A stretch of 64,000 bases of DNA. It comes from Lysobacter sp. (GTDB taxonomy: Bacteria > Pseudomonadota > Gammaproteobacteria > Xanthomonadales > Xanthomonadaceae). The notes under the pieces were generated by a model. The model had not been told where the DNA came from, did not search any database, and saw nothing but the letters and a program-made list of their open reading frames with translations. The first letter of the stretch is position 1; each line of letters begins with the position of its first letter. Shown here in pieces: positions 1 through 64,000 of the stretch. Made by a program: the position numbers and the translations under genes. The stretch lies in the NCBI GenBank assembly GCA_008015835.1, contig SSGH01000007.1, positions 248,001 through 312,000 of the forward strand, in the 5' to 3' direction.

Positions 1-672
1 GCCCGCAAGGAATTCGATCTGCAAAGCCGCGGCGCTGGCCTGGACGCGCGCAATAAGCGCCTGCAGGCCGATCGCCAGCGCGAGGTCGTGGTGGAATTGC
101 AGCGGCAAGTCGACGCGCTGAATCTGCGCGCGCCGTTCGACGGCCAGGTCGGTCAGTTGATGATCGCGCAGCGCGCGAACGTACCCGCGAACGCGCCGGT
201 GCTGACCCTGGTGGATCTATCGCAGTTCGAAGTCGAAATCAAAGTGCCGGAGAGTTTCGCGCGGGATCTGGGTATCGGCGTGCCGGCCGAAGTCCAAGGC
301 AGCGCCGGTACGTTCGCGGCGACGATCTCCGCCGTGTCGCCGGAAGTGGTGAACGGCGAAGTGTCCTCGCGCCTGCGCTTCGCCGACGAACAGCCGCCCG
401 GCCTGCGCCAGAACCAGCGCCTCAGCGCGCGCATCGTGCTCGACACGCGCCGCAACGTGTTGATGGTCGAACGCGGTCCGTTCGCCGAACGGGGCGGCGG
501 CCACGCCTACGTGATGGACGGCGATTTGGCCGTGCGCCGTCCGCTGCGCACCGGCGCGAGTAGTTTGTCGTCGGTGGAGATTCTCGAAGGCGCCGAAGTC
601 GGCGATCGCATCGTCGTCTCCGGCAGCGATCAGTTCGGCGATACCGAGCGCGTTCGCATCTCCGGGTTGTAA
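1..672 (+). CDS. Periplasmic adaptor subunit (HlyD/MacA type), 5' end missing
   Basis: The reading frame is open from the first base, so the N-terminus lies outside the window; 223 codons are visible. It starts in a helical-hairpin stretch (QADRQREVVVELQRQ), then has the second lipoyl half (LRAPFDGQVG), a beta-barrel part and a membrane-proximal end (GDRIVVSGSDQF). In this family the adaptor links an inner-membrane exporter to an outer-membrane channel. Directly downstream lie an ATPase and two FtsX-type permeases on the same strand, so it should be the MacA-like part of that exporter. The substrate is unknown. Confidence 0.85.
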   Translation, partial: ARKEFDLQSRGAGLDARNKRLQADRQREVVVELQRQVDALNLRAPFDGQVGQLMIAQRANVPANAPVLTLVDLSQFEVEIKVPESFARDLGIGVPAEVQGSAGTFAATISAVSPEVVNGEVSSRLRFADEQPPGLRQNQRLSARIVLDTRRNVLMVERGPFAERGGGHAYVMDGDLAVRRPLRTGASSLSSVEILEGAEVGDRIVVSGSDQFGDTERVRISGL

Positions 673-717
673 TCCCTCTCGTCCGTATTTCCTTTCTGCC
701 TCATCCGGAGCCCTCCC

Positions 718-1437
718 ATGCTGCACATGCAAGGCGTCACCAAAATCTATCGCACCGAATTGGTGGAAACCCATGCGCTGCGCGCGCTCGACCTGCATGT
801 GCGCGACGGCGAATTCGTCGCCGTTACCGGGCCGTCGGGGTCCGGCAAAACCACGTTTCTCAACATCGCCGGCCTGCTGGAGGAATTCACCGGCGGCAGC
901 TATCTGCTCGACGGCGAGGACGTGAGCAAACTCGGCGACGATGCGCGATCGAAACTGCGCAATCGCAAGATCGGTTTCATCTTCCAGAGTTTCAATCTGA
1001 TCCCGGACTTGAATCTGTTCGATAACGTCGACGTGCCGCTGCGCTACCGCGGCATGGCCGCGAGCGAACGAAAATCGCGGATCGAAGACGCGTTGACGCG
1101 GGTCGGTTTGGGCTCGCGCATGAAGCACTTTCCGGCCGAACTCTCCGGCGGGCAGCAGCAGCGCGCGGGGATCGCGCGCGCGCTGGCCGGCAGTCCGCGC
1201 TTGCTGCTGGCGGACGAACCGACCGGCAATCTCGATTCGCAGATGGCGCGCAGCGTGATGGAACTGCTGGAAGAGATCAACGGACAAGGCACCACGATCG
1301 TGATGGTGACCCACGACCCCGAACTCGCCGCGCGCGCGCAACGCAACGTGCATATCGTCGACGGCATGGCGACCGACCTGCGTATCGACGCGGGCTTGAT
1401 GCGCCCTACGGCCGCCGTGCAAACCGCCGCGCCCTGA
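718..1437 (+). CDS. ABC transporter ATP-binding protein, MacB/LolD type
   Basis: A 239-residue stand-alone ATPase. Walker A is GPSGSGKT (residues 38-45), the Q-loop glutamine is Q90, the signature LSGGQQQR begins at 142, and Walker B with DEPTGNLD is around 165-173. [11 protein letters not shown] is typical of the MacB/LolD/FtsE exporter group. It starts 45 nt after the adaptor gene with CGGAG upstream of its ATG, and ends 10 nt before a permease gene. It should energise the two permeases that follow. What they move cannot be told from sequence. Confidence 0.92.
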   Translation: MLHMQGVTKIYRTELVETHALRALDLHVRDGEFVAVTGPSGSGKTTFLNIAGLLEEFTGGSYLLDGEDVSKLGDDARSKLRNRKIGFIFQSFNLIPDLNLFDNVDVPLRYRGMAASERKSRIEDALTRVGLGSRMKHFPAELSGGQQQRAGIARALAGSPRLLLADEPTGNLDSQMARSVMELLEEINGQGTTIVMVTHDPELAARAQRNVHIVDGMATDLRIDAGLMRPTAAVQTAAP

Positions 1438-1447
1438 GGACCACGCC

Positions 1448-2758
1448 ATGCTCGCTTACTACCTCGATTTGGCCCTGCGCAGCCTACGCCGAAACAAAGC
1501 GCTGACGTTGGTCATGGTGTTGGCGATCGCGCTGGGCATCGGCGCGACGATGACGACGTTGACCGTGTATCACGTGCTCTCCGGCGACCCGATTCCGCAG
1601 AAGAGCGCGACGCTGTTCTATCCGCGCATCGAGCCGCGTTCGAAGCAGGGCTACACGCCCGGCGACGAGCCGGAGCAGCAGATGACCCGCTTCGACGCCG
1701 AAGCGTTGCTCAAGCAGAAGCGCGGCGACCGTCAAGCGGTGATGAGCGCCGGCAGCGTGGTGGTCGGCATCGAAAGCAGCACGGCAAAGCCCACCTACGA
1801 ACAAGCGCGCTACGCGTCGGCCGACTTTTTCGCGATGTTCGATGCCCCGTTCCTCTACGGCAACGGTTGGAGCGCGGCCGAGGACGAGGGCCGCGCCCGC
1901 GTCGCGGTGATCTCCAAAGCGCTCAACGAGCGTCTGTTCCGCGGCGCGAATAGCGTCGGCAAGACATTTCGACTCGATCAGAACGATTTCCGCGTGATCG
2001 GCGTGCTCGACGATTGGGCCGTGAATCCGCGGTTCTACGACCTCACCAATCAACGCTTCGGCGGCAGCGAAGACGTGTTCCTGCCGTTCTCCACGTCGCG
2101 GGCGCTGAAGATGGGGTCGCAAGGCAATATGAATTGCTGGGGCGACGCGAATCTCGACGACGAAGGCTCCACCGGCGTCAACGCGCCCTGCACTTGGCTT
2201 CAGTACTGGGTGGAATTGGATAGCCCGGAGAAAGTGGAGCGGTATCGGCGCTATCTCGTCGATTACTCCGACGAACAGCGCAAAGCCGGGCGTTTCGAAC
2301 GGCCCACGAACGTACGCCTGCACAGCGTCATGGAGTGGTTGGAGGAAATGGGCGCGGTCCCGTCGGACGTGCGACTGCAGGTCTGGCTGGCGTTCGGCTT
2401 CCTGACCGTCTGTCTGCTCAACACCGTGGGCCTGCTGCTGGCGAAATTCCTGCGCCGCGCGCAGGACATCGGCGTACGCCGCGCGTTGGGCGCCTCGCGT
2501 CGCGACATTTTTATGCAGTGCCTGACCGAGGCCGCGACGGTGGGCTTGTTCGGCGGCGCGTTGGGCCTGGGGCTCGCCTGGTTGGGGCTGTGGGCGGTGC
2601 GACAGCAACCCACCGACTACGCCGAGTTGGCGCATTTGAACCCGACCATGCTCGCACTGTGCTTCGCGCTGGCGTTGGCGGCGAGCCTGCTCGCCGGGTT
2701 GTTGCCGGCATGGCGCGCTTGCCAGATCACGCCGGCGATCCAACTGAAGTCGCAGTAG
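1448..2758 (+). CDS. ABC transporter permease, MacB/FtsX family (first of two)
   Basis: 436 residues with MacB topology: one N-terminal membrane helix (about residues 17-40, LTLVMVLAIALGIGATMT), a large periplasmic domain, then three C-terminal helices of the FtsX domain (about 315-430). The cytoplasmic loop GVRRALGASRRDIF (about 340-353) is the conserved FtsX coupling segment. The gene begins 10 nt after the ATPase. The following gene has the same topology, so the transporter is probably a heterodimer of two full permeases. Confidence 0.9.
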   Translation: MLAYYLDLALRSLRRNKALTLVMVLAIALGIGATMTTLTVYHVLSGDPIPQKSATLFYPRIEPRSKQGYTPGDEPEQQMTRFDAEALLKQKRGDRQAVMSAGSVVVGIESSTAKPTYEQARYASADFFAMFDAPFLYGNGWSAAEDEGRARVAVISKALNERLFRGANSVGKTFRLDQNDFRVIGVLDDWAVNPRFYDLTNQRFGGSEDVFLPFSTSRALKMGSQGNMNCWGDANLDDEGSTGVNAPCTWLQYWVELDSPEKVERYRRYLVDYSDEQRKAGRFERPTNVRLHSVMEWLEEMGAVPSDVRLQVWLAFGFLTVCLLNTVGLLLAKFLRRAQDIGVRRALGASRRDIFMQCLTEAATVGLFGGALGLGLAWLGLWAVRQQPTDYAELAHLNPTMLALCFALALAASLLAGLLPAWRACQITPAIQLKSQ

Positions 2759-2837
2759 CCGCTTTCGCGAAAGGGGCGGTGCCCTCTCTCCGCATCGCTC
2801 CTTTCTTTTTATCCGCATGCCCGTTCCGGAACCCATC

Positions 2838-4055
2838 ATGGACATCCGCCCGATTCTCTCCACCCTGCTCCGGCATAAGACCGCCGCCGCGCTGATCGTG
2901 CTCGAGATCGCGTTGAGCTGCGCGATCATCTGCAACGCGCTGTTCCTGATCACCGACCGCATCGGTCGCATCGACCGCGATAGCGGGCTCGCGGAGAACG
3001 AACTGGTGCGGCTGCAGGTCGGCAGCCTCGGCGACGACATCGATGAAACCGCGCGCGCGCGCGCCGACATCGTCGCATTGCGCGCGATTCCGGGCGTGAT
3101 CTCCGCGACCAGCGCCAATCAAATTCCTTACGGCGGCTCGTCGTGGAACAGCGGCGTGCGGCGGACGCGGGAACAACAGGACTCGAGTTTCAACGCCAGC
3201 ACGTATCTCGGCGACGAGCAGATGCTGGAAACCTACGGGCTGCGCCTGACGTCCGGGCGCGACTTCGCCGCCGACGAATACCTGGAATGGGAGGCGATGA
3301 ATCGCCCCGGCGTGAACATCGCGTTCCCGGCGGCGATCGTCACCCGCGCTTTCGCCGAAACGCTGTATCCAGGCCAGAATCCCATCGGCAAGACCTTTTT
3401 CGTGTGGGGCGACAATCCGACCCGCATCGTCGGCGTGGTCGAGCGCGTGCTGCGTCCGAACGATTCCGGCGGCGCCGGCGAATCCGGCTATTCGGTGTTC
3501 CTGCCGGTCAGGATGAGCATGGGCCTGTACGTCTTGCGCACCGCGCCGGAGCGTCGCGCCGAAGTGATGAAGACCGCGGTCGATACGCTGAATCGCATCG
3601 ATGTCAACCGCCTGATCAACGATCAGGATCTGCTCACCGATATGCGCCGCGACTACTACGGTCGCGACCGCGCCGTGGCGTGGCTGTTGACGATCGTCTG
3701 CGCCGCGCTGTTGACGATCACCGCGTTCGGCATCGGCGGCTTAGTCAGCTTCTGGGTGCAACAACGCACCAAGCAAATCGGCGTGCGTCGCGCGCTCGGC
3801 GCGACCCGCGGGCAAATCCTGCGCTATTTCCAAGTCGAGAATTTTCTGCTCGCCACGATCGGGATCGCGCTCGGCATGCTGGGCGCGTACGGCTTGAATC
3901 AACTGCTGATGACGCACTACGAACTGCCGCGTTTGCCGCTGCACTACCTGCCGATCGGCGCGATTTCGCTGTGGGTGTTGGGGCAGATCGCGGTGTTCGG
4001 CCCCGCGCGTCGCGCCGCCGCGGTACCGCCGGCGATCGCGACCCGCAGCGTCTGA
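2838..4055 (+). CDS. ABC transporter permease, MacB/FtsX family (second of two)
   Basis: 405 residues from the ATG at 2838 (MDIRPIL); an in-frame ATG at 2817 is possible, but its extra residues MPVPEPI look untranslated. An N-terminal membrane helix (AALIVLEIALSCAIICNALF) is followed by a MacB-type periplasmic domain and a C-terminal three-helix FtsX domain with the loop GVRRALGATRGQIL. It is diverged from the preceding permease but has the same layout, supporting a heterodimeric exporter. It ends 118 nt before the regulator gene. Confidence 0.88.
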   Translation: MDIRPILSTLLRHKTAAALIVLEIALSCAIICNALFLITDRIGRIDRDSGLAENELVRLQVGSLGDDIDETARARADIVALRAIPGVISATSANQIPYGGSSWNSGVRRTREQQDSSFNASTYLGDEQMLETYGLRLTSGRDFAADEYLEWEAMNRPGVNIAFPAAIVTRAFAETLYPGQNPIGKTFFVWGDNPTRIVGVVERVLRPNDSGGAGESGYSVFLPVRMSMGLYVLRTAPERRAEVMKTAVDTLNRIDVNRLINDQDLLTDMRRDYYGRDRAVAWLLTIVCAALLTITAFGIGGLVSFWVQQRTKQIGVRRALGATRGQILRYFQVENFLLATIGIALGMLGAYGLNQLLMTHYELPRLPLHYLPIGAISLWVLGQIAVFGPARRAAAVPPAIATRSV

Positions 4056-4173
4056 ATCGCCGCATGCGAGCCGCCGCCGCGCCCGAACGTGAGACGATAG
4101 CGGCGGCGCTGCCGCCTCGCGCGTTCGACGCAGCGTCGCCCTTTCGTTTCCGACACCGCATCGCGACCGCCCT

Positions 4174-5511
4174 ATGCCCAAGGTGCTGATCATCGACGAC
4201 AACCGCTCCGTCGCGACCGCGCTGGAGGTGCTGCTGTCGCTGCACGATATCGATTGCGTCTACGCCGAAGACCCGCAATCCGGGCTCGCGCTGTTGTCGG
4301 ACGACATCGACTTGGTCGTGCAGGACATGAATTTTCGGCAGGACACCACCTCGGGCGAAGAAGGCGAAACGCTGTTCCGCGACATCCGCGCGCGCGACCC
4401 GGACGTGCCGGTCATTCTGCTGACGGCGTGGACGCATTTGGAATCGGCGGTGGAGTTGGTGAAAGCCGGCGCCGCGGACTACCTCGGCAAGCCGTGGGAC
4501 GATCGCAAATTGATGGCGACGGTCAATAATCTGCTGGAACTGTCGCAGACGCGTCGCCAATTGGCGCGCCGCAGCGGCGGCGAGCGGCGACGGCGCGAAT
4601 GCCTAGCGCGCGATCACGATCTGCGCGGTTTCGTCTACGCCGATGCGGCGACCGAGGCGACGCTGCGCTTCGCGCTGCAGGTCGCGCGCTCGGATCTGCC
4701 GGTGCTGATTCTCGGCCCCAACGGCGCGGGCAAGGAAAAACTCGCGGAAATCGTGCACGCGAATTCGGCGGTGCGCGAACGGCCGTTCGTCGCGCTGAAC
4801 TGCGGCGCGTTGCCGGCCGAATTGATCGAAGCGGAATTGTTCGGCGCCGAAGTCGGCGCGTACACCGGCGCCACCCGCGCGCGCGAAGGCAAATTCGAGG
4901 CCGCGGACGGCGGCACGCTGTTCCTCGACGAAATCGGCACGCTGCCGCTGGCCGGGCAAGTCAAGCTGCTGCGCGTGCTGGAGACCGGACGATTCCAGCG
5001 CCTGGGCGGCAATCGCGAACGCGAAGTGAAAGTGCGCGTGGTGAGCGCGACCAACGCCGACCTGCCGGCGATGATCGCGGCCGGGCAATTCCGCGAAGAT
5101 TTGTACTACCGCTTGAACGCGATCGAAATCCGGTTGCCGCCGCTCTCGCAGCGTCCGGACGACATCGCGCCGCTCGCGCGGCATTTCTTGCCCGCGGGCA
5201 AAACGCTGACCGAAAGCGCCGAACGCGCGCTGATCGCGCATCGTTGGCCGGGCAACGTGCGCGAGCTGCGCAATACGATCCAACGCGCGGCGCTGCTGGC
5301 GCAGCGGGACCGCATCGAAGCGCAGGATCTCGGCTTGCCTACGCCGATGCCGACGACGCACGTCGCCGATGCCGCGGAGCCGGATCGCGCAACGATCGAA
5401 GCGGCGCTGGATCGCGCCGATGGCGTGGTGGCGCAAGCGGCGAGCGATCTGGGCATGTCGCGACAAGCGCTGTATCGCCGGCTCGAACGGCTCGGCATCA
5501 AGCGGACGTAA
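4174..5511 (+). CDS. Sigma-54-dependent response regulator, NtrC family
   Basis: 445 residues in three domains: receiver (about 1-125; phosphoacceptor D51 in VVQDMNF), AAA+ sigma-54 activator (about 155-375; Walker A GPNGAGKE, Walker B TLFLDEIG, R-finger region), and a Fis-type helix-turn-helix at the C-terminus (DLGMSRQALYRRL). The sigma-54 contact loop reads GAYTGA instead of the usual GAFTGA; this is a conservative aromatic change. The partner kinase starts 8 nt later, so they form a two-component pair. The most likely target is the exporter operon upstream. Confidence 0.93.
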   Translation: MPKVLIIDDNRSVATALEVLLSLHDIDCVYAEDPQSGLALLSDDIDLVVQDMNFRQDTTSGEEGETLFRDIRARDPDVPVILLTAWTHLESAVELVKAGAADYLGKPWDDRKLMATVNNLLELSQTRRQLARRSGGERRRRECLARDHDLRGFVYADAATEATLRFALQVARSDLPVLILGPNGAGKEKLAEIVHANSAVRERPFVALNCGALPAELIEAELFGAEVGAYTGATRAREGKFEAADGGTLFLDEIGTLPLAGQVKLLRVLETGRFQRLGGNREREVKVRVVSATNADLPAMIAAGQFREDLYYRLNAIEIRLPPLSQRPDDIAPLARHFLPAGKTLTESAERALIAHRWPGNVRELRNTIQRAALLAQRDRIEAQDLGLPTPMPTTHVADAAEPDRATIEAALDRADGVVAQAASDLGMSRQALYRRLERLGIKRT

Positions 5512-5519
5512 TCGCTCGC

Positions 5520-6833
5520 ATGCGCGCGACCCGACTGCGATCCTTGACCCTGCGCCTGAGCGCCTTGGGCGCGCTGGGCTGCGCATCGGCCGCGATTCTG
5601 AGCGTTGTGTTGATGCACTGGCTGCAGCCTTGGGCGGCCGTCGGCGTCGCGTTCGCCATCGCGCTCGCGCTCTTCGTCGTCGCGCTGCGGCGGCTCATCG
5701 CGCCGATGCGTGGCTTGTTCCGCGCCTTGGCCGGCACCGTCGCCAGCTATCGCGACGGCGATTTCAGTTTCGGCATTCGCTGGGACCGGGATCGCGACTT
5801 GGCCGAATTGGTCGATGCGCACAACGCGCTGGGCGACGCGCTGCGCGATCAACGCGTGGCGCTGGTGCAGCGCGAACTGCTGCTGGACACGATGGTGCAG
5901 AACACGCCGGTGGCGATGGTGCTGCTGGACCCGACGCGGCGGATCGTGTTGGGCAATTTGGCGGCGCGCAAACTGCTGGGCGACGGCCGGCGCTTGGAAG
6001 GCCAGAGTTTCGACGAGGTCTTGACCCGCGCGCCGGAAGCGCTGCGCGATGCGTTCGAACGCGGCGGCGACGGCATCTTCGCGGTCGGCCACGAAGACGA
6101 CGAGGACATCTACCACCTGTCTCTGCGGCATTTTCGTCTCAACGGGCGACGCCACGAATTGATTCTGCTGCGCCAGCTCACCGCCGAACTGCGGCGGCAG
6201 GAAGTGCAGACCTGGAAGAAAGTGATCCGCGTGATCAGCCACGAGTTGAACAATTCGCTGGCGCCGATCGCGTCGCTGGCGCATTCCAGCGCGGAATTGC
6301 TGCGGCGCGGACAGTTGGAGCGTTTACCCGCCGCGCTGTCGACGATCGAAGAACGCGCGCGGCATTTGGAAGGTTTCATCCGCGATTACGCGCGCTTCGC
6401 CAAGCTGCCCGCGCCGCGTTTGGAACCTTTGGAATGGTCGCGCGTTTTGGCGCAATTGCGCAGCCAAGTCGAATTCGCCTGGGACGGCGCGAACGGCGAC
6501 GGCGTGTTCCATGCCGATGCCGCGCAGTTCGAACAGGCGCTGCTGAACTTGATCAAAAACGCGCACGAATCCGGCTCGCCCGCGAACGAAGTGCGGCTGA
6601 TCCTGCGCCGCCTGCCCGAAGCGTGGCGCATCGAGATTCTCGATCGCGGCAGCGGCATGAGCGACGCGGTGTTGGCGCAGGCGCTGCTGCCGTTCTACTC
6701 GACGAAACGGCACGGGACGGGACTGGGTCTCGCGCTCACCCGCGACATCATCGAAGCCCACAGCGGCCGCATCAATCTGCAAAACCGCGAAGGCGGCGGC
6801 CTGTGGGTGAGTCTGATCCTGCCGGCGCGGTGA
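5520..6833 (+). CDS. Membrane sensor histidine kinase with PAS domain (NtrB-like)
   Basis: 437 residues. Two membrane helices lie within about residues 10-62 with almost no periplasmic loop, so the signal is probably sensed in or near the membrane. A linker (about 63-120) and a PAS domain (about 121-225, LLLDTMVQNTPVAMVLLD) follow. The H-box is VISHELNNSLAP with H241. The ATPase region shows N (NLIKNAHES), G1 (DRGSGM) and G2 (GTGLGLAL). The gene begins 8 nt after its response regulator. Its position suggests control of the exporter genes at 1-4055. Confidence 0.92.
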   Translation: MRATRLRSLTLRLSALGALGCASAAILSVVLMHWLQPWAAVGVAFAIALALFVVALRRLIAPMRGLFRALAGTVASYRDGDFSFGIRWDRDRDLAELVDAHNALGDALRDQRVALVQRELLLDTMVQNTPVAMVLLDPTRRIVLGNLAARKLLGDGRRLEGQSFDEVLTRAPEALRDAFERGGDGIFAVGHEDDEDIYHLSLRHFRLNGRRHELILLRQLTAELRRQEVQTWKKVIRVISHELNNSLAPIASLAHSSAELLRRGQLERLPAALSTIEERARHLEGFIRDYARFAKLPAPRLEPLEWSRVLAQLRSQVEFAWDGANGDGVFHADAAQFEQALLNLIKNAHESGSPANEVRLILRRLPEAWRIEILDRGSGMSDAVLAQALLPFYSTKRHGTGLGLALTRDIIEAHSGRINLQNREGGGLWVSLILPAR

Positions 6834-6866
6834 GCGTGGCGCTGGAGCGACGACAGACCCGGCTGT

Positions 6867-6993
6867 TGTGGGAGGGCCGGCAGGCCCAATCGAACACCCA
6901 TCGAAAGCATCGGGCCTGCCGGCCCTCCCACATCGAAGCCCCGTCTTCCGGCTTTGCCTGTCGCATCGAATCGGGCCTTCCGGCCCTCCCACA
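6867..6993. repeat. Three copies of a GGGAGGGCCGGCAGGCCC-type palindromic element
   Basis: Three copies of a 25-27 bp unit occur between the kinase gene and glmU. The first (6867-6893) is in plus orientation. The second (6908-6932) is its inverted copy, so the pair can form a long stem. The third (6969-6993) is inverted with one change (CCTTCC). The two flanking genes are convergent, so the element sits in a shared 3' region and may act as a terminator or mRNA end-protector for both. The arrangement is REP-like. Confidence 0.75.
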
Positions 6994-7037
6994 GCGGATG
7001 CGATGCGATCCGCAAGTTTCGGCGCTTACCTCGGCGC

Positions 7038-8408
7038 TTACTTCGGCGCTTTCGTCGGCCGCTTCCAACCGTCCAGGGTCGCTTGCCGCGTGCGCGCCAC
7101 GGTGAGTTTGCCCGCGGGCGCGTCCTTGTTGATGGTCGAGCCCGCGCCGACGGTCGCATTCGCGCCGACGGTGATCGGCGCCACCAACGCGACGTTGGAG
7201 CCGACGAACGCACCGTCCTCGATCGTGGTGGTGTGTTTGTTCGCGCCGTCGTAGTTGCAGGTGATGACGCCGGCGCCGACGTTCACGCCCGCGCCGATCA
7301 CCGCGTCGCCCAGATAGGTCAAATGATTCGCCTTGCTGCCGGCGGCGATCGTCGCGTTCTTGGTTTCGACGAAATTGCCGATATGCACGCCGTCGCCGAG
7401 CACGGTGCCCGGACGCAGTCGCGCGAAGGGGCCGACGATCGCGGCGCCTTCGGTCGTCGCGCCTTCGAGGTCGCAATGCGCGCGCAGTTCGGTGCCGGCG
7501 GCGAGCGAGACGTCCTTCAAGCGGCAGAACGGGCCGATCCGCACACCGTCGGCGAGCACGACGCGGCCTTCGAAGATCACGTTCGCATCGATTTCCACAT
7601 CGCGACCGACCGTCACTTCGCCGCGCATGTCGACGCGATCGACATCGACGAAGCGCGCGCCGGCGTCGCACAGCGCGCGCACTGCGCGGCGTTGGTAAGC
7701 GCGCTCGAGCTGCGCCAACTGCCACGGATCGTTCGCGCCTTCGGTTTCGATGCGGTCGTCGGCGATCACGATCTCCGCGCCCGCGAATTCGTGCGCGGCC
7801 ATCGCGAACACATCGGTGAGGTAATACTCGCCCTGTTTGTTGTCGTTGGAGAGATTCGAGAGCCAACGCCGCAATGCCTTGGCGTCGGCGGCGATCACGC
7901 CGGTGTTGACCAAACGAATCGCGCGCTGGTCATCGTCGGCGTCTTTGTGCTCGACGATCGCGCCGACGCGGCCTTGCGCATCGCGCAGGATGCGGCCGTA
8001 ACCGGTCGGGTCGTCCAATTCGGCGGCGAGCACCGCCAACGCGCCCGGCGCATCCAGCAAACGCTGCAGCGTGGCGCTGCGAATCAGCGGCACATCGCCG
8101 TACAGCACGAGCACGCGCGCGTCGTCGGGAATGCCGGGCATCGCTTGGAGCACGGCGTGCCCGGTGCCGAGCTGCTGCGCTTGCTCGGCCCAGCGCAGAT
8201 CGCTTTGCGCAGCGAACGCCGCGCGCACCGCATCGCCGCCGTGGCCGTAGACGATATGAACGCCGGCGGGATCGAGCGCGCGCGCGCTGTCCAGCACATG
8301 CGCCAGCATCGGCCGCCCCGCGATCTTCTGCAGCACCTTCGGCAATGCGGATTTCATGCGCTTGCCTTCGCCCGCGGCGAGAACGACGACGTGAAGGGGG
8401 GCGGTCAT
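7038..8408 (-). CDS. glmU: Bifunctional UDP-N-acetylglucosamine pyrophosphorylase / glucosamine-1-phosphate N-acetyltransferase
   Basis: 456 residues from the ATG at 8408, preceded by GGAG; E. coli GlmU is also 456 residues. The N-terminal uridylyltransferase has [17 protein letters not shown] (about residues 8-24). The C-terminal half is a left-handed beta-helix of hexapeptide repeats, with [18 protein letters not shown] and [11 protein letters not shown] around the acetyltransferase site. It makes UDP-GlcNAc for peptidoglycan and LPS in the cytosol. In many gammaproteobacteria glmU follows atpC on the same strand; here two plus-strand genes separate them. An in-frame ATG at 8462 has no better start signal. 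Confidence 0.96.
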
Positions 8409-8622
8409 GGCGGCTCCGGAGACTGACGTGCGAATAGTGTAGGCCAACGGCGAACGCGCCATTTCGGTCCGCTCGGCTCATTCGGCGCGCAGATGCGCGA
8501 ACGGCCGCCGCATCGCGCCGACGGATCATCAAGACGACGCACGGGCGGACCGGGGGCGCGCCGCCGGAACGAGCGTCGCTGTTACGATGCCCGCCCGATT
8601 CCTTCGTTCGCCGCGCCCGCCG

Positions 8623-10692
8623 ATGTCCTCCGACGCCGCCATCGCCGACGCACCGCCCGCCTCGCGCGCAGCGCGGGCGGTCGCGCTGCTGGGCCCGATC
8701 GCGGCGGTCGTCGGCGTAGTCGCGCACGCACTGTGGCGGGTGCAGCCCGCCGAGCGATTCGCGCTGTCGTTGGTGCTGGCCGGCGTGGCGCTGTCGGTCG
8801 CATGGCCGCTGCGCCGCGTGCTGCGCTGCTCGACCGCGGCGGCGGTCGCGCTGGCGTGGACGCTGGCGCTAATCGTGTACGTCGGGCCGTTGCCCGCGCT
8901 CGCAGCGGCGACGCTCGGTGCGACCGCGTTGGCCATCGGTCTGCGCGTCGTGCCGGTCGCGTGGTCGGGCCGCATCGCCATCGCCTGCGCGGTGGGCTTG
9001 GTCGCGATCGCCGGGCTGTGCGGCTGGCTGGTGACCTGGCCGATCTTTCGGCCGTGGCTGTGGTGGCCGCTGTCGCTGGCGATCATCTTGTGGCGTCGCC
9101 GCGCGCTGCGCGACGCGATCCGCGATGCCCTGTCCGGCGCGCGCAACGCCGTCGCCGACGCGCCGCGCGTCGCGACCTGCGTCGCGCTGCTGTTGGGGCT
9201 CGCGAGCACCGCGTGTTGGATTCCGGCGATGCAGATCGACGACATCGCCTATCACCTCAATCTGCCGACGCAACTGATGCTGCACGGCCGCTACGCGCCG
9301 CAGCCCGAGCATCAGGTGTGGGCGTTCGCGCCGTGGGCCGGCGACGTGCTGCACGGCATCGTCTTCGTCCTGGCGCGCGGCGAAGCGCACGGCGCGATGA
9401 ACGCGCTGTGGCTGCTGCTGGCGGCGGGCGCGGCGTGGTCGATCGCGGCCGGTCTCGGCGCCTCCGCGCGCGAACGATGGGCGGCCGTGGCGCTGTTCGC
9501 GAGCCTGCCGCCGTTGGTGTGGATCGCGGCCGGCATGCAGACCGAATTGGCGGCGACTGCGGTGTTGCTCGCCTTGGCGGCGGTGGTGGTCGCGCCCGGC
9601 GAGGGCGGCGCGAATAGCGGCCCACTCGTCGCGGGCGCGGCACTGTTCGCCGGACTGTTCGCGCTGAAAGTGGTCCACGGCTTCTCCGCGCTGCCGCTGC
9701 TGGTCTATGCGGCGTGGCGACACGGCATGAGCGCGCGCGGCATCGCGACCGCGCTCGCGCTCTTCGCGGCGTTGGCGCTGTCGAGTTACGCGCAATCGTG
9801 GCTCGCCACCGGCAATCCGCTGCTGCCGATGTTCAACGATGTCTTCCGCTCGCCGTTCTTCCCGATCGCGCAATACCGCGACGCGCGCTGGTTCGCGGGA
9901 TTCGATCTCGCCTTGCCCTGGCGCATGACCTTCGACACCGACCGCTACGTCGAAGCCTGGGACGGCGGCCTCGGGCTGTCGTTGATCGCGCTGGCGGGCG
10001 TCTGGGCGTGGTCGCTGTTTCGATCCGGCGCGCGCGCGTTCGCGCTCGCCGCGACGGCGGTGCTGTTGCTGCCGTTGATTCCGATGCAGTACGCGCGCTA
10101 CGCGTACCCGGGGCTCGCCTTGTTCTGCGTCGCGCTGCCGGTCGGTTTGCGCGCGCGCATCGGCACGCGCGCGTTCGCGTGGTTGATCGTCGGCGTATGC
10201 GTCGCGAATCTGGCCTATCAGGCGAACGCGAGTTGGCTGCATCACTCCGCCGCGATCAAACGCACGATTCGCGCGATCGGCGACGACGATGTAGTGCTGC
10301 GGCGCTATTCGCCGGAGCGCATCTTGGCGCGCCGCATTCCCGATACGCCGACCGACCTCATGCTCGCGACCGATCCGTATCGCAGCGTCGTCGCGACCTT
10401 AGCGGGGCGCGGCCGCACCGTCGGTCAGCACGACCCCGATTTGGCCGGCGCGGCGGAAGTCGCAGACCGCGACCTCAGCGGCCGCGCTTGGGCGGCGCTG
10501 TTCGCGCGCGAACGCATTCGTTGGACGATGCTGACCGCGTCGCGCGCGAGCCCCGCGTTGCGCGCGGGCCTGCGCGCCAGCGGCGCGCGACTGGACGCGC
10601 GCATCGACGACGCCGAACTCTGGCGTCTGCCCGATGCCGATGCGAACGCGAGCGAGGGGCATGCCGACACGGCTAACGAGGCGTCGCCATGA
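8623..10692 (+). CDS. Polytopic membrane protein, probable GT-C fold glycosyltransferase
   Basis: 689 residues (701 if translation starts at the ATG at 8587). It has more than ten hydrophobic helices and a short soluble C-terminus. The early loop QIDDIAYHLNLPTQL has a DD pair in the place where GT-C enzymes (ArnT/PMT type) keep catalytic acids, and the next loop has WAFAPWAGDVLH. Such enzymes use polyprenyl-phosphate sugars on the periplasmic side. The stop codon overlaps the start of a GtrA gene (ATGA), which supports a role in lipid-linked sugar transfer. The acceptor is unknown, and the family call rests on topology and motif only. Confidence 0.6.
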   Translation: MSSDAAIADAPPASRAARAVALLGPIAAVVGVVAHALWRVQPAERFALSLVLAGVALSVAWPLRRVLRCSTAAAVALAWTLALIVYVGPLPALAAATLGATALAIGLRVVPVAWSGRIAIACAVGLVAIAGLCGWLVTWPIFRPWLWWPLSLAIILWRRRALRDAIRDALSGARNAVADAPRVATCVALLLGLASTACWIPAMQIDDIAYHLNLPTQLMLHGRYAPQPEHQVWAFAPWAGDVLHGIVFVLARGEAHGAMNALWLLLAAGAAWSIAAGLGASARERWAAVALFASLPPLVWIAAGMQTELAATAVLLALAAVVVAPGEGGANSGPLVAGAALFAGLFALKVVHGFSALPLLVYAAWRHGMSARGIATALALFAALALSSYAQSWLATGNPLLPMFNDVFRSPFFPIAQYRDARWFAGFDLALPWRMTFDTDRYVEAWDGGLGLSLIALAGVWAWSLFRSGARAFALAATAVLLLPLIPMQYARYAYPGLALFCVALPVGLRARIGTRAFAWLIVGVCVANLAYQANASWLHHSAAIKRTIRAIGDDDVVLRRYSPERILARRIPDTPTDLMLATDPYRSVVATLAGRGRTVGQHDPDLAGAAEVADRDLSGRAWAALFARERIRWTMLTASRASPALRAGLRASGARLDARIDDAELWRLPDADANASEGHADTANEASP

Positions 10693-11072
10693 GCCTCACC
10701 CGACAAGGCCGCTATTACCTCTTCATCGGCGGCGTGCAGTGGCTGGTGGACTGGGGCGTGATGGTGCTGGTCAGCCATCTCGGCGCGGCGGTGGAAATCG
10801 CCAACGTCTGCGGACGCGTCAGCGGCGCGATGTTGGGGTTCTGGCTCAACGGCAGGATCACGTTTTCTTCGAACGACACCGCCCTCGGTCGTCGGCAGTT
10901 GCAGCGGTTCGTGCTGATGTGGCTGTGCAACACCACGATCAGCACGTTCGCGATGAGCCGCATCGACGATGTGTTCGGCCTGCAGTGGGCGTGGCTGGCG
11001 AAACCGGCGGTGGAATTGGCGCTCGGAGTGGTTGGCTTTCTGTTATCGCGGCATTGGGTCTACAAGGCCTGA
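10689..11072 (+). CDS. GtrA family membrane protein
   Basis: 127 residues, four membrane helices, with the GtrA/DPMS-associated pattern: RYYLFIGGVQWLVDWGVMV at the start, NVCGRVSGAMLGFWLNGRITF in the second helix pair, and RHWVYKA at the end. GtrA-family proteins are thought to help flip or present undecaprenyl-phosphate-linked sugars. The gene overlaps its upstream neighbour by ATGA, so the two are translationally coupled and probably work on the same lipid-linked sugar. Confidence 0.88.
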   Translation: MSLTRQGRYYLFIGGVQWLVDWGVMVLVSHLGAAVEIANVCGRVSGAMLGFWLNGRITFSSNDTALGRRQLQRFVLMWLCNTTISTFAMSRIDDVFGLQWAWLAKPAVELALGVVGFLLSRHWVYKA

Positions 11073-11087
11073 TCCTATCGATCAGCC

Positions 11088-11170
11088 CCGTAGAGCGGAG
11101 GGAAGCTCCGCTGTCCCGTCTCCGGAGACATGTTTAGCGGAGCTTCGCTCCGCTCTACGGGCGGGGATCC
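11088..11170. repeat. Inverted pair of GTAGAGCGGAG...CTCCGCTCTAC elements
   Basis: The unit GTAGAGCGGAGGGAAGCTCC (from about 11090) is followed about 25 nt later by AGCGGAGCTTCGCTCCGCTC and CTACGGGCGGGGATC in the opposite orientation. Each unit is itself a small palindrome. The same pair, including the GGGCGGGGATC border, recurs at 19961-20040, and a single copy lies at 63693-63715. It is a dispersed REP-like family. Confidence 0.75.
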
Positions 11171-11185
11171 GGTCGAATTCCAACA

Positions 11186-11211
11186 AAAACGCCGGCTTTC
11201 GCCGGCGTTTT
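11186..11211. terminator. Bidirectional rho-independent terminator between gtrA-like gene and atpC
   Basis: An 11-bp stem AAAACGCCGGC / GCCGGCGTTTT closes a TTTC loop. It has T-rich flanks on both strands. It lies between two convergent genes and would end both the glycosyltransferase transcript and the atp operon transcript. Confidence 0.85.
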
Positions 11212-11252
11212 GATGATGTCGCATGCGTGCCGCGAAGCCCGCGAACGCAACC

Positions 11253-11675
11253 TCAGTGCTTGAGGTTCTTGCGCAAGCGCTCCAACGCGCTCAACTGCGC
11301 CAGACTCATCGCCAACTGCGCTTGCGCCTCTTCGGTGCTCATCTTCGGATCTTTGTGCTCCAGCGCGCGCTTGGCTTCGTCCATCGCCGCGCGCACCGCC
11401 GCTTCGTCGATGTCGTCGGCGCGGATCGCGGTATCGGCCAGCACCGTCACCACCTGCGGCTGCACTTCCAGAATGCCGCCGGAGATCGCGAAGTCCAAGG
11501 TCTCGCCGTTCGGCGTGGTGACGACGACCTTACCGGGCTTCAGACGCGTGATCAGCGGCGCGTGACGCGGCGCGATGCCGAGCTCGCCCTGTTCGCCGGT
11601 GGCGACGACGAGCGTGGCTTCGCCGTGGAAGATCTCGGCTTCGGCGCTGACGATGTCGCAACGGATGGTGGCCAT
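11253..11675 (-). CDS. atpC: ATP synthase F1 subunit epsilon
   Basis: 140 residues from [12 protein letters not shown]; a longer in-frame ATG at 11726 would read through the palindromic repeat upstream and is rejected. It has the N-terminal beta-sandwich ([20 protein letters not shown], residues about 13-32) and the C-terminal helical hairpin rich in A, E and K. Epsilon belongs to the central stalk and can inhibit ATP hydrolysis. It is the last gene of the operon, 132 nt after atpD. That gap holds a paired REP-like element. Confidence 0.96.
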
Positions 11676-11705
11676 AGGTATTCCAGATTCTTCGAGAGAT
11701 TTCTC

Positions 11706-11795
11706 GTAGGGTGGGCCCTGGCCCACCGCTCTTATCTCAACATCGAGCGTTCGCGAACGCCCGATGTTTCGTCATGGTGGGCCAGGGGCCCACCC
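11706..11795. repeat. Paired GTAGGGTGGGCC/GGCCCACC palindromes between atpD and atpC
   Basis: One palindrome (11706-11727, GTAGGGTGGGCC...GGCCCACC) and a second in opposite orientation (11776-11795) flank about 48 nt. That spacer contains a further inverted repeat built around GCGTTCGCGAACGC. The whole gap could fold into one long RNA stem in the operon mRNA. Confidence 0.8.
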
Positions 11796-11807
11796 GACGT
11801 CATGACG

Positions 11808-14160
<2,353 letters not shown>

Positions 14161-14172
14161 CTCGTCTCTCGC

Positions 14173-14257
14173 GTAGGGTGGGCCCTGGCCCACCATCGTG
14201 AATTCAAGTCGTTTCGATCTTTCGATCGTGTAGCGGTGGGCCAGGGGCCCACCCTAC
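14173..14257. repeat. Paired GTAGGGTGGGCC/GGCCCACC palindromes between atpA and atpG
   Basis: One copy (14173-14194) and an inverted copy (14235-14257, ending in ACCCTAC) fill the 104-nt gap between the alpha and gamma genes. It is the same element as between atpD and atpC. It could form a strong hairpin in the operon mRNA. Confidence 0.8.
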
Positions 14258-14264
14258 GGAACGA

Positions 14265-15815
<1,551 letters not shown>

Positions 15816-15828
15816 GGTTGTTTCCTGT

Positions 15829-15917
15829 GTAGGGTGGGCCCCTGGCCCACCATTACGAACCCGGAAAGGATCGCAGTGGTTTATGTGGTGCGATGGTGGG
15901 CCGAGACCCGCCCCACG
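15829..15917. repeat. Paired palindromes between atpH and atpA, one arm degenerate
   Basis: The left copy (15829-15851) is a good match with one extra C in the centre. The right copy (15895-15917, GGTGGGCCGAGACCCGCCCC) is eroded. This is the third gap of the atp operon to hold the same inverted pair. Confidence 0.7.
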
Positions 15918-15923
15918 AATCGT

Positions 15924-16457
15924 TTATTGCGCGAGCGCCGTCTGCAGGCGCGCCAGCTTGCTCTTGAGCGAACCGTCGATCACCACGTCGCCAGCATCGA
16001 TGATCGCGCCGCCGATCAAGCTGTCGTCGACCGCGGTCTCGACCTCGACGTCGCGACCGAAGCGGCGCTTGAGCGCGGCCTTGATCGTGTCGAGTTCGGC
16101 CGAAGGCAACGCCGCGGCCGACGTGATCTTGGCTTTGACGACGCGTTCGGCCTCAGCGCGCAGTTCGTCGAACAGCCCGGCGATTTCCGGCAGCAGCGGC
16201 AGGCGACGGTTGTCGGCCAGCAGCGCGAGGAAATTGCCGAACGCTTCCGAGACGTGACCGGCGGGCGGCGCGAGCAACGCGACGGCGTCGGCGCGTTCCA
16301 AGCGCGGATGACCGAGCAGCGCATTGACCCGCGGATCGGCGGCGACGCGCGACGCGAACGCCAAGGCGTCCGACCACTGCGCCGCGGCGCCGGCTTCGCG
16401 CGCGATCGCATAAGCGGCGCGGGCGTAGGGGCGTGCGAGCGTGAGAGCCTGGCTCAT
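15924..16457 (-). CDS. atpH: ATP synthase F1 subunit delta
   Basis: 177 residues starting MSQALTLARPYARAAYAIAREA, the usual delta opening. A six-helix N-terminal domain precedes a C-terminal region with the family pattern VDDSLIGGAIIDAGDVVIDGSLKSKL (about 140-165; GG and D-S-L residues). Delta holds the peripheral stalk to the top of F1. It begins 16 nt after atpF. Confidence 0.97.
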   Translation of the reverse strand: MSQALTLARPYARAAYAIAREAGAAAQWSDALAFASRVAADPRVNALLGHPRLERADAVALLAPPAGHVSEAFGNFLALLADNRRLPLLPEIAGLFDELRAEAERVVKAKITSAAALPSAELDTIKAALKRRFGRDVEVETAVDDSLIGGAIIDAGDVVIDGSLKSKLARLQTALAQ

Positions 16458-16473
16458 CGAAGTCTCCGTTCCG

Positions 16474-16944
16474 TCAGAGCTGCGCGGCGAGGTCGTCGAT
16501 CAACGCCTTGTGGGCGTTGGCGTCGATTTCGCGCTTGAGCAGCTTTTCGGCGCCGCTGACCGCGAGCGCGGACACCTGCTTGCGCAGATCTTCCTTGGCG
16601 CGGTTGGCGGCGGCGGCGATGTCGGCTTCGGCCAGCGCCTTCTGGCGGTTGGCTTCGGCGACGGCGTCGTTCTTGGCCTGATCGACGATCTGATTGGCGC
16701 GCTGATGCGCCTGCTCGATGATTTCGTTGGCCTTCGTCCGCGCGACCTTCAGTTCCTCGTTGACCTTCTCTTCGGCCTGGGCGAGGTTCTTCTGCGCGTT
16801 GTCGGCGGCGGCGAGGCCATCGGCGATCTTCTTCTGCCGTTCCTCGATCGCCTTCATCAACGGCGGCCAGACGAACTTGACGGTGAACCAGATGAGGATC
16901 GCGAACGAGATCATCTGGCCCAGCAGGGTGATATTCGGATTCAT
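16474..16944 (-). CDS. atpF: ATP synthase F0 subunit b
   Basis: 156 residues starting [20 protein letters not shown], matching the E. coli length. There is one N-terminal membrane helix (about 5-27) and then a long charged coiled coil to the C-terminus ([23 protein letters not shown]). It is the dimeric peripheral stalk between subunit a and delta. It lies 105 nt after atpE. Confidence 0.97.
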
Positions 16945-17049
16945 GACGTGCCCTGAGAAGCGTGTCCTGCGAATCGACGCACGCCACGGCTCAGCCGCGA
17001 CATGCGCTTGCGGTAACGCGGCCCGTCGTGCGGACCGCGCCGATGCCGA

Positions 17050-18331
<1,282 letters not shown>

Positions 18332-18709
18332 CTAGGCGCGTCCGAGCACGGCGCTCGCCGACAGCAGCGGCGCTACGGCCGCCAGCGCCATGCCGGCCAA
18401 CACCGCGACCGCCGGCCAAGCGAAGACCGCGATCGCGACATACAGCGCGACGATCGCGAGCGTCCATTTCGCCGCCGTTCCGAGCAGCAAGCGCGCGAAA
18501 ATCGCACCTGCGCGGCCGACGCCGCCCGAGAACGTGAAAGCACCGGCGATCCCGCCGCCGATCGCGATCGCTGCGCCGCCGACCAACGCCCCGAGCGCCG
18601 CTTCGCGTCCGAACGCCAGACATACGAGCGAGGCGAGCAGCGTCGCGACGGCTTGGGAAACGACCGCGCGTCGCGCCAGCCGCCGGCCCGCCGGAACGGA
18701 ATTCAGCAC
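18332..18709 (-). CDS. atpI: ATP synthase subunit I (AtpI family)
   Basis: 125 residues with four predicted membrane helices. The pattern is that of proteobacterial AtpI: basic N-terminus (GRRLARRAVVSQ), FGREAALGALVGGAAIAIG in helix two, and RLLLGTAAKWTLAIVALYVA in helix three. AtpI-type proteins assist c-ring assembly. It is the first gene of the atp operon, about 80 nt downstream of the predicted promoter. Confidence 0.88.
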   Translation of the reverse strand: MLNSVPAGRRLARRAVVSQAVATLLASLVCLAFGREAALGALVGGAAIAIGGGIAGAFTFSGGVGRAGAIFARLLLGTAAKWTLAIVALYVAIAVFAWPAVAVLAGMALAAVAPLLSASAVLGRA

Positions 18710-18790
18710 ACGGCACCTGGGGAGTTAGCGAAAGCGAGAGCGGATTCGGCCGGACACCGCCCGATCAAAACCGCTCTGCGAAGCCTGAAA

Positions 18791-18820
18791 AGTATAGCAG
18801 TCGGGCGTTTTCCGGGGCAA
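18791..18820 (-). promoter_or_regulatory. Sigma-70 promoter of the atp operon
   Basis: On the minus strand TTGCCC (18815-18820) and TATACT (18791-18796) are separated by 18 nt. The element lies about 80 nt before the atpI start, with no other gene between. Confidence 0.65.
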
Positions 18821-19158
18821 CCGACCATGGTCGAAAACCCGAGCCGGCCCGCGACGCCGGTCGCAGATCGCCGCGCCGGGCCGCCCGCCGCTCCCGCTGG
18901 GGGAGATCGCAGCCCGTGACCCTCGATGCCCCGGAAACGCACCGCCGCTCGGGCGCGACCGCGCGGGCGCGGCGCACGGTATGTCGCAGGCGACGCTGGC
19001 GCCAGACCATCTCGACGGCAGCGGCGGCCGGCCCAACGCCCGCTCCGCCAAGCGTTCCTGAACGGCACGGACGCGGCCGGGAACTTCGATTCCGCGCGGC
19101 GAGTCCACGTTCTCGCCTGCGCTCTCTCCTTCCTCGTCTCACCTCGCACGCGCAGGTA

Positions 19159-19191
19159 CGAAGCCCCGTTCGCCGGGGCTTCGTTCGTTTT
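19159..19191 (+). terminator. Hairpin terminator, T-tract on the plus strand
   Basis: A 10-bp stem CGAAGCCCCG / CGGGGCTTCG with a TTCGC loop is followed by TTCGTTTT on the plus strand. No plus-strand gene is seen upstream, so it may end an unrecognised short transcript. It could also serve the minus-strand racemase gene, though the T-tract on that side is poor. Confidence 0.6.
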
Positions 19192-19240
19192 GGGGATCGA
19201 CATCGCTCGCCGCGCGGAACCGTTGCCGCGCGAAAACGGC

Positions 19241-19933
19241 TCAATCCGTCAGCGCCCAGTCGGCCGCCGCCTCGGCATGAATGCGGGCGGTATCGAACAG
19301 CGGCACGGGCGCATCGCCCTCGCCCACCAGCAGGCCGATCTCGGTGCAACCCAGCACCACGCCCTGCGCGCCTAGCGCGACGAGGTCGGCGATGATCGCG
19401 CGGTAATCCGCGCGCGAGGCGTCCTCGAAACGGCCGAGACAGAGCTCTTCGAAAATCACGCGATCCACGCGTGCGCGCTGCGCGGCGTCGGGCACGTACA
19501 CCTCGATCCCCGCCGCTTCCAAACGTTCGCGGTAGAACGCGCGCTCCATCGTGAAACGCGTACCGAGTAAACCCACGCGCACGACGCCCGCGGCGCGAAT
19601 CCGCTGCGCGGTCGCATCGGCGATGTGCAGCAGCGGTATCTCGACAGCAGCTTCGATCGCCGGCGCGACGAGATGCATGGTGTTCGTGCACAGCACGATC
19701 GCGTCCGCGCCCGCCGCACGCAGCCCGCGCGCGGCATCGGCGAGCCGCGTACCGGCCGTTTCCCAATCGTCGGCGCGCTGCAGCGCTTCGATTTCGGCGA
19801 AATCGACGCTGTGCAGCAGCAGTTTCGCCGAGTGCAACCCGCCAAGCCGCGCGCGCACACGCTCGTTGACGATGCGGTAGTAGGGAATCGTGGATTCCCA
19901 GCTCATACCGCCGAGCAGGCCGAGGGTTTTCAT
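19241..19933 (-). CDS. Aspartate/glutamate racemase family protein
   Basis: 230 residues from MKTLGLLGGMSWESTIPYY; an in-frame ATG lies six codons further upstream. The two catalytic cysteines of the cofactor-independent racemases are present: C in IVLCTNTMH (about residue 82) and C in GVVLGCTEIGLLV (about 194). GGMSWEST is the usual signature of the YgeA/aspartate racemase branch. It should interconvert L- and D-amino acids, but the substrate (Asp, Glu or other) cannot be fixed by sequence. Gene order gives no further hint. Confidence 0.88.
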   Translation of the reverse strand: MKTLGLLGGMSWESTIPYYRIVNERVRARLGGLHSAKLLLHSVDFAEIEALQRADDWETAGTRLADAARGLRAAGADAIVLCTNTMHLVAPAIEAAVEIPLLHIADATAQRIRAAGVVRVGLLGTRFTMERAFYRERLEAAGIEVYVPDAAQRARVDRVIFEELCLGRFEDASRADYRAIIADLVALGAQGVVLGCTEIGLLVGEGDAPVPLFDTARIHAEAAADWALTD

Positions 19934-19960
19934 GCGCGACTCACCCCGCATCCTGTAGAG

Positions 19961-20040
19961 CGGAGCGCAGCTCCGATGAAGACCTATCCGAAGCCATCGA
20001 GGCGTTCAGCGGAGCTGCGCTCCGCTCTACGGGCGGGGAT
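19961..20040. repeat. Inverted pair of GTAGAGCGGAG elements between the racemase gene and lpdA
   Basis: TGTAGAGCGGAGCGCAGCTCC and, about 35 nt on, AGCGGAGCTGCGCTCCGCTC followed by TACGGGCGGGGATC in reverse orientation. Same family and same border as at 11088-11170. The border runs up to the last codons of lpdA. Confidence 0.75.
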
Positions 20041-21872
20041 CATTTTTTCTTCGGGATATAGAGGTCGGTGATGGTGCCGTCGAACACTTCCGCGGCCATG
20101 CCCACCGATTCGCTGAGCGTCGGATGCGGGTGGATGGTGTGGCCGATGTCGGCGACTTCGCAGCCCATTTCGATGGCGAGCGCGGCTTCGGCGATCAGAT
20201 CGCCCGCATGCACGCCGACGATGCCGGCGCCGACGATGCGATGCGTCGCTTCGTCGAAGATCAGTTTGGTGAAGCCTTCGGTGCGGCCCAAACCGATCGC
20301 GCGACCCGACGCGGCCCACGGGAATTTGCCGACGCCGATCTTCAAACCTTTGGCCTTCGCTTCGGTTTCGGTCACGCCGACCCAGGCGATTTCCGGGTCG
20401 GTGTACGCCACCGACGGAATCACGCGCGCGACCCACTCTTTCTTTTCGCCCGCGGCCACTTCCGCCGCGAGTTTGCCTTCGTGCGTCGCTTTGTGCGCCA
20501 ACATCGGTTGGCCGATGATGTCGCCGATCGCGAAGATGTGCGGCACGTTGGTGCGCATCTGCCGATCGACCTCGATGAAACCGCGTTCGGTCACGGCGAC
20601 GCCGGCCTTCTCCGCGCCGATCTTCTTGCCGTTCGGCGCGCGGCCGACGGCGACCAACACGCGGTCGTAGGTGTCCTTCGCCGGGACGCTGGCGCCCTCG
20701 AACGCGCACACGATGCCCTTCTTCGACGCCTTGGCTTCGACGACTTTGGTTTTCAGGTGAATCGCGACGCCCTGCTTCTTCAGACGATCGGCGAGCGGCT
20801 TGATCAGATCGGTGTCCGCGCCCGGCATGATCTGGTCCATGAACTCGACCACGGTGACTTCGCTACCGAGCGCGCGATACACGGTCGCCATTTCCAAACC
20901 GATGATGCCGCCGCCGACGACGAGCAGGGATTTCGGCACCTCGGCGAGCATCAGCGCGTCGGTGGAATCCATCACGCGCGCGTCATCCCATGGGAACGCC
21001 GGCAATTTCACCGGCTGCGAACCGGCGGCGATGATGCAGTGCTCGAAGCGGATCAATTGCGTACCGGACTCGCCGACGACTTCGATTTCGTTCGGCGACA
21101 CGAATGCGCCGACGCCCTGCACCACGCGCACTTTGCGCTGCTTCGCCATGCCGGCGAGGCCTTTGGTGAGTTGGCCGACGACTTTGTCCTTGTAGCCGCG
21201 CAGCGCGTCGAGCGCGATCTTCGGCGCGCCGAACTCGATGCCGTAGTCCTTGGCGTGCGCGGCTTCGTCGATCACGTTGGCCGCATGCAGCAAGGCTTTC
21301 GACGGAATGCAGCCGACATTGAGACAGACGCCGCCGAGCGCGGCGTAGCGTTCGACGAGCACGGTATCGAGGCCGAGATCGGCGCTGCGGAACGCGGCCG
21401 TATAACCGCCGGGGCCGGCGCCGAGGACCAGCATGCGGCATTCGATGTCGGCTTTGCGGCCGGTGGAGGCGGCGGCGACCGGTGCGGGCGTTGCGGCTTC
21501 GCTCCTTCCCCCGCTCGCGGGGGAAGGCTGGGATGGGGGCTGCTGCGCGACAGCGCCCTCACCCGTCGCGCTGCGCGCGCCGACCTCTCCCGCAGGCGGG
21601 AGAGGTGAAGAAGCACCCGCCGCTTCAACGCCTGCGGCTTCCAGAATCGCGATGACGCTGCCTTCGGAAACCTGGTCGCCGAGTTTGACCTTCAGCTCCT
21701 TCACCACGCCGGCGACGGACGACGGCACTTCCATCGTCGCTTTGTCGGACTCCAGCGTCACCAAGCCCTGATCTTTCGCGACGGTATCGCCGGGCTTCAC
21801 CAGGATTTCGATCACCGGAATATTGTCGAAGTCGCCGATGTCGGGGACTTTCGCTTCGATCGTGTTCGTCAT
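20040..21872 (-). CDS. lpdA: Dihydrolipoyl dehydrogenase (E3) with an N-terminal lipoyl domain
   Basis: 610 residues. Residues about 1-80 are a lipoyl domain (lysine in ESDKATMEV), then a Pro/Ala linker, then a full E3: FAD site GAGPGGYTAAFR, redox disulfide CLNVGC, NAD site GGGIIGLEMA, and the C-terminal His-Glu dyad in HPHPTLSES. It re-oxidises dihydrolipoamide for the pyruvate dehydrogenase complex. E3 enzymes with their own lipoyl domain are known in other proteobacteria. The linker at residues about 89-123 is encoded by two perfect palindromes typical of intergenic repeats. It lies downstream of aceF, 126 nt away. Confidence 0.96.
   Translation of the reverse strand: MTNTIEAKVPDIGDFDNIPVIEILVKPGDTVAKDQGLVTLESDKATMEVPSSVAGVVKELKVKLGDQVSEGSVIAILEAAGVEAAGASSPLPPAGEVGARSATGEGAVAQQPPSQPSPASGGRSEAATPAPVAAASTGRKADIECRMLVLGAGPGGYTAAFRSADLGLDTVLVERYAALGGVCLNVGCIPSKALLHAANVIDEAAHAKDYGIEFGAPKIALDALRGYKDKVVGQLTKGLAGMAKQRKVRVVQGVGAFVSPNEIEVVGESGTQLIRFEHCIIAAGSQPVKLPAFPWDDARVMDSTDALMLAEVPKSLLVVGGGIIGLEMATVYRALGSEVTVVEFMDQIMPGADTDLIKPLADRLKKQGVAIHLKTKVVEAKASKKGIVCAFEGASVPAKDTYDRVLVAVGRAPNGKKIGAEKAGVAVTERGFIEVDRQMRTNVPHIFAIGDIIGQPMLAHKATHEGKLAAEVAAGEKKEWVARVIPSVAYTDPEIAWVGVTETEAKAKGLKIGVGKFPWAASGRAIGLGRTEGFTKLIFDEATHRIVGAGIVGVHAGDLIAEAALAIEMGCEVADIGHTIHPHPTLSESVGMAAEVFDGTITDLYIPKKK
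21504..21605. repeat. REP-like palindromes inside the lpdA coding sequence
   Basis: Two perfect hairpins: 21504-21527 (CCTTCCCCCGC / GCGGGGGAAGG) and 21584-21605 (CCTCTCCCGC / GCGGGAGAGG). They are translated in frame as part of the linker between the lipoyl and E3 domains (SPLPPAGEVGARSATGEG). Confidence 0.8.
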
Positions 21873-21885
21873 ATCCGCATTTCCC

Positions 21886-22002
21886 GTAGGGTGGGCCCCA
21901 GGCCCACCATGGATGCGGGCCGCAATCCCGCCGCTCGAGCGGGCGCGATGCCCATCGGTATTCGTTTGGATCTTAAAACGGTGGGCCTAGGACCCACCCT
22001 AC
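21886..22002. repeat. Paired GTAGGGTGGGCC/GGCCCACC palindromes between aceF and lpdA
   Basis: One copy at 21886-21908 and an inverted copy at 21980-22002 lie 71 nt apart. The same element occurs in the atp operon gaps. The TAG stop codon of aceF (21999-22001) is part of the right-hand copy. Confidence 0.8.
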
Positions 22003-23372
22003 AGCAGCACGCGGCGCATGTCGGCCAGCAACGCGGCCAGATGCGCGGTGAAGCGCGCGGCGGCGGCGCCGTCGATCACGCGGTGGTCGTAGCTCAGCGA
22101 TAGCGGCAGGATCAAACGCGGCGCGAATTTCTCGCCGTCCCACACCGGCTTCATCGCCGACTTCGATACGCCGAGGATCGCGACTTCCGGCGCATTCACG
22201 ATCGGCGTGAACGCGGTGCCGCCGATGCCGCCGAGCGAACTGATCGAAAAACAACCGCCGCTCATTTCGGCCGGGCCGAGTTTGCCGTCGCGCGCTTTCT
22301 TCGCGAGTTCGCCGGTTTCCTGCGCGATCTCGATCACGCCCTTCTTGTCGACATCGCGCACCACCGGCACGACGAGGCCGTTCGGCGTGTCGGCGGCGAA
22401 ACCGATATGGAAATACTTCTTGAGGATCTGATTGCCGTCGGGGTCGAGCGAGGAATTGAAATCCGGGTATTTCTTCAGCGCGGACACCGCGGCCTTCATC
22501 AGGAAAGCGAGCATCGTGAGCTTGATGCCGGCTTTTTCGTTCTCTTTGTTCAGCGCGACGCGCAGCGCTTCCAGATCGGTGATATCGGCATCGTCGTGCT
22601 GGGTGACGTGCGGGATCATCGCCCAGTTGCGCGCGAGGTTGGCGCCGGAGATTTTCTTGATGCGCGACAGCTCGCGGACCTCGACATCGCCGAATTTCGC
22701 GAAATCGACCTTCGGCCAAGGCAGCAGATTCAACCCGCCGCCGGCCGGGGCCGAAGCGCCGCCAATATTCGGCGCCGCGCCGCCCTGCATCGCGGCTTTC
22801 ACGAAATTCTGCACATCTTCCTTGGCGATGCGCCCGGCGCGGGCGGTGCCGGTCACGCGGCTGAGATCGACGCCCAATTCGCGCGCGAACAAGCGCACAG
22901 CGGGGCTGGCGTAGGGCACTTTGTCGGGCAACACGGCATCGGCTTCGAACCGCACCGGCGGCAATCCGGCGCCCATCGGCGCGGGCGCTGCGGCGGGCGG
23001 CGCGACGGGCGCGGGCGGCTCCGCCTGTTTCTGCGGTTCCGCTTTCGGCGCTTCGGCCTTCGCAGGCGGAGCCGGCGGCGCTTCGGGTTTCGCGGCGGCC
23101 GGCGGCGCGGCGCTGGTGTCGGTCGGCTCGTCGGTCGGCTCGATCATCGCCACCACGCTGCCTTCGGACACGGCGTCGCCCAGTTTGACTTTCAAGGCGC
23201 GCACCACGCCGGCGAACGGCGCCGGCACTTCCATCGTCGCTTTATCCGATTCTAGCGTCACCAGCCCCTGATCCTTGGCGACGGTCTCGCCCACGCTCAC
23301 CAAAATCTCGATCACCGGGATGTCGCTGAAATCGCCGATGTCGGGGACGAGTGCTTCCTTCGGATCAGTCAT
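21999..23372 (-). CDS. aceF: Dihydrolipoyllysine-residue acetyltransferase (E2 of pyruvate dehydrogenase)
   Basis: 457 residues from the ATG at 23372, which has AGAAGG eight bases upstream. It has one lipoyl domain (about 1-80, lysine in ESDKATMEV), a long Ala/Pro linker, a peripheral-subunit-binding domain (PAVRLFARELGVDLSRV, about 195-210), and the catalytic domain ending with YDHRVIDG (active His and Asp). E. coli AceF has three lipoyl domains; one here is a reduced form. The first 50 residues closely resemble those of lpdA downstream. No aceE is in the window. Confidence 0.96.
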   Translation of the reverse strand: MTDPKEALVPDIGDFSDIPVIEILVSVGETVAKDQGLVTLESDKATMEVPAPFAGVVRALKVKLGDAVSEGSVVAMIEPTDEPTDTSAAPPAAAKPEAPPAPPAKAEAPKAEPQKQAEPPAPVAPPAAAPAPMGAGLPPVRFEADAVLPDKVPYASPAVRLFARELGVDLSRVTGTARAGRIAKEDVQNFVKAAMQGGAAPNIGGASAPAGGGLNLLPWPKVDFAKFGDVEVRELSRIKKISGANLARNWAMIPHVTQHDDADITDLEALRVALNKENEKAGIKLTMLAFLMKAAVSALKKYPDFNSSLDPDGNQILKKYFHIGFAADTPNGLVVPVVRDVDKKGVIEIAQETGELAKKARDGKLGPAEMSGGCFSISSLGGIGGTAFTPIVNAPEVAILGVSKSAMKPVWDGEKFAPRLILPLSLSYDHRVIDGAAAARFTAHLAALLADMRRVLL

Positions 23373-23523
23373 GAACGTGCCTTCTGGTCGAACCTGCGCC
23401 GGGTGGCGGTCGAGGGCTATTGTGGACGGGCGATGCGCCCGCGCCAACCGTGAGGCATCGTTTTCAGCGGCGAGGACGATCCGCATGCGTACGGTGCGCG
23501 ATGTCGCGCGCCCTGGGAAACGA

Positions 23524-23550
23524 CGAAGCCCGGCGCGAGGCCGGGCTTCG
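23524..23550 (-). terminator. Terminator after the 290-residue secreted-protein gene
   Basis: An 11-bp stem CGAAGCCCGGC / GCCGGGCTTCG with a five-base loop lies about 60 nt beyond the stop at 23608. On the minus strand it is followed by TCGTTTCCC. Confidence 0.6.
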
Positions 23551-23607
23551 TGGGTCGCGACCGGACCGCGGTGCGCGGGTCGATCGATGGCGCGAGGAAC
23601 GTGCGGA

Positions 23608-24480
23608 TCAGCGCTCGTCGCCGACCACGCGCAGACCGAACACCATCGAGGCGAAACCGACGTTCTGCGCTTGGCCGGAGACATTGAGGCGGATCGTCGT
23701 CGGCCGCTTGAAGAATTCCTTCGCCTGGGCCTCGGTCAACCCGTAGCCTTCGATCAACGCGCGCTTGGACACGAAACCGGCCATGCACACCGCCGAATCG
23801 CGGGTGCGTTCGGTGATGCTCATGCCCGGGTCCAGCGGCACTTGGAAGCTTTCGCTTGCGGTCATGCTGGTCAGGAAGCTGCCGCCGAACGGCGCGCCGG
23901 TGGTCGGGTCGATCAGGGCGGGATCGTCCAGCACCGAGTTTTCGATGGTCAACGTCGGCGTGTAACGCAACCGACCCATCGCGGGCGCGGCGCCGAGATT
24001 GACGTAGTTGACGTTGAGCACCGGCGAGAACCAGTAGCACAGCAGCGAATGCGCCGACTTCGGCGGCAGCGTGATGTGCGCGGTGTCGGTGAAGTTGAAG
24101 CTGGTGAACGACGGCGACGGGTTCAGCACCTGGCACAGTTCGTCCGGGTTGCTCGGGTCGCTCGGGCAGGTGTCGCTGAGATTGATGAAGGCGCTGGTCA
24201 GGCCCAGCCAAATCACATCGCGCTTGAACGAATCGACGTCGTAGACGTCTTCTTCGGTCGGCGCGGCGGCGCGCGCGGCGTCGGTGGACTTAGCGGCCTT
24301 CGCCGCGGCGACCGCGCTCGCCTTGAGCGCGAGGCGTTGTTGGGTCTTCCCTGTCGGCAGATCCACCGAGACGGCTTCGGCGATCTCGTCTTGGGCGGGG
24401 CCGCCGCGTTGGGCGAAAACGCCGACCGACGCCATGACGGCGGCGGCCACGGCGAGGCCGAGGATGTGTTTGCGTTGCAT
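23608..24480 (-). CDS. Secreted protein of unknown family (tandem paralogue 1)
   Basis: 290 residues with a signal peptide (about 1-23, LGLAVAAAVMASVGVFAQ). I do not recognise a domain. It resembles the next minus-strand gene over most of its length. Shared blocks are EEDVYDVDSF, WLGLTSAF, LCYWFSPVL, DPALIDPTTGAPFGG, LTSMTASE, VCMAG and TTIRLNVSG. Conserved cysteines (in SLLCYWF and AVCMAG, plus a pair before them) suggest disulfides in the periplasm or outside the cell. It starts 292 nt after its paralogue and has its own terminator, so the two may be separate units. Confidence 0.75.
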   Translation of the reverse strand: MQRKHILGLAVAAAVMASVGVFAQRGGPAQDEIAEAVSVDLPTGKTQQRLALKASAVAAAKAAKSTDAARAAAPTEEDVYDVDSFKRDVIWLGLTSAFINLSDTCPSDPSNPDELCQVLNPSPSFTSFNFTDTAHITLPPKSAHSLLCYWFSPVLNVNYVNLGAAPAMGRLRYTPTLTIENSVLDDPALIDPTTGAPFGGSFLTSMTASESFQVPLDPGMSITERTRDSAVCMAGFVSKRALIEGYGLTEAQAKEFFKRPTTIRLNVSGQAQNVGFASMVFGLRVVGDER

Positions 24481-24772
24481 CGTGGAATTCCCCTGGAGGT
24501 TGTGGTGTTCGAGCGGCGGCTCCGCGGGCGGGAGGCCCGCGATACGCGGATGACGCGCACCGGCCGCCCCGAAGACAACGCGTTACGGTGCGCTCGCAGG
24601 CCAAGCCATGCGCGGCGGGGCGACCGACGGCGCACGGCCGCCCCGTTCCGGCGGGACGGCCGTGCGAAAGCGGGCGAGGCCGACCCGCGCGCCCGGTCGA
24701 GCGAGCCCTCGACCAAATTTGGCAACCGAGCGAGCCGGTCGGCGGGCCGGTCGAGCGGGCCTCGTGTCGCGA

Positions 24773-25663
24773 TCAGTCGCCGACGATGCGCAGGCCGAAC
24801 ACGAAATGGGCGTCGCTGACGTAGCGCACGCTGCCGCTGACGTTGAGGCGCACGGTGGTCGGGCTGGCGAAGAAGTCGTCGGCCTGCGCCGGCGTGAGCC
24901 CGTAGTTCTGGATCAGCGACTTATAGCTGATCATGCCGGCCATGCACACCGTGGAATCGCGCGCGCGCTCGTTCAGCAGCACGCCCGGCTCCAACGATTC
25001 CTCGAAGCGTTCGGAGGAGGTCATGCTGGTCAGCAATTGCCCGCCGAACGGCATGCCGGTGGTCGGGTCGATCAGCGCGGGGTCGGCCAACACCGGGTTT
25101 TCGATGGTGATGGTCGGGCTGTAGGTCAGACGGCCGGTGACGCGCGCGGCGGTCGGGTTGCTCCAGGTGTACATCAGCACCGGCGAGAACCAGTAGCATA
25201 GGATCGAATTGCTCGCGCCTTTCGGCAGTTTGATGCGCGCGGCGTCCTGGAAATTGAAGCTGGTCACCGCGCCGACGGTCGGGTTGAGCTCCTGACAGAA
25301 CTGATCCGGCGAGGTCGGCTTTTCGCAGCCGGTCTGCACGTCGACGAAGGCGCTGGCGAGGCCCAACCATTTCACGTAACGGCCGAAGCTCTCGACGTCG
25401 TAGACCTCGTCTTCGGTGACCGAGTAGATCGGCGGCGCCAGCGAGGCCGTGATCGGCGCGATGCCGCGGGCGGCGGAAGGCTTGGCCTGCGGAGCGAAAT
25501 CGCCGGCGCGACGGCTCAAGGCCCGTTGGGCCGGCGTCGCGACGACATCGGCGGCGCGGCCGCGGACGGTTTCGTCTTGGAACAGCGCGCCTTTCTGGGC
25601 GTACACGCCGACCGACACGAGGGCGCCGGTGAGGGCGAGGGCGAGAAGCGACTTACGAGGCAT
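24773..25663 (-). CDS. Secreted protein of unknown family (tandem paralogue 2)
   Basis: 296 residues, signal peptide about 1-23 (LLALALTGALVSVGVYAQ). It shares its C-terminal 220 residues with the 290-residue neighbour: EDEVYDVESF, WLGLASAFVD, ILCYWFSPVL, DPALIDPTTGMPFGG, LTSMTSSE, VCMAG, TVRLNVSG and FGLRIVGD. The N-terminal third after the signal differs and looks like a linker. A tandem duplication with conserved core suggests a binding or structural role outside the cytoplasm. No function can be assigned. Confidence 0.75.
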   Translation of the reverse strand: MPRKSLLALALTGALVSVGVYAQKGALFQDETVRGRAADVVATPAQRALSRRAGDFAPQAKPSAARGIAPITASLAPPIYSVTEDEVYDVESFGRYVKWLGLASAFVDVQTGCEKPTSPDQFCQELNPTVGAVTSFNFQDAARIKLPKGASNSILCYWFSPVLMYTWSNPTAARVTGRLTYSPTITIENPVLADPALIDPTTGMPFGGQLLTSMTSSERFEESLEPGVLLNERARDSTVCMAGMISYKSLIQNYGLTPAQADDFFASPTTVRLNVSGSVRYVSDAHFVFGLRIVGD

Positions 25664-25807
25664 GAGAAGGCTCCGGGAGGCGGGTGGAAACGCGATACCC
25701 GAGCAATACGGACGATCGCCCCCGAAGAGGACAACGCCCGAAGGCGCGTCGAGGCGGAGTCGCCTGCCGTCGCTGCCGTCGCTTTCGGCGACGCAGCGGC
25801 GCGCCGA

Positions 25808-26725
25808 TCAGGGCGGCGCCTCGACCTCCGCCTGCAGGCGTTCGCGACGCAGTAGGTACAGGCCGCTGAAGACGATGATCGCCGCGCCCACCCAGGTCAT
25901 GCCGTCCGGCAACACGCCCCAGAGCGAGAAATCCAGCAACACGCCCCACAGCAGCGCGGAATACTCCAGCGGCGCGATCGACGACGCTTCGCCGGTCCGG
26001 AACGCCTCGGTGATGGCGTATTGGCCGAGCGCGCCGGCAATGCCGACCCCGAAAATCAAGGCGATATCGTCGCCGCGGATCGTCACCCAGTCGGGTAACG
26101 CCAACGCCCCGGCGCCGAACGCCAACGAAGTCAACATCCACACCACGATCGATTGCTTGCTGTCGGTGCGCGACAACACGCGCACGGTGATCGCCGACAC
26201 CGCATAGCCGAACGCGGCCATCAGCACCGCCAACCCCGCGAGACTGACGATGCCGTCGCCGGTGGGACGCAAGACCACCAAGACGCCGACGAACCCCACC
26301 AGAATCGCGGTCCAGCGGCGCGGCCCCACGCGTTCGCCGAGAAACGGCACCGACAGCGCGGTGATCAGCAGCGGCGCGACGAAAAAAATGGTGTACGCCG
26401 TCGACAGCGGCAATGTGCGCAAGGCGTAAACGAACGCGGCCATCATCGCGATGCCCAGCACGCCGCGCAGCGCATGCAGCGGCCAACGCACCCGCAGCAG
26501 CGCCGGCAGCGCGCGACGAGGGCCGAGGCTCGCCAAGACCCAGATCGTGACGAACGGCAGCGAGGCGAGACCGCGCAGCGCCGACACCTGCATCGGCGGG
26601 TAGCGCGTGGACAGCAGTTTGAGCCCGGCGTCCATCAACGCGAACAAGCCGACGGCGACGAGCATGAAGACGGCCGCACGCCAACGGTGGCCGTCGGCGT
26701 GGCCTTGCGAGGACATGGAAGTCAT
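25808..26725 (-). CDS. EamA (DMT) family transporter
   Basis: About 305 residues from the ATG at 26725 (MTSMSSQGHADGHRW); an ATG three codons on is also possible, and neither has a clear Shine-Dalgarno. Ten hydrophobic helices in two EamA repeats, with FVALRTLPLSTAYTIFF-type and FLGERV motifs in the first and EYSALLWGVLLDF in the second. Members export amino acids or other small metabolites; the substrate is open. It lies 144 nt beyond the secreted paralogue and is divergent from the OmpA-type lipoprotein gene. Confidence 0.85.
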   Translation of the reverse strand: MTSMSSQGHADGHRWRAAVFMLVAVGLFALMDAGLKLLSTRYPPMQVSALRGLASLPFVTIWVLASLGPRRALPALLRVRWPLHALRGVLGIAMMAAFVYALRTLPLSTAYTIFFVAPLLITALSVPFLGERVGPRRWTAILVGFVGVLVVLRPTGDGIVSLAGLAVLMAAFGYAVSAITVRVLSRTDSKQSIVVWMLTSLAFGAGALALPDWVTIRGDDIALIFGVGIAGALGQYAITEAFRTGEASSIAPLEYSALLWGVLLDFSLWGVLPDGMTWVGAAIIVFSGLYLLRRERLQAEVEAPP

Positions 26726-26933
26726 GCGCGCAGCATGACGGCCGCGAACGATGCGCGCCACCCCGTATCGCGAAAGACTGCGTTTCGCCGCAGCAGCGAG
26801 CGCTCGCTGCGTTCGACGCGCCTCCGCCCGACGGGCGCGTGGGCGTCGCCGCCCGCTGGCCCGCGGAACGCGAGTTTGGCGTTTATGCTGTAGCCCGATT
26901 TCGTCCCTGCGCATCCACTCCGAGGAAGCTCCC

Positions 26934-27992
26934 ATGCCGTCGATTCTCCGCCGCTCGTTGGCGCTGTCCTGTCTCCTGCTGGGCGTCCTGTGCCTGCCCG
27001 CGTGCAAGCGCGAAACGCCCGCACCCGCGGCGGAGCCCGCACCGACGGCCGCGACGCCCGCCGCGGACCCTGCGCCGGCCGCCGCCGCGAACACGGCGCC
27101 CACACCCGCGGCCGCCGCAGACTTCGATCCGAACAGCGTGCCGGAAACGACGGCGACGCTTCCGCCCTTCCCGTTCTTCAAAGTGCTGGAGGGTGCGGAG
27201 AGCACCTACGACGAGAAAGACAAGATGGTCAATTTCGACCGTCATTTCTTCATCGCCGGCAGCAAGGCCGTCGCGGTGGAGGGCCGCATCTTCCACGACC
27301 GCTTCAATCTCACCTCCGGCGCGCGCACGTACACCGACCTGGAATTCCGCCGCAATTACGAAAACGCCATCGCCGCGCTGGGCGGCAAGAAGATCAACGA
27401 CGTCCAGTACACCTACGAGGTGATGGAGGCCGCCGGCGGCCGCGACGCACTGGAGAAAACCAACTACGCGGCGGGCATGAATCCGGACTATCCGCACGAC
27501 ATTTATCTGATCCGCAGCGCCGGCAAGGAGTACTGGATCGACATCAGCACCGGCTCGATCCCGCTGCACGGTTACGTGGTGGTGCTGGAGCGCGAAGGCA
27601 TGAAGCAATCGCTCGGGCTGCTCGACGCCGCGGCGATGAAGCAAGCGATCGACAAAGACGGCCGAGTCGCGCTGTACATCAATTTCGATACCGACAAAGC
27701 CACGCTGCGCCCGGACGCGCAGCCGACCATCGACGAAATCGGCAAGCTGCTCGGCGGCGACCCGGCGCTGAAACTCTCGATCGAAGGCCACACCGACAAC
27801 ACCGGCACCGCCGCGCACAATCAAGAATTGTCCACCGCCCGCGCGCGGAGCGTGCTCGGCGCGCTGGTGGGGTTGGGCGTCGATCCCGCGCGCTTGCAGT
27901 CCAAAGGTTTCGGTCAGGACAAACCCGTCGCCGACAACGGCAGCGAAGACGGCCGCGCGAAGAATCGGCGGGTGGAGTTGGTGAAGTTGTAA
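26934..27992 (+). CDS. OmpA family lipoprotein
   Basis: 352 residues from the ATG at 26934, preceded by CGAGGAAG. A lipoprotein signal peptide ends at LCLPAC (acylated Cys about residue 22). An Ala/Pro-rich tether (about 25-65) follows, then a middle domain without a recognised family (about 70-230). The C-terminal OmpA domain has YINFDTDKATLRPDA, IEGHTDNTG and GRAKNRRVEL, the peptidoglycan-binding pattern. It probably sits in the outer membrane and holds the cell wall. The residues after the lipobox Cys (KRE) do not show the inner-membrane Asp signal. Confidence 0.88.
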   Translation: MPSILRRSLALSCLLLGVLCLPACKRETPAPAAEPAPTAATPAADPAPAAAANTAPTPAAAADFDPNSVPETTATLPPFPFFKVLEGAESTYDEKDKMVNFDRHFFIAGSKAVAVEGRIFHDRFNLTSGARTYTDLEFRRNYENAIAALGGKKINDVQYTYEVMEAAGGRDALEKTNYAAGMNPDYPHDIYLIRSAGKEYWIDISTGSIPLHGYVVVLEREGMKQSLGLLDAAAMKQAIDKDGRVALYINFDTDKATLRPDAQPTIDEIGKLLGGDPALKLSIEGHTDNTGTAAHNQELSTARARSVLGALVGLGVDPARLQSKGFGQDKPVADNGSEDGRAKNRRVELVKL

Positions 27993-28108
27993 GGCCACTA
28001 CAGCGGTTTGCGCTCGAGGGGCGTACGCGATCGGGCTTCGACCGTCGTTCGTCGGCGGTCTCGATCGACGCCTCGATCATCGCTTGGCGCGATCGGATGG
28101 ATGGCGAT

Positions 28109-28130
28109 GGTGGGCCGGGGCCCGCCCTAC
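28109..28130. repeat. Single copy of the GGTGGGCC...CCCTAC palindrome
   Basis: One slightly diverged copy (GGTGGGCCGGGGCCCGCCC then TAC) lies between the OmpA-type gene and yajQ. No partner copy is seen nearby. Confidence 0.65.
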
Positions 28131-28204
28131 GGTCATGTCTTCGATCGGCTGCACGGCGGGGCGGCTTCGGTTACTCTGCGCACCCCGCACACGATGCCGC
28201 CGCC

Positions 28205-28687
28205 ATGCCTTCTTTCGATGTCGTTTCCGAAGTCGATCGCCACGAGCTGACCAATGCCGTCGATCAAGCCAATCGCGAGCTGAGCACGCGCTTCGACTTC
28301 AAGGGCGTGGAAGCCAAGTTCGAACTCGACGACGACAGCATCTCGCAGTCGGCGCCCAGCGAATTCCAGCTCAAGCAGATGACGGACATCCTGCGCGCGC
28401 GGCTGATCGCGCGCGGCATCGACGTGCGCTGCTTGGATTTCGGCGATATCGAGACCAATCTCGCCGGCAGCCGGCAGAAAGTGACAGTCAAGCAAGGCAT
28501 CGAGCGCGAACTGGCGAAGAAGATCCAGACGACGCTCAAGGACGCCAAGCTCAAAGTCGACAGCCAAATCAACGGCGACAAGCTGCGCGTGAACGGCAAG
28601 AAGCGCGACGATCTGCAGGCCGCCATCGCGCTGTTGAAGCAGCAGAACTACGAACGTCCGCTGCAGTTCGATAATTTTCGCGATTGA
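28205..28687 (+). CDS. yajQ: YajQ family nucleotide-binding protein
   Basis: 160 residues starting MPSFDVVSEVDRHELTNAVDQ, the standard YajQ opening, and ending in the usual RPLQFDNFRD. Two ferredoxin-like domains are expected. In Xanthomonas a YajQ-family protein binds cyclic di-GMP and affects virulence gene control; whether this one does so cannot be read from sequence. The DUF1415 gene begins 11 nt after its stop, suggesting co-transcription. Confidence 0.95.
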   Translation: MPSFDVVSEVDRHELTNAVDQANRELSTRFDFKGVEAKFELDDDSISQSAPSEFQLKQMTDILRARLIARGIDVRCLDFGDIETNLAGSRQKVTVKQGIERELAKKIQTTLKDAKLKVDSQINGDKLRVNGKKRDDLQAAIALLKQQNYERPLQFDNFRD

Positions 28688-28698
28688 CGCCCACCGCG

Positions 28699-29259
28699 AT
28701 GAACGACGACAACGCATCGCCGCAAGACGAGCCCACCGAACTCGCCGCCACCCGCCGGTGGCTGGAGCGCGCGGTGATCGGGCTGAATCTATGCCCGTTC
28801 GCCAAAGCGGTGTACGTCAAGCGACAAGTGCGTTTCGCGCTCAGCGATGCGGAGCTCGAAGACGATCTGCTCGAAGAGCTGGCCGAAGAACTGCTCCGCC
28901 TGCGCGACACGCCCGCGGAGGAGATCGATACCACGCTGCTGGTGCATCCGCGGGTGTTGACGGATTTCCTGGAGTACAACGATTTTCTCGATCGCGTCGA
29001 CGCGTTGGTCGAAGCGCTGGATCTGGACGGCGTGCTGCAGGTCGCGAGTTTTCACCCCGATTATCGCTTCGCCGACACCGAGGCCGACGACCCGGGCAAC
29101 TGCACCAACCGCGCGCCGTACCCGACGTTGCATGTGATCCGCGAAGCCAGCCTCGACCGCGCGGTCGAAGCCTATCCCGATCCCGACGCGATCGTGCAAC
29201 GCAATCTAGCGACGATGGCCGAGTTGGGCGCGGACGGCTTTCGCGACTTGCTGGCTTGA
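28699..29259 (+). CDS. DUF1415 family protein
   Basis: 186 residues from the ATG at 28699; an upstream TTG at 28684 overlaps the yajQ stop. The family marks are ATRRWLERAVIGLNLCPFAK near the start, the acidic stretch DLLEELAEELLRLRDTP, and FHPDYRFADTEADDPGNCTNRAPYP in the middle (D, N and R residues strongly kept). No enzyme activity is established for DUF1415. Gene order with yajQ suggests co-expression only. Confidence 0.85.
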   Translation: MNDDNASPQDEPTELAATRRWLERAVIGLNLCPFAKAVYVKRQVRFALSDAELEDDLLEELAEELLRLRDTPAEEIDTTLLVHPRVLTDFLEYNDFLDRVDALVEALDLDGVLQVASFHPDYRFADTEADDPGNCTNRAPYPTLHVIREASLDRAVEAYPDPDAIVQRNLATMAELGADGFRDLLA

Positions 29260-29289
29260 AACGCGCGTTCGAGACGAAGCGGAACTGCG

Positions 29290-29760
29290 CTATCTGACTC
29301 GCACCGGTAAGCTGCAGGCGGAATACGTCACCCTGCAATTCGTGGTCGATTCCGCGCAGGTGGCCAGCGCGATCGACTCGGCCTCTTCGGCGATCGGCGA
29401 ACGCGCGACGCCGACCGAGTAATCTTGGCCGATGGCGTAAGCGGCGCATTGATTCGTATACGACAGCGCGACCCTGCAGGCTTTGCCGCCGCCGCTGTCG
29501 CGGCATGCGGCGAGCGCCGCCTTCTTGGCCTTCGCTTGGGTGTTCATCTCTTTGGCCGCGCCGAAGCCGCCGCCGCCGTACGCGATGGCGCCCCAACGCA
29601 TCGCCCATTTCGGGCCCGACGTCGCGGTCGACGCACCGTCGTCGGAGCAATAGGGAACGCCATCGCCGTGATCGGGACCCGAGCCCATGCGGCATTGCGC
29701 GTGCGCGACCGGCGAAACCAACGCGATCGCGACGACCAGCCTCCTCATCCACGCGTTCAT
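29290..29760 (-). CDS. DUF4189 domain secreted protein
   Basis: 156 residues; AGGAG lies eight bases before the ATG at 29760. A signal peptide covers about 1-22 (LVVAIALVSPVAHAQ). The mature part has the DUF4189 pattern: W-G-A-I-A-Y with a glycine run, then AALAACRDSGGGKACRVALSYTNQCAAYA with paired cysteines. It directly follows the VirB6-like gene (TGAATG junction), so both are translated from one message. DUF4189 genes beside type IV secretion genes have been seen in xanthomonads. Its role, perhaps an immunity or accessory protein, is not known. Confidence 0.82.
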   Translation of the reverse strand: MNAWMRRLVVAIALVSPVAHAQCRMGSGPDHGDGVPYCSDDGASTATSGPKWAMRWGAIAYGGGGFGAAKEMNTQAKAKKAALAACRDSGGGKACRVALSYTNQCAAYAIGQDYSVGVARSPIAEEAESIALATCAESTTNCRVTYSACSLPVRVR

Positions 29761-31086
29761 TCAACCGTCTCCTGTGCGGTCCGCACTCTGGCTTTGCCCA
29801 GACTGGCGGCCACTATCGGCGGCGATCGGTGAATTGCGCCCCAACAGCGGGGCCGACTGCGACTGCGGCTGAGCCGAGCCGTGTTCGCTCGAGTCGCTGC
29901 CCTTCACCACATCTTTCCTCGCCGCATCGCTACCCGAAGCACGCGGGCCGAGCATCGGATTATTCATGCCCTGACTCGCGTTGGGGGGCGCGTTGCTGCC
30001 TCTCGCCGCCTCGGTTTCGGCGTTTCGAGGCGCTTGCGGCACCGGGTTTCCGGCGTGAATCGGCGCTTGCGGGACGGTCGTTTGCCGGGTCTGGGTCGCG
30101 GCCCCGCCGCCGCCGAACATGTTGACCGTGCTGATCTGCCCCAGCGTGCCCTGGAAGAAACTCGCCGCCATCGGCGGCACGGTCACGATCAGCAACGTGA
30201 GGATGGTGCCGAGCCCGCCCTGCTGCAGGGCGCGACTGCTGATGCCCTCGTCGCTGGTGCCCAAAAAACTGCCCACCCAGTACGCCGCCGCGACCGCGGT
30301 GACGATATCCACCGCGATGCTCACCATCACGCTCAGCATCGCGAACGAGAACATCGTTCCGATGCCGTACATCAGCCACTTGCTGAACAGATGTTTGGTT
30401 TGATCGAACAACAAGAACACCAGAAAGAGCGGGCCGAATCCGATGAATAACGCCATCGCGATCCGGTTGAGGATCAACAGCGTGCCGCCGACGAGCGCAG
30501 GCCCAGCGATACCGATGCCGGTGAACAACTGCGCGCGGCTCTTGGCGGATTCGATATTTTCGTCGCCGCTCACGTCCAACGCATCGATGCTGACCAACGC
30601 GATCTGCATATAACCCAAACTCTTATCGATGGCGCGATACGGGTCTTCGATATCCTTCCCGGTGACGAACTGATGGATCTTCTTGTTGGTGCCGTCGACG
30701 AGCACTTTCAGCAGCGGCGTCGAACCGGACGCCATCGCCGTCGCCAGCGTCAGCACGAGGACCGCGCGCGCCGACCCCATCACGAGGCCCATCATCGATT
30801 CTTGACTCTTGCCGAGCATGATTTTGATGCCCTGCCAGAACACCCACACGGTCATCAGCCCCAACGCGCTGGCGCTGGCGATGGTCATCATGCGGCCGAG
30901 GAATTTGCCGGCGAACCGATCGATGCGGGCGTTGATGAATTCCTTGATTTCGTAGAAGAAAAACAGGTTCGTCACGTCGTCGAGAAGGCCCGCGCGCAGG
31001 CCGAACCCAGGCCCGTGCGGACCGAAGCCTCCGAATGCGCCTTGCAGCGCGCTATCGACGATCGCCCATATCGTACCGACGTCCAT
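29761..31086 (-). CDS. TrbL/VirB6-like type IV secretion membrane protein
   Basis: 441 residues; GAGGA precedes the ATG at 31086. About six to seven membrane helices cover residues 60-310 (IASASALGLMTVWVFWQGI, IALFIGFGPLFLVFLLF), with the TrbL/VirB6 pattern of a central soluble loop. A long polar, low-complexity tail follows (about 325-441). VirB6 proteins form the inner-membrane channel of type IV secretion. No virB4, virB8-11, virD4 or relaxase gene is nearby, so this is an orphan component. It sits between VirB5-like and DUF4189 genes. Confidence 0.82.
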   Translation of the reverse strand: MDVGTIWAIVDSALQGAFGGFGPHGPGFGLRAGLLDDVTNLFFFYEIKEFINARIDRFAGKFLGRMMTIASASALGLMTVWVFWQGIKIMLGKSQESMMGLVMGSARAVLVLTLATAMASGSTPLLKVLVDGTNKKIHQFVTGKDIEDPYRAIDKSLGYMQIALVSIDALDVSGDENIESAKSRAQLFTGIGIAGPALVGGTLLILNRIAMALFIGFGPLFLVFLLFDQTKHLFSKWLMYGIGTMFSFAMLSVMVSIAVDIVTAVAAAYWVGSFLGTSDEGISSRALQQGGLGTILTLLIVTVPPMAASFFQGTLGQISTVNMFGGGGAATQTRQTTVPQAPIHAGNPVPQAPRNAETEAARGSNAPPNASQGMNNPMLGPRASGSDAARKDVVKGSDSSEHGSAQPQSQSAPLLGRNSPIAADSGRQSGQSQSADRTGDG

Positions 31087-31200
31087 TCGCGGTCCTCATT
31101 CGTTTCGCGTACTCGACGGGCCGAAAGCCGCCCCCCGCGGCTTTCGGATCCGAAACCACCGATGCCGCTCGTTCGACGCCGAGCGGCGAAATCGCAGCCG

Positions 31201-31992
31201 TCAATCCTCGTTCTTTTTCTTTTCGAGGACTTCCTGGAGCACCTTGCCCTGCACGACGGTCGTCAGAATATCCGGCTGTTGCCCGCGCAAAGCGCGCTGA
31301 GCGAGCCGCTGCTGATATCTGTTCAACTGCGCGATGTAGCTGTCGTAGGCGAGGATCATGGCCTGCCAATTATCCATGTCCATTTTGCTGGCTTGCTGGA
31401 AACGCTGCACGTCGTAGGCGACCGCTTGCAGCTTGCCCTGCTCTTTGCCGACGCTGCCGCGGCGCGCATCGAGCGTGCCGAGCTCGCGCTGCCTGCGGCG
31501 CAAGTTATTCAGATAATCGACGGTCACGTTGTATTTCAAGTTCTCGGCGCGCACGATGCGCCGGCAAATATCGAGCTGCTGTTCGAGAATGTCTTTGTTC
31601 GCGCTGGGTTGGAACAAGGTTTTGACGGCGCCGACGACGCCATCGCTATTCGCGCGACACGCGTGTTGCACGCCGTAGTCGGGATCGTCGATCCGAGGAA
31701 AGTCGCCGTTGGGGTCGTCCATCGCGGTGGGCGTGATGCTCATGCCGCCGAGACTGATCAACTGTTGACGGTAATGATTCACGACTTTTTGGTAATGGTC
31801 GTAGTCTTGCTTGATCTTACGGATCGTTTCCGCGATGTGCGCCGGGTCGATGACGATATCGCCCACGCCGAAAATCGCCGCGGCGTTGCCGGAAACCAAC
31901 GTCCCGGATGCGAGCGCGGTGACGAGTAACGACGTCTTCAACGATCGGCGGAGCCAGCGAGCGACGCCGGTCCGATGCTTGCGAGTCGACAT
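31201..31992 (-). CDS. TrbJ/VirB5-like type IV secretion protein
   Basis: 263 residues from MSTRKHRTGVARW at 31992; an upstream in-frame ATG at 32115 lacks support. A signal peptide ends near residue 38 (LVSGNAAAIFGVGD). The opening of the mature part, IVIDPAHIAETIRKIKQDYDHY, matches the TrbJ/VirB5 helical start. The rest is mostly helical with a charged C-terminus (EVLEKKKNED). VirB5 proteins sit at pilus tips. It precedes the VirB6-like gene by 114 nt. Confidence 0.72.
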   Translation of the reverse strand: MSTRKHRTGVARWLRRSLKTSLLVTALASGTLVSGNAAAIFGVGDIVIDPAHIAETIRKIKQDYDHYQKVVNHYRQQLISLGGMSITPTAMDDPNGDFPRIDDPDYGVQHACRANSDGVVGAVKTLFQPSANKDILEQQLDICRRIVRAENLKYNVTVDYLNNLRRRQRELGTLDARRGSVGKEQGKLQAVAYDVQRFQQASKMDMDNWQAMILAYDSYIAQLNRYQQRLAQRALRGQQPDILTTVVQGKVLQEVLEKKKNED

Positions 31993-32308
31993 AAGACACC
32001 TGTCCTTAAGTGCGATGTTGATCGAACGCGATTCCCTAAGAATCGCCGGGGGATTTCGATGAAGACGCGCCCGAGGGCCTAGCCAAGCGTCCGGCCCTCG
32101 CCGCCCGCGGCCCAAAGAGTAACCGTCCCGGAACCGATTGCAAGCGCTCTCAGGGGAAAGCAGCGTACGGATCGAGGCGGCTTCGACGACAGGCTAGCCT
32201 GAAGCGGTCTCATGCGTTGAAACGCAGGATGTAACTCGTTGATATGCCGGTTTTCCCGGAAATCGATTCACAGCTTCGATCGCAGGCCCCGGCCTTTGCG
32301 CTTGGGTC
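31993..32308. other. 316-nt intergenic stretch upstream of the VirB5-like gene
   Basis: No gene is evident. One inverted repeat, CGAGGGCC ... GGCCCTCG (about 32069-32098) with a 13-base loop, lies on the upstream side of the VirB5-like gene. The open frames are short and lack a start signal. Confidence 0.5.
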
Positions 32309-33112
32309 TTATCGAGAGCGATCCGCGAGGAGGGATCGCTCGGCATCGACCGGCACCAAGGCGTACGCCTCACGCAGGCTGGCGACGATGCGGTGCCCCA
32401 AGGCACGCGTTTCGGCGTCGGGCGGCACCAGATCGGGCACTTGGATCGGGGTCATGCCGGCCGCGAGCGCCGCGCGCACGCCGTACGACGAATCCTCGAA
32501 GACCACGCAGCGTTCGGGGCGTACGCCGAGACGGTGCGCCGCTTGCGCGTAGCCTTCGGGCGACGGTTTCGGCGCCGCGACATCGCTGCCGGTGATCGTC
32601 CACTCGAAATAGCGCGCGAGCCCGCAAGCCGCGAGTTTGCGGTCGGCGCGTTCGCGCCGCGTGGACGTGACGACCGCGCGCGGCAGGCCGCGTGCGACGA
32701 TGTCGTCGAGCACATCGAACACGCCCGGCATCAGCGGCAGCCCGTCCGCGACGCGACGCTCGTAGCGTCGATCGCATTCGGTGCGCAGCGCTTGCGCGTC
32801 GTGCGCGCTCATTCGCTGCCGCAGCAACGCATCGCAATCGGCGTCGTGCAGGCCGGTCATCCGCATCCAGAGCGCATCGTCGACCGACAACGAGAGCGCT
32901 TCGGCGGATTCGCGCCAGCACTGCAGAATCGCGCGCTCGCTGTCGATCATCAGGCCATCCATATCGAACAAGATCGCCTGGGGTATGAAAGGGATGGGTA
33001 CGAAAGGAATGGGGTCGAAAGGGATGGGGGCGAAGAGCTGCGCCGACGCCGTCTTGATCGCGCGCTCTGTCATGCCCGCGTCTCGATCGTCGACATCTCG
33101 CGTCCACGCCAT
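32309..33112 (-). CDS. HAD superfamily hydrolase, beta-phosphoglucomutase-like
   Basis: 267 residues if it starts at the ATG at 33112, with GAGG eight bases upstream; starts at 33139 and 33073 are also in frame. HAD motifs: ILFDMDGLMIDSE (motif I, nucleophile Asp and acid Asp), VVTSTRRE (motif II), KPSPEGY (motif III Lys) and VFEDSSYGV (motif IV). A helical cap lies between I and II. The substrate is probably a sugar phosphate or similar. Before motif I the protein has the repeat PIPFDPIPFVPIPF, encoded by a 15-bp tandem repeat. It follows the pseudouridine synthase gene by 10 nt. Confidence 0.85.
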   Translation of the reverse strand: MAWTRDVDDRDAGMTERAIKTASAQLFAPIPFDPIPFVPIPFIPQAILFDMDGLMIDSERAILQCWRESAEALSLSVDDALWMRMTGLHDADCDALLRQRMSAHDAQALRTECDRRYERRVADGLPLMPGVFDVLDDIVARGLPRAVVTSTRRERADRKLAACGLARYFEWTITGSDVAAPKPSPEGYAQAAHRLGVRPERCVVFEDSSYGVRAALAAGMTPIQVPDLVPPDAETRALGHRIVASLREAYALVPVDAERSLLADRSR

Positions 33113-33122
33113 GGTCCGCGCC

Positions 33123-33848
33123 TCATCGCTCGCTCGCACCGTCGAACAAGCGCCGCCGCGCTTCGTCGTCCAACGCGCGCCACGCGCCTTCGGCCAAACC
33201 GTCGAGGGTCAATCCGCCGACGGCGGCGCGATGCAACGCTTCGACGTGATTGCCGACCGAGGCGAACATCCGGCGCGCCTGGTGATAGCGGCCTTCGTGC
33301 AGCGTGAGCCGTGCGCGCTGCGGCGCCAACGTCTCCAGTTCGGCCGGCAACAGCGGCTCGGTCTCGGACTCCAGCAGCAGCGTTCCGCTGGCGAAGAGCG
33401 CGGCTTCGTCGCCGCGCAGCGGCTGGGCCAGCGTCGCTTCGTACACTTTCGGAATGCGCGATTTCGGCGAAACGATGCGATGCAGTAGCGCGCCGTCGTC
33501 GGTGAGCAGCAGCAGACCGCTAGTGTCGCGATCCAAACGGCCCACGGTCGACAGCAGCGGATCGCGCAGACGGAATCGCGGCGGCAACAAGTCGTAGATC
33601 AGCCGTCCTTGATCCTTGGTCGAACAGGTGTAGCCGCACGGCTTGTGCAGCATCAGCAGCAGACCCGGCGGCGGGTCCAGCGGTTCGCCGTCGATGCGGA
33701 CGTTTTCGTGCGTGGCATGCACGCCGAGCTCGTCGTCGGCGTACAGCGGCGCGCCGTCGGCATCGGCGATGCGGCCTTCGCGGAACATCGCCATCACCTG
33801 CTTGCGGCTGCCGTAACCGAGATTCGCGATGCGTTTGAGCAGTTTCAT
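33123..33848 (-). CDS. rsuA: 16S rRNA pseudouridine synthase, RsuA family
   Basis: 241 residues starting MKLLKRIANLGYGSRKQV, an S4-type N-terminal RNA-binding domain (about 1-60). The RsuA/RluB/E/F catalytic motif is GRLDRDTSGLLLLTDDG (catalytic Asp in GRLDRDTSG). The C-terminal part has GRYHQARRMFASVGNHV, the conserved family block. RsuA makes pseudouridine at position 516 of 16S rRNA in E. coli. Its ATG overlaps the stop of the methyltransferase gene (ATGA), so both 16S rRNA modifiers are coupled. Confidence 0.9.
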   Translation of the reverse strand: MKLLKRIANLGYGSRKQVMAMFREGRIADADGAPLYADDELGVHATHENVRIDGEPLDPPPGLLLMLHKPCGYTCSTKDQGRLIYDLLPPRFRLRDPLLSTVGRLDRDTSGLLLLTDDGALLHRIVSPKSRIPKVYEATLAQPLRGDEAALFASGTLLLESETEPLLPAELETLAPQRARLTLHEGRYHQARRMFASVGNHVEALHRAAVGGLTLDGLAEGAWRALDDEARRRLFDGASER

Positions 33849-35101
33849 GCGCGCGTGCTTCCCGTTCGCGCCGCGCGCGCCGCGCGCGCCGACCGCGCCG
33901 CGCCGCGATTTGCGCTCGCCTTCGTCGCTTCGATCACTTTGAACCCCTGCGCCTGCGCCGCCGTGCGCACCGTGCCGAAGCGCGCGTCCAATACCGATTC
34001 GTACGGCAAATGGCGATTCGCCACCAGCCACAAGCGCCCGCCGGGTTCGAGCGCGTCCGCGGCGACGGCGATGAACGCACGGCCGATGTCGGGACGGTCG
34101 GCGCGCGATTGCGCGTGGAACGGCGGATTGGCGACGATCGCGTCGTAGCGCCCGCGCAGCCCTTCGACGACGTCGCACCAGTGGAATTCCAACGCGGCGC
34201 GCGATGCGAACGGCGCGAGATTGCGTTCGGCTAACGCGAGCGCGCGCGCTTCGGCTTCGTACAGATCGACGGCGACGATGCCCGGGCAGCGCTGCAGCAA
34301 TTCGACCGAGAGGTAGCCGTAACCGGCGCCGAGATCCGCGGCGCGACCGCGCAGGTCGTCGGGCAGCGAGGCGGCGAGCAACGCGGACGCCGCGTCGATG
34401 CGATCCCATGCGAACACGCCGGGGCGGCTGAGGAAACGACCCTCCGCAATCGGGCGCGGCGCGTCCAACGAGGCCCAGGTCGACGACAGCGCGCGGTCGA
34501 CGGTCTGGGTCTCGACGGTCTGGGTCTCGACGGTGTGAGCGTCGACGTCGACGGCCGTCGACGGCGGCGTCCGGCGTACCGTCGTCCAATACGCACGGCA
34601 GTGATGTTTCGAGCGCGTACCCGAGAGGCCCGCGAGCGCTTTCATATCCGCTTCGCCGGATTTCGCGCCTTCGTCGTTGGTCGTGCACGCGACCACGACC
34701 CCGCCTTCGGTGCATTGCGCGACCGCGCGCGCCAACAGCGCGCGCGCTTCCTCGCGCTGCCGCGGCGGAAGCGCCAACACCAGGGGATAGCGTTGGGCTT
34801 CGTCCCCATCGCCGCCGTCCCCATCGCCGTCGTCGCCATGCGTCGGATACGCCTCGCGCAGGGTGCGACCCGCGCGACGCAGCGCGTTCGCTTCGGGTGC
34901 GAAGCTTTGTTCGCAGATCAGGCCGGGGCGCGGCGCCCGTGCGAGGGCCGCGCCTTCGCGGGCGCGCAGGAACAGCGCACCGCCCGCGGCGGGCCAGGCC
35001 AGCGTGCCGTCGTCGAACAACGACAGCAGCACCTCGAGCGCGGCGTCCGTCGCCTCAGCGGCCATCGCGACGAGGGGCTCGGAATCGGGCGGAGGGGGCA
35101 T
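33845..35101 (-). CDS. rsmC: RsmC-like rRNA guanine-N2 methyltransferase
   Basis: 418 residues starting MPPPPDSEPLVAMAAEA at 35101; the usual RsmC length is about 340, and the excess lies in the N-terminal half. The catalytic C-terminal domain has the SAM site DLGAGYGYLSVELL, and motif IV NPPFHAQS is the RsmC/RlmG signature for m2G formation. The N-terminal half is a decayed methyltransferase-like domain with low-complexity parts: a DGDG run and a short repeat ETQTVETQTV (encoded near 34500-34530). It overlaps rsuA by ATGA. The family is firm; RsmC versus RlmG is likely but not proven. Confidence 0.82.
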   Translation of the reverse strand: MPPPPDSEPLVAMAAEATDAALEVLLSLFDDGTLAWPAAGGALFLRAREGAALARAPRPGLICEQSFAPEANALRRAGRTLREAYPTHGDDGDGDGGDGDEAQRYPLVLALPPRQREEARALLARAVAQCTEGGVVVACTTNDEGAKSGEADMKALAGLSGTRSKHHCRAYWTTVRRTPPSTAVDVDAHTVETQTVETQTVDRALSSTWASLDAPRPIAEGRFLSRPGVFAWDRIDAASALLAASLPDDLRGRAADLGAGYGYLSVELLQRCPGIVAVDLYEAEARALALAERNLAPFASRAALEFHWCDVVEGLRGRYDAIVANPPFHAQSRADRPDIGRAFIAVAADALEPGGRLWLVANRHLPYESVLDARFGTVRTAAQAQGFKVIEATKASANRGAARSARAARAARTGSTRA

Positions 35102-35221
35102 CGAACGCGCGCATCCGACGATTTTACGTCCTCGGCTGTGATGTTTCGCGCGCCGCCGCGAATCATGTGAGCATCCACTCCATTCTTCGCCCCCGTGACC
35201 GCCGCCGACGCCCTCCATTCG

Positions 35222-35731
35222 ATGGACACCCGCCACGCCCGCTTCGCCGCCTTACTCGACGCGCATCGCGGCATCGTGTTCAAAGTCGCCAACAGCTACG
35301 GCCGCACGCCGGAAGACCGGCAAGACCTGGCGCAGGAGATCGCGGCGCAGGCCTGGCGCGGCTTCTCCGGCTACGACCCCGCGCGCGCGTTCTCCACGTG
35401 GCTGTACCGCATCGCTCTGAACGTGGCGATTTCGTCCGCGCGCAGCGCCGGCGCGCGCAACTCGACCGAGCCCTTGGACGAAGCGCACGAATCGCACGAA
35501 GGCTTCGCGGTCGCCGACGACAGCGATCGGCACGACCACGACCGACGCATCCGCGCGCTGTACGCGGTGATAGACCGGCAACCGCCACTGGACCGCGCGC
35601 TACTGCTGCTGTGGCTGGACGAGCGCAGCCAGCGCGAAATCGGCGACGTGCTGGGGCTCAGCGAAAGCAATGTCGCGACCAAGCTCAACCGACTCAAACA
35701 ACGCCTGCGCGAACAGATGGCGGAGGACTGA
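35222..35731 (+). CDS. RNA polymerase ECF-type sigma factor (sigma-70 family)
   Basis: 169 residues from the ATG at 35222; a GTG at 35195 is an alternative, and neither has a clear Shine-Dalgarno. Region 2 is about 10-80 (DLAQEIAAQAWRGFSGYDPARAFSTWLYRIALN, with the ECF W-L-Y-R-I-A-N pattern) and region 4 about 110-165 (LWLDERSQREIGDVLGLSESNVATKL). It is divergent from the RsmC-like gene. A membrane protein gene starts 59 nt later and may act with it, though it lacks a standard anti-sigma domain. Confidence 0.85.
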   Translation: MDTRHARFAALLDAHRGIVFKVANSYGRTPEDRQDLAQEIAAQAWRGFSGYDPARAFSTWLYRIALNVAISSARSAGARNSTEPLDEAHESHEGFAVADDSDRHDHDRRIRALYAVIDRQPPLDRALLLLWLDERSQREIGDVLGLSESNVATKLNRLKQRLREQMAED

Positions 35732-35790
35732 ATCGCCTCGCCGCGCTCCGCATCCTTCTCGAACATTCCCCGAATACGACGCCTACGACC

Positions 35791-36504
35791 ATGACCACGA
35801 CGAATACGATGAACCCCGCGAGCGACTTCGACGACGCCCGTCTCGACGATCTGAAACGCGCCTGGAAAGCGCTCGACGCGCGCCTGCATCAGCAGAATGC
35901 GCTGCAACTGGATGCCCTGCGCGACCGCAAGCTCGGCCGCGTTCGCGCGAGCCTACGCCCGCTGGCGATCGGGCAGATCGTGCAGATTCTGTTCGGCGCC
36001 GTCTGCGTGCTGATCGGCGTGGGCTTGTGGAAAACCTTCTATGCGATCGTGCCTCTGCTGTTGGCCGGAATCGTGCTGCACGTCTACGGCGTCGCGACCA
36101 TCGCCGCCGCCGGCATCGTGTTGGGCGGCATCGCTCGCATCGACCGCAGCCTGCCTGTGCTGGAGTTGCAGCGGCGCCTGGCGAAACTGCGCAGGTCCTA
36201 CATCCTCAGCGGCATGGCGGTCGGATTGCCGTGGTGGGGCCTGTGGATGCTGCCGCCGATGGTGCTCGTGAGTTTGCACAACGCGAAAACCGGCGTCGAT
36301 GGCCTGCCGATATGGCTGTGGATCAGCCTGATTCTCTGCGCGCTCGCGGCCGCAGGTACGCTGTGGTTCCATCGCTGGTCGCACAGGCCGGGCCGCGAAG
36401 CCTTGGCGAAACGTTTGGACGCCGCCGCCGCGGGCGGCAGTCTGCGCCGCGCGCAGGCGGAGTTGGACGATCTCCAACGCTACCTCGACGACGACGCACG
36501 ATAA
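35791..36504 (+). CDS. Membrane protein, possible partner of the ECF sigma factor
   Basis: 237 residues from MTTTNTMNPASDFDDARLDDL; a second start five codons on is possible. The N-terminal 55 residues are soluble and charged (LKRAWKALDARLHQQNALQL), followed by four membrane helices (about 65-90, 92-115, 150-170, 185-205) and a basic C-terminus. I do not recognise the family with certainty. The layout, a cytosolic N-terminus plus membrane helices right after a sigma gene, would fit a membrane anchor for the sigma factor. Confidence 0.65.
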   Translation: MTTTNTMNPASDFDDARLDDLKRAWKALDARLHQQNALQLDALRDRKLGRVRASLRPLAIGQIVQILFGAVCVLIGVGLWKTFYAIVPLLLAGIVLHVYGVATIAAAGIVLGGIARIDRSLPVLELQRRLAKLRRSYILSGMAVGLPWWGLWMLPPMVLVSLHNAKTGVDGLPIWLWISLILCALAAAGTLWFHRWSHRPGREALAKRLDAAAAGGSLRRAQAELDDLQRYLDDDAR

Positions 36505-36586
36505 CCGGAACGGAAACGCGGTATCGCGACGGCAGGATCGCACGGCGTTGCGATGGCGCTCCGAGAACGCACCGCCGGCGTCGTGC

Positions 36587-37534
36587 TCATGGCGAATGCG
36601 TATCGGAACGACGTTCCGGCATGGAGGCGGCGCCATATCCGCGCCACGACGATGCGCCCCGCGCGAGTCCGATGCGTTCGGCTTTCCCAAGACAGGCCTT
36701 GCCGCGCAACGCGTCGACATCGTGAATACGCACGGTGTTCCCCGCGCAACTGATCAGCCCGGTGCGCTGCCATTTCTGCAGTTGCGCATTGAGTTTCGGT
36801 CGACTGGCGTTGACCATCGCCGCGAGGATGCTCTGCGTCGGCGGCAGCGCCACGTCGGCGACGCCGCGCGCGGCGGTCTCCGCGTCGATCGTCGACAGCA
36901 GATGGCGCGCGAGACGCGATTCGAGCCGATGCAAGCACATGATCTCCATCGCATCGATGCTTTTGCGCAAACGTTCGTACATCAGCGCATGGACGCGCTG
37001 CATCAGCGCCGGCTCTTCGCGCAGCGTGAGGAAGCAGCGGCGCGGAATCGACAGCACCCGCACCGGCCCGTAGGCGATCGCGGTGACGCTGCGCGGGCGG
37101 TTTTCGACCAAGGCCATCTCGTCGGTCAATTCGCCGGGTTCGATGGCGTCGAGAATCAATTCCTGGCCTTTCGGGCCGTAGAGGATTTTGTAGAGCGTGC
37201 CGTCGAGCACGATGCCGACGTGATCGCTGGGGTCGCCTTTGAAGAACAGGATGTCGCGCTCGCGCATCCGCCGCTCCACAGCATGGGTCAGCACGCGATG
37301 GATCAAGGTCTCCGGCAATCCGTCGAACAACGCCGACTCGCGCAGCGCCGCGAAGTGGAGACTCGACGAGACGAGAACCGCATCGGACTCCGCATCGCGG
37401 TCGGCGCCGAACTCGCCGTCGTCCGACGCGCGTGCCTCGGCCGACGCATCGCGCGCGATCGTCGGATCGCCCTGAGGCGGCGCCGCGCGCGCGTTCACGC
37501 GCCCCGCCCCGCTCGGGCGCGACGCCGGCAACAC
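36587..37534 (-). CDS. Crp/Fnr family transcriptional regulator at the end of the R-body locus
   Basis: 315 residues from a GTG at 37534; no ATG lies nearer than residue 90, and an internal GTG (VNARAAPP) is also possible. The first 55 residues are a disordered, acidic extension. The cyclic-nucleotide-binding fold is about 60-180 (ERDILFFKGDPSDHVGIVLDG, ILDAIEPGELTDEMAL). The C-terminal helix-turn-helix is about 235-290 (PPTQSILAAMVNASRPKLNAQL). The cNMP pocket lacks the canonical RSA arginine motif, though NRPRSVTAIA is close. It lies 169 nt from the first rebB gene on the same strand, so it probably controls R-body genes. Confidence 0.85.
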   Translation of the reverse strand: MLPASRPSGAGRVNARAAPPQGDPTIARDASAEARASDDGEFGADRDAESDAVLVSSSLHFAALRESALFDGLPETLIHRVLTHAVERRMRERDILFFKGDPSDHVGIVLDGTLYKILYGPKGQELILDAIEPGELTDEMALVENRPRSVTAIAYGPVRVLSIPRRCFLTLREEPALMQRVHALMYERLRKSIDAMEIMCLHRLESRLARHLLSTIDAETAARGVADVALPPTQSILAAMVNASRPKLNAQLQKWQRTGLISCAGNTVRIHDVDALRGKACLGKAERIGLARGASSWRGYGAASMPERRSDTHSP

Positions 37535-37703
37535 ACGGCGAATCGACGATCATCGCTCGCGCAGCGCATCCCATGCCCCCTGCGTAAGGCGATCCGCGGC
37601 GGTGGGCGAAAGACGCCCGGCATGCTTCCGAAGCACGATGTCCGCGCGAATCGCCTCGTCCATGAAACGTACGGCCCGCGTCGGACGCGGGCCCGCGTAC
37701 CGG

Positions 37704-38021
37704 TCACTGATTCTGAAGGATCAGCATCAAGGTCAGCAGACTGGTCAGATTGTCGGCCGCGCCGGTCTGCGCGACCTTCTGCGCGGCGCCCGCCGCCGCG
37801 GTGGTGTTGAGACTGTAGATCTGCATGACGCCTTGGTTCGACGCCGCCATCGCCAGCATGTTCTGGCGCTGCTGCGACGCCACCGCGTTCTCGAACAGGA
37901 TGCCCATCGAGTGCGCGAGGCTTTGGTAGATCGACCCCATCGCGAACGCCGGCGATTCGCCGAGGGTCTTGACGTTGCTCATGGTCACCGCATCGACGAC
38001 CTGGGAATTCACCTGACTCAT
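37704..38021 (-). CDS. RebB family R-body protein 1
   Basis: 105 residues; AAGGAG precedes its ATG by six bases. It begins with the RebB opening (VNSQVVDAVTMSNVKTLGESPAFAM) and continues with IYQSLAHSMGILFENAVASQQRQN, then MLAMAASNQGVMQIYSL. RebB proteins polymerise into R-bodies, coiled ribbons that extend at low pH and puncture membranes. It is closest to the next two copies but less identical (Met-rich end, LLTLMLILQNQ). It is the last reb gene before the regulator. Confidence 0.9.
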   Translation of the reverse strand: MSQVNSQVVDAVTMSNVKTLGESPAFAMGSIYQSLAHSMGILFENAVASQQRQNMLAMAASNQGVMQIYSLNTTAAAGAAQKVAQTGAADNLTSLLTLMLILQNQ

Positions 38022-38164
38022 TGCATGCTCCTTGGAGGTAGCGTTCGATCACCGGGCGCATCCGCGCGCCCGAACGCGGGGATCGTCGAAACGACGCTCG
38101 GACGGAACGACGCGCGCCCGAGCGGCGGCGCGGCGGCGGGCGGACGTCCCGCCGCCCGCGCGCA

Positions 38165-38479
38165 TCAGCTTTGGAACAGCTCGGCCAGCGCCATCATCGA
38201 GCTGAGATTGTCGGCGATGCCGGTCTGCCCCACTTTCTCGGTCGCGCCCGCGGCCGCGGTGGTGTCGACGCTGTAGATCTGCATCACGCCCTGATTCGAA
38301 GCGGCCATCGCCAGCGTGTTCTGCTGCTGCTGCGCGCCGATGGCGTTCTCGAACAGGATGCCGGTCGAATGGCCCAGCGCTTGGTACATGGCGCTCATCG
38401 CGAACGCCGGCGACTCGGCGAGGACTTTGACGTTGGACTGGGTGACGGCATCGGTCACTTGTTCGTTGACGCTGCTCAT
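38165..38479 (-). CDS. RebB family R-body protein 2
   Basis: 104 residues; AAGGAG precedes its ATG by six bases. It carries the RebB opening QVTDAVTQSNVKVLAESPAF, a helix with YQALGHSTGILFENAIGAQQQQN, and TLAMAASNQGVMQIYS. Residues 8-75 are nearly the same as in RebB 3. It should be a structural subunit of the ribbon. Spacing to the neighbouring copies is 143 and 183 nt, so each has its own leader. Confidence 0.92.
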   Translation of the reverse strand: MSSVNEQVTDAVTQSNVKVLAESPAFAMSAMYQALGHSTGILFENAIGAQQQQNTLAMAASNQGVMQIYSVDTTAAAGATEKVGQTGIADNLSSMMALAELFQS

Positions 38480-38662
38480 TCCTTTCTCCTTGGACGATAC
38501 GGACGCTCATCGGCGTCCGCGATGGGGTCGGGCGGACGCGAATCCGCCGCGCCCGGATCGATGAGACCGCCGTCGACGACGCGGCGATCGGATTTCAACC
38601 GATCGCCGTCGCACGCCGGAATCCAACGGCGTGCGCGGCGACCGACGGACGCGCCGCGACGA

Positions 38663-38980
38663 TCACTGCTGGAACAGTTTCACCAGCGTCAGCATCGAGG
38701 TCAGATTGTCGGCGATGCCGGTCTGCGCCACTTTCTCGGTCGCGCCCGCGGCCGCCGTGGTGTCGACGCTGTAGATCTGCATCACGCCCTGATTCGAGGC
38801 GGCCAGCGCCAGCGTGTTCTGCTGCTGCTGCGCGGCGACGGAGTTCTCGAACAGGATGCCGGTCGAGTGGCCCAGGGCCTGATAGATCGAGCTCATCGCG
38901 AACGCGGGCGATTCGGCGATCACTTTGACGTTGGACTGGGTCACGGCATCGGTGATCTGGGGATTGACGGTGATAGCCAT
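38663..38980 (-). CDS. RebB family R-body protein 3
   Basis: 105 residues from MAITVNPQITDAVTQSNVKV; AGGAGA lies seven bases upstream, which selects this ATG over the one at 39016. It is almost collinear with RebB 2 (YQALGHSTGILFENSVAAQQQQN, TAAAGATEKVAQTGIADNL). Two near-identical copies plus a variant suggest that the ribbon is a copolymer, as in Caedibacter, where several Reb proteins are needed. Confidence 0.92.
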   Translation of the reverse strand: MAITVNPQITDAVTQSNVKVIAESPAFAMSSIYQALGHSTGILFENSVAAQQQQNTLALAASNQGVMQIYSVDTTAAAGATEKVAQTGIADNLTSMLTLVKLFQQ

Positions 38981-39128
38981 ATCGATTTCTCCTGTGGTGT
39001 TGGACGACACCGACATCCTCGGCGGACGCGGTTGGGATTGATCGTTCCCGATTCGGATACAGGCTCGGGCGACGATTCAATGGGGTGCGACGCCCGCGCG
39101 CGATGCGCGGCGACGGGCGCGCAGGGGA

Positions 39129-39452
39129 CTAGGACTGCAGCTTTTGCAGCAGGTCGACGAAAACGTTCAGCCGCTCGGTCGCCGAGGCGACCGCGACGGC
39201 TTCCGCCTCGGCCCCGGCGGCGACCTGCGCGCCGAGACCGACGCTGAGCATTTCGCGGACGTTGAGGTCTGTCGCGGTGTTCGCCGCGATCGCGCCGCGC
39301 TGCTGTTCGGCGACCGCGTTCTGGAACATCACCGCGGTCGAATGCGCGAAGCTCTGATAGCTGGCGGCGCTGGAAAAATCGACGGCGCTCGCGACGATCG
39401 CGTCGGTCTGGGTCACCGCATCCGCGACGGCATCGCCTTTCTGCTCGTTCAT
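39129..39452 (-). CDS. Diverged RebB-like R-body protein 4
   Basis: 107 residues from MNEQKGDAVADAVTQTD; GGAGG precedes the ATG at 39452 by nine bases. It keeps the DAVTQT opening and SYQSFAHSTAVMFQNAVAEQQRG, but lacks the NQGVMQIYS block of the other copies. The end is richer in Ala and acid (AEAEAVAVASATERLN). It could cap, nucleate or vary the polymer. It is the first copy of the four-gene run. Confidence 0.82.
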   Translation of the reverse strand: MNEQKGDAVADAVTQTDAIVASAVDFSSAASYQSFAHSTAVMFQNAVAEQQRGAIAANTATDLNVREMLSVGLGAQVAAGAEAEAVAVASATERLNVFVDLLQKLQS

Positions 39453-39625
39453 GACATCGTTCCTCCGCTTTCGGTCCTTCGCCTCGCGACATCGGCCATC
39501 GGCCGCGCCGCGTCGTTTCGTTGCGTTCGGCGCTCGTTCCGTCGCCGCCTCGGCGTTCGCGCTCGCTCTGAACTCCGTTTGCGTATCGAAGTCCGCATCG
39601 CGCGCGCCCGCGTTTCCGTCTCCAT

Positions 39626-40282
39626 TCAACGTTCGCGTGCGCCGCGTGTGAACTTCTTTTTCGCCGCGCGCTTACGACGCTCGTCGGTCTCGCGCTTGGC
39701 GGGTTTCGTTCCGTACACTTCGGCGTGCGCTTCGTCGCGCGCGCGCTGCGCGCTCTTTTCGTTCACCTGTTTCTGCACGCTGTCGACCACCCCGTGCAGA
39801 CGTTCCGCGAGCGGGCCGAAGGTCTGCTGCACGTAGCGGTCGACTTCGAAGCGCAGCAACGCGATCAAGCCGTCGCCGAGATCGGCGATCCTGCGCTCGC
39901 GGCTGCCCTCCGGCGCCGGCTGCGCGGGCTCCGCGCTGGACAAGCGCCGATGCGCGGCGCCGATCACGGCCGCGAGCGTATCCAGCGTGTGATCCTCGCG
40001 CGGTCCGCGCGAGAGCGTCGGCATCGCCAGCACGTCGCGCAGCAGCGCGTCGTTGCGCGCGCGGTGCTCGTCGATCGCCTTAGCGGCGTTGCGCCGCAGC
40101 GCTCCCGCAGGACCGTCCTGCGACATCCGCGCCGCCTCGGCGGCCGCGCTGGTCTCCGCCCAGGCTTTGAGCTTGCGATCCAGGTCTTCGCTCAACGGCG
40201 CGCCCACTCGCACTTCGGCCACTTTCTTGGCCAGCTCGTAGAGTTCCTGCGCTTTCTTGCTCATCTCGGGTCGATCGTTCAC
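39626..40282 (-). CDS. Unknown charged helical protein of the R-body locus
   Basis: 218 residues, no recognised domain. The composition is helical and charged: an N-terminal part (ELYELAKKVAEVRVGAPLSEDLDRKLKAWAETS), a middle helical segment with a possible coiled coil (LIALLRFEVDRYVQQTFGPLAERLHGVV), and a strongly basic C-terminal tail ending RKRAAKKKFTRGARER. The start overlaps the stop of the 69-residue gene (ATGA), so they are translated together. A basic tail could bind nucleic acid or a polymer surface. It is likely an assembly or accessory factor, but that is inference. Confidence 0.7.
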   Translation of the reverse strand: MNDRPEMSKKAQELYELAKKVAEVRVGAPLSEDLDRKLKAWAETSAAAEAARMSQDGPAGALRRNAAKAIDEHRARNDALLRDVLAMPTLSRGPREDHTLDTLAAVIGAAHRRLSSAEPAQPAPEGSRERRIADLGDGLIALLRFEVDRYVQQTFGPLAERLHGVVDSVQKQVNEKSAQRARDEAHAEVYGTKPAKRETDERRKRAAKKKFTRGARER

Positions 40283-40488
40283 GTACGCCTCCCGAAGGTT
40301 CGCAGCAGCATCAGCATCAACAGCAGATCGCGTCGGCGATCGCGCGGGGCGGCCTGTGCGGCGTGGCCCGCGCCGTCGTTCGACGCCGCCGGCGCGGATG
40401 CGACCGCCGGCAGCGATGTCGACGCCTCGGCGGGCGGGCGCCGCTCCAACAGCGGTCGCGCCATCAGAAATTGCTTGACCCGATCCAT
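40279..40488 (-). CDS. Small protein coupled to the 218-residue gene in the R-body locus
   Basis: 69 residues. The N-terminus is MDRVKQFLMARPLLER, the centre is Ala-rich and disordered, and the C-terminus has a short hydrophobic run (DLLLMLMLLRTF) between basic residues. It begins 31 nt after the deaminase-like gene and ends in an ATGA overlap with the 218-residue gene, which supports translation. It resembles no family I know. A peripheral membrane or scaffold peptide is possible. Confidence 0.62.
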   Translation of the reverse strand: MDRVKQFLMARPLLERRPPAEASTSLPAVASAPAASNDGAGHAAQAAPRDRRRDLLLMLMLLRTFGRRT

Positions 40489-40519
40489 GCCCCCTCCTCC
40501 GTCCGTTCCTTCGACGCGC

Positions 40520-42745
40520 TCAACCGCGCTCCACCACGACCACCGACGACGGCCCCTTGTAGCCCTCGAAGCGGCGCAGCGGCGCGGCGGCGTTCTCCGG
40601 CTGCGGCAATCCGGGGCTCACCGCGGTGGCCCAATACGCGCCGGCCACCGACAGCATCAGCGTCTGCAGCGCATCCAATAACGTATCGTTCGCCGCGACG
40701 CGGCCGACCGGCAGCGCTTGATACGCGACGATCAACAGCATGCGCAGGAATTCGTCCTGCAGATCGGTGTGCTCGACGCCTTGACCGTCCGCGCCCAGCA
40801 AGTAGCAGCGCCAGTTCTGGAACGCCGACAGCGCCAGCACCAGGGCTTCGAACCAAAACGCCGGCGCGGGAATGTCGCCCGCGATCTCCAGCGCGATGCG
40901 CTTGTAGAGGGCGTAGGCGTCCGGCATCGCGTCGGCGATGGGGCCGAGCGCGGAACGCAGCATGCCCTCGATGCGGCCGCGATTGCCGCGCTCGTCGAGG
41001 AGCTGCGCCAACGTGCCCTGCCCGGCGCTGATCGCCAACAGCGTCTGCACGTCGGCTTCGCTCAAAGCCTCGTTGCCCATGTACGCCACCGCGTCGCTCG
41101 CGGCGACCAGCACATCGGTGTCGATGTAGCCGTCGAGATGGCGGAAGCCGCGATTGATCCGATACTCGTCGGCCGACCAGAACAAACCCGACGCGCCGGT
41201 GATGGTGTTGCTGCCGAGATTGGTGTCGAGCGCGAATTTCGGAAACTTCGCTTGGATGAAGCCGCGATAGTAGAAGTCGTGGCCCAGGCGGAACGCGTAC
41301 GGCGCATTGTCGGCAGTGAGCACATCGTAGTACGTGCGACCGCCGGCGTTCGGCGCCGGCCGTTCGAGGGCCTCGGCGATCGCCATCGCGTTGCGCTTGC
41401 CGTTGTAGGCCACGCGCTGCGCGGATTCCGGCGTGTTCACGTCGAAGCGACGCAGTTTCAATCCGCTCCAGGTCAAGGAATCGTCGCGGAACAACTCGTC
41501 GAACAAGCCGGACGGGCCGTCGGCTTTGCGCGCGGGCGCGCCGCCGGTGCCGTGCCGGTCCGCCGCGTTCTTCTTCGCCGCGTTCTCGGCGCAGCGCCGG
41601 ATGTACGCGGCGAGCGTGCGGTAGAACTCTTCGCCCAAGCGCGCGGTCGCGCACATCCGCGCGTAGCCAATCGTCGAGCGATGATCGGCATCGGCCGACG
41701 CGCCCTCGCCGCAGTGGATATGGATCGCCATCGCCCGCGCGCGATTCGCCTCGCTGCGGCCGAAATCCAGATGCAGCGTTTCCGCGGTTTCGCGCAGGAA
41801 TTCCAGCAAGGCGCCGTAATGCGCTACGCGGTTCTCGGTGCCCAGCAGATCCAGACCGATGACCTGCTTGTACAGTCTCGGCTGGCTGAAGAACGGCATG
41901 ATCTTCTGTTCGAGATCGCGACGCAGCGCGTCGCCCGACTGATAACCGCTGGACGTGTGCGCCAGCAGTCGGAATTGGCAGCGATACGCGCGATTGAACG
42001 CTTCCACCATCGGATCGGCCAGCCCGATCTCGTCCGCGCCGAGCGCGATTTGGCTGCAGCGCACGCCGGAGCGGTGCAGGAACGCGAACGTCGCCAGCAT
42101 CCACTTGCGGTACAGCTCTTCGCCGCCGCCCTGCCGGCGCAATTGCTTGAGCAGCGAGGAGCGCGTCTTGTACGCGTCGTCGAACGGCGTGTATTTGTTC
42201 GCGCGATAGATCTTGCGGTTGAAATAGCGCAGGAAAGCGAACATTTGCGCGTCGTATTCGCGCAGATCGCCGACGAACAGTTGTTCGCGCACGCTGCGGT
42301 AGAGTTCGGGCGCTTCGGCCTCGGCGTTGGCGATGCGGTCGTCCAACCACGCGCGCTGGGCCAGCAGCACCGCGCCGATATAGACGTTCTCGGCCGCGCA
42401 TTCGCCGCGTTCGTATCCGGTGGGGTCGGGGCGCAACGCGAGCTTGCGCAGCGGATTGTCGTCGCTCTCCACCCACGCCAGGGCTTCGGCGAACAATCGC
42501 CGTTGGCCGTTGAAAGCGTTCAACGCCGCATCGTCGCCCACGCCCGCGACCAAGCCCAACAGGGACAGCTCGCGCCGCGAATCCCATTCGACCGTGTGCG
42601 CCTGCCCTTCCGACTCGAAGCGAACGATGTAGTCCTGTTCGGCCTTCGGCCCTTCGTCGAGCGGCAAGATGCCGCCGAAATGACTGTGATAGTCGTAGGC
42701 GTATTGCCGGATCGGGGTTCGCGATGTGAGTTTGAAATAGGCCAT
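40520..42745 (-). CDS. Large adenosine-deaminase-like metal hydrolase of the R-body locus
   Basis: 741 residues starting MAYFKLTSRTPIRQYAYDYH. I see the whole ADA active-site set in order: YHSHFGG (metal H20, H22), GLDLLGTE (297-304, the GIDLAGDE strand), HIHCGEG (H344 and E347, as in HAGE), RLGHD (H489, as in RIGHG), LGSNTITG (510-517, as in SNxxTG), and AASDAV (D551, as in NTDDP). The protein is about twice the size of ordinary ADA. Extra regions lie at about 35-285 and 375-480. The fold should be a TIM barrel with one Zn. It may deaminate a nucleoside or nucleotide; substrate unknown. Large divergent ADA-like proteins occur in the RADAR phage-defence system (RdrB). It stands between reb genes, and 31 nt separate it from the small coupled gene. 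Confidence 0.72.
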   Translation of the reverse strand: MAYFKLTSRTPIRQYAYDYHSHFGGILPLDEGPKAEQDYIVRFESEGQAHTVEWDSRRELSLLGLVAGVGDDAALNAFNGQRRLFAEALAWVESDDNPLRKLALRPDPTGYERGECAAENVYIGAVLLAQRAWLDDRIANAEAEAPELYRSVREQLFVGDLREYDAQMFAFLRYFNRKIYRANKYTPFDDAYKTRSSLLKQLRRQGGGEELYRKWMLATFAFLHRSGVRCSQIALGADEIGLADPMVEAFNRAYRCQFRLLAHTSSGYQSGDALRRDLEQKIMPFFSQPRLYKQVIGLDLLGTENRVAHYGALLEFLRETAETLHLDFGRSEANRARAMAIHIHCGEGASADADHRSTIGYARMCATARLGEEFYRTLAAYIRRCAENAAKKNAADRHGTGGAPARKADGPSGLFDELFRDDSLTWSGLKLRRFDVNTPESAQRVAYNGKRNAMAIAEALERPAPNAGGRTYYDVLTADNAPYAFRLGHDFYYRGFIQAKFPKFALDTNLGSNTITGASGLFWSADEYRINRGFRHLDGYIDTDVLVAASDAVAYMGNEALSEADVQTLLAISAGQGTLAQLLDERGNRGRIEGMLRSALGPIADAMPDAYALYKRIALEIAGDIPAPAFWFEALVLALSAFQNWRCYLLGADGQGVEHTDLQDEFLRMLLIVAYQALPVGRVAANDTLLDALQTLMLSVAGAYWATAVSPGLPQPENAAAPLRRFEGYKGPSSVVVVERG

Positions 42746-42805
42746 GCCTCGACTCCTGTCCGTGTCGCCGCCTCCCCGGCGACGGGTCGTCCTCGCGCGC
42801 GGACC

Positions 42806-43585
42806 TTATCCGCCGCCGCTGGCGCCTTTGCTGCGATCGAGCAGTTCGGCGTACTTGGAGATGCTTTGATCGATCTTGTCCATGGCGAAACTCGCGGCCT
42901 CGCCTTCCATCGCGCCGGTGGCGGCCGCCACCGCGGCGGCGGCGGCGACCATGATGTCGGTCGCCAGCACGCCCAAACCTTGCACCAGCGCGTCCTCCGC
43001 GCCCGCCGCGCCCTTTGCCAAGCTCTTCGTCATTTCGGTGATCAGCACCGCTTGGCTGGACAGCGCCAACTTGCTCACGCCGTCGAAATACGACAGCGCC
43101 GATTGCGACGCGAGCGCGGCGGTTTGGCTGATCAGCATGTCCGCATCGGTCGCGATCTGCGAAGCGGCGTAGCTGGCGGTCTCGGCGTTGGCGAAACTCA
43201 CCGCCTGCACGATCTGCGTGTTCAACGCGGAGGTGTCGGGCGGGTCGTCGATGCGCGGCGCGAAGGTGGTGGGATTGGCGCGGAACCGCCACGAATTCGG
43301 CGGCGCGACGCCGGCGGCCCGCGGCGGCGCTCGACGCGCGCGCGCAGTGTCGGCGCGGTCGTTGCGGTCGTCTCGCTCGTTGCCGCCCGCTTCGTTCGGG
43401 GCGCGGCGCGCATCGTCGCTGTGCGGCGATGTTTCGGCAGACGTTCCGGCATTCGATGCGGACTTCGCGTCGACCTCGGATTCGCGCGCGCTCGGCGCGC
43501 TCGCGGCCGCGCCGCCGAGCGCATCGTCGCCCGACTCGTCGTCCGGCTCGCGGGCTTTGATCGACTTCCACGTCCGCTGGCGCAT
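42806..43585 (-). CDS. R-body locus protein with disordered N-terminus and RebB-like C-terminal half
   Basis: 259 residues from MRQRTWKSIKAREPDDESG; AGAGG lies nine bases before the ATG at 43585, and the upstream ATG at 43621 is not needed. Residues 1-115 are highly charged and low-complexity (runs of R, D, A). From about 118 on it is a helical, Ala/Ser-rich region: LNTQIVQAVSFANAETASYAASQI, then ALASQSALSYFDGVSKLALSSQ, resembling the QITDAVTQSN...YQ pattern of RebB only weakly. It is probably a ribbon-associated protein, perhaps linking cargo. It ends 60 nt before the deaminase-like gene. Confidence 0.65.
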   Translation of the reverse strand: MRQRTWKSIKAREPDDESGDDALGGAAASAPSARESEVDAKSASNAGTSAETSPHSDDARRAPNEAGGNERDDRNDRADTARARRAPPRAAGVAPPNSWRFRANPTTFAPRIDDPPDTSALNTQIVQAVSFANAETASYAASQIATDADMLISQTAALASQSALSYFDGVSKLALSSQAVLITEMTKSLAKGAAGAEDALVQGLGVLATDIMVAAAAAVAAATGAMEGEAASFAMDKIDQSISKYAELLDRSKGASGGG

Positions 43586-43691
43586 CGTCCTATCCTCTTC
43601 TCGTCGACGGCGCGCGCGCATCGCGCGCGCGGCCTCCGTCCTCGGCTCTAGCGGCGCATACCGCGCCGCGCGGGGTCATGGCGCGTCGGGT

Positions 43692-43916
43692 TCAATCGCC
43701 GATCGACATGATCATCGTCGCCGCCTTCGACACCACCGCCGTCGTGATCTGGTTCAACGCCTGTTGGCTTTGCACCGCGTTCTGCAGCGACAGACCGATC
43801 GAATGGCTGGCCACCTGATACAGCGCAGCGATCGCTTGCGCGGGCGCCTCGGCGACGACCTTGACGTTGGTCTGGGTGACGGCATCCGTGATTTGCGCGT
43901 TGACTTGGTCGCTCAT
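43692..43916 (-). CDS. RebB family R-body protein 5 (short form)
   Basis: 74 residues starting MSDQVNAQITDAVTQTNVKV. It matches the first two-thirds of RebB (YQVASHSIGLSLQNAVQSQQALNQI), then stops after MIMSIGD; the block after NQGVMQIYS is missing. It is separated from the other four copies by the deaminase-like and accessory genes and lies nearest the ECF sigma gene. Known RebB proteins include short forms of about this length, so it need not be a truncation. Confidence 0.88.
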   Translation of the reverse strand: MSDQVNAQITDAVTQTNVKVVAEAPAQAIAALYQVASHSIGLSLQNAVQSQQALNQITTAVVSKAATMIMSIGD

Positions 43917-44001
43917 GTCCTCTCCCTGCCCGGTTCCGGCTTCGGTGATTCGACGGCCGCCGCGCGCGCATGGTCGCGAAACGCCCTGTCGCGGTATCCG
44001 C

Positions 44002-44029
44002 CGCGTTTCCGTTCAAACGAGGAAACGCG
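44002..44029. promoter_or_regulatory. 28-bp perfect inverted repeat upstream of rebB gene 5
   Basis: CGCGTTTCC and GGAAACGCG flank a ten-base spacer (GTTCAAACGA). It lies 86-113 nt before the ATG at 43916 in the gap after the ECF sigma gene. It could be an operator for the R-body operon, or a hairpin in its leader. Confidence 0.5.
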
Positions 44030-44142
44030 ACGGTTGTGAACTGCATAGTCGAAAGCGCTTGCGAACCGACCGACCGCCCGCGATCCGCGTCCGCGCGCGA
44101 CGAACGCGCGAGATCTCGCGGACGATTCGCACGCTAGCGCGA

Positions 44143-44721
44143 TCACGCGCCGTCTCCGGCCGCGGTGCGCAACCGACGGCGCAGCAACTGAATGCGCTTG
44201 CGCGCCACCGCCTCGTCGATGCGCAGCAGATGCGCGATATCGGGATACGGCAGTTCCTGCAAAAAACGGTAGTCGAACAATCGCTGCTGCTCGCGCTTCA
44301 TCGCGGCCACCACCGAGGCGACGCGCGCCAGCACTTGCGCGGTTTCCAAACGCCGCGGCGCGGAGGCGTCTTCGCTGGCGTCGATCTCGACGCCTTCGCG
44401 CTCCTGCGCCGCTTCGCCGTGCTCGAACACGCGGCCTTCGCGGCCATGACGACGCACGCTATCGATGAAGACGTGCCGCATCACCACGAATAAAAATTGC
44501 TCGGGATCGCTCAACGAAGACGGGGATCGACGCATGAACAGCAACGCCTTGAGCGCGGTGTTGGCGATCAACTCTTCGGCGCGGTCGGCGTGACCGCCGC
44601 ACAGCCGCAGCGCGCGACGACGCAGCTCCGGCAAACGCGCCTTCCACGCGCGGATGAACACTTGATCCGCGGTCGTCGGCGCATCCTGCGCGACTCCCTC
44701 TTCGCGTTTGCGTTGGTCCAT
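44143..44721 (-). CDS. ECF-type RNA polymerase sigma factor at the head of the R-body locus
   Basis: 192 residues. Sigma region 2 is about 30-100 (RRRALRLCGGHADRAEELIANTALKALLF, then DPEQFLFVVMRHVFIDSVRR), and region 4 is about 130-185 (RLFDYRFLQELPYPDIAHLLRIDEAVARKRIQLL). It is on the same strand as the reb genes and first in line. No anti-sigma gene is adjacent. It probably directs transcription of the R-body operon or responds to the same signal. Confidence 0.85.
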   Translation of the reverse strand: MDQRKREEGVAQDAPTTADQVFIRAWKARLPELRRRALRLCGGHADRAEELIANTALKALLFMRRSPSSLSDPEQFLFVVMRHVFIDSVRRHGREGRVFEHGEAAQEREGVEIDASEDASAPRRLETAQVLARVASVVAAMKREQQRLFDYRFLQELPYPDIAHLLRIDEAVARKRIQLLRRRLRTAAGDGA

Positions 44722-45082
44722 GACTCACCCGGCATCCTCCCTGGTGAAGCCAGTCTGATCCGTGGCCGCGCCGCGACGCTGTTCCCTAGGTGACACCGCG
44801 TGCGATGCAAGAAAAACGCAGCGTTGCATGCGCGCGCGGAAAACGACCATGCAATCGATAGCTCGCCCGATCGCCCGTCGCCGTGCGGGCTGCCGCATCG
44901 CGGATTCGAGCGCCGCACGCTCGCGACGCATACACGCGCACGGCGCGCGCACGACGCGGCACGGCGATCACGAGAATTTCAGAGACGCACGGTCTACGCG
45001 CGGGCCGATGCGGCGCGACGACGCGCCATCCCGCGCGTGTCGATACGCATACGAACGTCGGAGAGGTCGCGAGCGCCTCGCC
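44722..45082. other. 361-nt stretch upstream of the R-body ECF sigma gene
   Basis: No gene is convincing. Three copies of ATGCAA/TTGCAT occur within 50 nt: 44805-44810, 44824-44829 (inverted) and 44849-44854. The first two form an inverted repeat with a 13-base spacer, about 85-110 nt before the sigma ATG. They could be half-sites of a regulator. Confidence 0.45.
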
Positions 45083-47590
45083 TCAGCCGCTGGCCTCGCG
45101 CAGCGTGATCGACGGCGCGACATCGAGGATGCGTCGCGTCGCGAGCAGGCCCGCCGCGGTCGCGGCGACCATGCCGATGGCGGCGCCGGCCGCGGCCATC
45201 GCCCAATTCGTCTGCCACGGCAAATCGAACACCCGCGTGGCGACGACGCCCGCCAGCACCGACGCTGCGACCGCCGCGACCACGCCGGACAGCAGCCCGA
45301 TCGCCGCGAATTCCGACGCTTGCGCCATCCGCAATTGACGACGGCTGCCGCCGAGCGCGCGCATCACGCCGCCTTCCTGCAGACGCTCGTCCTGACTCGC
45401 GCTCACCGCCGCCAGCAGCACCAACACGCCGGCCGCGAGCGAGAACCAGAACACCACTTGCACCACCTGCGCGACCTGATCGCCGATGCTGCGCACTTGG
45501 GTGAGGATCGTGTCGACGTCGATCACCGACAGATTCGGAAAGCGCTCGACCACTTCGGCCGTGAAACGCGTGCGTTCGGCCGGCACTTTCACCGCAGTGA
45601 TGTAGCTGGCCGAATAGCCGTCGAGCGCGCCGGGCGAGAACACCACGAAGAAATTCGGCTTGAAGCTTTCCCATTCGACTTTGCGCAGATTCGAGATGCG
45701 CGCGTCGATGCGTTGACCGGCGATATCGAACGCGATGCGGTCGCCGACGCGCCAGCCCAGCGTCTCGGCGAACTTCTCTTCGACCGAGATCTGCGCCGGG
45801 CCGCGATAGTCGCGCGCCCACATCCGACCGGAGACGATCTTATTGTCTTCGCCGAAACCGTCGGCGCTGGAGAGATTGAACTCGCGCTCGGCGAAGCGTC
45901 GCGCGCGCGGATCGTCGTCGGTGTACTGCTCGCCGGTGACGGCGCGCCCGTTGCGCTCGATCAAACGGCCGCGCACCATCGGATAAAGGGTCGGCGGCGC
46001 GATGCCGCGCTCGGCGACGAACGCGCGCAGCGGTTCGACCTGGTCCTGCTGCACGTTGATGATGAAGCGGTTGGGCGCATCGGCCGACAGCGACAGCCGC
46101 CAACGGTCGAGCAGATCGGTGCGCACGAACGTCAGCAGCAGCAGCGCCATCAAGCCCAGCCCCAAGGCCGAGACTTGCGCCACGCTCACGCCCGCGCGTC
46201 GGCTCACGTTGGCCAGCCCGTAGCGCAAACTGCCGCGCAAGCGTCCGCGCGCGCGGCGCAGCGCGAAGATCAACGCCCACGCCAACGCCGCCAACACCGC
46301 CAACGTGCCGGCGATGCCGAACAACATCGCGAAACCGAGCGTGGCCGAGCCCGCCTGCCACCACAACAGCGCGGCGAGCCCGCCGAACCCGGCCAACGCG
46401 ACGAACCAGGCGCTCGGCTCGGCGGCGTCCAAATCGCGGCGCAGCACGCGCAGCGCGGGCACACGGCGCAGCGCCAACACCGGCGGCGCGCCGAACGCGA
46501 TCAACACCGTCATGCCCACCGCCAAACCGTGCAGCGCGGGCGCGAAGCCCGCGGGCGGAATCGAGACGCGCAACACGTCGGCCAACCACAGGCCGATGCC
46601 CCACTGCAGCGCGAACGCGATCACGACGCCGATCGCGCTCGCCGCCGCGCCGAGCATCAGCAGTTCGCCGACATGAATCGAAACGAGAGTCCGTTGGCTC
46701 GCGCCGAGGCAACGCATCACCGCCGCGCCGGACAGATGCCGCGCGCTGTGACGGCGCGCGGCCATCGCCACCGCGACCGCGGCCAACACCACCGACACCA
46801 ATGCCGCCAAACCGAGAAAGCGGCCGGCGCGATCGAGCGCGGAGCGGATTTCCGGTCGCGCATCGGCGATGGTTTCCAAGCGTTGCCCACGCTTGAGCGC
46901 GGGCCGCACCGTCGCCGCGAACCGTTCGATCGCGCGCGCATCGCCGGCCACCACCAAGCGATAGCCGACGCGACTACCTTCCTGGATCAAACCGGTGGCG
47001 GGCAGATCCTTGAGCGACGCGAACACTTTCGGCGCGACGTTGAAATAATCGACGGCGCCGTCGGGTTCCTGCAGCACCAGCGCGGCCAAGCGCAATTCCG
47101 CGGCGCCGACGCCGATGGCGTCGCCGATCTTCGCATCGAGCGCTTCGGCGCCCGCGCGGCTCAGCCATAGCGTGCCCGGCGTCGGGCCTTCGCGCACCGT
47201 GCGCTCGCCGCGCGCATCGACGATGCGGAATTCGCCGCGCAGCGGGAAGCCGTCGCCGAGCGCGCGCAGTTCGCCCAATTTCAAGCGCGCCGCGTCGCCC
47301 GCGCCGACGCGAATCATCGTCGGCAATTCCACCGTTTGCGTGCGGCGCAGACCGTCGGCGTTCGCGGCCTCGCGCACCGCGCCTTCGATCGGCGCATCGC
47401 CGCGCACCACCGCATCGCCGCCGAGCAAACGATTGGCTTCGATCGCGAGCGCGCGGCCGGCGCGATCGGTGACGAATCCCACCGACGTCACCGCGGTCAC
47501 CGCCAGCACCAAAGCCGCGATCAAAATACGCACATCGCCCGCGGCCAAATCGCGCCGCAGTTGCCGCCATGCGAGCGCGAACGCTTTCAT
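45083..47590 (-). CDS. ABC transporter permease, YbbP-like (double FtsX)
   Basis: 835 residues with the YbbP/FtsX layout: an N-terminal helix (LIAALVLAVTAVTSVGFV), a long periplasmic domain, FtsX domain one (about 245-380), a central pair of helices near 400-440, a second periplasmic part, and FtsX domain two at the end (about 700-830). DVRILIAALVLAVTAVTSVG is a typical YbbP opening. It overlaps the ATPase gene by ATGA. YbbAP-like systems are thought to act on hydrophobic compounds at the envelope. Confidence 0.9.
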   Translation of the reverse strand: MKAFALAWRQLRRDLAAGDVRILIAALVLAVTAVTSVGFVTDRAGRALAIEANRLLGGDAVVRGDAPIEGAVREAANADGLRRTQTVELPTMIRVGAGDAARLKLGELRALGDGFPLRGEFRIVDARGERTVREGPTPGTLWLSRAGAEALDAKIGDAIGVGAAELRLAALVLQEPDGAVDYFNVAPKVFASLKDLPATGLIQEGSRVGYRLVVAGDARAIERFAATVRPALKRGQRLETIADARPEIRSALDRAGRFLGLAALVSVVLAAVAVAMAARRHSARHLSGAAVMRCLGASQRTLVSIHVGELLMLGAAASAIGVVIAFALQWGIGLWLADVLRVSIPPAGFAPALHGLAVGMTVLIAFGAPPVLALRRVPALRVLRRDLDAAEPSAWFVALAGFGGLAALLWWQAGSATLGFAMLFGIAGTLAVLAALAWALIFALRRARGRLRGSLRYGLANVSRRAGVSVAQVSALGLGLMALLLLTFVRTDLLDRWRLSLSADAPNRFIINVQQDQVEPLRAFVAERGIAPPTLYPMVRGRLIERNGRAVTGEQYTDDDPRARRFAEREFNLSSADGFGEDNKIVSGRMWARDYRGPAQISVEEKFAETLGWRVGDRIAFDIAGQRIDARISNLRKVEWESFKPNFFVVFSPGALDGYSASYITAVKVPAERTRFTAEVVERFPNLSVIDVDTILTQVRSIGDQVAQVVQVVFWFSLAAGVLVLLAAVSASQDERLQEGGVMRALGGSRRQLRMAQASEFAAIGLLSGVVAAVAASVLAGVVATRVFDLPWQTNWAMAAAGAAIGMVAATAAGLLATRRILDVAPSITLREASG

Positions 47591-48327
47591 GCGTCCACCA
47601 AACGGCCGGCGTCCAATCGCAGCGTGCGGTCGCAGCGCGCGGCCAAGCGTTCGTCGTGCGTCACCAACACCAACGTGGTGCCGGCGTCGGCGTTCAGGCC
47701 GAACAAGGATTCGATGATGGCCTGACCGGTGCGCGTGTCGAGATTGCCGGTGGGTTCGTCCGCGAACAGCAGCGCGGGCCGGGTCACGAACGCGCGCGCC
47801 AAGGCTACGCGCTGTTGTTCGCCGCCGGACAATTGCCGCGGGTAGTGGCCCAGGCGTTCGCCCAGGCCCACTTTCTCCAGAATCTTCAGCGCCGGCGTGC
47901 GCGCATCGGCGTCGCCGCGCAGCTCCAGCGGCAGCATCACGTTTTCCAAGGCGGTCAAGGACGGCAGCAGTTGGAAGCTTTGGAACACGAAACCGACTTT
48001 TTCGCCGCGCACTTTCGCGCGGCCATCTTCGTCCAGGGCCGACAACGGCGCGCCGTCGAGCGACACTGTGCCCGACGTGGGCGTGTCGAGGCCCGCCATC
48101 AAAGCGAGCAGCGTGCTTTTGCCCGAGCCCGAGGCGCCGACGATGGCGACGCGCTCGCCGGCCGCGATGTCGAAACCGATGTCGTCGAGAATGGTGAGCG
48201 GTCCGCTAGGCAACCCGACCCGTTTCCCTAAGCCGACGACCCGCAGCGCGGGCGTGGATGCGGCGGTGGACGCGCGGGGGACGACGGAAGCGTCGTCGGC
48301 GGATTCGGAAACCGGGCTGAGCGTCAT
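47587..48327 (-). CDS. ABC transporter ATP-binding protein, YbbA-like
   Basis: 246 residues. Walker [10 protein letters not shown] (about 64-72), Q-loop [13 protein letters not shown], signature [14 protein letters not shown], Walker [14 protein letters not shown] and H-loop VTHDERLA. The first 25 residues are a Ser/Ala-rich extension. It overlaps its permease by four bases (ATGA). In E. coli ybbA is divergent from tesA; no such gene is here. Confidence 0.92.
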
Positions 48328-48477
48328 GGGCGCATCGTTCGGGGGGACGAACGGGGCATATTGGGCGCTTCCGGCACGAACGCAAGGCCGCGCGCGCGGG
48401 CGCGATCACGAAGATGAACGCACCCCGATCCGGGGGACGAACGCGAAGACGAATGCGTGGAGGGCCGCCGATCGCGA

Positions 48478-48504
48478 ACGAGCCCGGGACAGGCCCGGGC
48501 TCGT
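48478..48504 (-). terminator. Terminator after the small secreted peptide gene
   Basis: An 11-bp stem ACGAGCCCGGG / CCCGGGCTCGT with a five-base loop lies 40-65 nt after the stop at 48544. The T-tract is weak. Confidence 0.45.
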
Positions 48505-48543
48505 CGTGCCGCAACGGACGCGACGCGAGGGTCGCGACCGCGA

Positions 48544-48771
48544 TCAGAAAAAGCAGGGACCGCCGTTGATCGGGCATGCTTTCACGAAAACCCAGGTCGG
48601 CGGCCTGCAGATGTAGTAATAACGATATCCGCCCGATTGCACATACACCGTTTTACCCGAAAGGCTCGCGGTACACGCGATGTTCGGGCCGGCGGCGGCG
48701 GCGTTGCCGCTGATCGACATCGCCACGGCGAACGCGGCGATCGCGAGACCCTTGATGATTCCTTGTTTCAT
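48544..48771 (-). CDS. Small secreted cysteine-containing peptide
   Basis: 75 residues from the ATG at 48771; GGAGG lies four bases upstream. A clear signal peptide (MKQGIIKGLAIAAFAVAMSI, cut after about NAAAA) leaves about 49 residues with four cysteines (IACTAS, YYICRP, KACPING, GPCFF) and a Tyr/Gly patch (SGGYRYYYI). It is likely a disulfide-stabilised periplasmic or secreted peptide. It resembles no family I can name. It has its own leader and terminator, so it is probably monocistronic. Confidence 0.7.
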   Translation of the reverse strand: MKQGIIKGLAIAAFAVAMSISGNAAAAGPNIACTASLSGKTVYVQSGGYRYYYICRPPTWVFVKACPINGGPCFF

Positions 48772-49046
48772 ACATCCTCCTGATTCGATGGATCGAAGTC
48801 GCCGGGGTTCTCGGCCGTTCGCTTCGGTGGTCGAGCGAGACGGCCCTCGCGCGTTGCGCCGTCGAGCAGCCGGCGATATCTGCCCGCGTTTCGAGTATCC
48901 GCCCAATGATTCGGGGTCGCAATCGTGCGCGCGGCGCCGTTTGCGTGAATGCGGTCGCGATTCGCCCGAAAAATGACGGGTTTTTAACGACTCCGCCGAC
49001 GAGCGGGGCACCGCAGGAAGATGAACAACGACCGCGACGCGACGCG

Positions 49047-50882
49047 TCACTTCACCCGAACATCGTCGATCTCGAACGCGAACGCGCCCAGCGGTTGCCC
49101 CGCGGTGAACGCGAAGCCGCGAACGCGCGCGAGATCGGCGCCGTTGAAACTCGCCAGCGGCAAACGAACTTCCGTCCACTCCGGGCCGGCGACGAAGGTT
49201 TTCATGCTCGGCATCGACTGCATCTGCGCGCCGGAGAACAGCATCGCGCTATACGTGCGACCATCGCCGCGCGCTTTGAACACCAGCTCGCCGCGGTCGG
49301 ACAGATCGACCGGCTGCATCGGCGCGGTCGCCGGAAAATAGATCGCGCCCGACCACGGGAACGCGAAGCCGGGCTTGATCTCGCCGCTCACCGCAAGCGC
49401 GCCGTTCGCGCGATCGAGCTTGCCGACCGACGCGCCGCCAGCCATTTGGTCGGTGGTCGGCGCCCATCCGCTGCCGAATTTCGCCGGCCACACCCCATTC
49501 GCGCCGACGACGGCGGTGCCTTCGAAATCGTCGATCAGCTCCGCGGAGGCGGGCAAGGTTTCGCCGCGCGGCGCTTCGGCCTGCGCGTCTTGGCGCGGAC
49601 GCGCGACCGCATGGCCGTTCTTCCACACGCCGACGATCGCGCGCGTGGCGCGGATGTCCTGCGCGGGGTCGCCGTCGACCAGCAACAGATCCGCGCGCAG
49701 CCCTTCGGCGATGCGCCCGCGGTCGCTCAGCGCGAAACGGCGCGCGGGCGTCGATGTCGCGGCGGCCAGCGCCTGCGTCGGCGTCAAACCGGCGCGCACC
49801 AGCAACTCCATTTCGCCGTGCATGCTGGCGCCGTGCGCGGTGCCGGGGTTGCCGGCGTCGGTGCCGGCCAACAGATCGACGCCCGCCTCGTGCAGCGCGC
49901 GTACGTTTCGGATCGCATCCGCCAGCACGTCGGGGCGCGGCGCGCCCGCGCCGTACGTCGCTTTCAACGCGTCGATCTGCGCGCGGGTCAACCACGGCGA
50001 CAAGCGCGCGTCCTCGGCGATCTTGCGGCCCTCGTCCGCGCGCGCCATCGTCGCGATCACCGACAGCGTCGGCACGACGAAGGCGTTTCGACGTTTCGCC
50101 GCCGCGACGAACGCGGCGTCGCCGGGTTCGACGAACATATGCACCAAGCCATCGGCACCGTTTTCCACCGCAGCGCGCCCATCGCGCAAACGCGACACAT
50201 GCACGACCGCGAGCTTGTCTTCGGCGTGCGCGGCGGCGATCGCTGCGCGCGTTTGCGCTTCGGTCAGCGTCGGCAAGCGCATCGTCTCGCTGTGCGCGCT
50301 GAAATCCTCGAGGATGATCTTGACGTAATCCGAGCCCTCCGCAACCCGCGCTTTCACGAACGTGGTCGCGTCCTCGCCCGCGGCCAGCGTCGGCACGGCC
50401 ATGCCGTACTGCGTGCCGTGCCCCTTCGGCGCCGTCACCGCCGCGCCCGCGCTCCATAGATCGGCCTGGTCGGTGACCACGAAGGCGGCGCGTTCGGTCT
50501 TCAGACGAGGCAACTGCTGGCGGTCGCCCATCATGTCCAACTCGGTGGTGACGCCGAAACGCAGCGCATCGCGCCGCGCGTCGCCCCAACTGTGGGTATG
50601 CGCATCGATCAAGCCCGGCAGCAGAGTCTTGCCCGCGCCATCGATGCGCTCGGCGCCTTCGGGAAACGTCAGTTGCGCGCCGATCGCGACGATGCGGCCG
50701 TCGCGAATCGAGACGTCGGCGCGTTCGTGCATGCGCACGCCGTCGAAGACGCGGACGTCGTCGAAAAACAAGCCGCCCGCGCCTTCGGCCGACGACGAGG
50801 CGGCGGATACGCACGCGGCGGCGATGCCGATCGCCATCGCGGCCGCGGCCGCGACGCGGGAATGAGGGTTGCGCGACATCAT
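49047..50882 (-). CDS. Secreted amidohydrolase with C-terminal CIA30-like domain
   Basis: 611 residues; AAGGAG lies seven bases before the ATG at 50882. A signal peptide (about 1-27) is followed by an imidazolonepropionase-type amidohydrolase: IDAHTHSWG (metal HxH), VVHVSRL (metal His), LVHMFVEPG, and LLAGTDAGNPGTAHG (metal Asp). The end (about 440-611) starts ELIDDFEG and looks like the CIA30/NDUFAF1 sugar-binding-like fold. Substrates of such periplasmic enzymes are usually N-acyl or cyclic amides. The fusion is not rare in gammaproteobacteria. It has no operon partner here. Confidence 0.85.
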   Translation of the reverse strand: MMSRNPHSRVAAAAAMAIGIAAACVSAASSSAEGAGGLFFDDVRVFDGVRMHERADVSIRDGRIVAIGAQLTFPEGAERIDGAGKTLLPGLIDAHTHSWGDARRDALRFGVTTELDMMGDRQQLPRLKTERAAFVVTDQADLWSAGAAVTAPKGHGTQYGMAVPTLAAGEDATTFVKARVAEGSDYVKIILEDFSAHSETMRLPTLTEAQTRAAIAAAHAEDKLAVVHVSRLRDGRAAVENGADGLVHMFVEPGDAAFVAAAKRRNAFVVPTLSVIATMARADEGRKIAEDARLSPWLTRAQIDALKATYGAGAPRPDVLADAIRNVRALHEAGVDLLAGTDAGNPGTAHGASMHGEMELLVRAGLTPTQALAAATSTPARRFALSDRGRIAEGLRADLLLVDGDPAQDIRATRAIVGVWKNGHAVARPRQDAQAEAPRGETLPASAELIDDFEGTAVVGANGVWPAKFGSGWAPTTDQMAGGASVGKLDRANGALAVSGEIKPGFAFPWSGAIYFPATAPMQPVDLSDRGELVFKARGDGRTYSAMLFSGAQMQSMPSMKTFVAGPEWTEVRLPLASFNGADLARVRGFAFTAGQPLGAFAFEIDDVRVK

Positions 50883-51112
50883 GAGAACACTCCTTCGGAA
50901 GCGAGAAGAACGGATTGGGGAACGCGCGATTCGCGGAATGCGGTTCGCGCGGTGCTGTTCGCGAGACAAGACGGCCCGTCGTCGCCGATGTGACCTCGGC
51001 GGCGGATTAACGGAACGACGATGCGAGCGCGACGGTGCGAAGCGGGCGTCGGCTCAGGCCTCGCGGCGACAACGACGCGGGCCGGCGCGGATCGCGGCGC
51101 GACGACGCGCGT

Positions 51113-51715
51113 TCATAGCCAGCCCTTCTGACGCGCCAATCGGTAGGCTTCGATGCGGTTGCCGACGCCGAGCTTGCCGATGGCCTCGGACAGGTAATTG
51201 CGCACGGTGCCCTGCGACAAGCCGAGCTGCGCGGCGATGTCGCCGGCGGATAGGCCCTCGCCCGCGAGCCGCAGCACTTTGCGCTCGCGATCGTTCAGCG
51301 GGTCTTGCTCGGTCCAGGCTTCCAGCGCCAATTGCGGATCGATCGCGCGGCCGCCGCGATGCACCTTGCGTAAGGCTTCGGCCAACTCTTCGGCCGGCGC
51401 GTCTTTCAGCAAATAGCCTTGCACGCCCGCGTCCAGCGCGCGACGCAAAAAGCCGGCGCGGGCGAAGGTGGTGACGATCACCACTTTCGTCGGCATGTCG
51501 TGGCGTTGGATACGCTGCGCGAGTTCGAGCCCGCTCAGGCCCGGCATCTCGATATCGGTGACCAACAGATCGGGCGCGAGCCGCTGCAGCTCGCGCCAGG
51601 CGGTTTCGCCGTCGGCGGCGGCGCCGAGCACTTCGATGTCGCTTTCCAGCGACAGCAGCGCGGTCAGCGCGCCGCGCACCATCGCCTGATCTTCGGCCAA
51701 CAGAATGCGAATCAT
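51113..51715 (-). CDS. LuxR-type response regulator (DesR-like)
   Basis: 200 residues. Receiver domain with phosphoacceptor Asp in LLVTDIEMPG (about residue 54) and K in YLLKDAPAEE. The C-terminal helix-turn-helix is LNDRERKVLRLAGEGLSAGDIAAQLGLSQGTVRNYLSEAI, the NarL/FixJ pattern. It overlaps the kinase gene by ATGA. It is encoded downstream of an ABC-2 exporter that it probably regulates. Confidence 0.93.
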   Translation of the reverse strand: MIRILLAEDQAMVRGALTALLSLESDIEVLGAAADGETAWRELQRLAPDLLVTDIEMPGLSGLELAQRIQRHDMPTKVVIVTTFARAGFLRRALDAGVQGYLLKDAPAEELAEALRKVHRGGRAIDPQLALEAWTEQDPLNDRERKVLRLAGEGLSAGDIAAQLGLSQGTVRNYLSEAIGKLGVGNRIEAYRLARQKGWL

Positions 51716-52989
51716 GCTTGCGCCGTCCGCGCGGACGCCGATGGATTCGCGGGCGCGCCGACATCGCTGAAGATCGCCGATGCGCGCTCCGACGCAGGGT
51801 CGTCGCACGCATCGCCCGCCGACAGCGGCACGCGCGCCTCGATGCGAACGCCCTCCCCCTTGCGCGCGTCGATACGCACACGACCGCCGAGCGCCTCGAT
51901 GCGTTCGCGAATGCCGGTCAGGCCATTGCCCGGCGTCAACGCGCCGCCGCGGCCGTCGTCGGAAATCCGCAGCACCGCTTCGCCCCATTCCAACGCCAGT
52001 TCGACGCGCGCGCGTCGGGCGTTGGCATGACGCTGGATATTGGTCGTCGCTTCGCGCAAGGTCATCGCCAGCGCGGTTTCCACCGGCGGCGGCAGCACGC
52101 CGTCGTCGAGCGCGCCGGGCGCGATGTCCGTGTCGAAGCCGATGCCGTCGGTGTCCATCAGCAGGCGCGCGGAGATCAGTTCCGCGGCGAAGCCGGCGGC
52201 GCGGATCCCGGTCACGGCGCTGCGCACCTGCGCCAAGGCCTCGCGCGCCACACGACTGACGTCCAAGACTTCGCGCAAGGCGGCTTCGCGCGCCTGCGGC
52301 GTGTCGCCGCGCTGCAGCAGCTTGGCCGCCAGTTCGCTTTTCAACGCGACCAGCGACAGCGTGTGGCCGAGCAAATCGTGCAGATCGCGGCCGATGCGTT
52401 CGCGCTCGGCGACGGCGGCGAGCCGTCGCACTTCGTCGTGCGAGAGTTTCAGCTCGGCGCGTTTGCGCGTGCTCATCGCGAATTGATAATTGCCGAAGAA
52501 CACGCCCACCGACACCAGCAGCGTGATCAAAAACACGAACACCGGGTATTTCAACAGCAGCGTTTCCAGCAGCAATCCGCCGAGGATCGCGCACGTCCAC
52601 GCCAGTTGCGGCCATAGCGAACGGCCGATGGTGGCGGCGAAGGCGACGGCGTAGATCGTGTAGGCGTTGGCGAACGGGTTGATCGGATACAGCGCGAATC
52701 CGATCGCCGCGATCGCCAGCATGCACAGCCGTTTGCCGGTGTCCTCCAATCGGTACGCCGCGAAGTACAGCGGCAGGAACGCCGCGATGGACAGCAGCGT
52801 GGGGCCGAGCACCCTGCGCGCGTCGCCGACCCATCCACCGCGGTCGTCGCCCAACCAGCCCAGCAGGAACGGCATGAACAAAAATCCGAGATAGCCGAGG
52901 GTGAAGATCGGCATCCAGCCCAGGCCCAGCGACTCCGGCACCAAGCGAGCGCGCCAGCGCAGCAACAGAGGCATCAGGATTCGCGACAT
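51712..52989 (-). CDS. Sensor histidine kinase (DesK-like)
   Basis: 425 residues from MSRILMPLLLRWRARLVPES. About five membrane helices lie in residues 20-175, with hardly any extracytoplasmic loop. The HisKA_3 box is RERIGRDLHDLLGHTLSLVALK (active His in DLHD). The ATP-binding region has N (LREATTNIQRHANA), and G motifs in DDGRGG and GNGLTGIRERI. DesK-type kinases sense membrane state. It overlaps the regulator gene by four bases and lies 126 nt after the ABC-2 permease gene. Confidence 0.93.
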   Translation of the reverse strand: MSRILMPLLLRWRARLVPESLGLGWMPIFTLGYLGFLFMPFLLGWLGDDRGGWVGDARRVLGPTLLSIAAFLPLYFAAYRLEDTGKRLCMLAIAAIGFALYPINPFANAYTIYAVAFAATIGRSLWPQLAWTCAILGGLLLETLLLKYPVFVFLITLLVSVGVFFGNYQFAMSTRKRAELKLSHDEVRRLAAVAERERIGRDLHDLLGHTLSLVALKSELAAKLLQRGDTPQAREAALREVLDVSRVAREALAQVRSAVTGIRAAGFAAELISARLLMDTDGIGFDTDIAPGALDDGVLPPPVETALAMTLREATTNIQRHANARRARVELALEWGEAVLRISDDGRGGALTPGNGLTGIRERIEALGGRVRIDARKGEGVRIEARVPLSAGDACDDPASERASAIFSDVGAPANPSASARTAQA

Positions 52990-53115
52990 GGCGGGCTCGT
53001 CGGTTCGGGAAGAAGGCGGCCGCGCATTCGATGCGATGCGCGGCCGGCGCTCAGGGTAATGCAACGAGAGAGGTACGGATGCGGGGCATGGCGATGGAGT
53101 CGATCGGGCGAGCGA

Positions 53116-53889
53116 TCACGCCGCGAGCCGGCGCCGCGCCAGCGCGAAAAACAGACCCGCGACGCCGATCAGCACGCCCAGATGAACGAACAGGTCGCCG
53201 CCCGCGTCCATGCCGATCACTTTCAGCGCGATCTGCGCATGGTGATAGGACGGCCACACCGGCGCCATCGCGCCGATCCAGTTCGGCAGCATCTTCAGCG
53301 GCAGCCACAGGCCGGAGAGGAACGCCATCGGCAGATACAGCATGTTGACCACCGCCGGCGCGCCCTGCCCGCCGATCAACGAACCGATGTACAGGCCCAA
53401 TGCGGCGAACGGCAACACGCCGGCCAAATTCACGACGAACAGCAGCGCCCATTGCGCCGGCCGCAGCGAGACGCCGCCCACCGTTGCGGCGATCGTCATC
53501 AGCAGGATCGAAATTAGGCCGGCGAACAGCAGCGCCATCGCCATTTTCGCCAGCAAATACGCGCCCGGCGGCATCGGCAGCGCGCGCTTGTAGCGCAGGA
53601 AGCCCTGATCGCGCTCCAGCGCCACGGTCACGCCGAACGCGAACAATCCCGCGCCCATCACGCCGAACACGCCGTAAGTCGCGAGCAGATAACGCGCGGC
53701 GTCGCCGTTGGACTTGTTCAACAGCACGCCGAACAGCAGGTAGAACAGCGCCGGGAACAGCAGCGAGGGGATGGCGAACGACGGCGTGCGCAGCAGGCGC
53801 AGAAATTCGTAGCGCGCTTCCAGCGCATAACTGCGCAGCGGCGAGTGGCGAGCGGCGCGGTCGGCGCGCGAAAGAGTATTGGCGTTCAT
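53116..53889 (-). CDS. ABC-2 type transporter permease
   Basis: 257 residues from MNANTLSRADRAARHSPL. Six membrane helices of the ABC-2 type (SFAIPSLLFPALFYLLFGVLL, ALLFAGLISILLMTIAATV, NMLYLPMAFLSGLWLPLKML); the motif RYKRALPMPPGAYLLAK is a typical ABC-2 coupling part. It is adjacent to its ATPase with a four-base overlap and followed by the DesKR-like pair. The substrate is unknown; related systems protect against envelope-active compounds. Confidence 0.92.
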   Translation of the reverse strand: MNANTLSRADRAARHSPLRSYALEARYEFLRLLRTPSFAIPSLLFPALFYLLFGVLLNKSNGDAARYLLATYGVFGVMGAGLFAFGVTVALERDQGFLRYKRALPMPPGAYLLAKMAMALLFAGLISILLMTIAATVGGVSLRPAQWALLFVVNLAGVLPFAALGLYIGSLIGGQGAPAVVNMLYLPMAFLSGLWLPLKMLPNWIGAMAPVWPSYHHAQIALKVIGMDAGGDLFVHLGVLIGVAGLFFALARRRLAA

Positions 53890-54827
53890 GCGGCATCCTG
53901 GGCGACGGCGTCGTCGCGACGTGCGGTGCGGGTGATTTCGAGAAACGCGTCGGCGAGACCAGCGCGACGGACGTCGAGGTCGCTCAAGGCGGCGTCTTCG
54001 GCCAACAGCCGCCTGACCACCGTTTCGGTATCGTCGGCCAATACCTCCAAGCGCGCGGGATTGCCGTCGGCGCCGCGTGCCGCATGGCGCACGCCGGGCC
54101 ACGCGGCGACCTTCGCGGCGTCCAGCGCCGACAGACAGGTGATGCGGCGCTGCGAGACCAACGCGCGCACCTCATCCAACCGTCCCGATGCGACGATGCG
54201 CCCGCGATCCAACACCGCGACGCGATCGGCCAGCGCCTCGGCCTCCTCCAGATAGTGCGTGGTCAACAACACCGCCGCGCCGTCGGCCACGATGGCGCGA
54301 ATCGTCGCCCACATCCGCTGGCGAGCGTCGATATCCAGCCCGGTCGTCGGTTCGTCCAGAAACAGCGCTTCCGGGTCGCCGCAGATCGCCAGCGCGAACT
54401 GCACGCGACGCTGCTGCCCGCCCGACAACTTGCCGTAGCGACGCGTCAGCAAGCCCTCCAAACCGGCCATGGCGACGCAATCGGCCACGCTGCGCGGCGC
54501 GGGGTAATAGCTGCGCGTGACCGCCAGCAGTTCGTCGACGCGGCTGTTCTCGGGAATGCCCGCGGACTGCAGCATCACCCCGGCGCGACGCCGCGCGGCC
54601 AGTTCCGCAGGCGAATGGCCGAACAGCGCGGCTTCGCCGGCATCGGCCTTCAGCAGGCCCAGCATCAGACCGACCGCGGTGGATTTGCCGGCGCCGTTGG
54701 CCCCGAGCAAGGCCAAGACTTCGCCGCCGTGCAGCGACAGATCGACGCCGTCCAAGGCGACGAGCGCGCCGTAACGTTTGTGAGCGCCGCGCAACTGCGC
54801 GAGCGCGGTGGGTTCGAGCGAGGACAT
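53886..54827 (-). CDS. ABC transporter ATP-binding protein (ABC-2 type)
   Basis: 313 residues. Walker A GANGAGKST (about 42-50), signature LSGGQQRR (about 147-154), Walker B LFLDEPTTGLD, H-loop TTHYLEEAEAL. A regulatory C-terminal domain of about 90 residues follows. It is first in a four-gene operon: ATPase, permease, kinase, regulator. Its upstream region has a palindrome TGACAGATGTCA. Confidence 0.93.
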   Translation of the reverse strand: MSSLEPTALAQLRGAHKRYGALVALDGVDLSLHGGEVLALLGANGAGKSTAVGLMLGLLKADAGEAALFGHSPAELAARRRAGVMLQSAGIPENSRVDELLAVTRSYYPAPRSVADCVAMAGLEGLLTRRYGKLSGGQQRRVQFALAICGDPEALFLDEPTTGLDIDARQRMWATIRAIVADGAAVLLTTHYLEEAEALADRVAVLDRGRIVASGRLDEVRALVSQRRITCLSALDAAKVAAWPGVRHAARGADGNPARLEVLADDTETVVRRLLAEDAALSDLDVRRAGLADAFLEITRTARRDDAVAQDAA

Positions 54828-54907
54828 CGTGCGGGCTCCGAATGCGATGGGGCCAGACTAGGGATCGAACGACGCGCGCATCAGTCATCGCCGTCATCGA
54901 TCGGAGA

Positions 54908-54919
54908 TGACAGATGTCA
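54908..54919. promoter_or_regulatory. TGACA-N2-TGTCA inverted repeat upstream of the ABC/DesKR-like operon
   Basis: TGACAGATGTCA lies 81-92 nt before the ATG at 54827. Inverted repeats of this type are common sites of NarL/DesR-type regulators, and this operon encodes one. Confidence 0.5.
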
Positions 54920-55031
54920 GGCGCCCGCGCGGCCGGCTCGTTCGCGACGCGACGCAGCCGGACCGCCTCCACCGAGCGAGGGCGAGGCTATCGGCGGCTC
55001 GCGCATCGCGGCGCTTGTCGACTTTATATTT

Positions 55032-55043
55032 TAGAGTACTCTA
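55032..55043. promoter_or_regulatory. TAGAGTACTCTA palindrome before the membrane-protein/regulator operon
   Basis: A perfect 12-bp palindrome in an AT-rich patch (preceded by TTTATATT) ends 16 nt before the first ATG at 55059. It is the likely operator of the winged-helix regulator encoded second in this operon. Confidence 0.6.
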
Positions 55044-55073
55044 GCGAGGTCATTCCTCATGAGGCCGCTCGCC

Positions 55074-55664
55074 ATGACCGACCACGACGCCGCCCGGCGG
55101 GATCTGCTGAAGGAAGACCTGGCCTTCGTCGCCCAAGCCGTTCGCCGCAACGACACCCCGGTGGGCATCCCCGCGCTGTATTTCCTGTGGGCGGCGATCA
55201 CCCTCGTCGGCTTCGCCCTACCCGATTTCGCGCCCGAACGGGCCGGCGCGTTTTGGTTCGTCGTCGGCACCGGCGGCGGCTTGCTGAGCTGGTGGATCGG
55301 CAAACGCGACACCCGCCGCCAAGGGCTCAGCGACAACGAATTGGGCTGGCGCTACGGCTATCACTGGGGCGTTTGCGGGATCGCGTTCCTGCTCGCCGGG
55401 CTGCCGCTGCTTGGTGAGACGGTCCCGCCGCAACAGGCCGCATCGGTCTTTCTGTTGATCGCCGGCCTCGCCAACGCGCTGGCGGGGGTGCATTTGGCGC
55501 GTCCTTACCTGTGGAGCGGCCTGCTGATGCTGGCCGCCTACGGGGTGTTGGCGCTCTTCGATCCGCCCTACACCTGGACCATCGCCGGCGGCGCGATCGG
55601 CGCGGCGATGGTGTGGGCCGGGCTGTACGCGCGCGCCAAGCGTCGGGCCGGGGCCTTGCAGTGA
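55074..55664 (+). CDS. Membrane protein of unknown family
   Basis: 196 residues from the ATG at 55074; the ATG at 55059, five codons upstream, also has a GAGG. Six hydrophobic helices (PALYFLWAAITLVGFALPDF, GAFWFVVGTGGGLLSWWIG, HWGVCGIAFLLAGLPLL and three more). The N-terminal 35 residues are charged and cytosolic (RRDLLKEDLAFVAQAVRRND). I know no function. Its stop overlaps the GTG of the regulator gene, so they are coupled and the regulator probably controls this gene. Confidence 0.75.
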   Translation: MTDHDAARRDLLKEDLAFVAQAVRRNDTPVGIPALYFLWAAITLVGFALPDFAPERAGAFWFVVGTGGGLLSWWIGKRDTRRQGLSDNELGWRYGYHWGVCGIAFLLAGLPLLGETVPPQQAASVFLLIAGLANALAGVHLARPYLWSGLLMLAAYGVLALFDPPYTWTIAGGAIGAAMVWAGLYARAKRRAGALQ

Positions 55665-55954
55665 GTCTGCTGGACGGCCTGGACCCCGCGCTCGAGCATC
55701 GCCTGCGCCTCGCGATCGCCGTACTGCTGGCGCGCTACGGCGAGATCAGCTTCGCGGCGTTCAAGCAGCAACTCGGCGCCACCGACGGCAATCTGGGCGC
55801 GCAACTGCGGCGGCTGGAGGACGACGGCTACATCGCGCTGCGTCGGGATTTCGTCGATCGCAAGCCGGTCACGTGGTACGCGCTCACCGCCCCCGGCAAA
55901 GCGGCGCTGCAGCGGCACTTGAGCGCGCTGCAAACGATGATCGACGGCCTATGA
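55661..55954 (+). CDS. Winged-helix transcriptional regulator (HTH_34 type)
   Basis: 97 residues from a GTG that overlaps the previous stop (GTGA). The fold reads HRLRLAIAVLLARYGEISFAAFKQQLGATDGNLGAQLRRLEDDGYIALRRDFVDRKPVTWYALTAPG: a short winged helix of the MarR/ArsR-like kind with no metal-binding cysteines. Such small regulators often repress their own operon. The palindrome at 55032-55043 is its probable site. Confidence 0.85.
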   Translation: MSLLDGLDPALEHRLRLAIAVLLARYGEISFAAFKQQLGATDGNLGAQLRRLEDDGYIALRRDFVDRKPVTWYALTAPGKAALQRHLSALQTMIDGL

Positions 55955-56168
55955 GCACGATGATGAGGTCGAGGAGGTCGACGAACTCGACGCGCGGCGC
56001 GGCGGCGAATGCAATCGAGTCCATTCTCGCGGCGCGAGACCGCGGCCCCGCATGCTCGCGCCGCCGCCGGCGCGGCGACGCCCGCGAACCGCGTCGCGCG
56101 ACCACCGGCACTTGGTCTGACGCTGGATTCAGGTCACACTTTGCAGTTGCACCATGTCCTGGAAGACC

Positions 56169-57431
56169 ATGAATACGAACGCCGACCTGCTCAAGGAGCT
56201 TCGCATCGACCGCAACGCCGTCGCGCAGGACCCCGGCCCATCGCGGCGCGGCCTGTGGATCGGCATCGGCGCGACGGTGGGCATCGTCGCCCTCGGCGCG
56301 ATCGGTTGGGCGCTGTTCGCCGGCGAAAAAGGCGTTCCGGTGAAAACCGCGCCGGTGGCGGCGATGGCCACCACCGCCAACGGCAGCGCGTCGGTGCTGG
56401 ACGCCACCGGCTACGTCGTCGCGCGCCGCACCGCCACGGTATCGGCCAAAGTCACCGGCAAAGTGCGCGAAGTGCTGATCGAAGAAGGCATGCGCGTGGA
56501 AGCCGGGCAAGTGATGGCCACGCTCGATCCGATCGACGCCGACAGCGCCCGCGCGCTCGCGCAGTCGCAGTTGGAAGCGTCGCGCAGCCAAGTCGGCAGC
56601 GTGCAGGCGCAACTGAAGGAAGCCGAGGCCAACGCCGCGCGCCTCGGCCAATTGGTCGGACAAAAGCTGGTCTCCCGCCAGCAGTACGAACAAGCCGTCG
56701 CCACGCGCGATTCGCTGCGCGCGCAGTTGGCCACCGCGCAGCGCAACGCGCAGGTCGCGCAGGATTCGCTGCGCATCGCCGACAACGGCGTCGACAACAC
56801 CATCGTGCGCGCGCCCTTCGCCGGCATCATCATCGCCAAGTCCGCGCAGCCGGGCGAAATCATCTCGCCGGCGGCGGCCGGCGGCGGCTTCACCCGCACC
56901 GGCATCGGCACCATCGTCGACATGGATTCGCTGGAAGTGGAAGTCGACGTGAACGAGGCCTACATCGGCAAAGTGCAGCCGAAGATGTCGGTCGAAGCCA
57001 CGCTCAACGCCTACCCGGACTGGAAAATTCCCGCGGAAGTGATCGCCATCATTCCCACCGCCGATCGCAGCAAGGCCACGGTCAAAGTGCGCATCGCGCT
57101 GAAGCAGCGCGACGGCCGCATCGTCCCGGACATGGGCGTGCGCGTGAGCTTCCTCGACAACATCAAGCCCGACGCGAACGCCGCGCCCAGGCCGGTCGGC
57201 GCGTTGGTGCCCGGCGACGCGGTGACGCAGCGCCCGGTCGACGGCAAAGACGCGGATGTCGTGTTCGTCGTCGACGCGGGCAAAGCCGCGCTGACGCCGG
57301 TGAAACTCGGCGAACTGCGCGGCGAGCAGCGCGTCGTGCTGTCCGGCGTGTCGCCCGGCGAAAGCGTGGTCGTCGCGCCGCCGGACGACTTGAAGGACGG
57401 CGCCGCCGTCGTCGAAAAAACCGAAGACTGA
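56169..57431 (+). CDS. Periplasmic adaptor subunit (MacA/HlyD type)
   Basis: 420 residues from the ATG at 56169 with GGAAG before it; an ATG at 56154 is possible. One N-terminal membrane helix (about 33-55), a lipoyl half (ATVSAKVTGKVREVLIEEGMRVEAGQVMA), a helical hairpin (about 140-215, LEASRSQVGSVQAQLKEAEANAARL), a second lipoyl half (NTIVRAPFAGIIIAK), and barrel and membrane-proximal parts. It is the MacA part of the exporter encoded by the next three genes. Confidence 0.92.
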   Translation: MNTNADLLKELRIDRNAVAQDPGPSRRGLWIGIGATVGIVALGAIGWALFAGEKGVPVKTAPVAAMATTANGSASVLDATGYVVARRTATVSAKVTGKVREVLIEEGMRVEAGQVMATLDPIDADSARALAQSQLEASRSQVGSVQAQLKEAEANAARLGQLVGQKLVSRQQYEQAVATRDSLRAQLATAQRNAQVAQDSLRIADNGVDNTIVRAPFAGIIIAKSAQPGEIISPAAAGGGFTRTGIGTIVDMDSLEVEVDVNEAYIGKVQPKMSVEATLNAYPDWKIPAEVIAIIPTADRSKATVKVRIALKQRDGRIVPDMGVRVSFLDNIKPDANAAPRPVGALVPGDAVTQRPVDGKDADVVFVVDAGKAALTPVKLGELRGEQRVVLSGVSPGESVVVAPPDDLKDGAAVVEKTED

Positions 57432-57642
57432 CGCCGCCGCATGAGCCTCGCACGGGACATGGACGTTTCGCCTCGCGGCCCGCAGCGCGCGATGTCGCGA
57501 ACGCACGCACTCTGCACGCTCTCGATCGCCGTCGCATCGCGCGCGAACCCTTCGCACGTACGCGCCGCCGTTTCCAACCCCGCCCGCTCCAATCTCGCCC
57601 GCCTCTCGGCCCCACCCCGCCATCCCCTGTGAGAACTCGCCC

Positions 57643-58338
57643 ATGTCCGCATTGATCAACATTCGCGACGTCACCAAGCGCTACACCCGCGGTAAGCAGC
57701 AGGTCGAAGTGCTGCACGGCATCAACTTGGAAATTCCCAAGGGCGATTTCGTCGCGCTGATGGGGCCCTCCGGTTCGGGCAAGACCACGCTGCTCAATCT
57801 GATCGGCGGCTTGGATCAACCGACGTCGGGCGAAATCAGCATCGACGGCCAGCGCATCGACAGCTTCAGCGCCGGCAAGCTCGCCAAATGGCGGGCCGCC
57901 AACGTCGGTTTCGTGTTCCAGTTCTACAACCTGATGCCGGTGCTCACCGCGCAGGCCAACGTCGAGCTGCCGCTGCTGCTGACCAATCTCGGCGCCGCGC
58001 AGCGCAAGCGCAACGCCGAAGTCGCGCTGCAGGTCGTCGGCCTAGCCGACCGCGCCAAGCATAAGCCGCGCGAACTGTCCGGCGGTCAGGAACAGCGCGT
58101 CGCGATCGCGCGCGCCATCGTCTCCGACCCGTCGCTGCTGGTGTGCGACGAACCCACCGGCGACCTCGACCGCAAAACCGCGGACGAAATCCTGACCCTG
58201 CTGCAGACGCTCAATCGCGAACACGGCAAGACCATCGTCATGGTCACCCACGACCCGCTGGCCGCCGAATACGCCAAGCGCACCCTGCATCTCGACAAGG
58301 GCAAGTTGATCGAGCAATCCGAACACGCTGCGGCGTGA
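57643..58338 (+). CDS. ABC transporter ATP-binding protein (MacB/LolD type)
   Basis: 231 residues. Walker [11 protein letters not shown]-loop [14 protein letters not shown], signature [15 protein letters not shown], Walker [14 protein letters not shown]-loop [11 protein letters not shown]. The signature keeps GGQ but has E where many have Q. The gene is 211 nt after the adaptor; the gap has no convincing gene. It serves two separate permeases. Confidence 0.93.
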
Positions 58339-58372
58339 GCGGACATCGAATCACTCGCCCCCGGAGACCGTC

Positions 58373-59530
58373 ATGACCAAGACCGGATTCGTCGTCGCCA
58401 ATCTGTTCCGCAAGAAAATCCGCACCACGCTCACCATTCTCTCGATCGTGATGGCCTTTCTGCTGTTCGGGCTGCTGCAATCGGTGAACGTGCTGTTCAA
58501 TTCCGGCGCCGATTTCCTCGGCACCGCGCGCCTCATCACCCAGAATCGCCTGTCGTTCACCCAATCGTTGCCGATGCGCATGATGCCCGAGATCGAGCGT
58601 CTGCCCGGCGTCGCCGCGGTCACGCCCTCGCAGTGGTTCGGCGGCGTGTGGCAGGAGAACACGCAGCTCATCGCGCTCGCGGTGGATCCGATGCGCTTCC
58701 ATCAGGTGTACCCGGAATGGCAGATGTCCGAGGCGCAGTGGAAGCAATTCGCCGACACCCGCACCGCGATGGTGGCCGGCCGCTTGCTGGCCGAGCAATA
58801 CGGTTGGAAGGTGGGGCAGAAGATTCCGATCAGCTCGAACATCTTCCCGATGAAGAACGGCAGCAAGGACTGGACTTTCGACTTGGTCGGCATCGTCGAC
58901 GGCAAGGACGAAGAGTGGAAGCGCCAGGCCAATCAGGTCTGGATCAACCACGCCTACTTCATCGAAGAGAACCAATTCGGCGCGAACGGCGCCGGCATCT
59001 ATCTGATCAAGCTGAAGAAGGCCGACGACGCCAAGAAGGTGGCGCAAACCATCGACGCGATGTTCGAGAACTCGGCGGACGAAACCAAGACCCAGACCGA
59101 AAAGGATTGGAATCTCGGCTTCGCCAAGCAAATCGGCGACATCGGCCTGATCGTGCGTTGGATCATGTTCCCGGTGTTCTTCACCCTGCTGCTGGTGGTG
59201 GGCAACACGATGGCGCAAAGCATCCGCGAACGCGTGCCGGAATTGGCCGTGCTCAAAACGCTCGGGTTCTCGGACGGTAGCGTGCTCGGCTTCGTGATGG
59301 CCGAAACCATCGCGCTGTGCGCGATCGGCGGCTTGATCGGCATGTCGCTGGCCACGGCGATCGGTTTGTTCATCCAACAGAAAGCGGGCGCGCAATTCCC
59401 GCTCAACGTCGATTGGAGCGTGTGGGTCGCGGGCGTGATCGCGATCCTAGTGCTGAGCGTCGCGGTGGGCTTGATGCCCGCGCTGCGCGCCAAACGCCTG
59501 AAGATCGTCGACGCGCTCGCCGGCCGCTGA
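58373..59530 (+). CDS. ABC transporter permease, MacB/FtsX family
   Basis: 385 residues. An N-terminal helix (TILSIVMAFLLFGLLQSVNVLF), a periplasmic domain, and three C-terminal FtsX helices (IVRWIMFPVFFTLLLVVGNTMA and two more) with the loop IRERVPELAVLKTLGFSDGSVLG. It starts 34 nt after the ATPase with CCGGAG upstream. It pairs with the following permease. Confidence 0.92.
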   Translation: MTKTGFVVANLFRKKIRTTLTILSIVMAFLLFGLLQSVNVLFNSGADFLGTARLITQNRLSFTQSLPMRMMPEIERLPGVAAVTPSQWFGGVWQENTQLIALAVDPMRFHQVYPEWQMSEAQWKQFADTRTAMVAGRLLAEQYGWKVGQKIPISSNIFPMKNGSKDWTFDLVGIVDGKDEEWKRQANQVWINHAYFIEENQFGANGAGIYLIKLKKADDAKKVAQTIDAMFENSADETKTQTEKDWNLGFAKQIGDIGLIVRWIMFPVFFTLLLVVGNTMAQSIRERVPELAVLKTLGFSDGSVLGFVMAETIALCAIGGLIGMSLATAIGLFIQQKAGAQFPLNVDWSVWVAGVIAILVLSVAVGLMPALRAKRLKIVDALAGR

Positions 59531-59553
59531 TCGCCTTTTCGGAGACTCCGCAC

Positions 59554-60732
59554 ATGTTCTCGCAAATTTTCGCCATCACCGGCGTCAACCTGAAAAGCAT
59601 CCCGCAACGTTGGGGCTCCGCGCTGATCATCGTCGTCGGCTTGGCCGGCGTGGTGGCGGTGTTCACCGCCTTGCTCGCGATGCGGGAAGGCTTCAGCTCC
59701 ACCTTGGCCGCGAGCGGCCGCAAGGACGTCGCGATCGTCATGCGCGGCGGTTCCGGCGCCGAACTCAACTCCGGCTTGAGCCGCGACGAAGCCAATCTGA
59801 TCAAACTCGCGCCCAATCTGCGCACGGGCAAGGACGGCAAGCCGTTGGCCTCGGGCGAAATCGTCGTGATTTCCGAGTTGTTCAAGAAAGGCGAAACCCG
59901 CAACGGCTCGAACATCACCGTCCGCGGCGTGGAAGCGCCGGGCTTCGAACTGCGGCCGAATCTGCGCATCGTGGAAGGCCGCAAATTCAGCCCGGGCTTG
60001 CGCGAATTGCTGGTCGGACGCGGCGTCACCAAGCAGTTCGAAGGCGTGGAAGTCGGCAAGACCCTGCGCATGCGCGGTTCGGAGTGGACGGTCGTCGGCG
60101 TGTTCGAGTCCGGCGACGCCTACGAAAGCGAATTGTGGGCCGACGCCGAAACCGCGCAGAACAGCTTCGGCCGCAACGGGTACAGCACGGTGCTGGCCGG
60201 CGTGACCGACGAGAAGGGCGTCGCCGCGCTGCAAGCGACGCTGAAAGCCGACCCGCGCCTCAACACCGACGTGGTGACGCAACAGCAATATTTCAGCGAC
60301 CAGACCAAGCAGTTCCGGGTCACGATCGGCGTCCTCGCCGCGTTCATCACCGGCGTGATGGCGCTCGGCGCGATCTTCGCCGCGCTCAACACCATGTACG
60401 CCGCGGTGGCGACGCGTTCGAAGGAAATCGCGACTCTGCGCGCGCTGGGTTTCGGCGGATTCCCGGTGCTGGTGTCGGTGATGATCGAAGCCCTGGTGCT
60501 GTCGCTGATCGGCGGACTGTTCGGCGCGATCATCGCGTACGTGCTGTTCGACAACCTGTCGGTGTCCACGCTCGGCGCGAACTTCACGCAAGTGGTCTTC
60601 GCGTTCAAGGTCACGCCGATGCTGGTGGCGGTGGGCTTGGCGATCGCCGTGACCGTCGGTTTCATCGGCGGGTTGTTGCCGTCGATCCGCGCCGCGCGCA
60701 TGCCGGTGACTACGGCGCTGCGCGCGGGGTAA
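59554..60732 (+). CDS. ABC transporter permease, MacB/FtsX family (second permease)
   Basis: 392 residues from MFSQIFAITGVNLKSIPQRW; GGAG upstream. The layout matches the previous gene: helix (SALIIVVGLAGVVAVFTALLA), periplasmic domain, FtsX helices (VTIGVLAAFITGVMALGAIFAAL) and coupling loop ATRSKEIATLRALGFGGFPVL. It is 23 nt after its partner, and a strong terminator follows. Both this system and that at 1-4055 split MacB into an ATPase plus two permeases. Confidence 0.92.
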   Translation: MFSQIFAITGVNLKSIPQRWGSALIIVVGLAGVVAVFTALLAMREGFSSTLAASGRKDVAIVMRGGSGAELNSGLSRDEANLIKLAPNLRTGKDGKPLASGEIVVISELFKKGETRNGSNITVRGVEAPGFELRPNLRIVEGRKFSPGLRELLVGRGVTKQFEGVEVGKTLRMRGSEWTVVGVFESGDAYESELWADAETAQNSFGRNGYSTVLAGVTDEKGVAALQATLKADPRLNTDVVTQQQYFSDQTKQFRVTIGVLAAFITGVMALGAIFAALNTMYAAVATRSKEIATLRALGFGGFPVLVSVMIEALVLSLIGGLFGAIIAYVLFDNLSVSTLGANFTQVVFAFKVTPMLVAVGLAIAVTVGFIGGLLPSIRAARMPVTTALRAG

Positions 60733-61166
60733 GCCGCCGCGCTGGTCCGACGCCCGATCGGCGTCGGACCGGAGCCGAAACGCTCCAGACGATGCGTCGA
60801 AACGCGAAACGCCCGGCATACGCCGGGCGTTTCGTTTTGGGCGCGATCTGCATCGCGAAGGTCGTGCGCGCATGGCATGAATCTCGCGCATCTCATCAAC
60901 AACGCGAATAGGGCGCGCCTAGACGCACCGCTCATCGAAGCGCGCGCGAGCCGATCGCCACCGTCGCTCCCGCAACGGCATGCATCGGCGATACGCTCGC
61001 GCCCCATTCGCTGTCGGATTAGGCGCGTGATCGAGCCGAGAGAGGCATGGTTGGGCTCGTGCATGGAGCAGAAGAGCGGTGAGCTTCGGTGCGGGCCGCA
61101 CATTCCGAACAGGGCGGGCCTTGGCGAGTGCCGCGAATTTCGAAAAGCGGTGCGCCCAGGCGCACC
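60733..61166. other. 434-nt intergenic stretch with terminator and a degenerate repeat pair
   Basis: It holds the terminator at 60806-60838 and two eroded copies of the GTAGGGTG(G/C)GCC palindrome in opposite orientation (60908-60929 and 61149-61170). No gene is convincing. Confidence 0.6.
60806..60838 (+). terminator. Rho-independent terminator of the second MacA/MacB-like operon
   Basis: A 12-bp stem GAAACGCCCGGC / GCCGGGCGTTTC with an ATAC loop is followed by GTTTT. It lies 74 nt after the stop at 60732. Confidence 0.85.
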
Positions 61167-61170
61167 CTAT
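60908..61170. repeat. Eroded inverted pair of the GTAGGGTGGGCC repeat family
   Basis: The left copy ATAGGGCGCGCC...GCACC (60908-60929) and the right copy GGTGCGCC...CACCCTAT (61149-61170) face each other 219 nt apart. The right copy supplies the TAG stop codon of the RarD-like gene (61167-61169). Confidence 0.6.
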
Positions 61171-62075
61171 GAGGAGATCTGAATGGCTTTGCGCCGCGCG
61201 CGCCAGAGCCCTTCGCCCGCGAAGAGCGCCAAGGCCGCCCAAATGCAGGCGAAACCGATCGCGCGATTGGTATCGAACGGCTCGCGGAACACCCACACGC
61301 CGCTCAAGAATTGCAGGGTCGGCGCGATGTATTGCATCAGCCCGATGGTAGACAACGGCACACGCCGCACGGCATAGGAGAACGCGATCAACGGGATCGC
61401 GGTGACCGCACCGCCGACGATCAGCAACGCCAACAACCCCGCGCTCCAATCGGCGCCGACGAAACCGCCCTGCCCGTGCGCCTGCGCCCACGCCAGATAC
61501 GCGAGCGCCGGCAGCAGCAGATAGGCGTTCTCCACGCCCAGTCCGGTGACGGAGTCCACCGCCGCCAGTTTGCGGATCAATCCATAGATGCCGAAGCTGA
61601 TCGCCAGCGACAGCGCGATCCACGGAAAACTGCCGTAGTTGAAGGTCAGCCACAGCACGCCGGCCGCGGCGATCGCGACCGAAACCCACTGCGTCGCGGT
61701 CAAGCGCTCGCGCAAGAACACCGTGCCCAGCACGACGTTGAGCAACGGGTTGATGAAATAGCCGAGGCTGCTTTCGACCACATGCCCGGCGTTCACCGCC
61801 CAAATGTAGAGGCCCCAATTCGCGCCGATGCAGACGGCGCTGAGCGCGAGCATCTTCGCCAAGCGCGGCTGCGCCATCACGGCGGCGAACCACGCGCGGC
61901 CCTGCGTCCAAAACAGCCACGCGGCGACCAGCGCGGCGCTCCACAGCACGCGGTGCGCGACGATCTGCAGCGACGGCACCGCTTTGAGGAAGTGCCAGTA
62001 CAGCGGCATCGCGCCCCAGATCAGGAACGCGCTGGCGGCGACCCACAGGCCTTTGCGCGACTCGGGCATGCTCAT
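61167..62075 (-). CDS. rarD: EamA family transporter, RarD-like
   Basis: About 302 residues from MSMPESRKGLWVAASAFLIW at 62075; another ATG lies at 62111. Ten membrane helices with RarD marks: LIWGAMPLYWHFLKAVPSLQIVAHRVLWSA near the start, GANWGLYIWAVNAGHVVESSLGYFINPLLNV in the middle, LMQYIAPTLQFLSGVWVFREPF near the end. RarD is linked to chloramphenicol-sensitivity effects in E. coli; the natural substrate is uncertain. Its TAG stop lies inside the repeat at 61149-61170. Confidence 0.9.
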   Translation of the reverse strand: MSMPESRKGLWVAASAFLIWGAMPLYWHFLKAVPSLQIVAHRVLWSAALVAAWLFWTQGRAWFAAVMAQPRLAKMLALSAVCIGANWGLYIWAVNAGHVVESSLGYFINPLLNVVLGTVFLRERLTATQWVSVAIAAAGVLWLTFNYGSFPWIALSLAISFGIYGLIRKLAAVDSVTGLGVENAYLLLPALAYLAWAQAHGQGGFVGADWSAGLLALLIVGGAVTAIPLIAFSYAVRRVPLSTIGLMQYIAPTLQFLSGVWVFREPFDTNRAIGFACIWAALALFAGEGLWRARRKAIQISS

Positions 62076-62162
62076 GACCGCATGCTCATGACTGCACGCG
62101 TATGGCCGCACGCGCGCGAACGCAGCGCGACGAATCGTCGATCGGCAGCATCGTCTCGCGCC

Positions 62163-63110
62163 TCATGCGGTCTTCGCCGAGGCATCGGCGACCGGCGCCG
62201 ACGGCGCGGCTTTCGCGCGGGCCAAGGTGATGATCGCCACGCCGACCAAAATCACCGCCATCGCGCCGATATCGTGCGCACTCACCTGTTCATCGGCCAG
62301 CCACACGCCCAGCAGCACCGCGACCGGCGGGTTCACATAGGCGTAGCTCGACGCCAACGCCGGACGCACGTGATTCAGCAGCCACAGATACGCGCTGAAC
62401 GCGACGATGGAGCCGAACACCGCGAGGTACAGCAAGGCGGCGGTGCCGAGCGGCGTCGGCGCCGTGGGCAAGCGCTCGCCGAGCGCGAATCCGAGCGGGA
62501 TCAGCATCGCGCCGCCGCACATCATTTGCCCCGCCGCGGTCATCAGCGGCGACGGCAGATCGCGCCCGCGCGACCACACCGAACCGAACGCCCAGGCGAT
62601 CGGCGCGATCAACAGCAGCACCAACCCCGTGGGTTGCGCCGACAGACTGCTGCCGGCGTTCAACCACAGCACGCCGAGAAAGCCGACGCCGATGCCGAGC
62701 CATTCGCGCGTGGTCGGACGACGGCCGAAGGCCCAACCGAACAAGCCCATCCACAGCGGCATCGAGGCGATCGCGATCGCCGCGAGCCCCGACGACACGG
62801 TTTTCTCCGCCAGCACCACGAAGCCGTTGCCCATCAGCATCATCGTCGCGCCCATCAGCGCGAGCGCGCGCCATTGCGCCCGCGTGGGCGCCGCCACGCC
62901 GCGCCAACGCAGCACCGCGTACATGGCGAGACCGGCGAACAGCATGCGCGCGCCGGACACGACCGACAGCGCGGGATAACCGCCTTCCAGCGCGAAACGG
63001 ATGCCGAGATACGTCGACCCCCAGATGGTGTAGAGGGACAGCAGCGCCGCGGCGACTTTGAACGCGCCGGGCGCCGCCGGTGAGGTCGGCGGCGAGGAAG
63101 TGGGGGTCAT
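62163..63110 (-). CDS. EamA family transporter, YedA-like
   Basis: 315 residues, ten membrane helices in two EamA halves. The first has SLYTIWGSTYLGIRFALEGGYPALSVVSGARMLFAG, the YedA/RhaT-like opening. The second has VAFSAYLWLLNHVRPALASSYAYVNPPVAVLLGVWLADEQ. Export of amino acids or amines is probable. It is divergent from an Lrp/AsnC regulator gene, 68 nt apart, which is the usual place for its controller. Confidence 0.88.
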   Translation of the reverse strand: MTPTSSPPTSPAAPGAFKVAAALLSLYTIWGSTYLGIRFALEGGYPALSVVSGARMLFAGLAMYAVLRWRGVAAPTRAQWRALALMGATMMLMGNGFVVLAEKTVSSGLAAIAIASMPLWMGLFGWAFGRRPTTREWLGIGVGFLGVLWLNAGSSLSAQPTGLVLLLIAPIAWAFGSVWSRGRDLPSPLMTAAGQMMCGGAMLIPLGFALGERLPTAPTPLGTAALLYLAVFGSIVAFSAYLWLLNHVRPALASSYAYVNPPVAVLLGVWLADEQVSAHDIGAMAVILVGVAIITLARAKAAPSAPVADASAKTA

Positions 63111-63164
63111 GGCTTCACGTTAACCGCTCGGGCCGGATAGCGTTTGAAAAAATATGCGCCCTCG

Positions 63165-63179
63165 CGCAAAATTTTTGCG
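63165..63179. promoter_or_regulatory. CGCAAAA-T-TTTTGCG inverted repeat in the EamA/Lrp divergent promoter
   Basis: A 15-bp palindrome with a single central base lies at the start of the Lrp-type gene; its last base is the first base of the GTG. An AT-rich palindrome here fits an Lrp/AsnC operator, which would give autoregulation plus control of the transporter. Confidence 0.55.
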
Positions 63180-63673
63180 TGCCCGCACCGCCGCTCGCCC
63201 TCGACGACTTCGATCACCGCCTCCTCGACCTGCTGCAGCAGGACGCCGGGCGCACCTTGACCGCGCTCGGCGAAGGCGTCGGCCTGTCCGCGAGCGCGGT
63301 ACAGCGGCGGATCGCGCGTTACCGCGAGCACGGCCTGCTGCGCGAAGTGGCGGTGCTCGACCCCGCCGATTTCCCGGCGGTGACGTTGGCCACGGTCTGG
63401 GTCGCGATGGAGCGCGAGTCGGCGAAGCGTCATGCCGCGTTCCGCGCGCGTATGCGCCAAGCGAGCGAAGTGCAGCAGTGCTACACGCTGACCGGCGAAT
63501 GGGATTACCTCGCGATCCTCGCCGTCACCAGCGTGGCGCATCTGCGCGAGGTCGCCGACCGCTTGTTCAGCGACGAAGGCACGATCAAACGCTACGAAAC
63601 GCGGATGGTGTTCGACGTGGTGAAGTACGGCCTGCAATTGCCGACGCGCCCCGCGGCGAGAAAGCGTCGGTAA
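63179..63673 (+). CDS. Lrp/AsnC family transcriptional regulator
   Basis: 164 residues from a GTG at 63179 (MPAPPLALDDFDHRLLDLLQQDAG); the ATG at 63080 would overlap the divergent gene. The helix-turn-helix is about 10-60 (LTALGEGVGLSASAVQRRIARYREHGLL), and the RAM domain about 70-150 (ESAKRHAAFRARMRQASEVQQCYTLTGEWDYLAILAV). It lacks a leader with a Shine-Dalgarno. It probably senses an amino acid and controls the divergent EamA transporter. Confidence 0.87.
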   Translation: MPAPPLALDDFDHRLLDLLQQDAGRTLTALGEGVGLSASAVQRRIARYREHGLLREVAVLDPADFPAVTLATVWVAMERESAKRHAAFRARMRQASEVQQCYTLTGEWDYLAILAVTSVAHLREVADRLFSDEGTIKRYETRMVFDVVKYGLQLPTRPAARKRR

Positions 63674-63692
63674 CGCCGGCAATGCCCGTGCC

Positions 63693-63715
63693 GTAGAGCG
63701 GAGCGCAACTCCGCT
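63693..63715. repeat. Single copy of the GTAGAGCGGAG palindromic element
   Basis: CGTAGAGCGGAGCGCAACTCC plus GC follows the Lrp-type gene. It is the same unit as at 11088-11170 and 19961-20040, without the inverted partner. About 35 nt on, TCCCTCGCTACGCTCGGGGC is another short palindrome often seen in intergenic DNA. Confidence 0.6.
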
Positions 63716-63798
63716 GAGAATATTTTTTGGCGCATGGCGAAATCAAAAAACAGGTCCCTCGCTACGCTCGGGGCGACAGTGGAATCCGCACGAACGCA

Positions 63799-64000
63799 TC
63801 ACACCGCCGCTTCGCGCTCCAACAACATGCGCTTCATCGGCAAACCCCAACGATAACCGCCGAGCGAGCCGTCGCCGCGAATCACGCGATGGCACGGCAC
63901 CACGATCGCGACGCGGTTGTGCGCGCAGGCGCTGGCCACCGCGCGCGCCGCGTTCGGCGCACCGAGATCGGCGGCGAGTTCGGCGTAACTGCGGGTCTCG
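63799..64000 (-). CDS. ogt: Methylated-DNA-protein-cysteine methyltransferase (C-terminal part, cut by window edge)
   Basis: 67 codons to the stop at 63799 are visible; the 5' end lies outside. The read is ETRSYAELAADLGAPNAARAV, then the alkyl-acceptor motif PCHRVIRGDGSLGGYRWGL and MKRMLLEREAAV. PCHRV contains the acceptor Cys of O6-alkylguanine-DNA alkyltransferases. It repairs O6-methylguanine by suicide transfer. It could be a stand-alone Ogt or the end of an Ada protein; the visible part does not decide. Confidence 0.9.
   Translation of the reverse strand, partial: ETRSYAELAADLGAPNAARAVASACAHNRVAIVVPCHRVIRGDGSLGGYRWGLPMKRMLLEREAAV

What the first reader, a model, noticed from the sequence alone, without database searches (positions are those of the whole stretch)
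40520..42745. A large adenosine-deaminase-like enzyme inside an R-body operon
The active-site set of the ADA family is complete and in order: H20/H22, GLDLLGTE, H344-C-G-E347, H489 in RLGHD, SNTITG, D551. The protein is about double the normal ADA length. A deaminase within an R-body cluster could be a toxin (nucleotide damage), a defence enzyme or a signal-processing enzyme.
Basis: partly seen in the sequence, partly recalled or inferred. Interest (0 to 1): 0.9.

Follow-up and report, generated by a model that had tools for sequence, protein, structure and literature searches.

The report
Deaminase-like enzyme wired into R-body operon
Some Lysobacter-type bacteria carry, among the genes for R-bodies (coiled protein ribbons linked to killing of grazers), a large and very divergent relative of adenosine deaminase that has so far turned up only beside R-body genes, which makes it a testable candidate for the unknown payload of R-bodies.

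Summary

Relatives occur in 28 of 395 genomes of the family and 2 of 167 of a sister family. In 30 of 30 a RebB gene lies 733-1291 bp away on the same strand, although only 90 of 395 and 21 of 167 genomes have RebB.

In 22 of 28 genomes the catalytic set is intact; six, in at least two lineages, lost several catalytic residues together yet keep an open frame.

Best reading: a deaminase-type effector made with the R-body, perhaps its payload. Activity, substrate and delivery are untested; a structural role is the main rival. Two paper searches pairing R-bodies with adenosine deaminase found nothing.

The parts
40520..42745 (-). ADA-like protein, 741 aa (cluster C5): TIM barrel strands at residues 17-22, 230-236, 257-263, 295-300, 339-344, 483-488, 505-508, 539-542; putative active site H20, H22, D299/G302, H344, E347, H489, S512-N513, D542
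40279..40488 (-). small ORF, 69 aa (MDRVKQFL...LLRTFGRRT), same place and build as the C8 small protein of related loci; not called by my gene finder, similarity judged by eye
39626..40282 (-). 218-aa protein (cluster C2), of the size given for HP2.1/HP2.2 of published Group 2 reb clusters; not compared by sequence
   Evidence: PMC3583457 passages
39129..39452 (-). RebB paralog, weaker PF11747 match at 39234-39428 (35 bits)
38663..38980 (-). RebB paralog, PF11747 match at 38753-38956
38165..38479 (-). RebB paralog, PF11747 match at 38255-38458
37704..38021 (-). RebB paralog, PF11747 match at 37800-38000
36587..37498 (-). CRP-like regulator (PF00027 cNMP binding + HTH_Crp_2), the HP2.4-type gene of Group 2 clusters
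42806..43621 (-). Reb-like protein with a disordered-looking N-terminus, 271 aa from the first ATG (cluster C4), 60 bp upstream of the ADA-like gene; no Pfam or NCBIfam match, Reb-likeness judged by eye
43648..44046 (-). RebB paralog, PF11747 match at 43698-43892 in the whole-genome search; the whole ORF gave no Pfam match; my gene finder starts it at 43916
44143..44721 (-). ECF-type sigma factor (PF04542/PF08281), the HP2.3-type gene of Group 2 clusters

Best explanation
The gene encodes a divergent purine-deaminase-type enzyme of the ADA branch of the amidohydrolase fold that works as an accessory effector of the R-body system in part of the Lysobacterales (Xanthomonadales). Shown: a predicted ADA-type TIM barrel with an ADA-like residue set; a place in the reb gene cluster, on the reb strand; and, in the genomes searched, presence only there. 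Inferred: it binds one divalent metal through H20, H22, H344 and an acid on strand 8 (D542), uses E347/H489 to activate water, and hydrolyses the 6-amino group of an adenine nucleoside or nucleotide, perhaps a phosphorylated one. Inferred: it is made together with the R-body under the cluster's sigma factor and CRP-like regulator, is held at or near the ribbon by its conserved C-terminal tail and/or the small C8 protein, and is released with the cell contents into the grazer when the R-body unrolls, where it would disturb the adenine-nucleotide pool. A non-catalytic second role probably exists or has evolved, because some lineages keep a constrained protein without the active site.
Against: No assay: a fold and residues do not show activity or substrate. 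No signal or delivery data. Six of 28 homologs of the family (L027, L030, L036-L039) have lost catalytic residues, yet dN/dS stays low (0.34 for L036/L038, 0.20 for L027/L030; L036/L037 are too alike to tell; nine live pairs 0.12-0.47), so catalysis is dispensable in places and a structural role is possible. The co-loss test is not clean: the rows were noticed through H20/H22, L036 and L038 are sisters, gaps count as changes, the single row L039 alone reaches only p 0.051, and seven of the 14 columns changed in all four rows (K184, Y192, G399, Y447, Y492, Y528, N531) were not in the predicted site. 62 of 90 RebB-positive genomes lack the gene, some of these having only a lone RebB. D542 is E in L008. 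None of 26 members matches Pfam's A_deaminase. Plain Foldseek found nothing at E <= 0.001, and hhalign probabilities are low. Loop 514-520 of the better model is below pLDDT 50.
Confidence: 0.45

Rival explanations
1. Structural or assembly factor: an ADA-fold protein used as a scaffold or R-body-binding part, with catalysis vestigial or secondary.
For: Catalytically broken homologs keep full-length open frames and constraint. The C-terminal tail G(Y/F)KxPxS is kept in 25 of 26 rows, the broken L027, L036 and L038 included, and lost only in L039. In 30 of 30 genomes it lies near RebB genes on their strand.
Against: 22 of 28 genomes keep the catalytic set, at 40-55% overall identity to the window protein for most. 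Most RebB-positive genomes do without the gene, so assembly does not generally need it.
Confidence: 0.27
2. Intracellular defence or abortive-infection deaminase, like RADAR RdrB or Cad1, turning ATP into ITP in the bacterium itself when triggered, with the reb cluster as a convenient neighbour or as the lysis arm.
Against: No sensor domain or RdrA-like ATPase among the window neighbours scanned, and no PADLOC match to the protein. 30 of 30 genomes tie it to RebB genes; neighbours in the other genomes were not scanned for defence genes.
Confidence: 0.13
3. Signal or regulatory enzyme that adjusts a purine or cyclic-nucleotide signal read by the cluster's CRP-like regulator and so controls the expression of R-bodies.
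For: The cluster carries a cNMP-binding-type regulator. R-body expression in P. aeruginosa is stochastic and depends on a regulator and a sigma factor (PMC8322103 abstract and passages).
Against: The CRP-like gene (C3) is present in reb clusters without the deaminase (L061-L065, L074-L076, L078, L079).
Confidence: 0.1
4. Ordinary purine salvage enzyme parked in the cluster by chance.
For: ADA fold; many bacteria use ADA for salvage (general knowledge).
Against: Linkage in 30 of 30 genomes of two families; strong divergence from PF00962; the genome has a separate PF00962 match elsewhere, cut by a contig end.
Confidence: 0.05

Closest known systems
ADAL / N6-methyl-AMP deaminase (MAPDA) and classical adenosine deaminases (Pfam PF00962)
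   Different: Twice the length: 207 residues between strands 1 and 2, 138 between 5 and 6, 199 after strand 8; 11-16% identity in the structural rows; none of 26 members matches PF00962
Cad1, CRISPR-associated CARF-adenosine deaminase (ATP to ITP)
   Different: No CARF domain found; the sequence hit is weak (E 0.14)
RADAR RdrB
   Different: No RdrA-like ATPase among the window neighbours scanned; no PADLOC match
P. aeruginosa PA14 RapA (PA14_27680)
   Same: Accessory protein of a reb cluster, shown by microscopy to co-localise with R-bodies (PMC8322103, sections 6, 9 and 13 read)
   Different: RapA is described as a member of a 'secondary' Reb group (PMC13430693 passage); not compared by sequence here
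Group 2 reb clusters (HP2.1, HP2.2, HP2.3 sigma, HP2.4 cyclic-nucleotide regulator)
   Same: RebB paralogs, ECF sigma and CRP-like regulator present
   Different: No ~740-aa enzyme appears in the passages I saw of the surveys

Membership tests
Adenosine/AMP deaminase family (PF00962 as curated) | Match to the A_deaminase model over its cut-off | tested here: not met
   0 of 26 members match at E <= 1; the own genome's only PF00962 match is elsewhere
ADA branch of the amidohydrolase fold (works like) | Eight-stranded TIM barrel of ADA type | tested here: met
   Two models, pLDDT 82.1 and 83.6; rows 1-25 of 50 are ADA-family entries. Plain Foldseek gave no match at E <= 0.001
ADA branch of the amidohydrolase fold (works like) | HxH, HxGE, His after strand 6, in order and at strand ends | tested here: met
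   24 of 24 live rows (23 of 23 for HxH, one row partial); broken in six further genomes
ADA branch of the amidohydrolase fold (works like) | Metal-binding Asp at the end of strand 8 | tested here: inconclusive
ADA branch of the amidohydrolase fold (works like) | Deamination of an adenine nucleoside or nucleotide | not testable with these tools
   needs purified protein
RADAR | Adjacent RdrA ATPase | tested here: not met
   Window only: no such gene among the neighbours scanned. No PADLOC model matched the protein; that PADLOC holds RdrB models is recalled
Cad1 | N-terminal CARF domain | tested here: not met
   Barrel strand 1 begins at residue 17; no Pfam match
Group 2 reb (R-body) cluster | Several RebB (PF11747) genes | tested here: met
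   Five matches over the cut-off in the window
Group 2 reb (R-body) cluster | Sigma factor and cyclic-nucleotide-type regulator | tested here: met
Group 2 reb (R-body) cluster | HP2.1 and HP2.2 (~205-220 aa) | tested here: inconclusive
   218-aa and 271-aa genes in place; no reference sequences compared

The most novel reading that the evidence does not exclude
This is a dedicated R-body payload: a clade-specific enzyme, carried as a removable cassette (deaminase plus small C8 partner) in the reb operon, delivered by the unrolling ribbon into grazing eukaryotes, where it deaminates adenine nucleotides. R-bodies would then be an injection-like system with interchangeable cargo, and the lineages with a broken active site would be cargo turned into structural or decoy protein.
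Probability: 0.33. Interest if true: 0.92.

Novelty: new variant of a known kind. Interest (0 to 1): 0.72.

Why it matters
R-bodies have been studied since the killer paramecia, but the ribbons alone are not toxic and the toxin they are thought to deliver is unidentified (PMC3583457, passages seen). An enzyme-type gene so far found only near RebB genes, with a recognisable active site, gives a concrete protein to purify, delete and locate. It also adds a deep branch of the ADA fold, outside the curated models searched, with natural active-site losses that may separate catalysis from other roles.

Tried and rejected
RapA: I first thought the gene might be the homolog of P. aeruginosa rapA, an R-body-associated protein. 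A 2026 survey puts rapA in a 'secondary' Reb group (PMC13430693 passage), so I dropped the idea; no RapA sequence was fetched or compared. RNA families and tRNAs in the window: none. Plasmids: no protein match to the ADA-like protein or to one RebB. Viral contigs: 15 pattern stretches, none a relative. Viral structures (BFVD): no match with E <= 0.001. hhalign variants were weak (local: 21.8%, 4.5%, 4.9%) or senseless (global). ADA remnants in 20 reb loci lacking the gene: none at E <= 0.001 (L065 and L078 are cut by contig ends, and L070-L073 and L080 are of a different reb layout). Paper searches: 'R-bodies' with 'adenosine deaminase' 0 papers; 'refractile body' with 'adenosine deaminase' 0; 'RebB' with 'deaminase' 79 papers, ten listed, each listed one with a single 'rebb' and a title on other subjects (human enzymes, viruses, ATP, endotoxemia); I read none of them. 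My first gene finder chose the antisense 977-aa ORF and was retrained.

Rows dropped and limits: A1 holds 26 of the 28 proteins of the family; L030 and L037 were left out as near-copies of L027 and L036 (checked apart; L030 keeps T516, L027 does not), and L007 is partial (its N-terminal piece L010 carries HSH). A3 holds 22 live rows plus L098 and L099. In one search the script stopped with an error at L003 after printing 22 loci; one search gave L003 and the seven others, after fetching five regions. The whole-genome samples were drawn by the tool from larger groups; class and phylum samples overlap and include the window's own genome, which is the only match in each (1 of 369, 1 of 398); the tool's first look scores few candidates per genome and can miss distant relatives. 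The tree tool warned of long branches and odd composition for L036-L039.

Full report
Observation. The ORF at 40520-42745 on the minus strand (ATG, 741 aa) is real coding sequence: codon-position GC is 0.65/0.46/0.86, and substitutions against an 86% identical homolog fall 70/56/208 on the three positions.

Host and surroundings. The window is G000:C28:248001-312000 of a 4.39 Mb genome. The gene lies in a minus-strand R-body cluster: five RebB (PF11747) matches, a Reb-like 271-aa gene 60 bp upstream, a small 69-aa ORF and a 218-aa gene downstream, a CRP-like regulator at one end (PF00027 and HTH_Crp_2) and an ECF sigma factor at the other. This is the published Group 2 reb layout (PMC3583457, passages seen) plus an enzyme that I did not find in the passages seen of the two surveys.

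Distribution. Relatives occur in 28 of 395 genomes of the family and in 2 of 167 genomes of another family of the order (44% and 46% identical, active site intact). A profile search matched only the window's own gene in class and phylum samples (1 of 369, 1 of 398). RebB occurs in 90 of 395 and 21 of 167. All 30 positive genomes have RebB, and the nearest RebB gene is 733-1291 bp away on the same strand in each (22 loci, 8). The chance of 28 of 28 under random assignment is 2.5e-20, without correction for kinship. In 22 of 30 loci the gene sits just downstream of the Reb-like gene; in the six of genus g7 it sits upstream of the sigma gene but still in the cluster; L003 begins inside the gene and in L101 my gene finder left the upstream gene uncalled. 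Twenty reb loci without the gene show no remnant of it, so it behaves like a clean cassette. A small downstream gene, C8, was recognised in 21 of 30 loci with the enzyme (16 of 23, 5 of the 7 added) and in 3 of 20 without (L061-L063), with similar unclustered ORFs in L048, L057 and the window.

Natural test of the active site. Four of 26 aligned proteins (six of 28 genomes with the near-copies L030 and L037) have lost several catalytic residues at once. At columns invariant in the other 22, catalytic-set cells are changed in 27 of 36 and other cells in 137 of 516; by row, p is 0.005 (L027), 0.0008 (L036), 0.0007 (L038) and 0.051 (L039). Fourteen columns are changed in all four: H22, K184, Y192, L301, H344, G399, Y447, Y492, N509, S512, N513, T516, Y528 and N531; seven of these belong to the predicted site, at strand ends of one barrel face, and seven do not. 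This supports a single functional site, with the caveats that the rows were noticed through H20/H22, that two rows are sisters and that gaps count as changes. The tree needs at least two separate losses (with warnings on long branches). The broken proteins stay open and constrained (dN/dS 0.34 and 0.20, against 0.12-0.47 for nine live pairs; the third broken pair is too alike to tell), and keep the C-terminal tail, except L039, whose frame instead runs on into an end that looks like C8 (by eye). So a second, non-catalytic role is likely in some lineages.

How it most likely works. Shown: predicted fold, residue set, cluster membership, strict linkage in the genomes searched. Inferred: metal-dependent deamination of an adenine compound, co-expression with the R-body, attachment through the tail and C8, and release into grazers on R-body unrolling. 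The substrate is open; resemblance to nucleotide-acting deaminases (ADAL, MAPDA, Cad1, RdrB; their substrates partly recalled) and changes of conserved basic residues (K178, K184, K200, H263, some only to R) in broken homologs hint at a phosphorylated substrate, no more.

Relation to the known. It works like an ADA by fold and residues but fails the curated PF00962 model, so I describe it as a divergent ADA-type branch. It is neither RADAR (no RdrA beside it in the window) nor Cad1 (no CARF). P. aeruginosa RapA, the reb-cluster protein shown by microscopy to co-localise with R-bodies (PMC8322103; abstract and sections 6, 9, 13 read), is placed in a Reb group (PMC13430693 passage). I found no paper joining R-bodies with adenosine deaminase.

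Verdict. A real protein of a familiar enzyme fold in an unexpected and, so far, strictly conserved setting. The payload reading is attractive but unproven; the structural rival is serious because of the broken homologs.

Noticed in passing
L027, L030, L036, L037, L038, L039: Full-length ADA-like homologs with several catalytic residues lost together but the frame open; at least two separate losses.
   Followed up: yes
L039:1474-3900: A broken ADA-like protein whose frame runs on into a C-terminal end that looks like C8, while the conserved C-terminal tail is gone.
   Followed up: partly
L049:13417-18102: Reb cluster with a broken ADA-like gene whose upstream sigma and RebB genes are not called; two ~704-aa paralogs (cluster C64) lie there instead. 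The close relative L102 keeps both.
   Followed up: no
G000:C28:41947-42150 and one match each in G001-G005, G008, G010: A lone RebB domain in long open frames (259-358 aa where listed), away from the main cluster, in the window's genus, also in genomes without the ADA-like gene.
   Followed up: no
L052:7355-8392, L061:10068-11201, L062:10776-11720, L063:6856-7806: The Reb-like gene (C4/C41) has grown a long N-terminus (314-377 aa in all), Gly/Ala-rich in the three C41 members printed.
   Followed up: no
35195-36504: A second sigma-70-type gene (178 aa) on the plus strand with a 237-aa ORF without Pfam match behind it, next to the reb cluster.
   Followed up: no
49047-50882: Unrelated amidohydrolase (PF01979) with a CIA30 domain, close to the cluster.
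   Followed up: no
45083-48327: YbbP-like ABC permease (835 aa) and ABC ATPase next to the reb cluster; the permease (cluster C7) lies in 19 of the 43 loci compared, beside C6.
   Followed up: no
40718-43651: 977-aa antisense ORF on the plus strand over the ADA-like gene, a shadow of the G+C-rich coding strand.
   Followed up: yes
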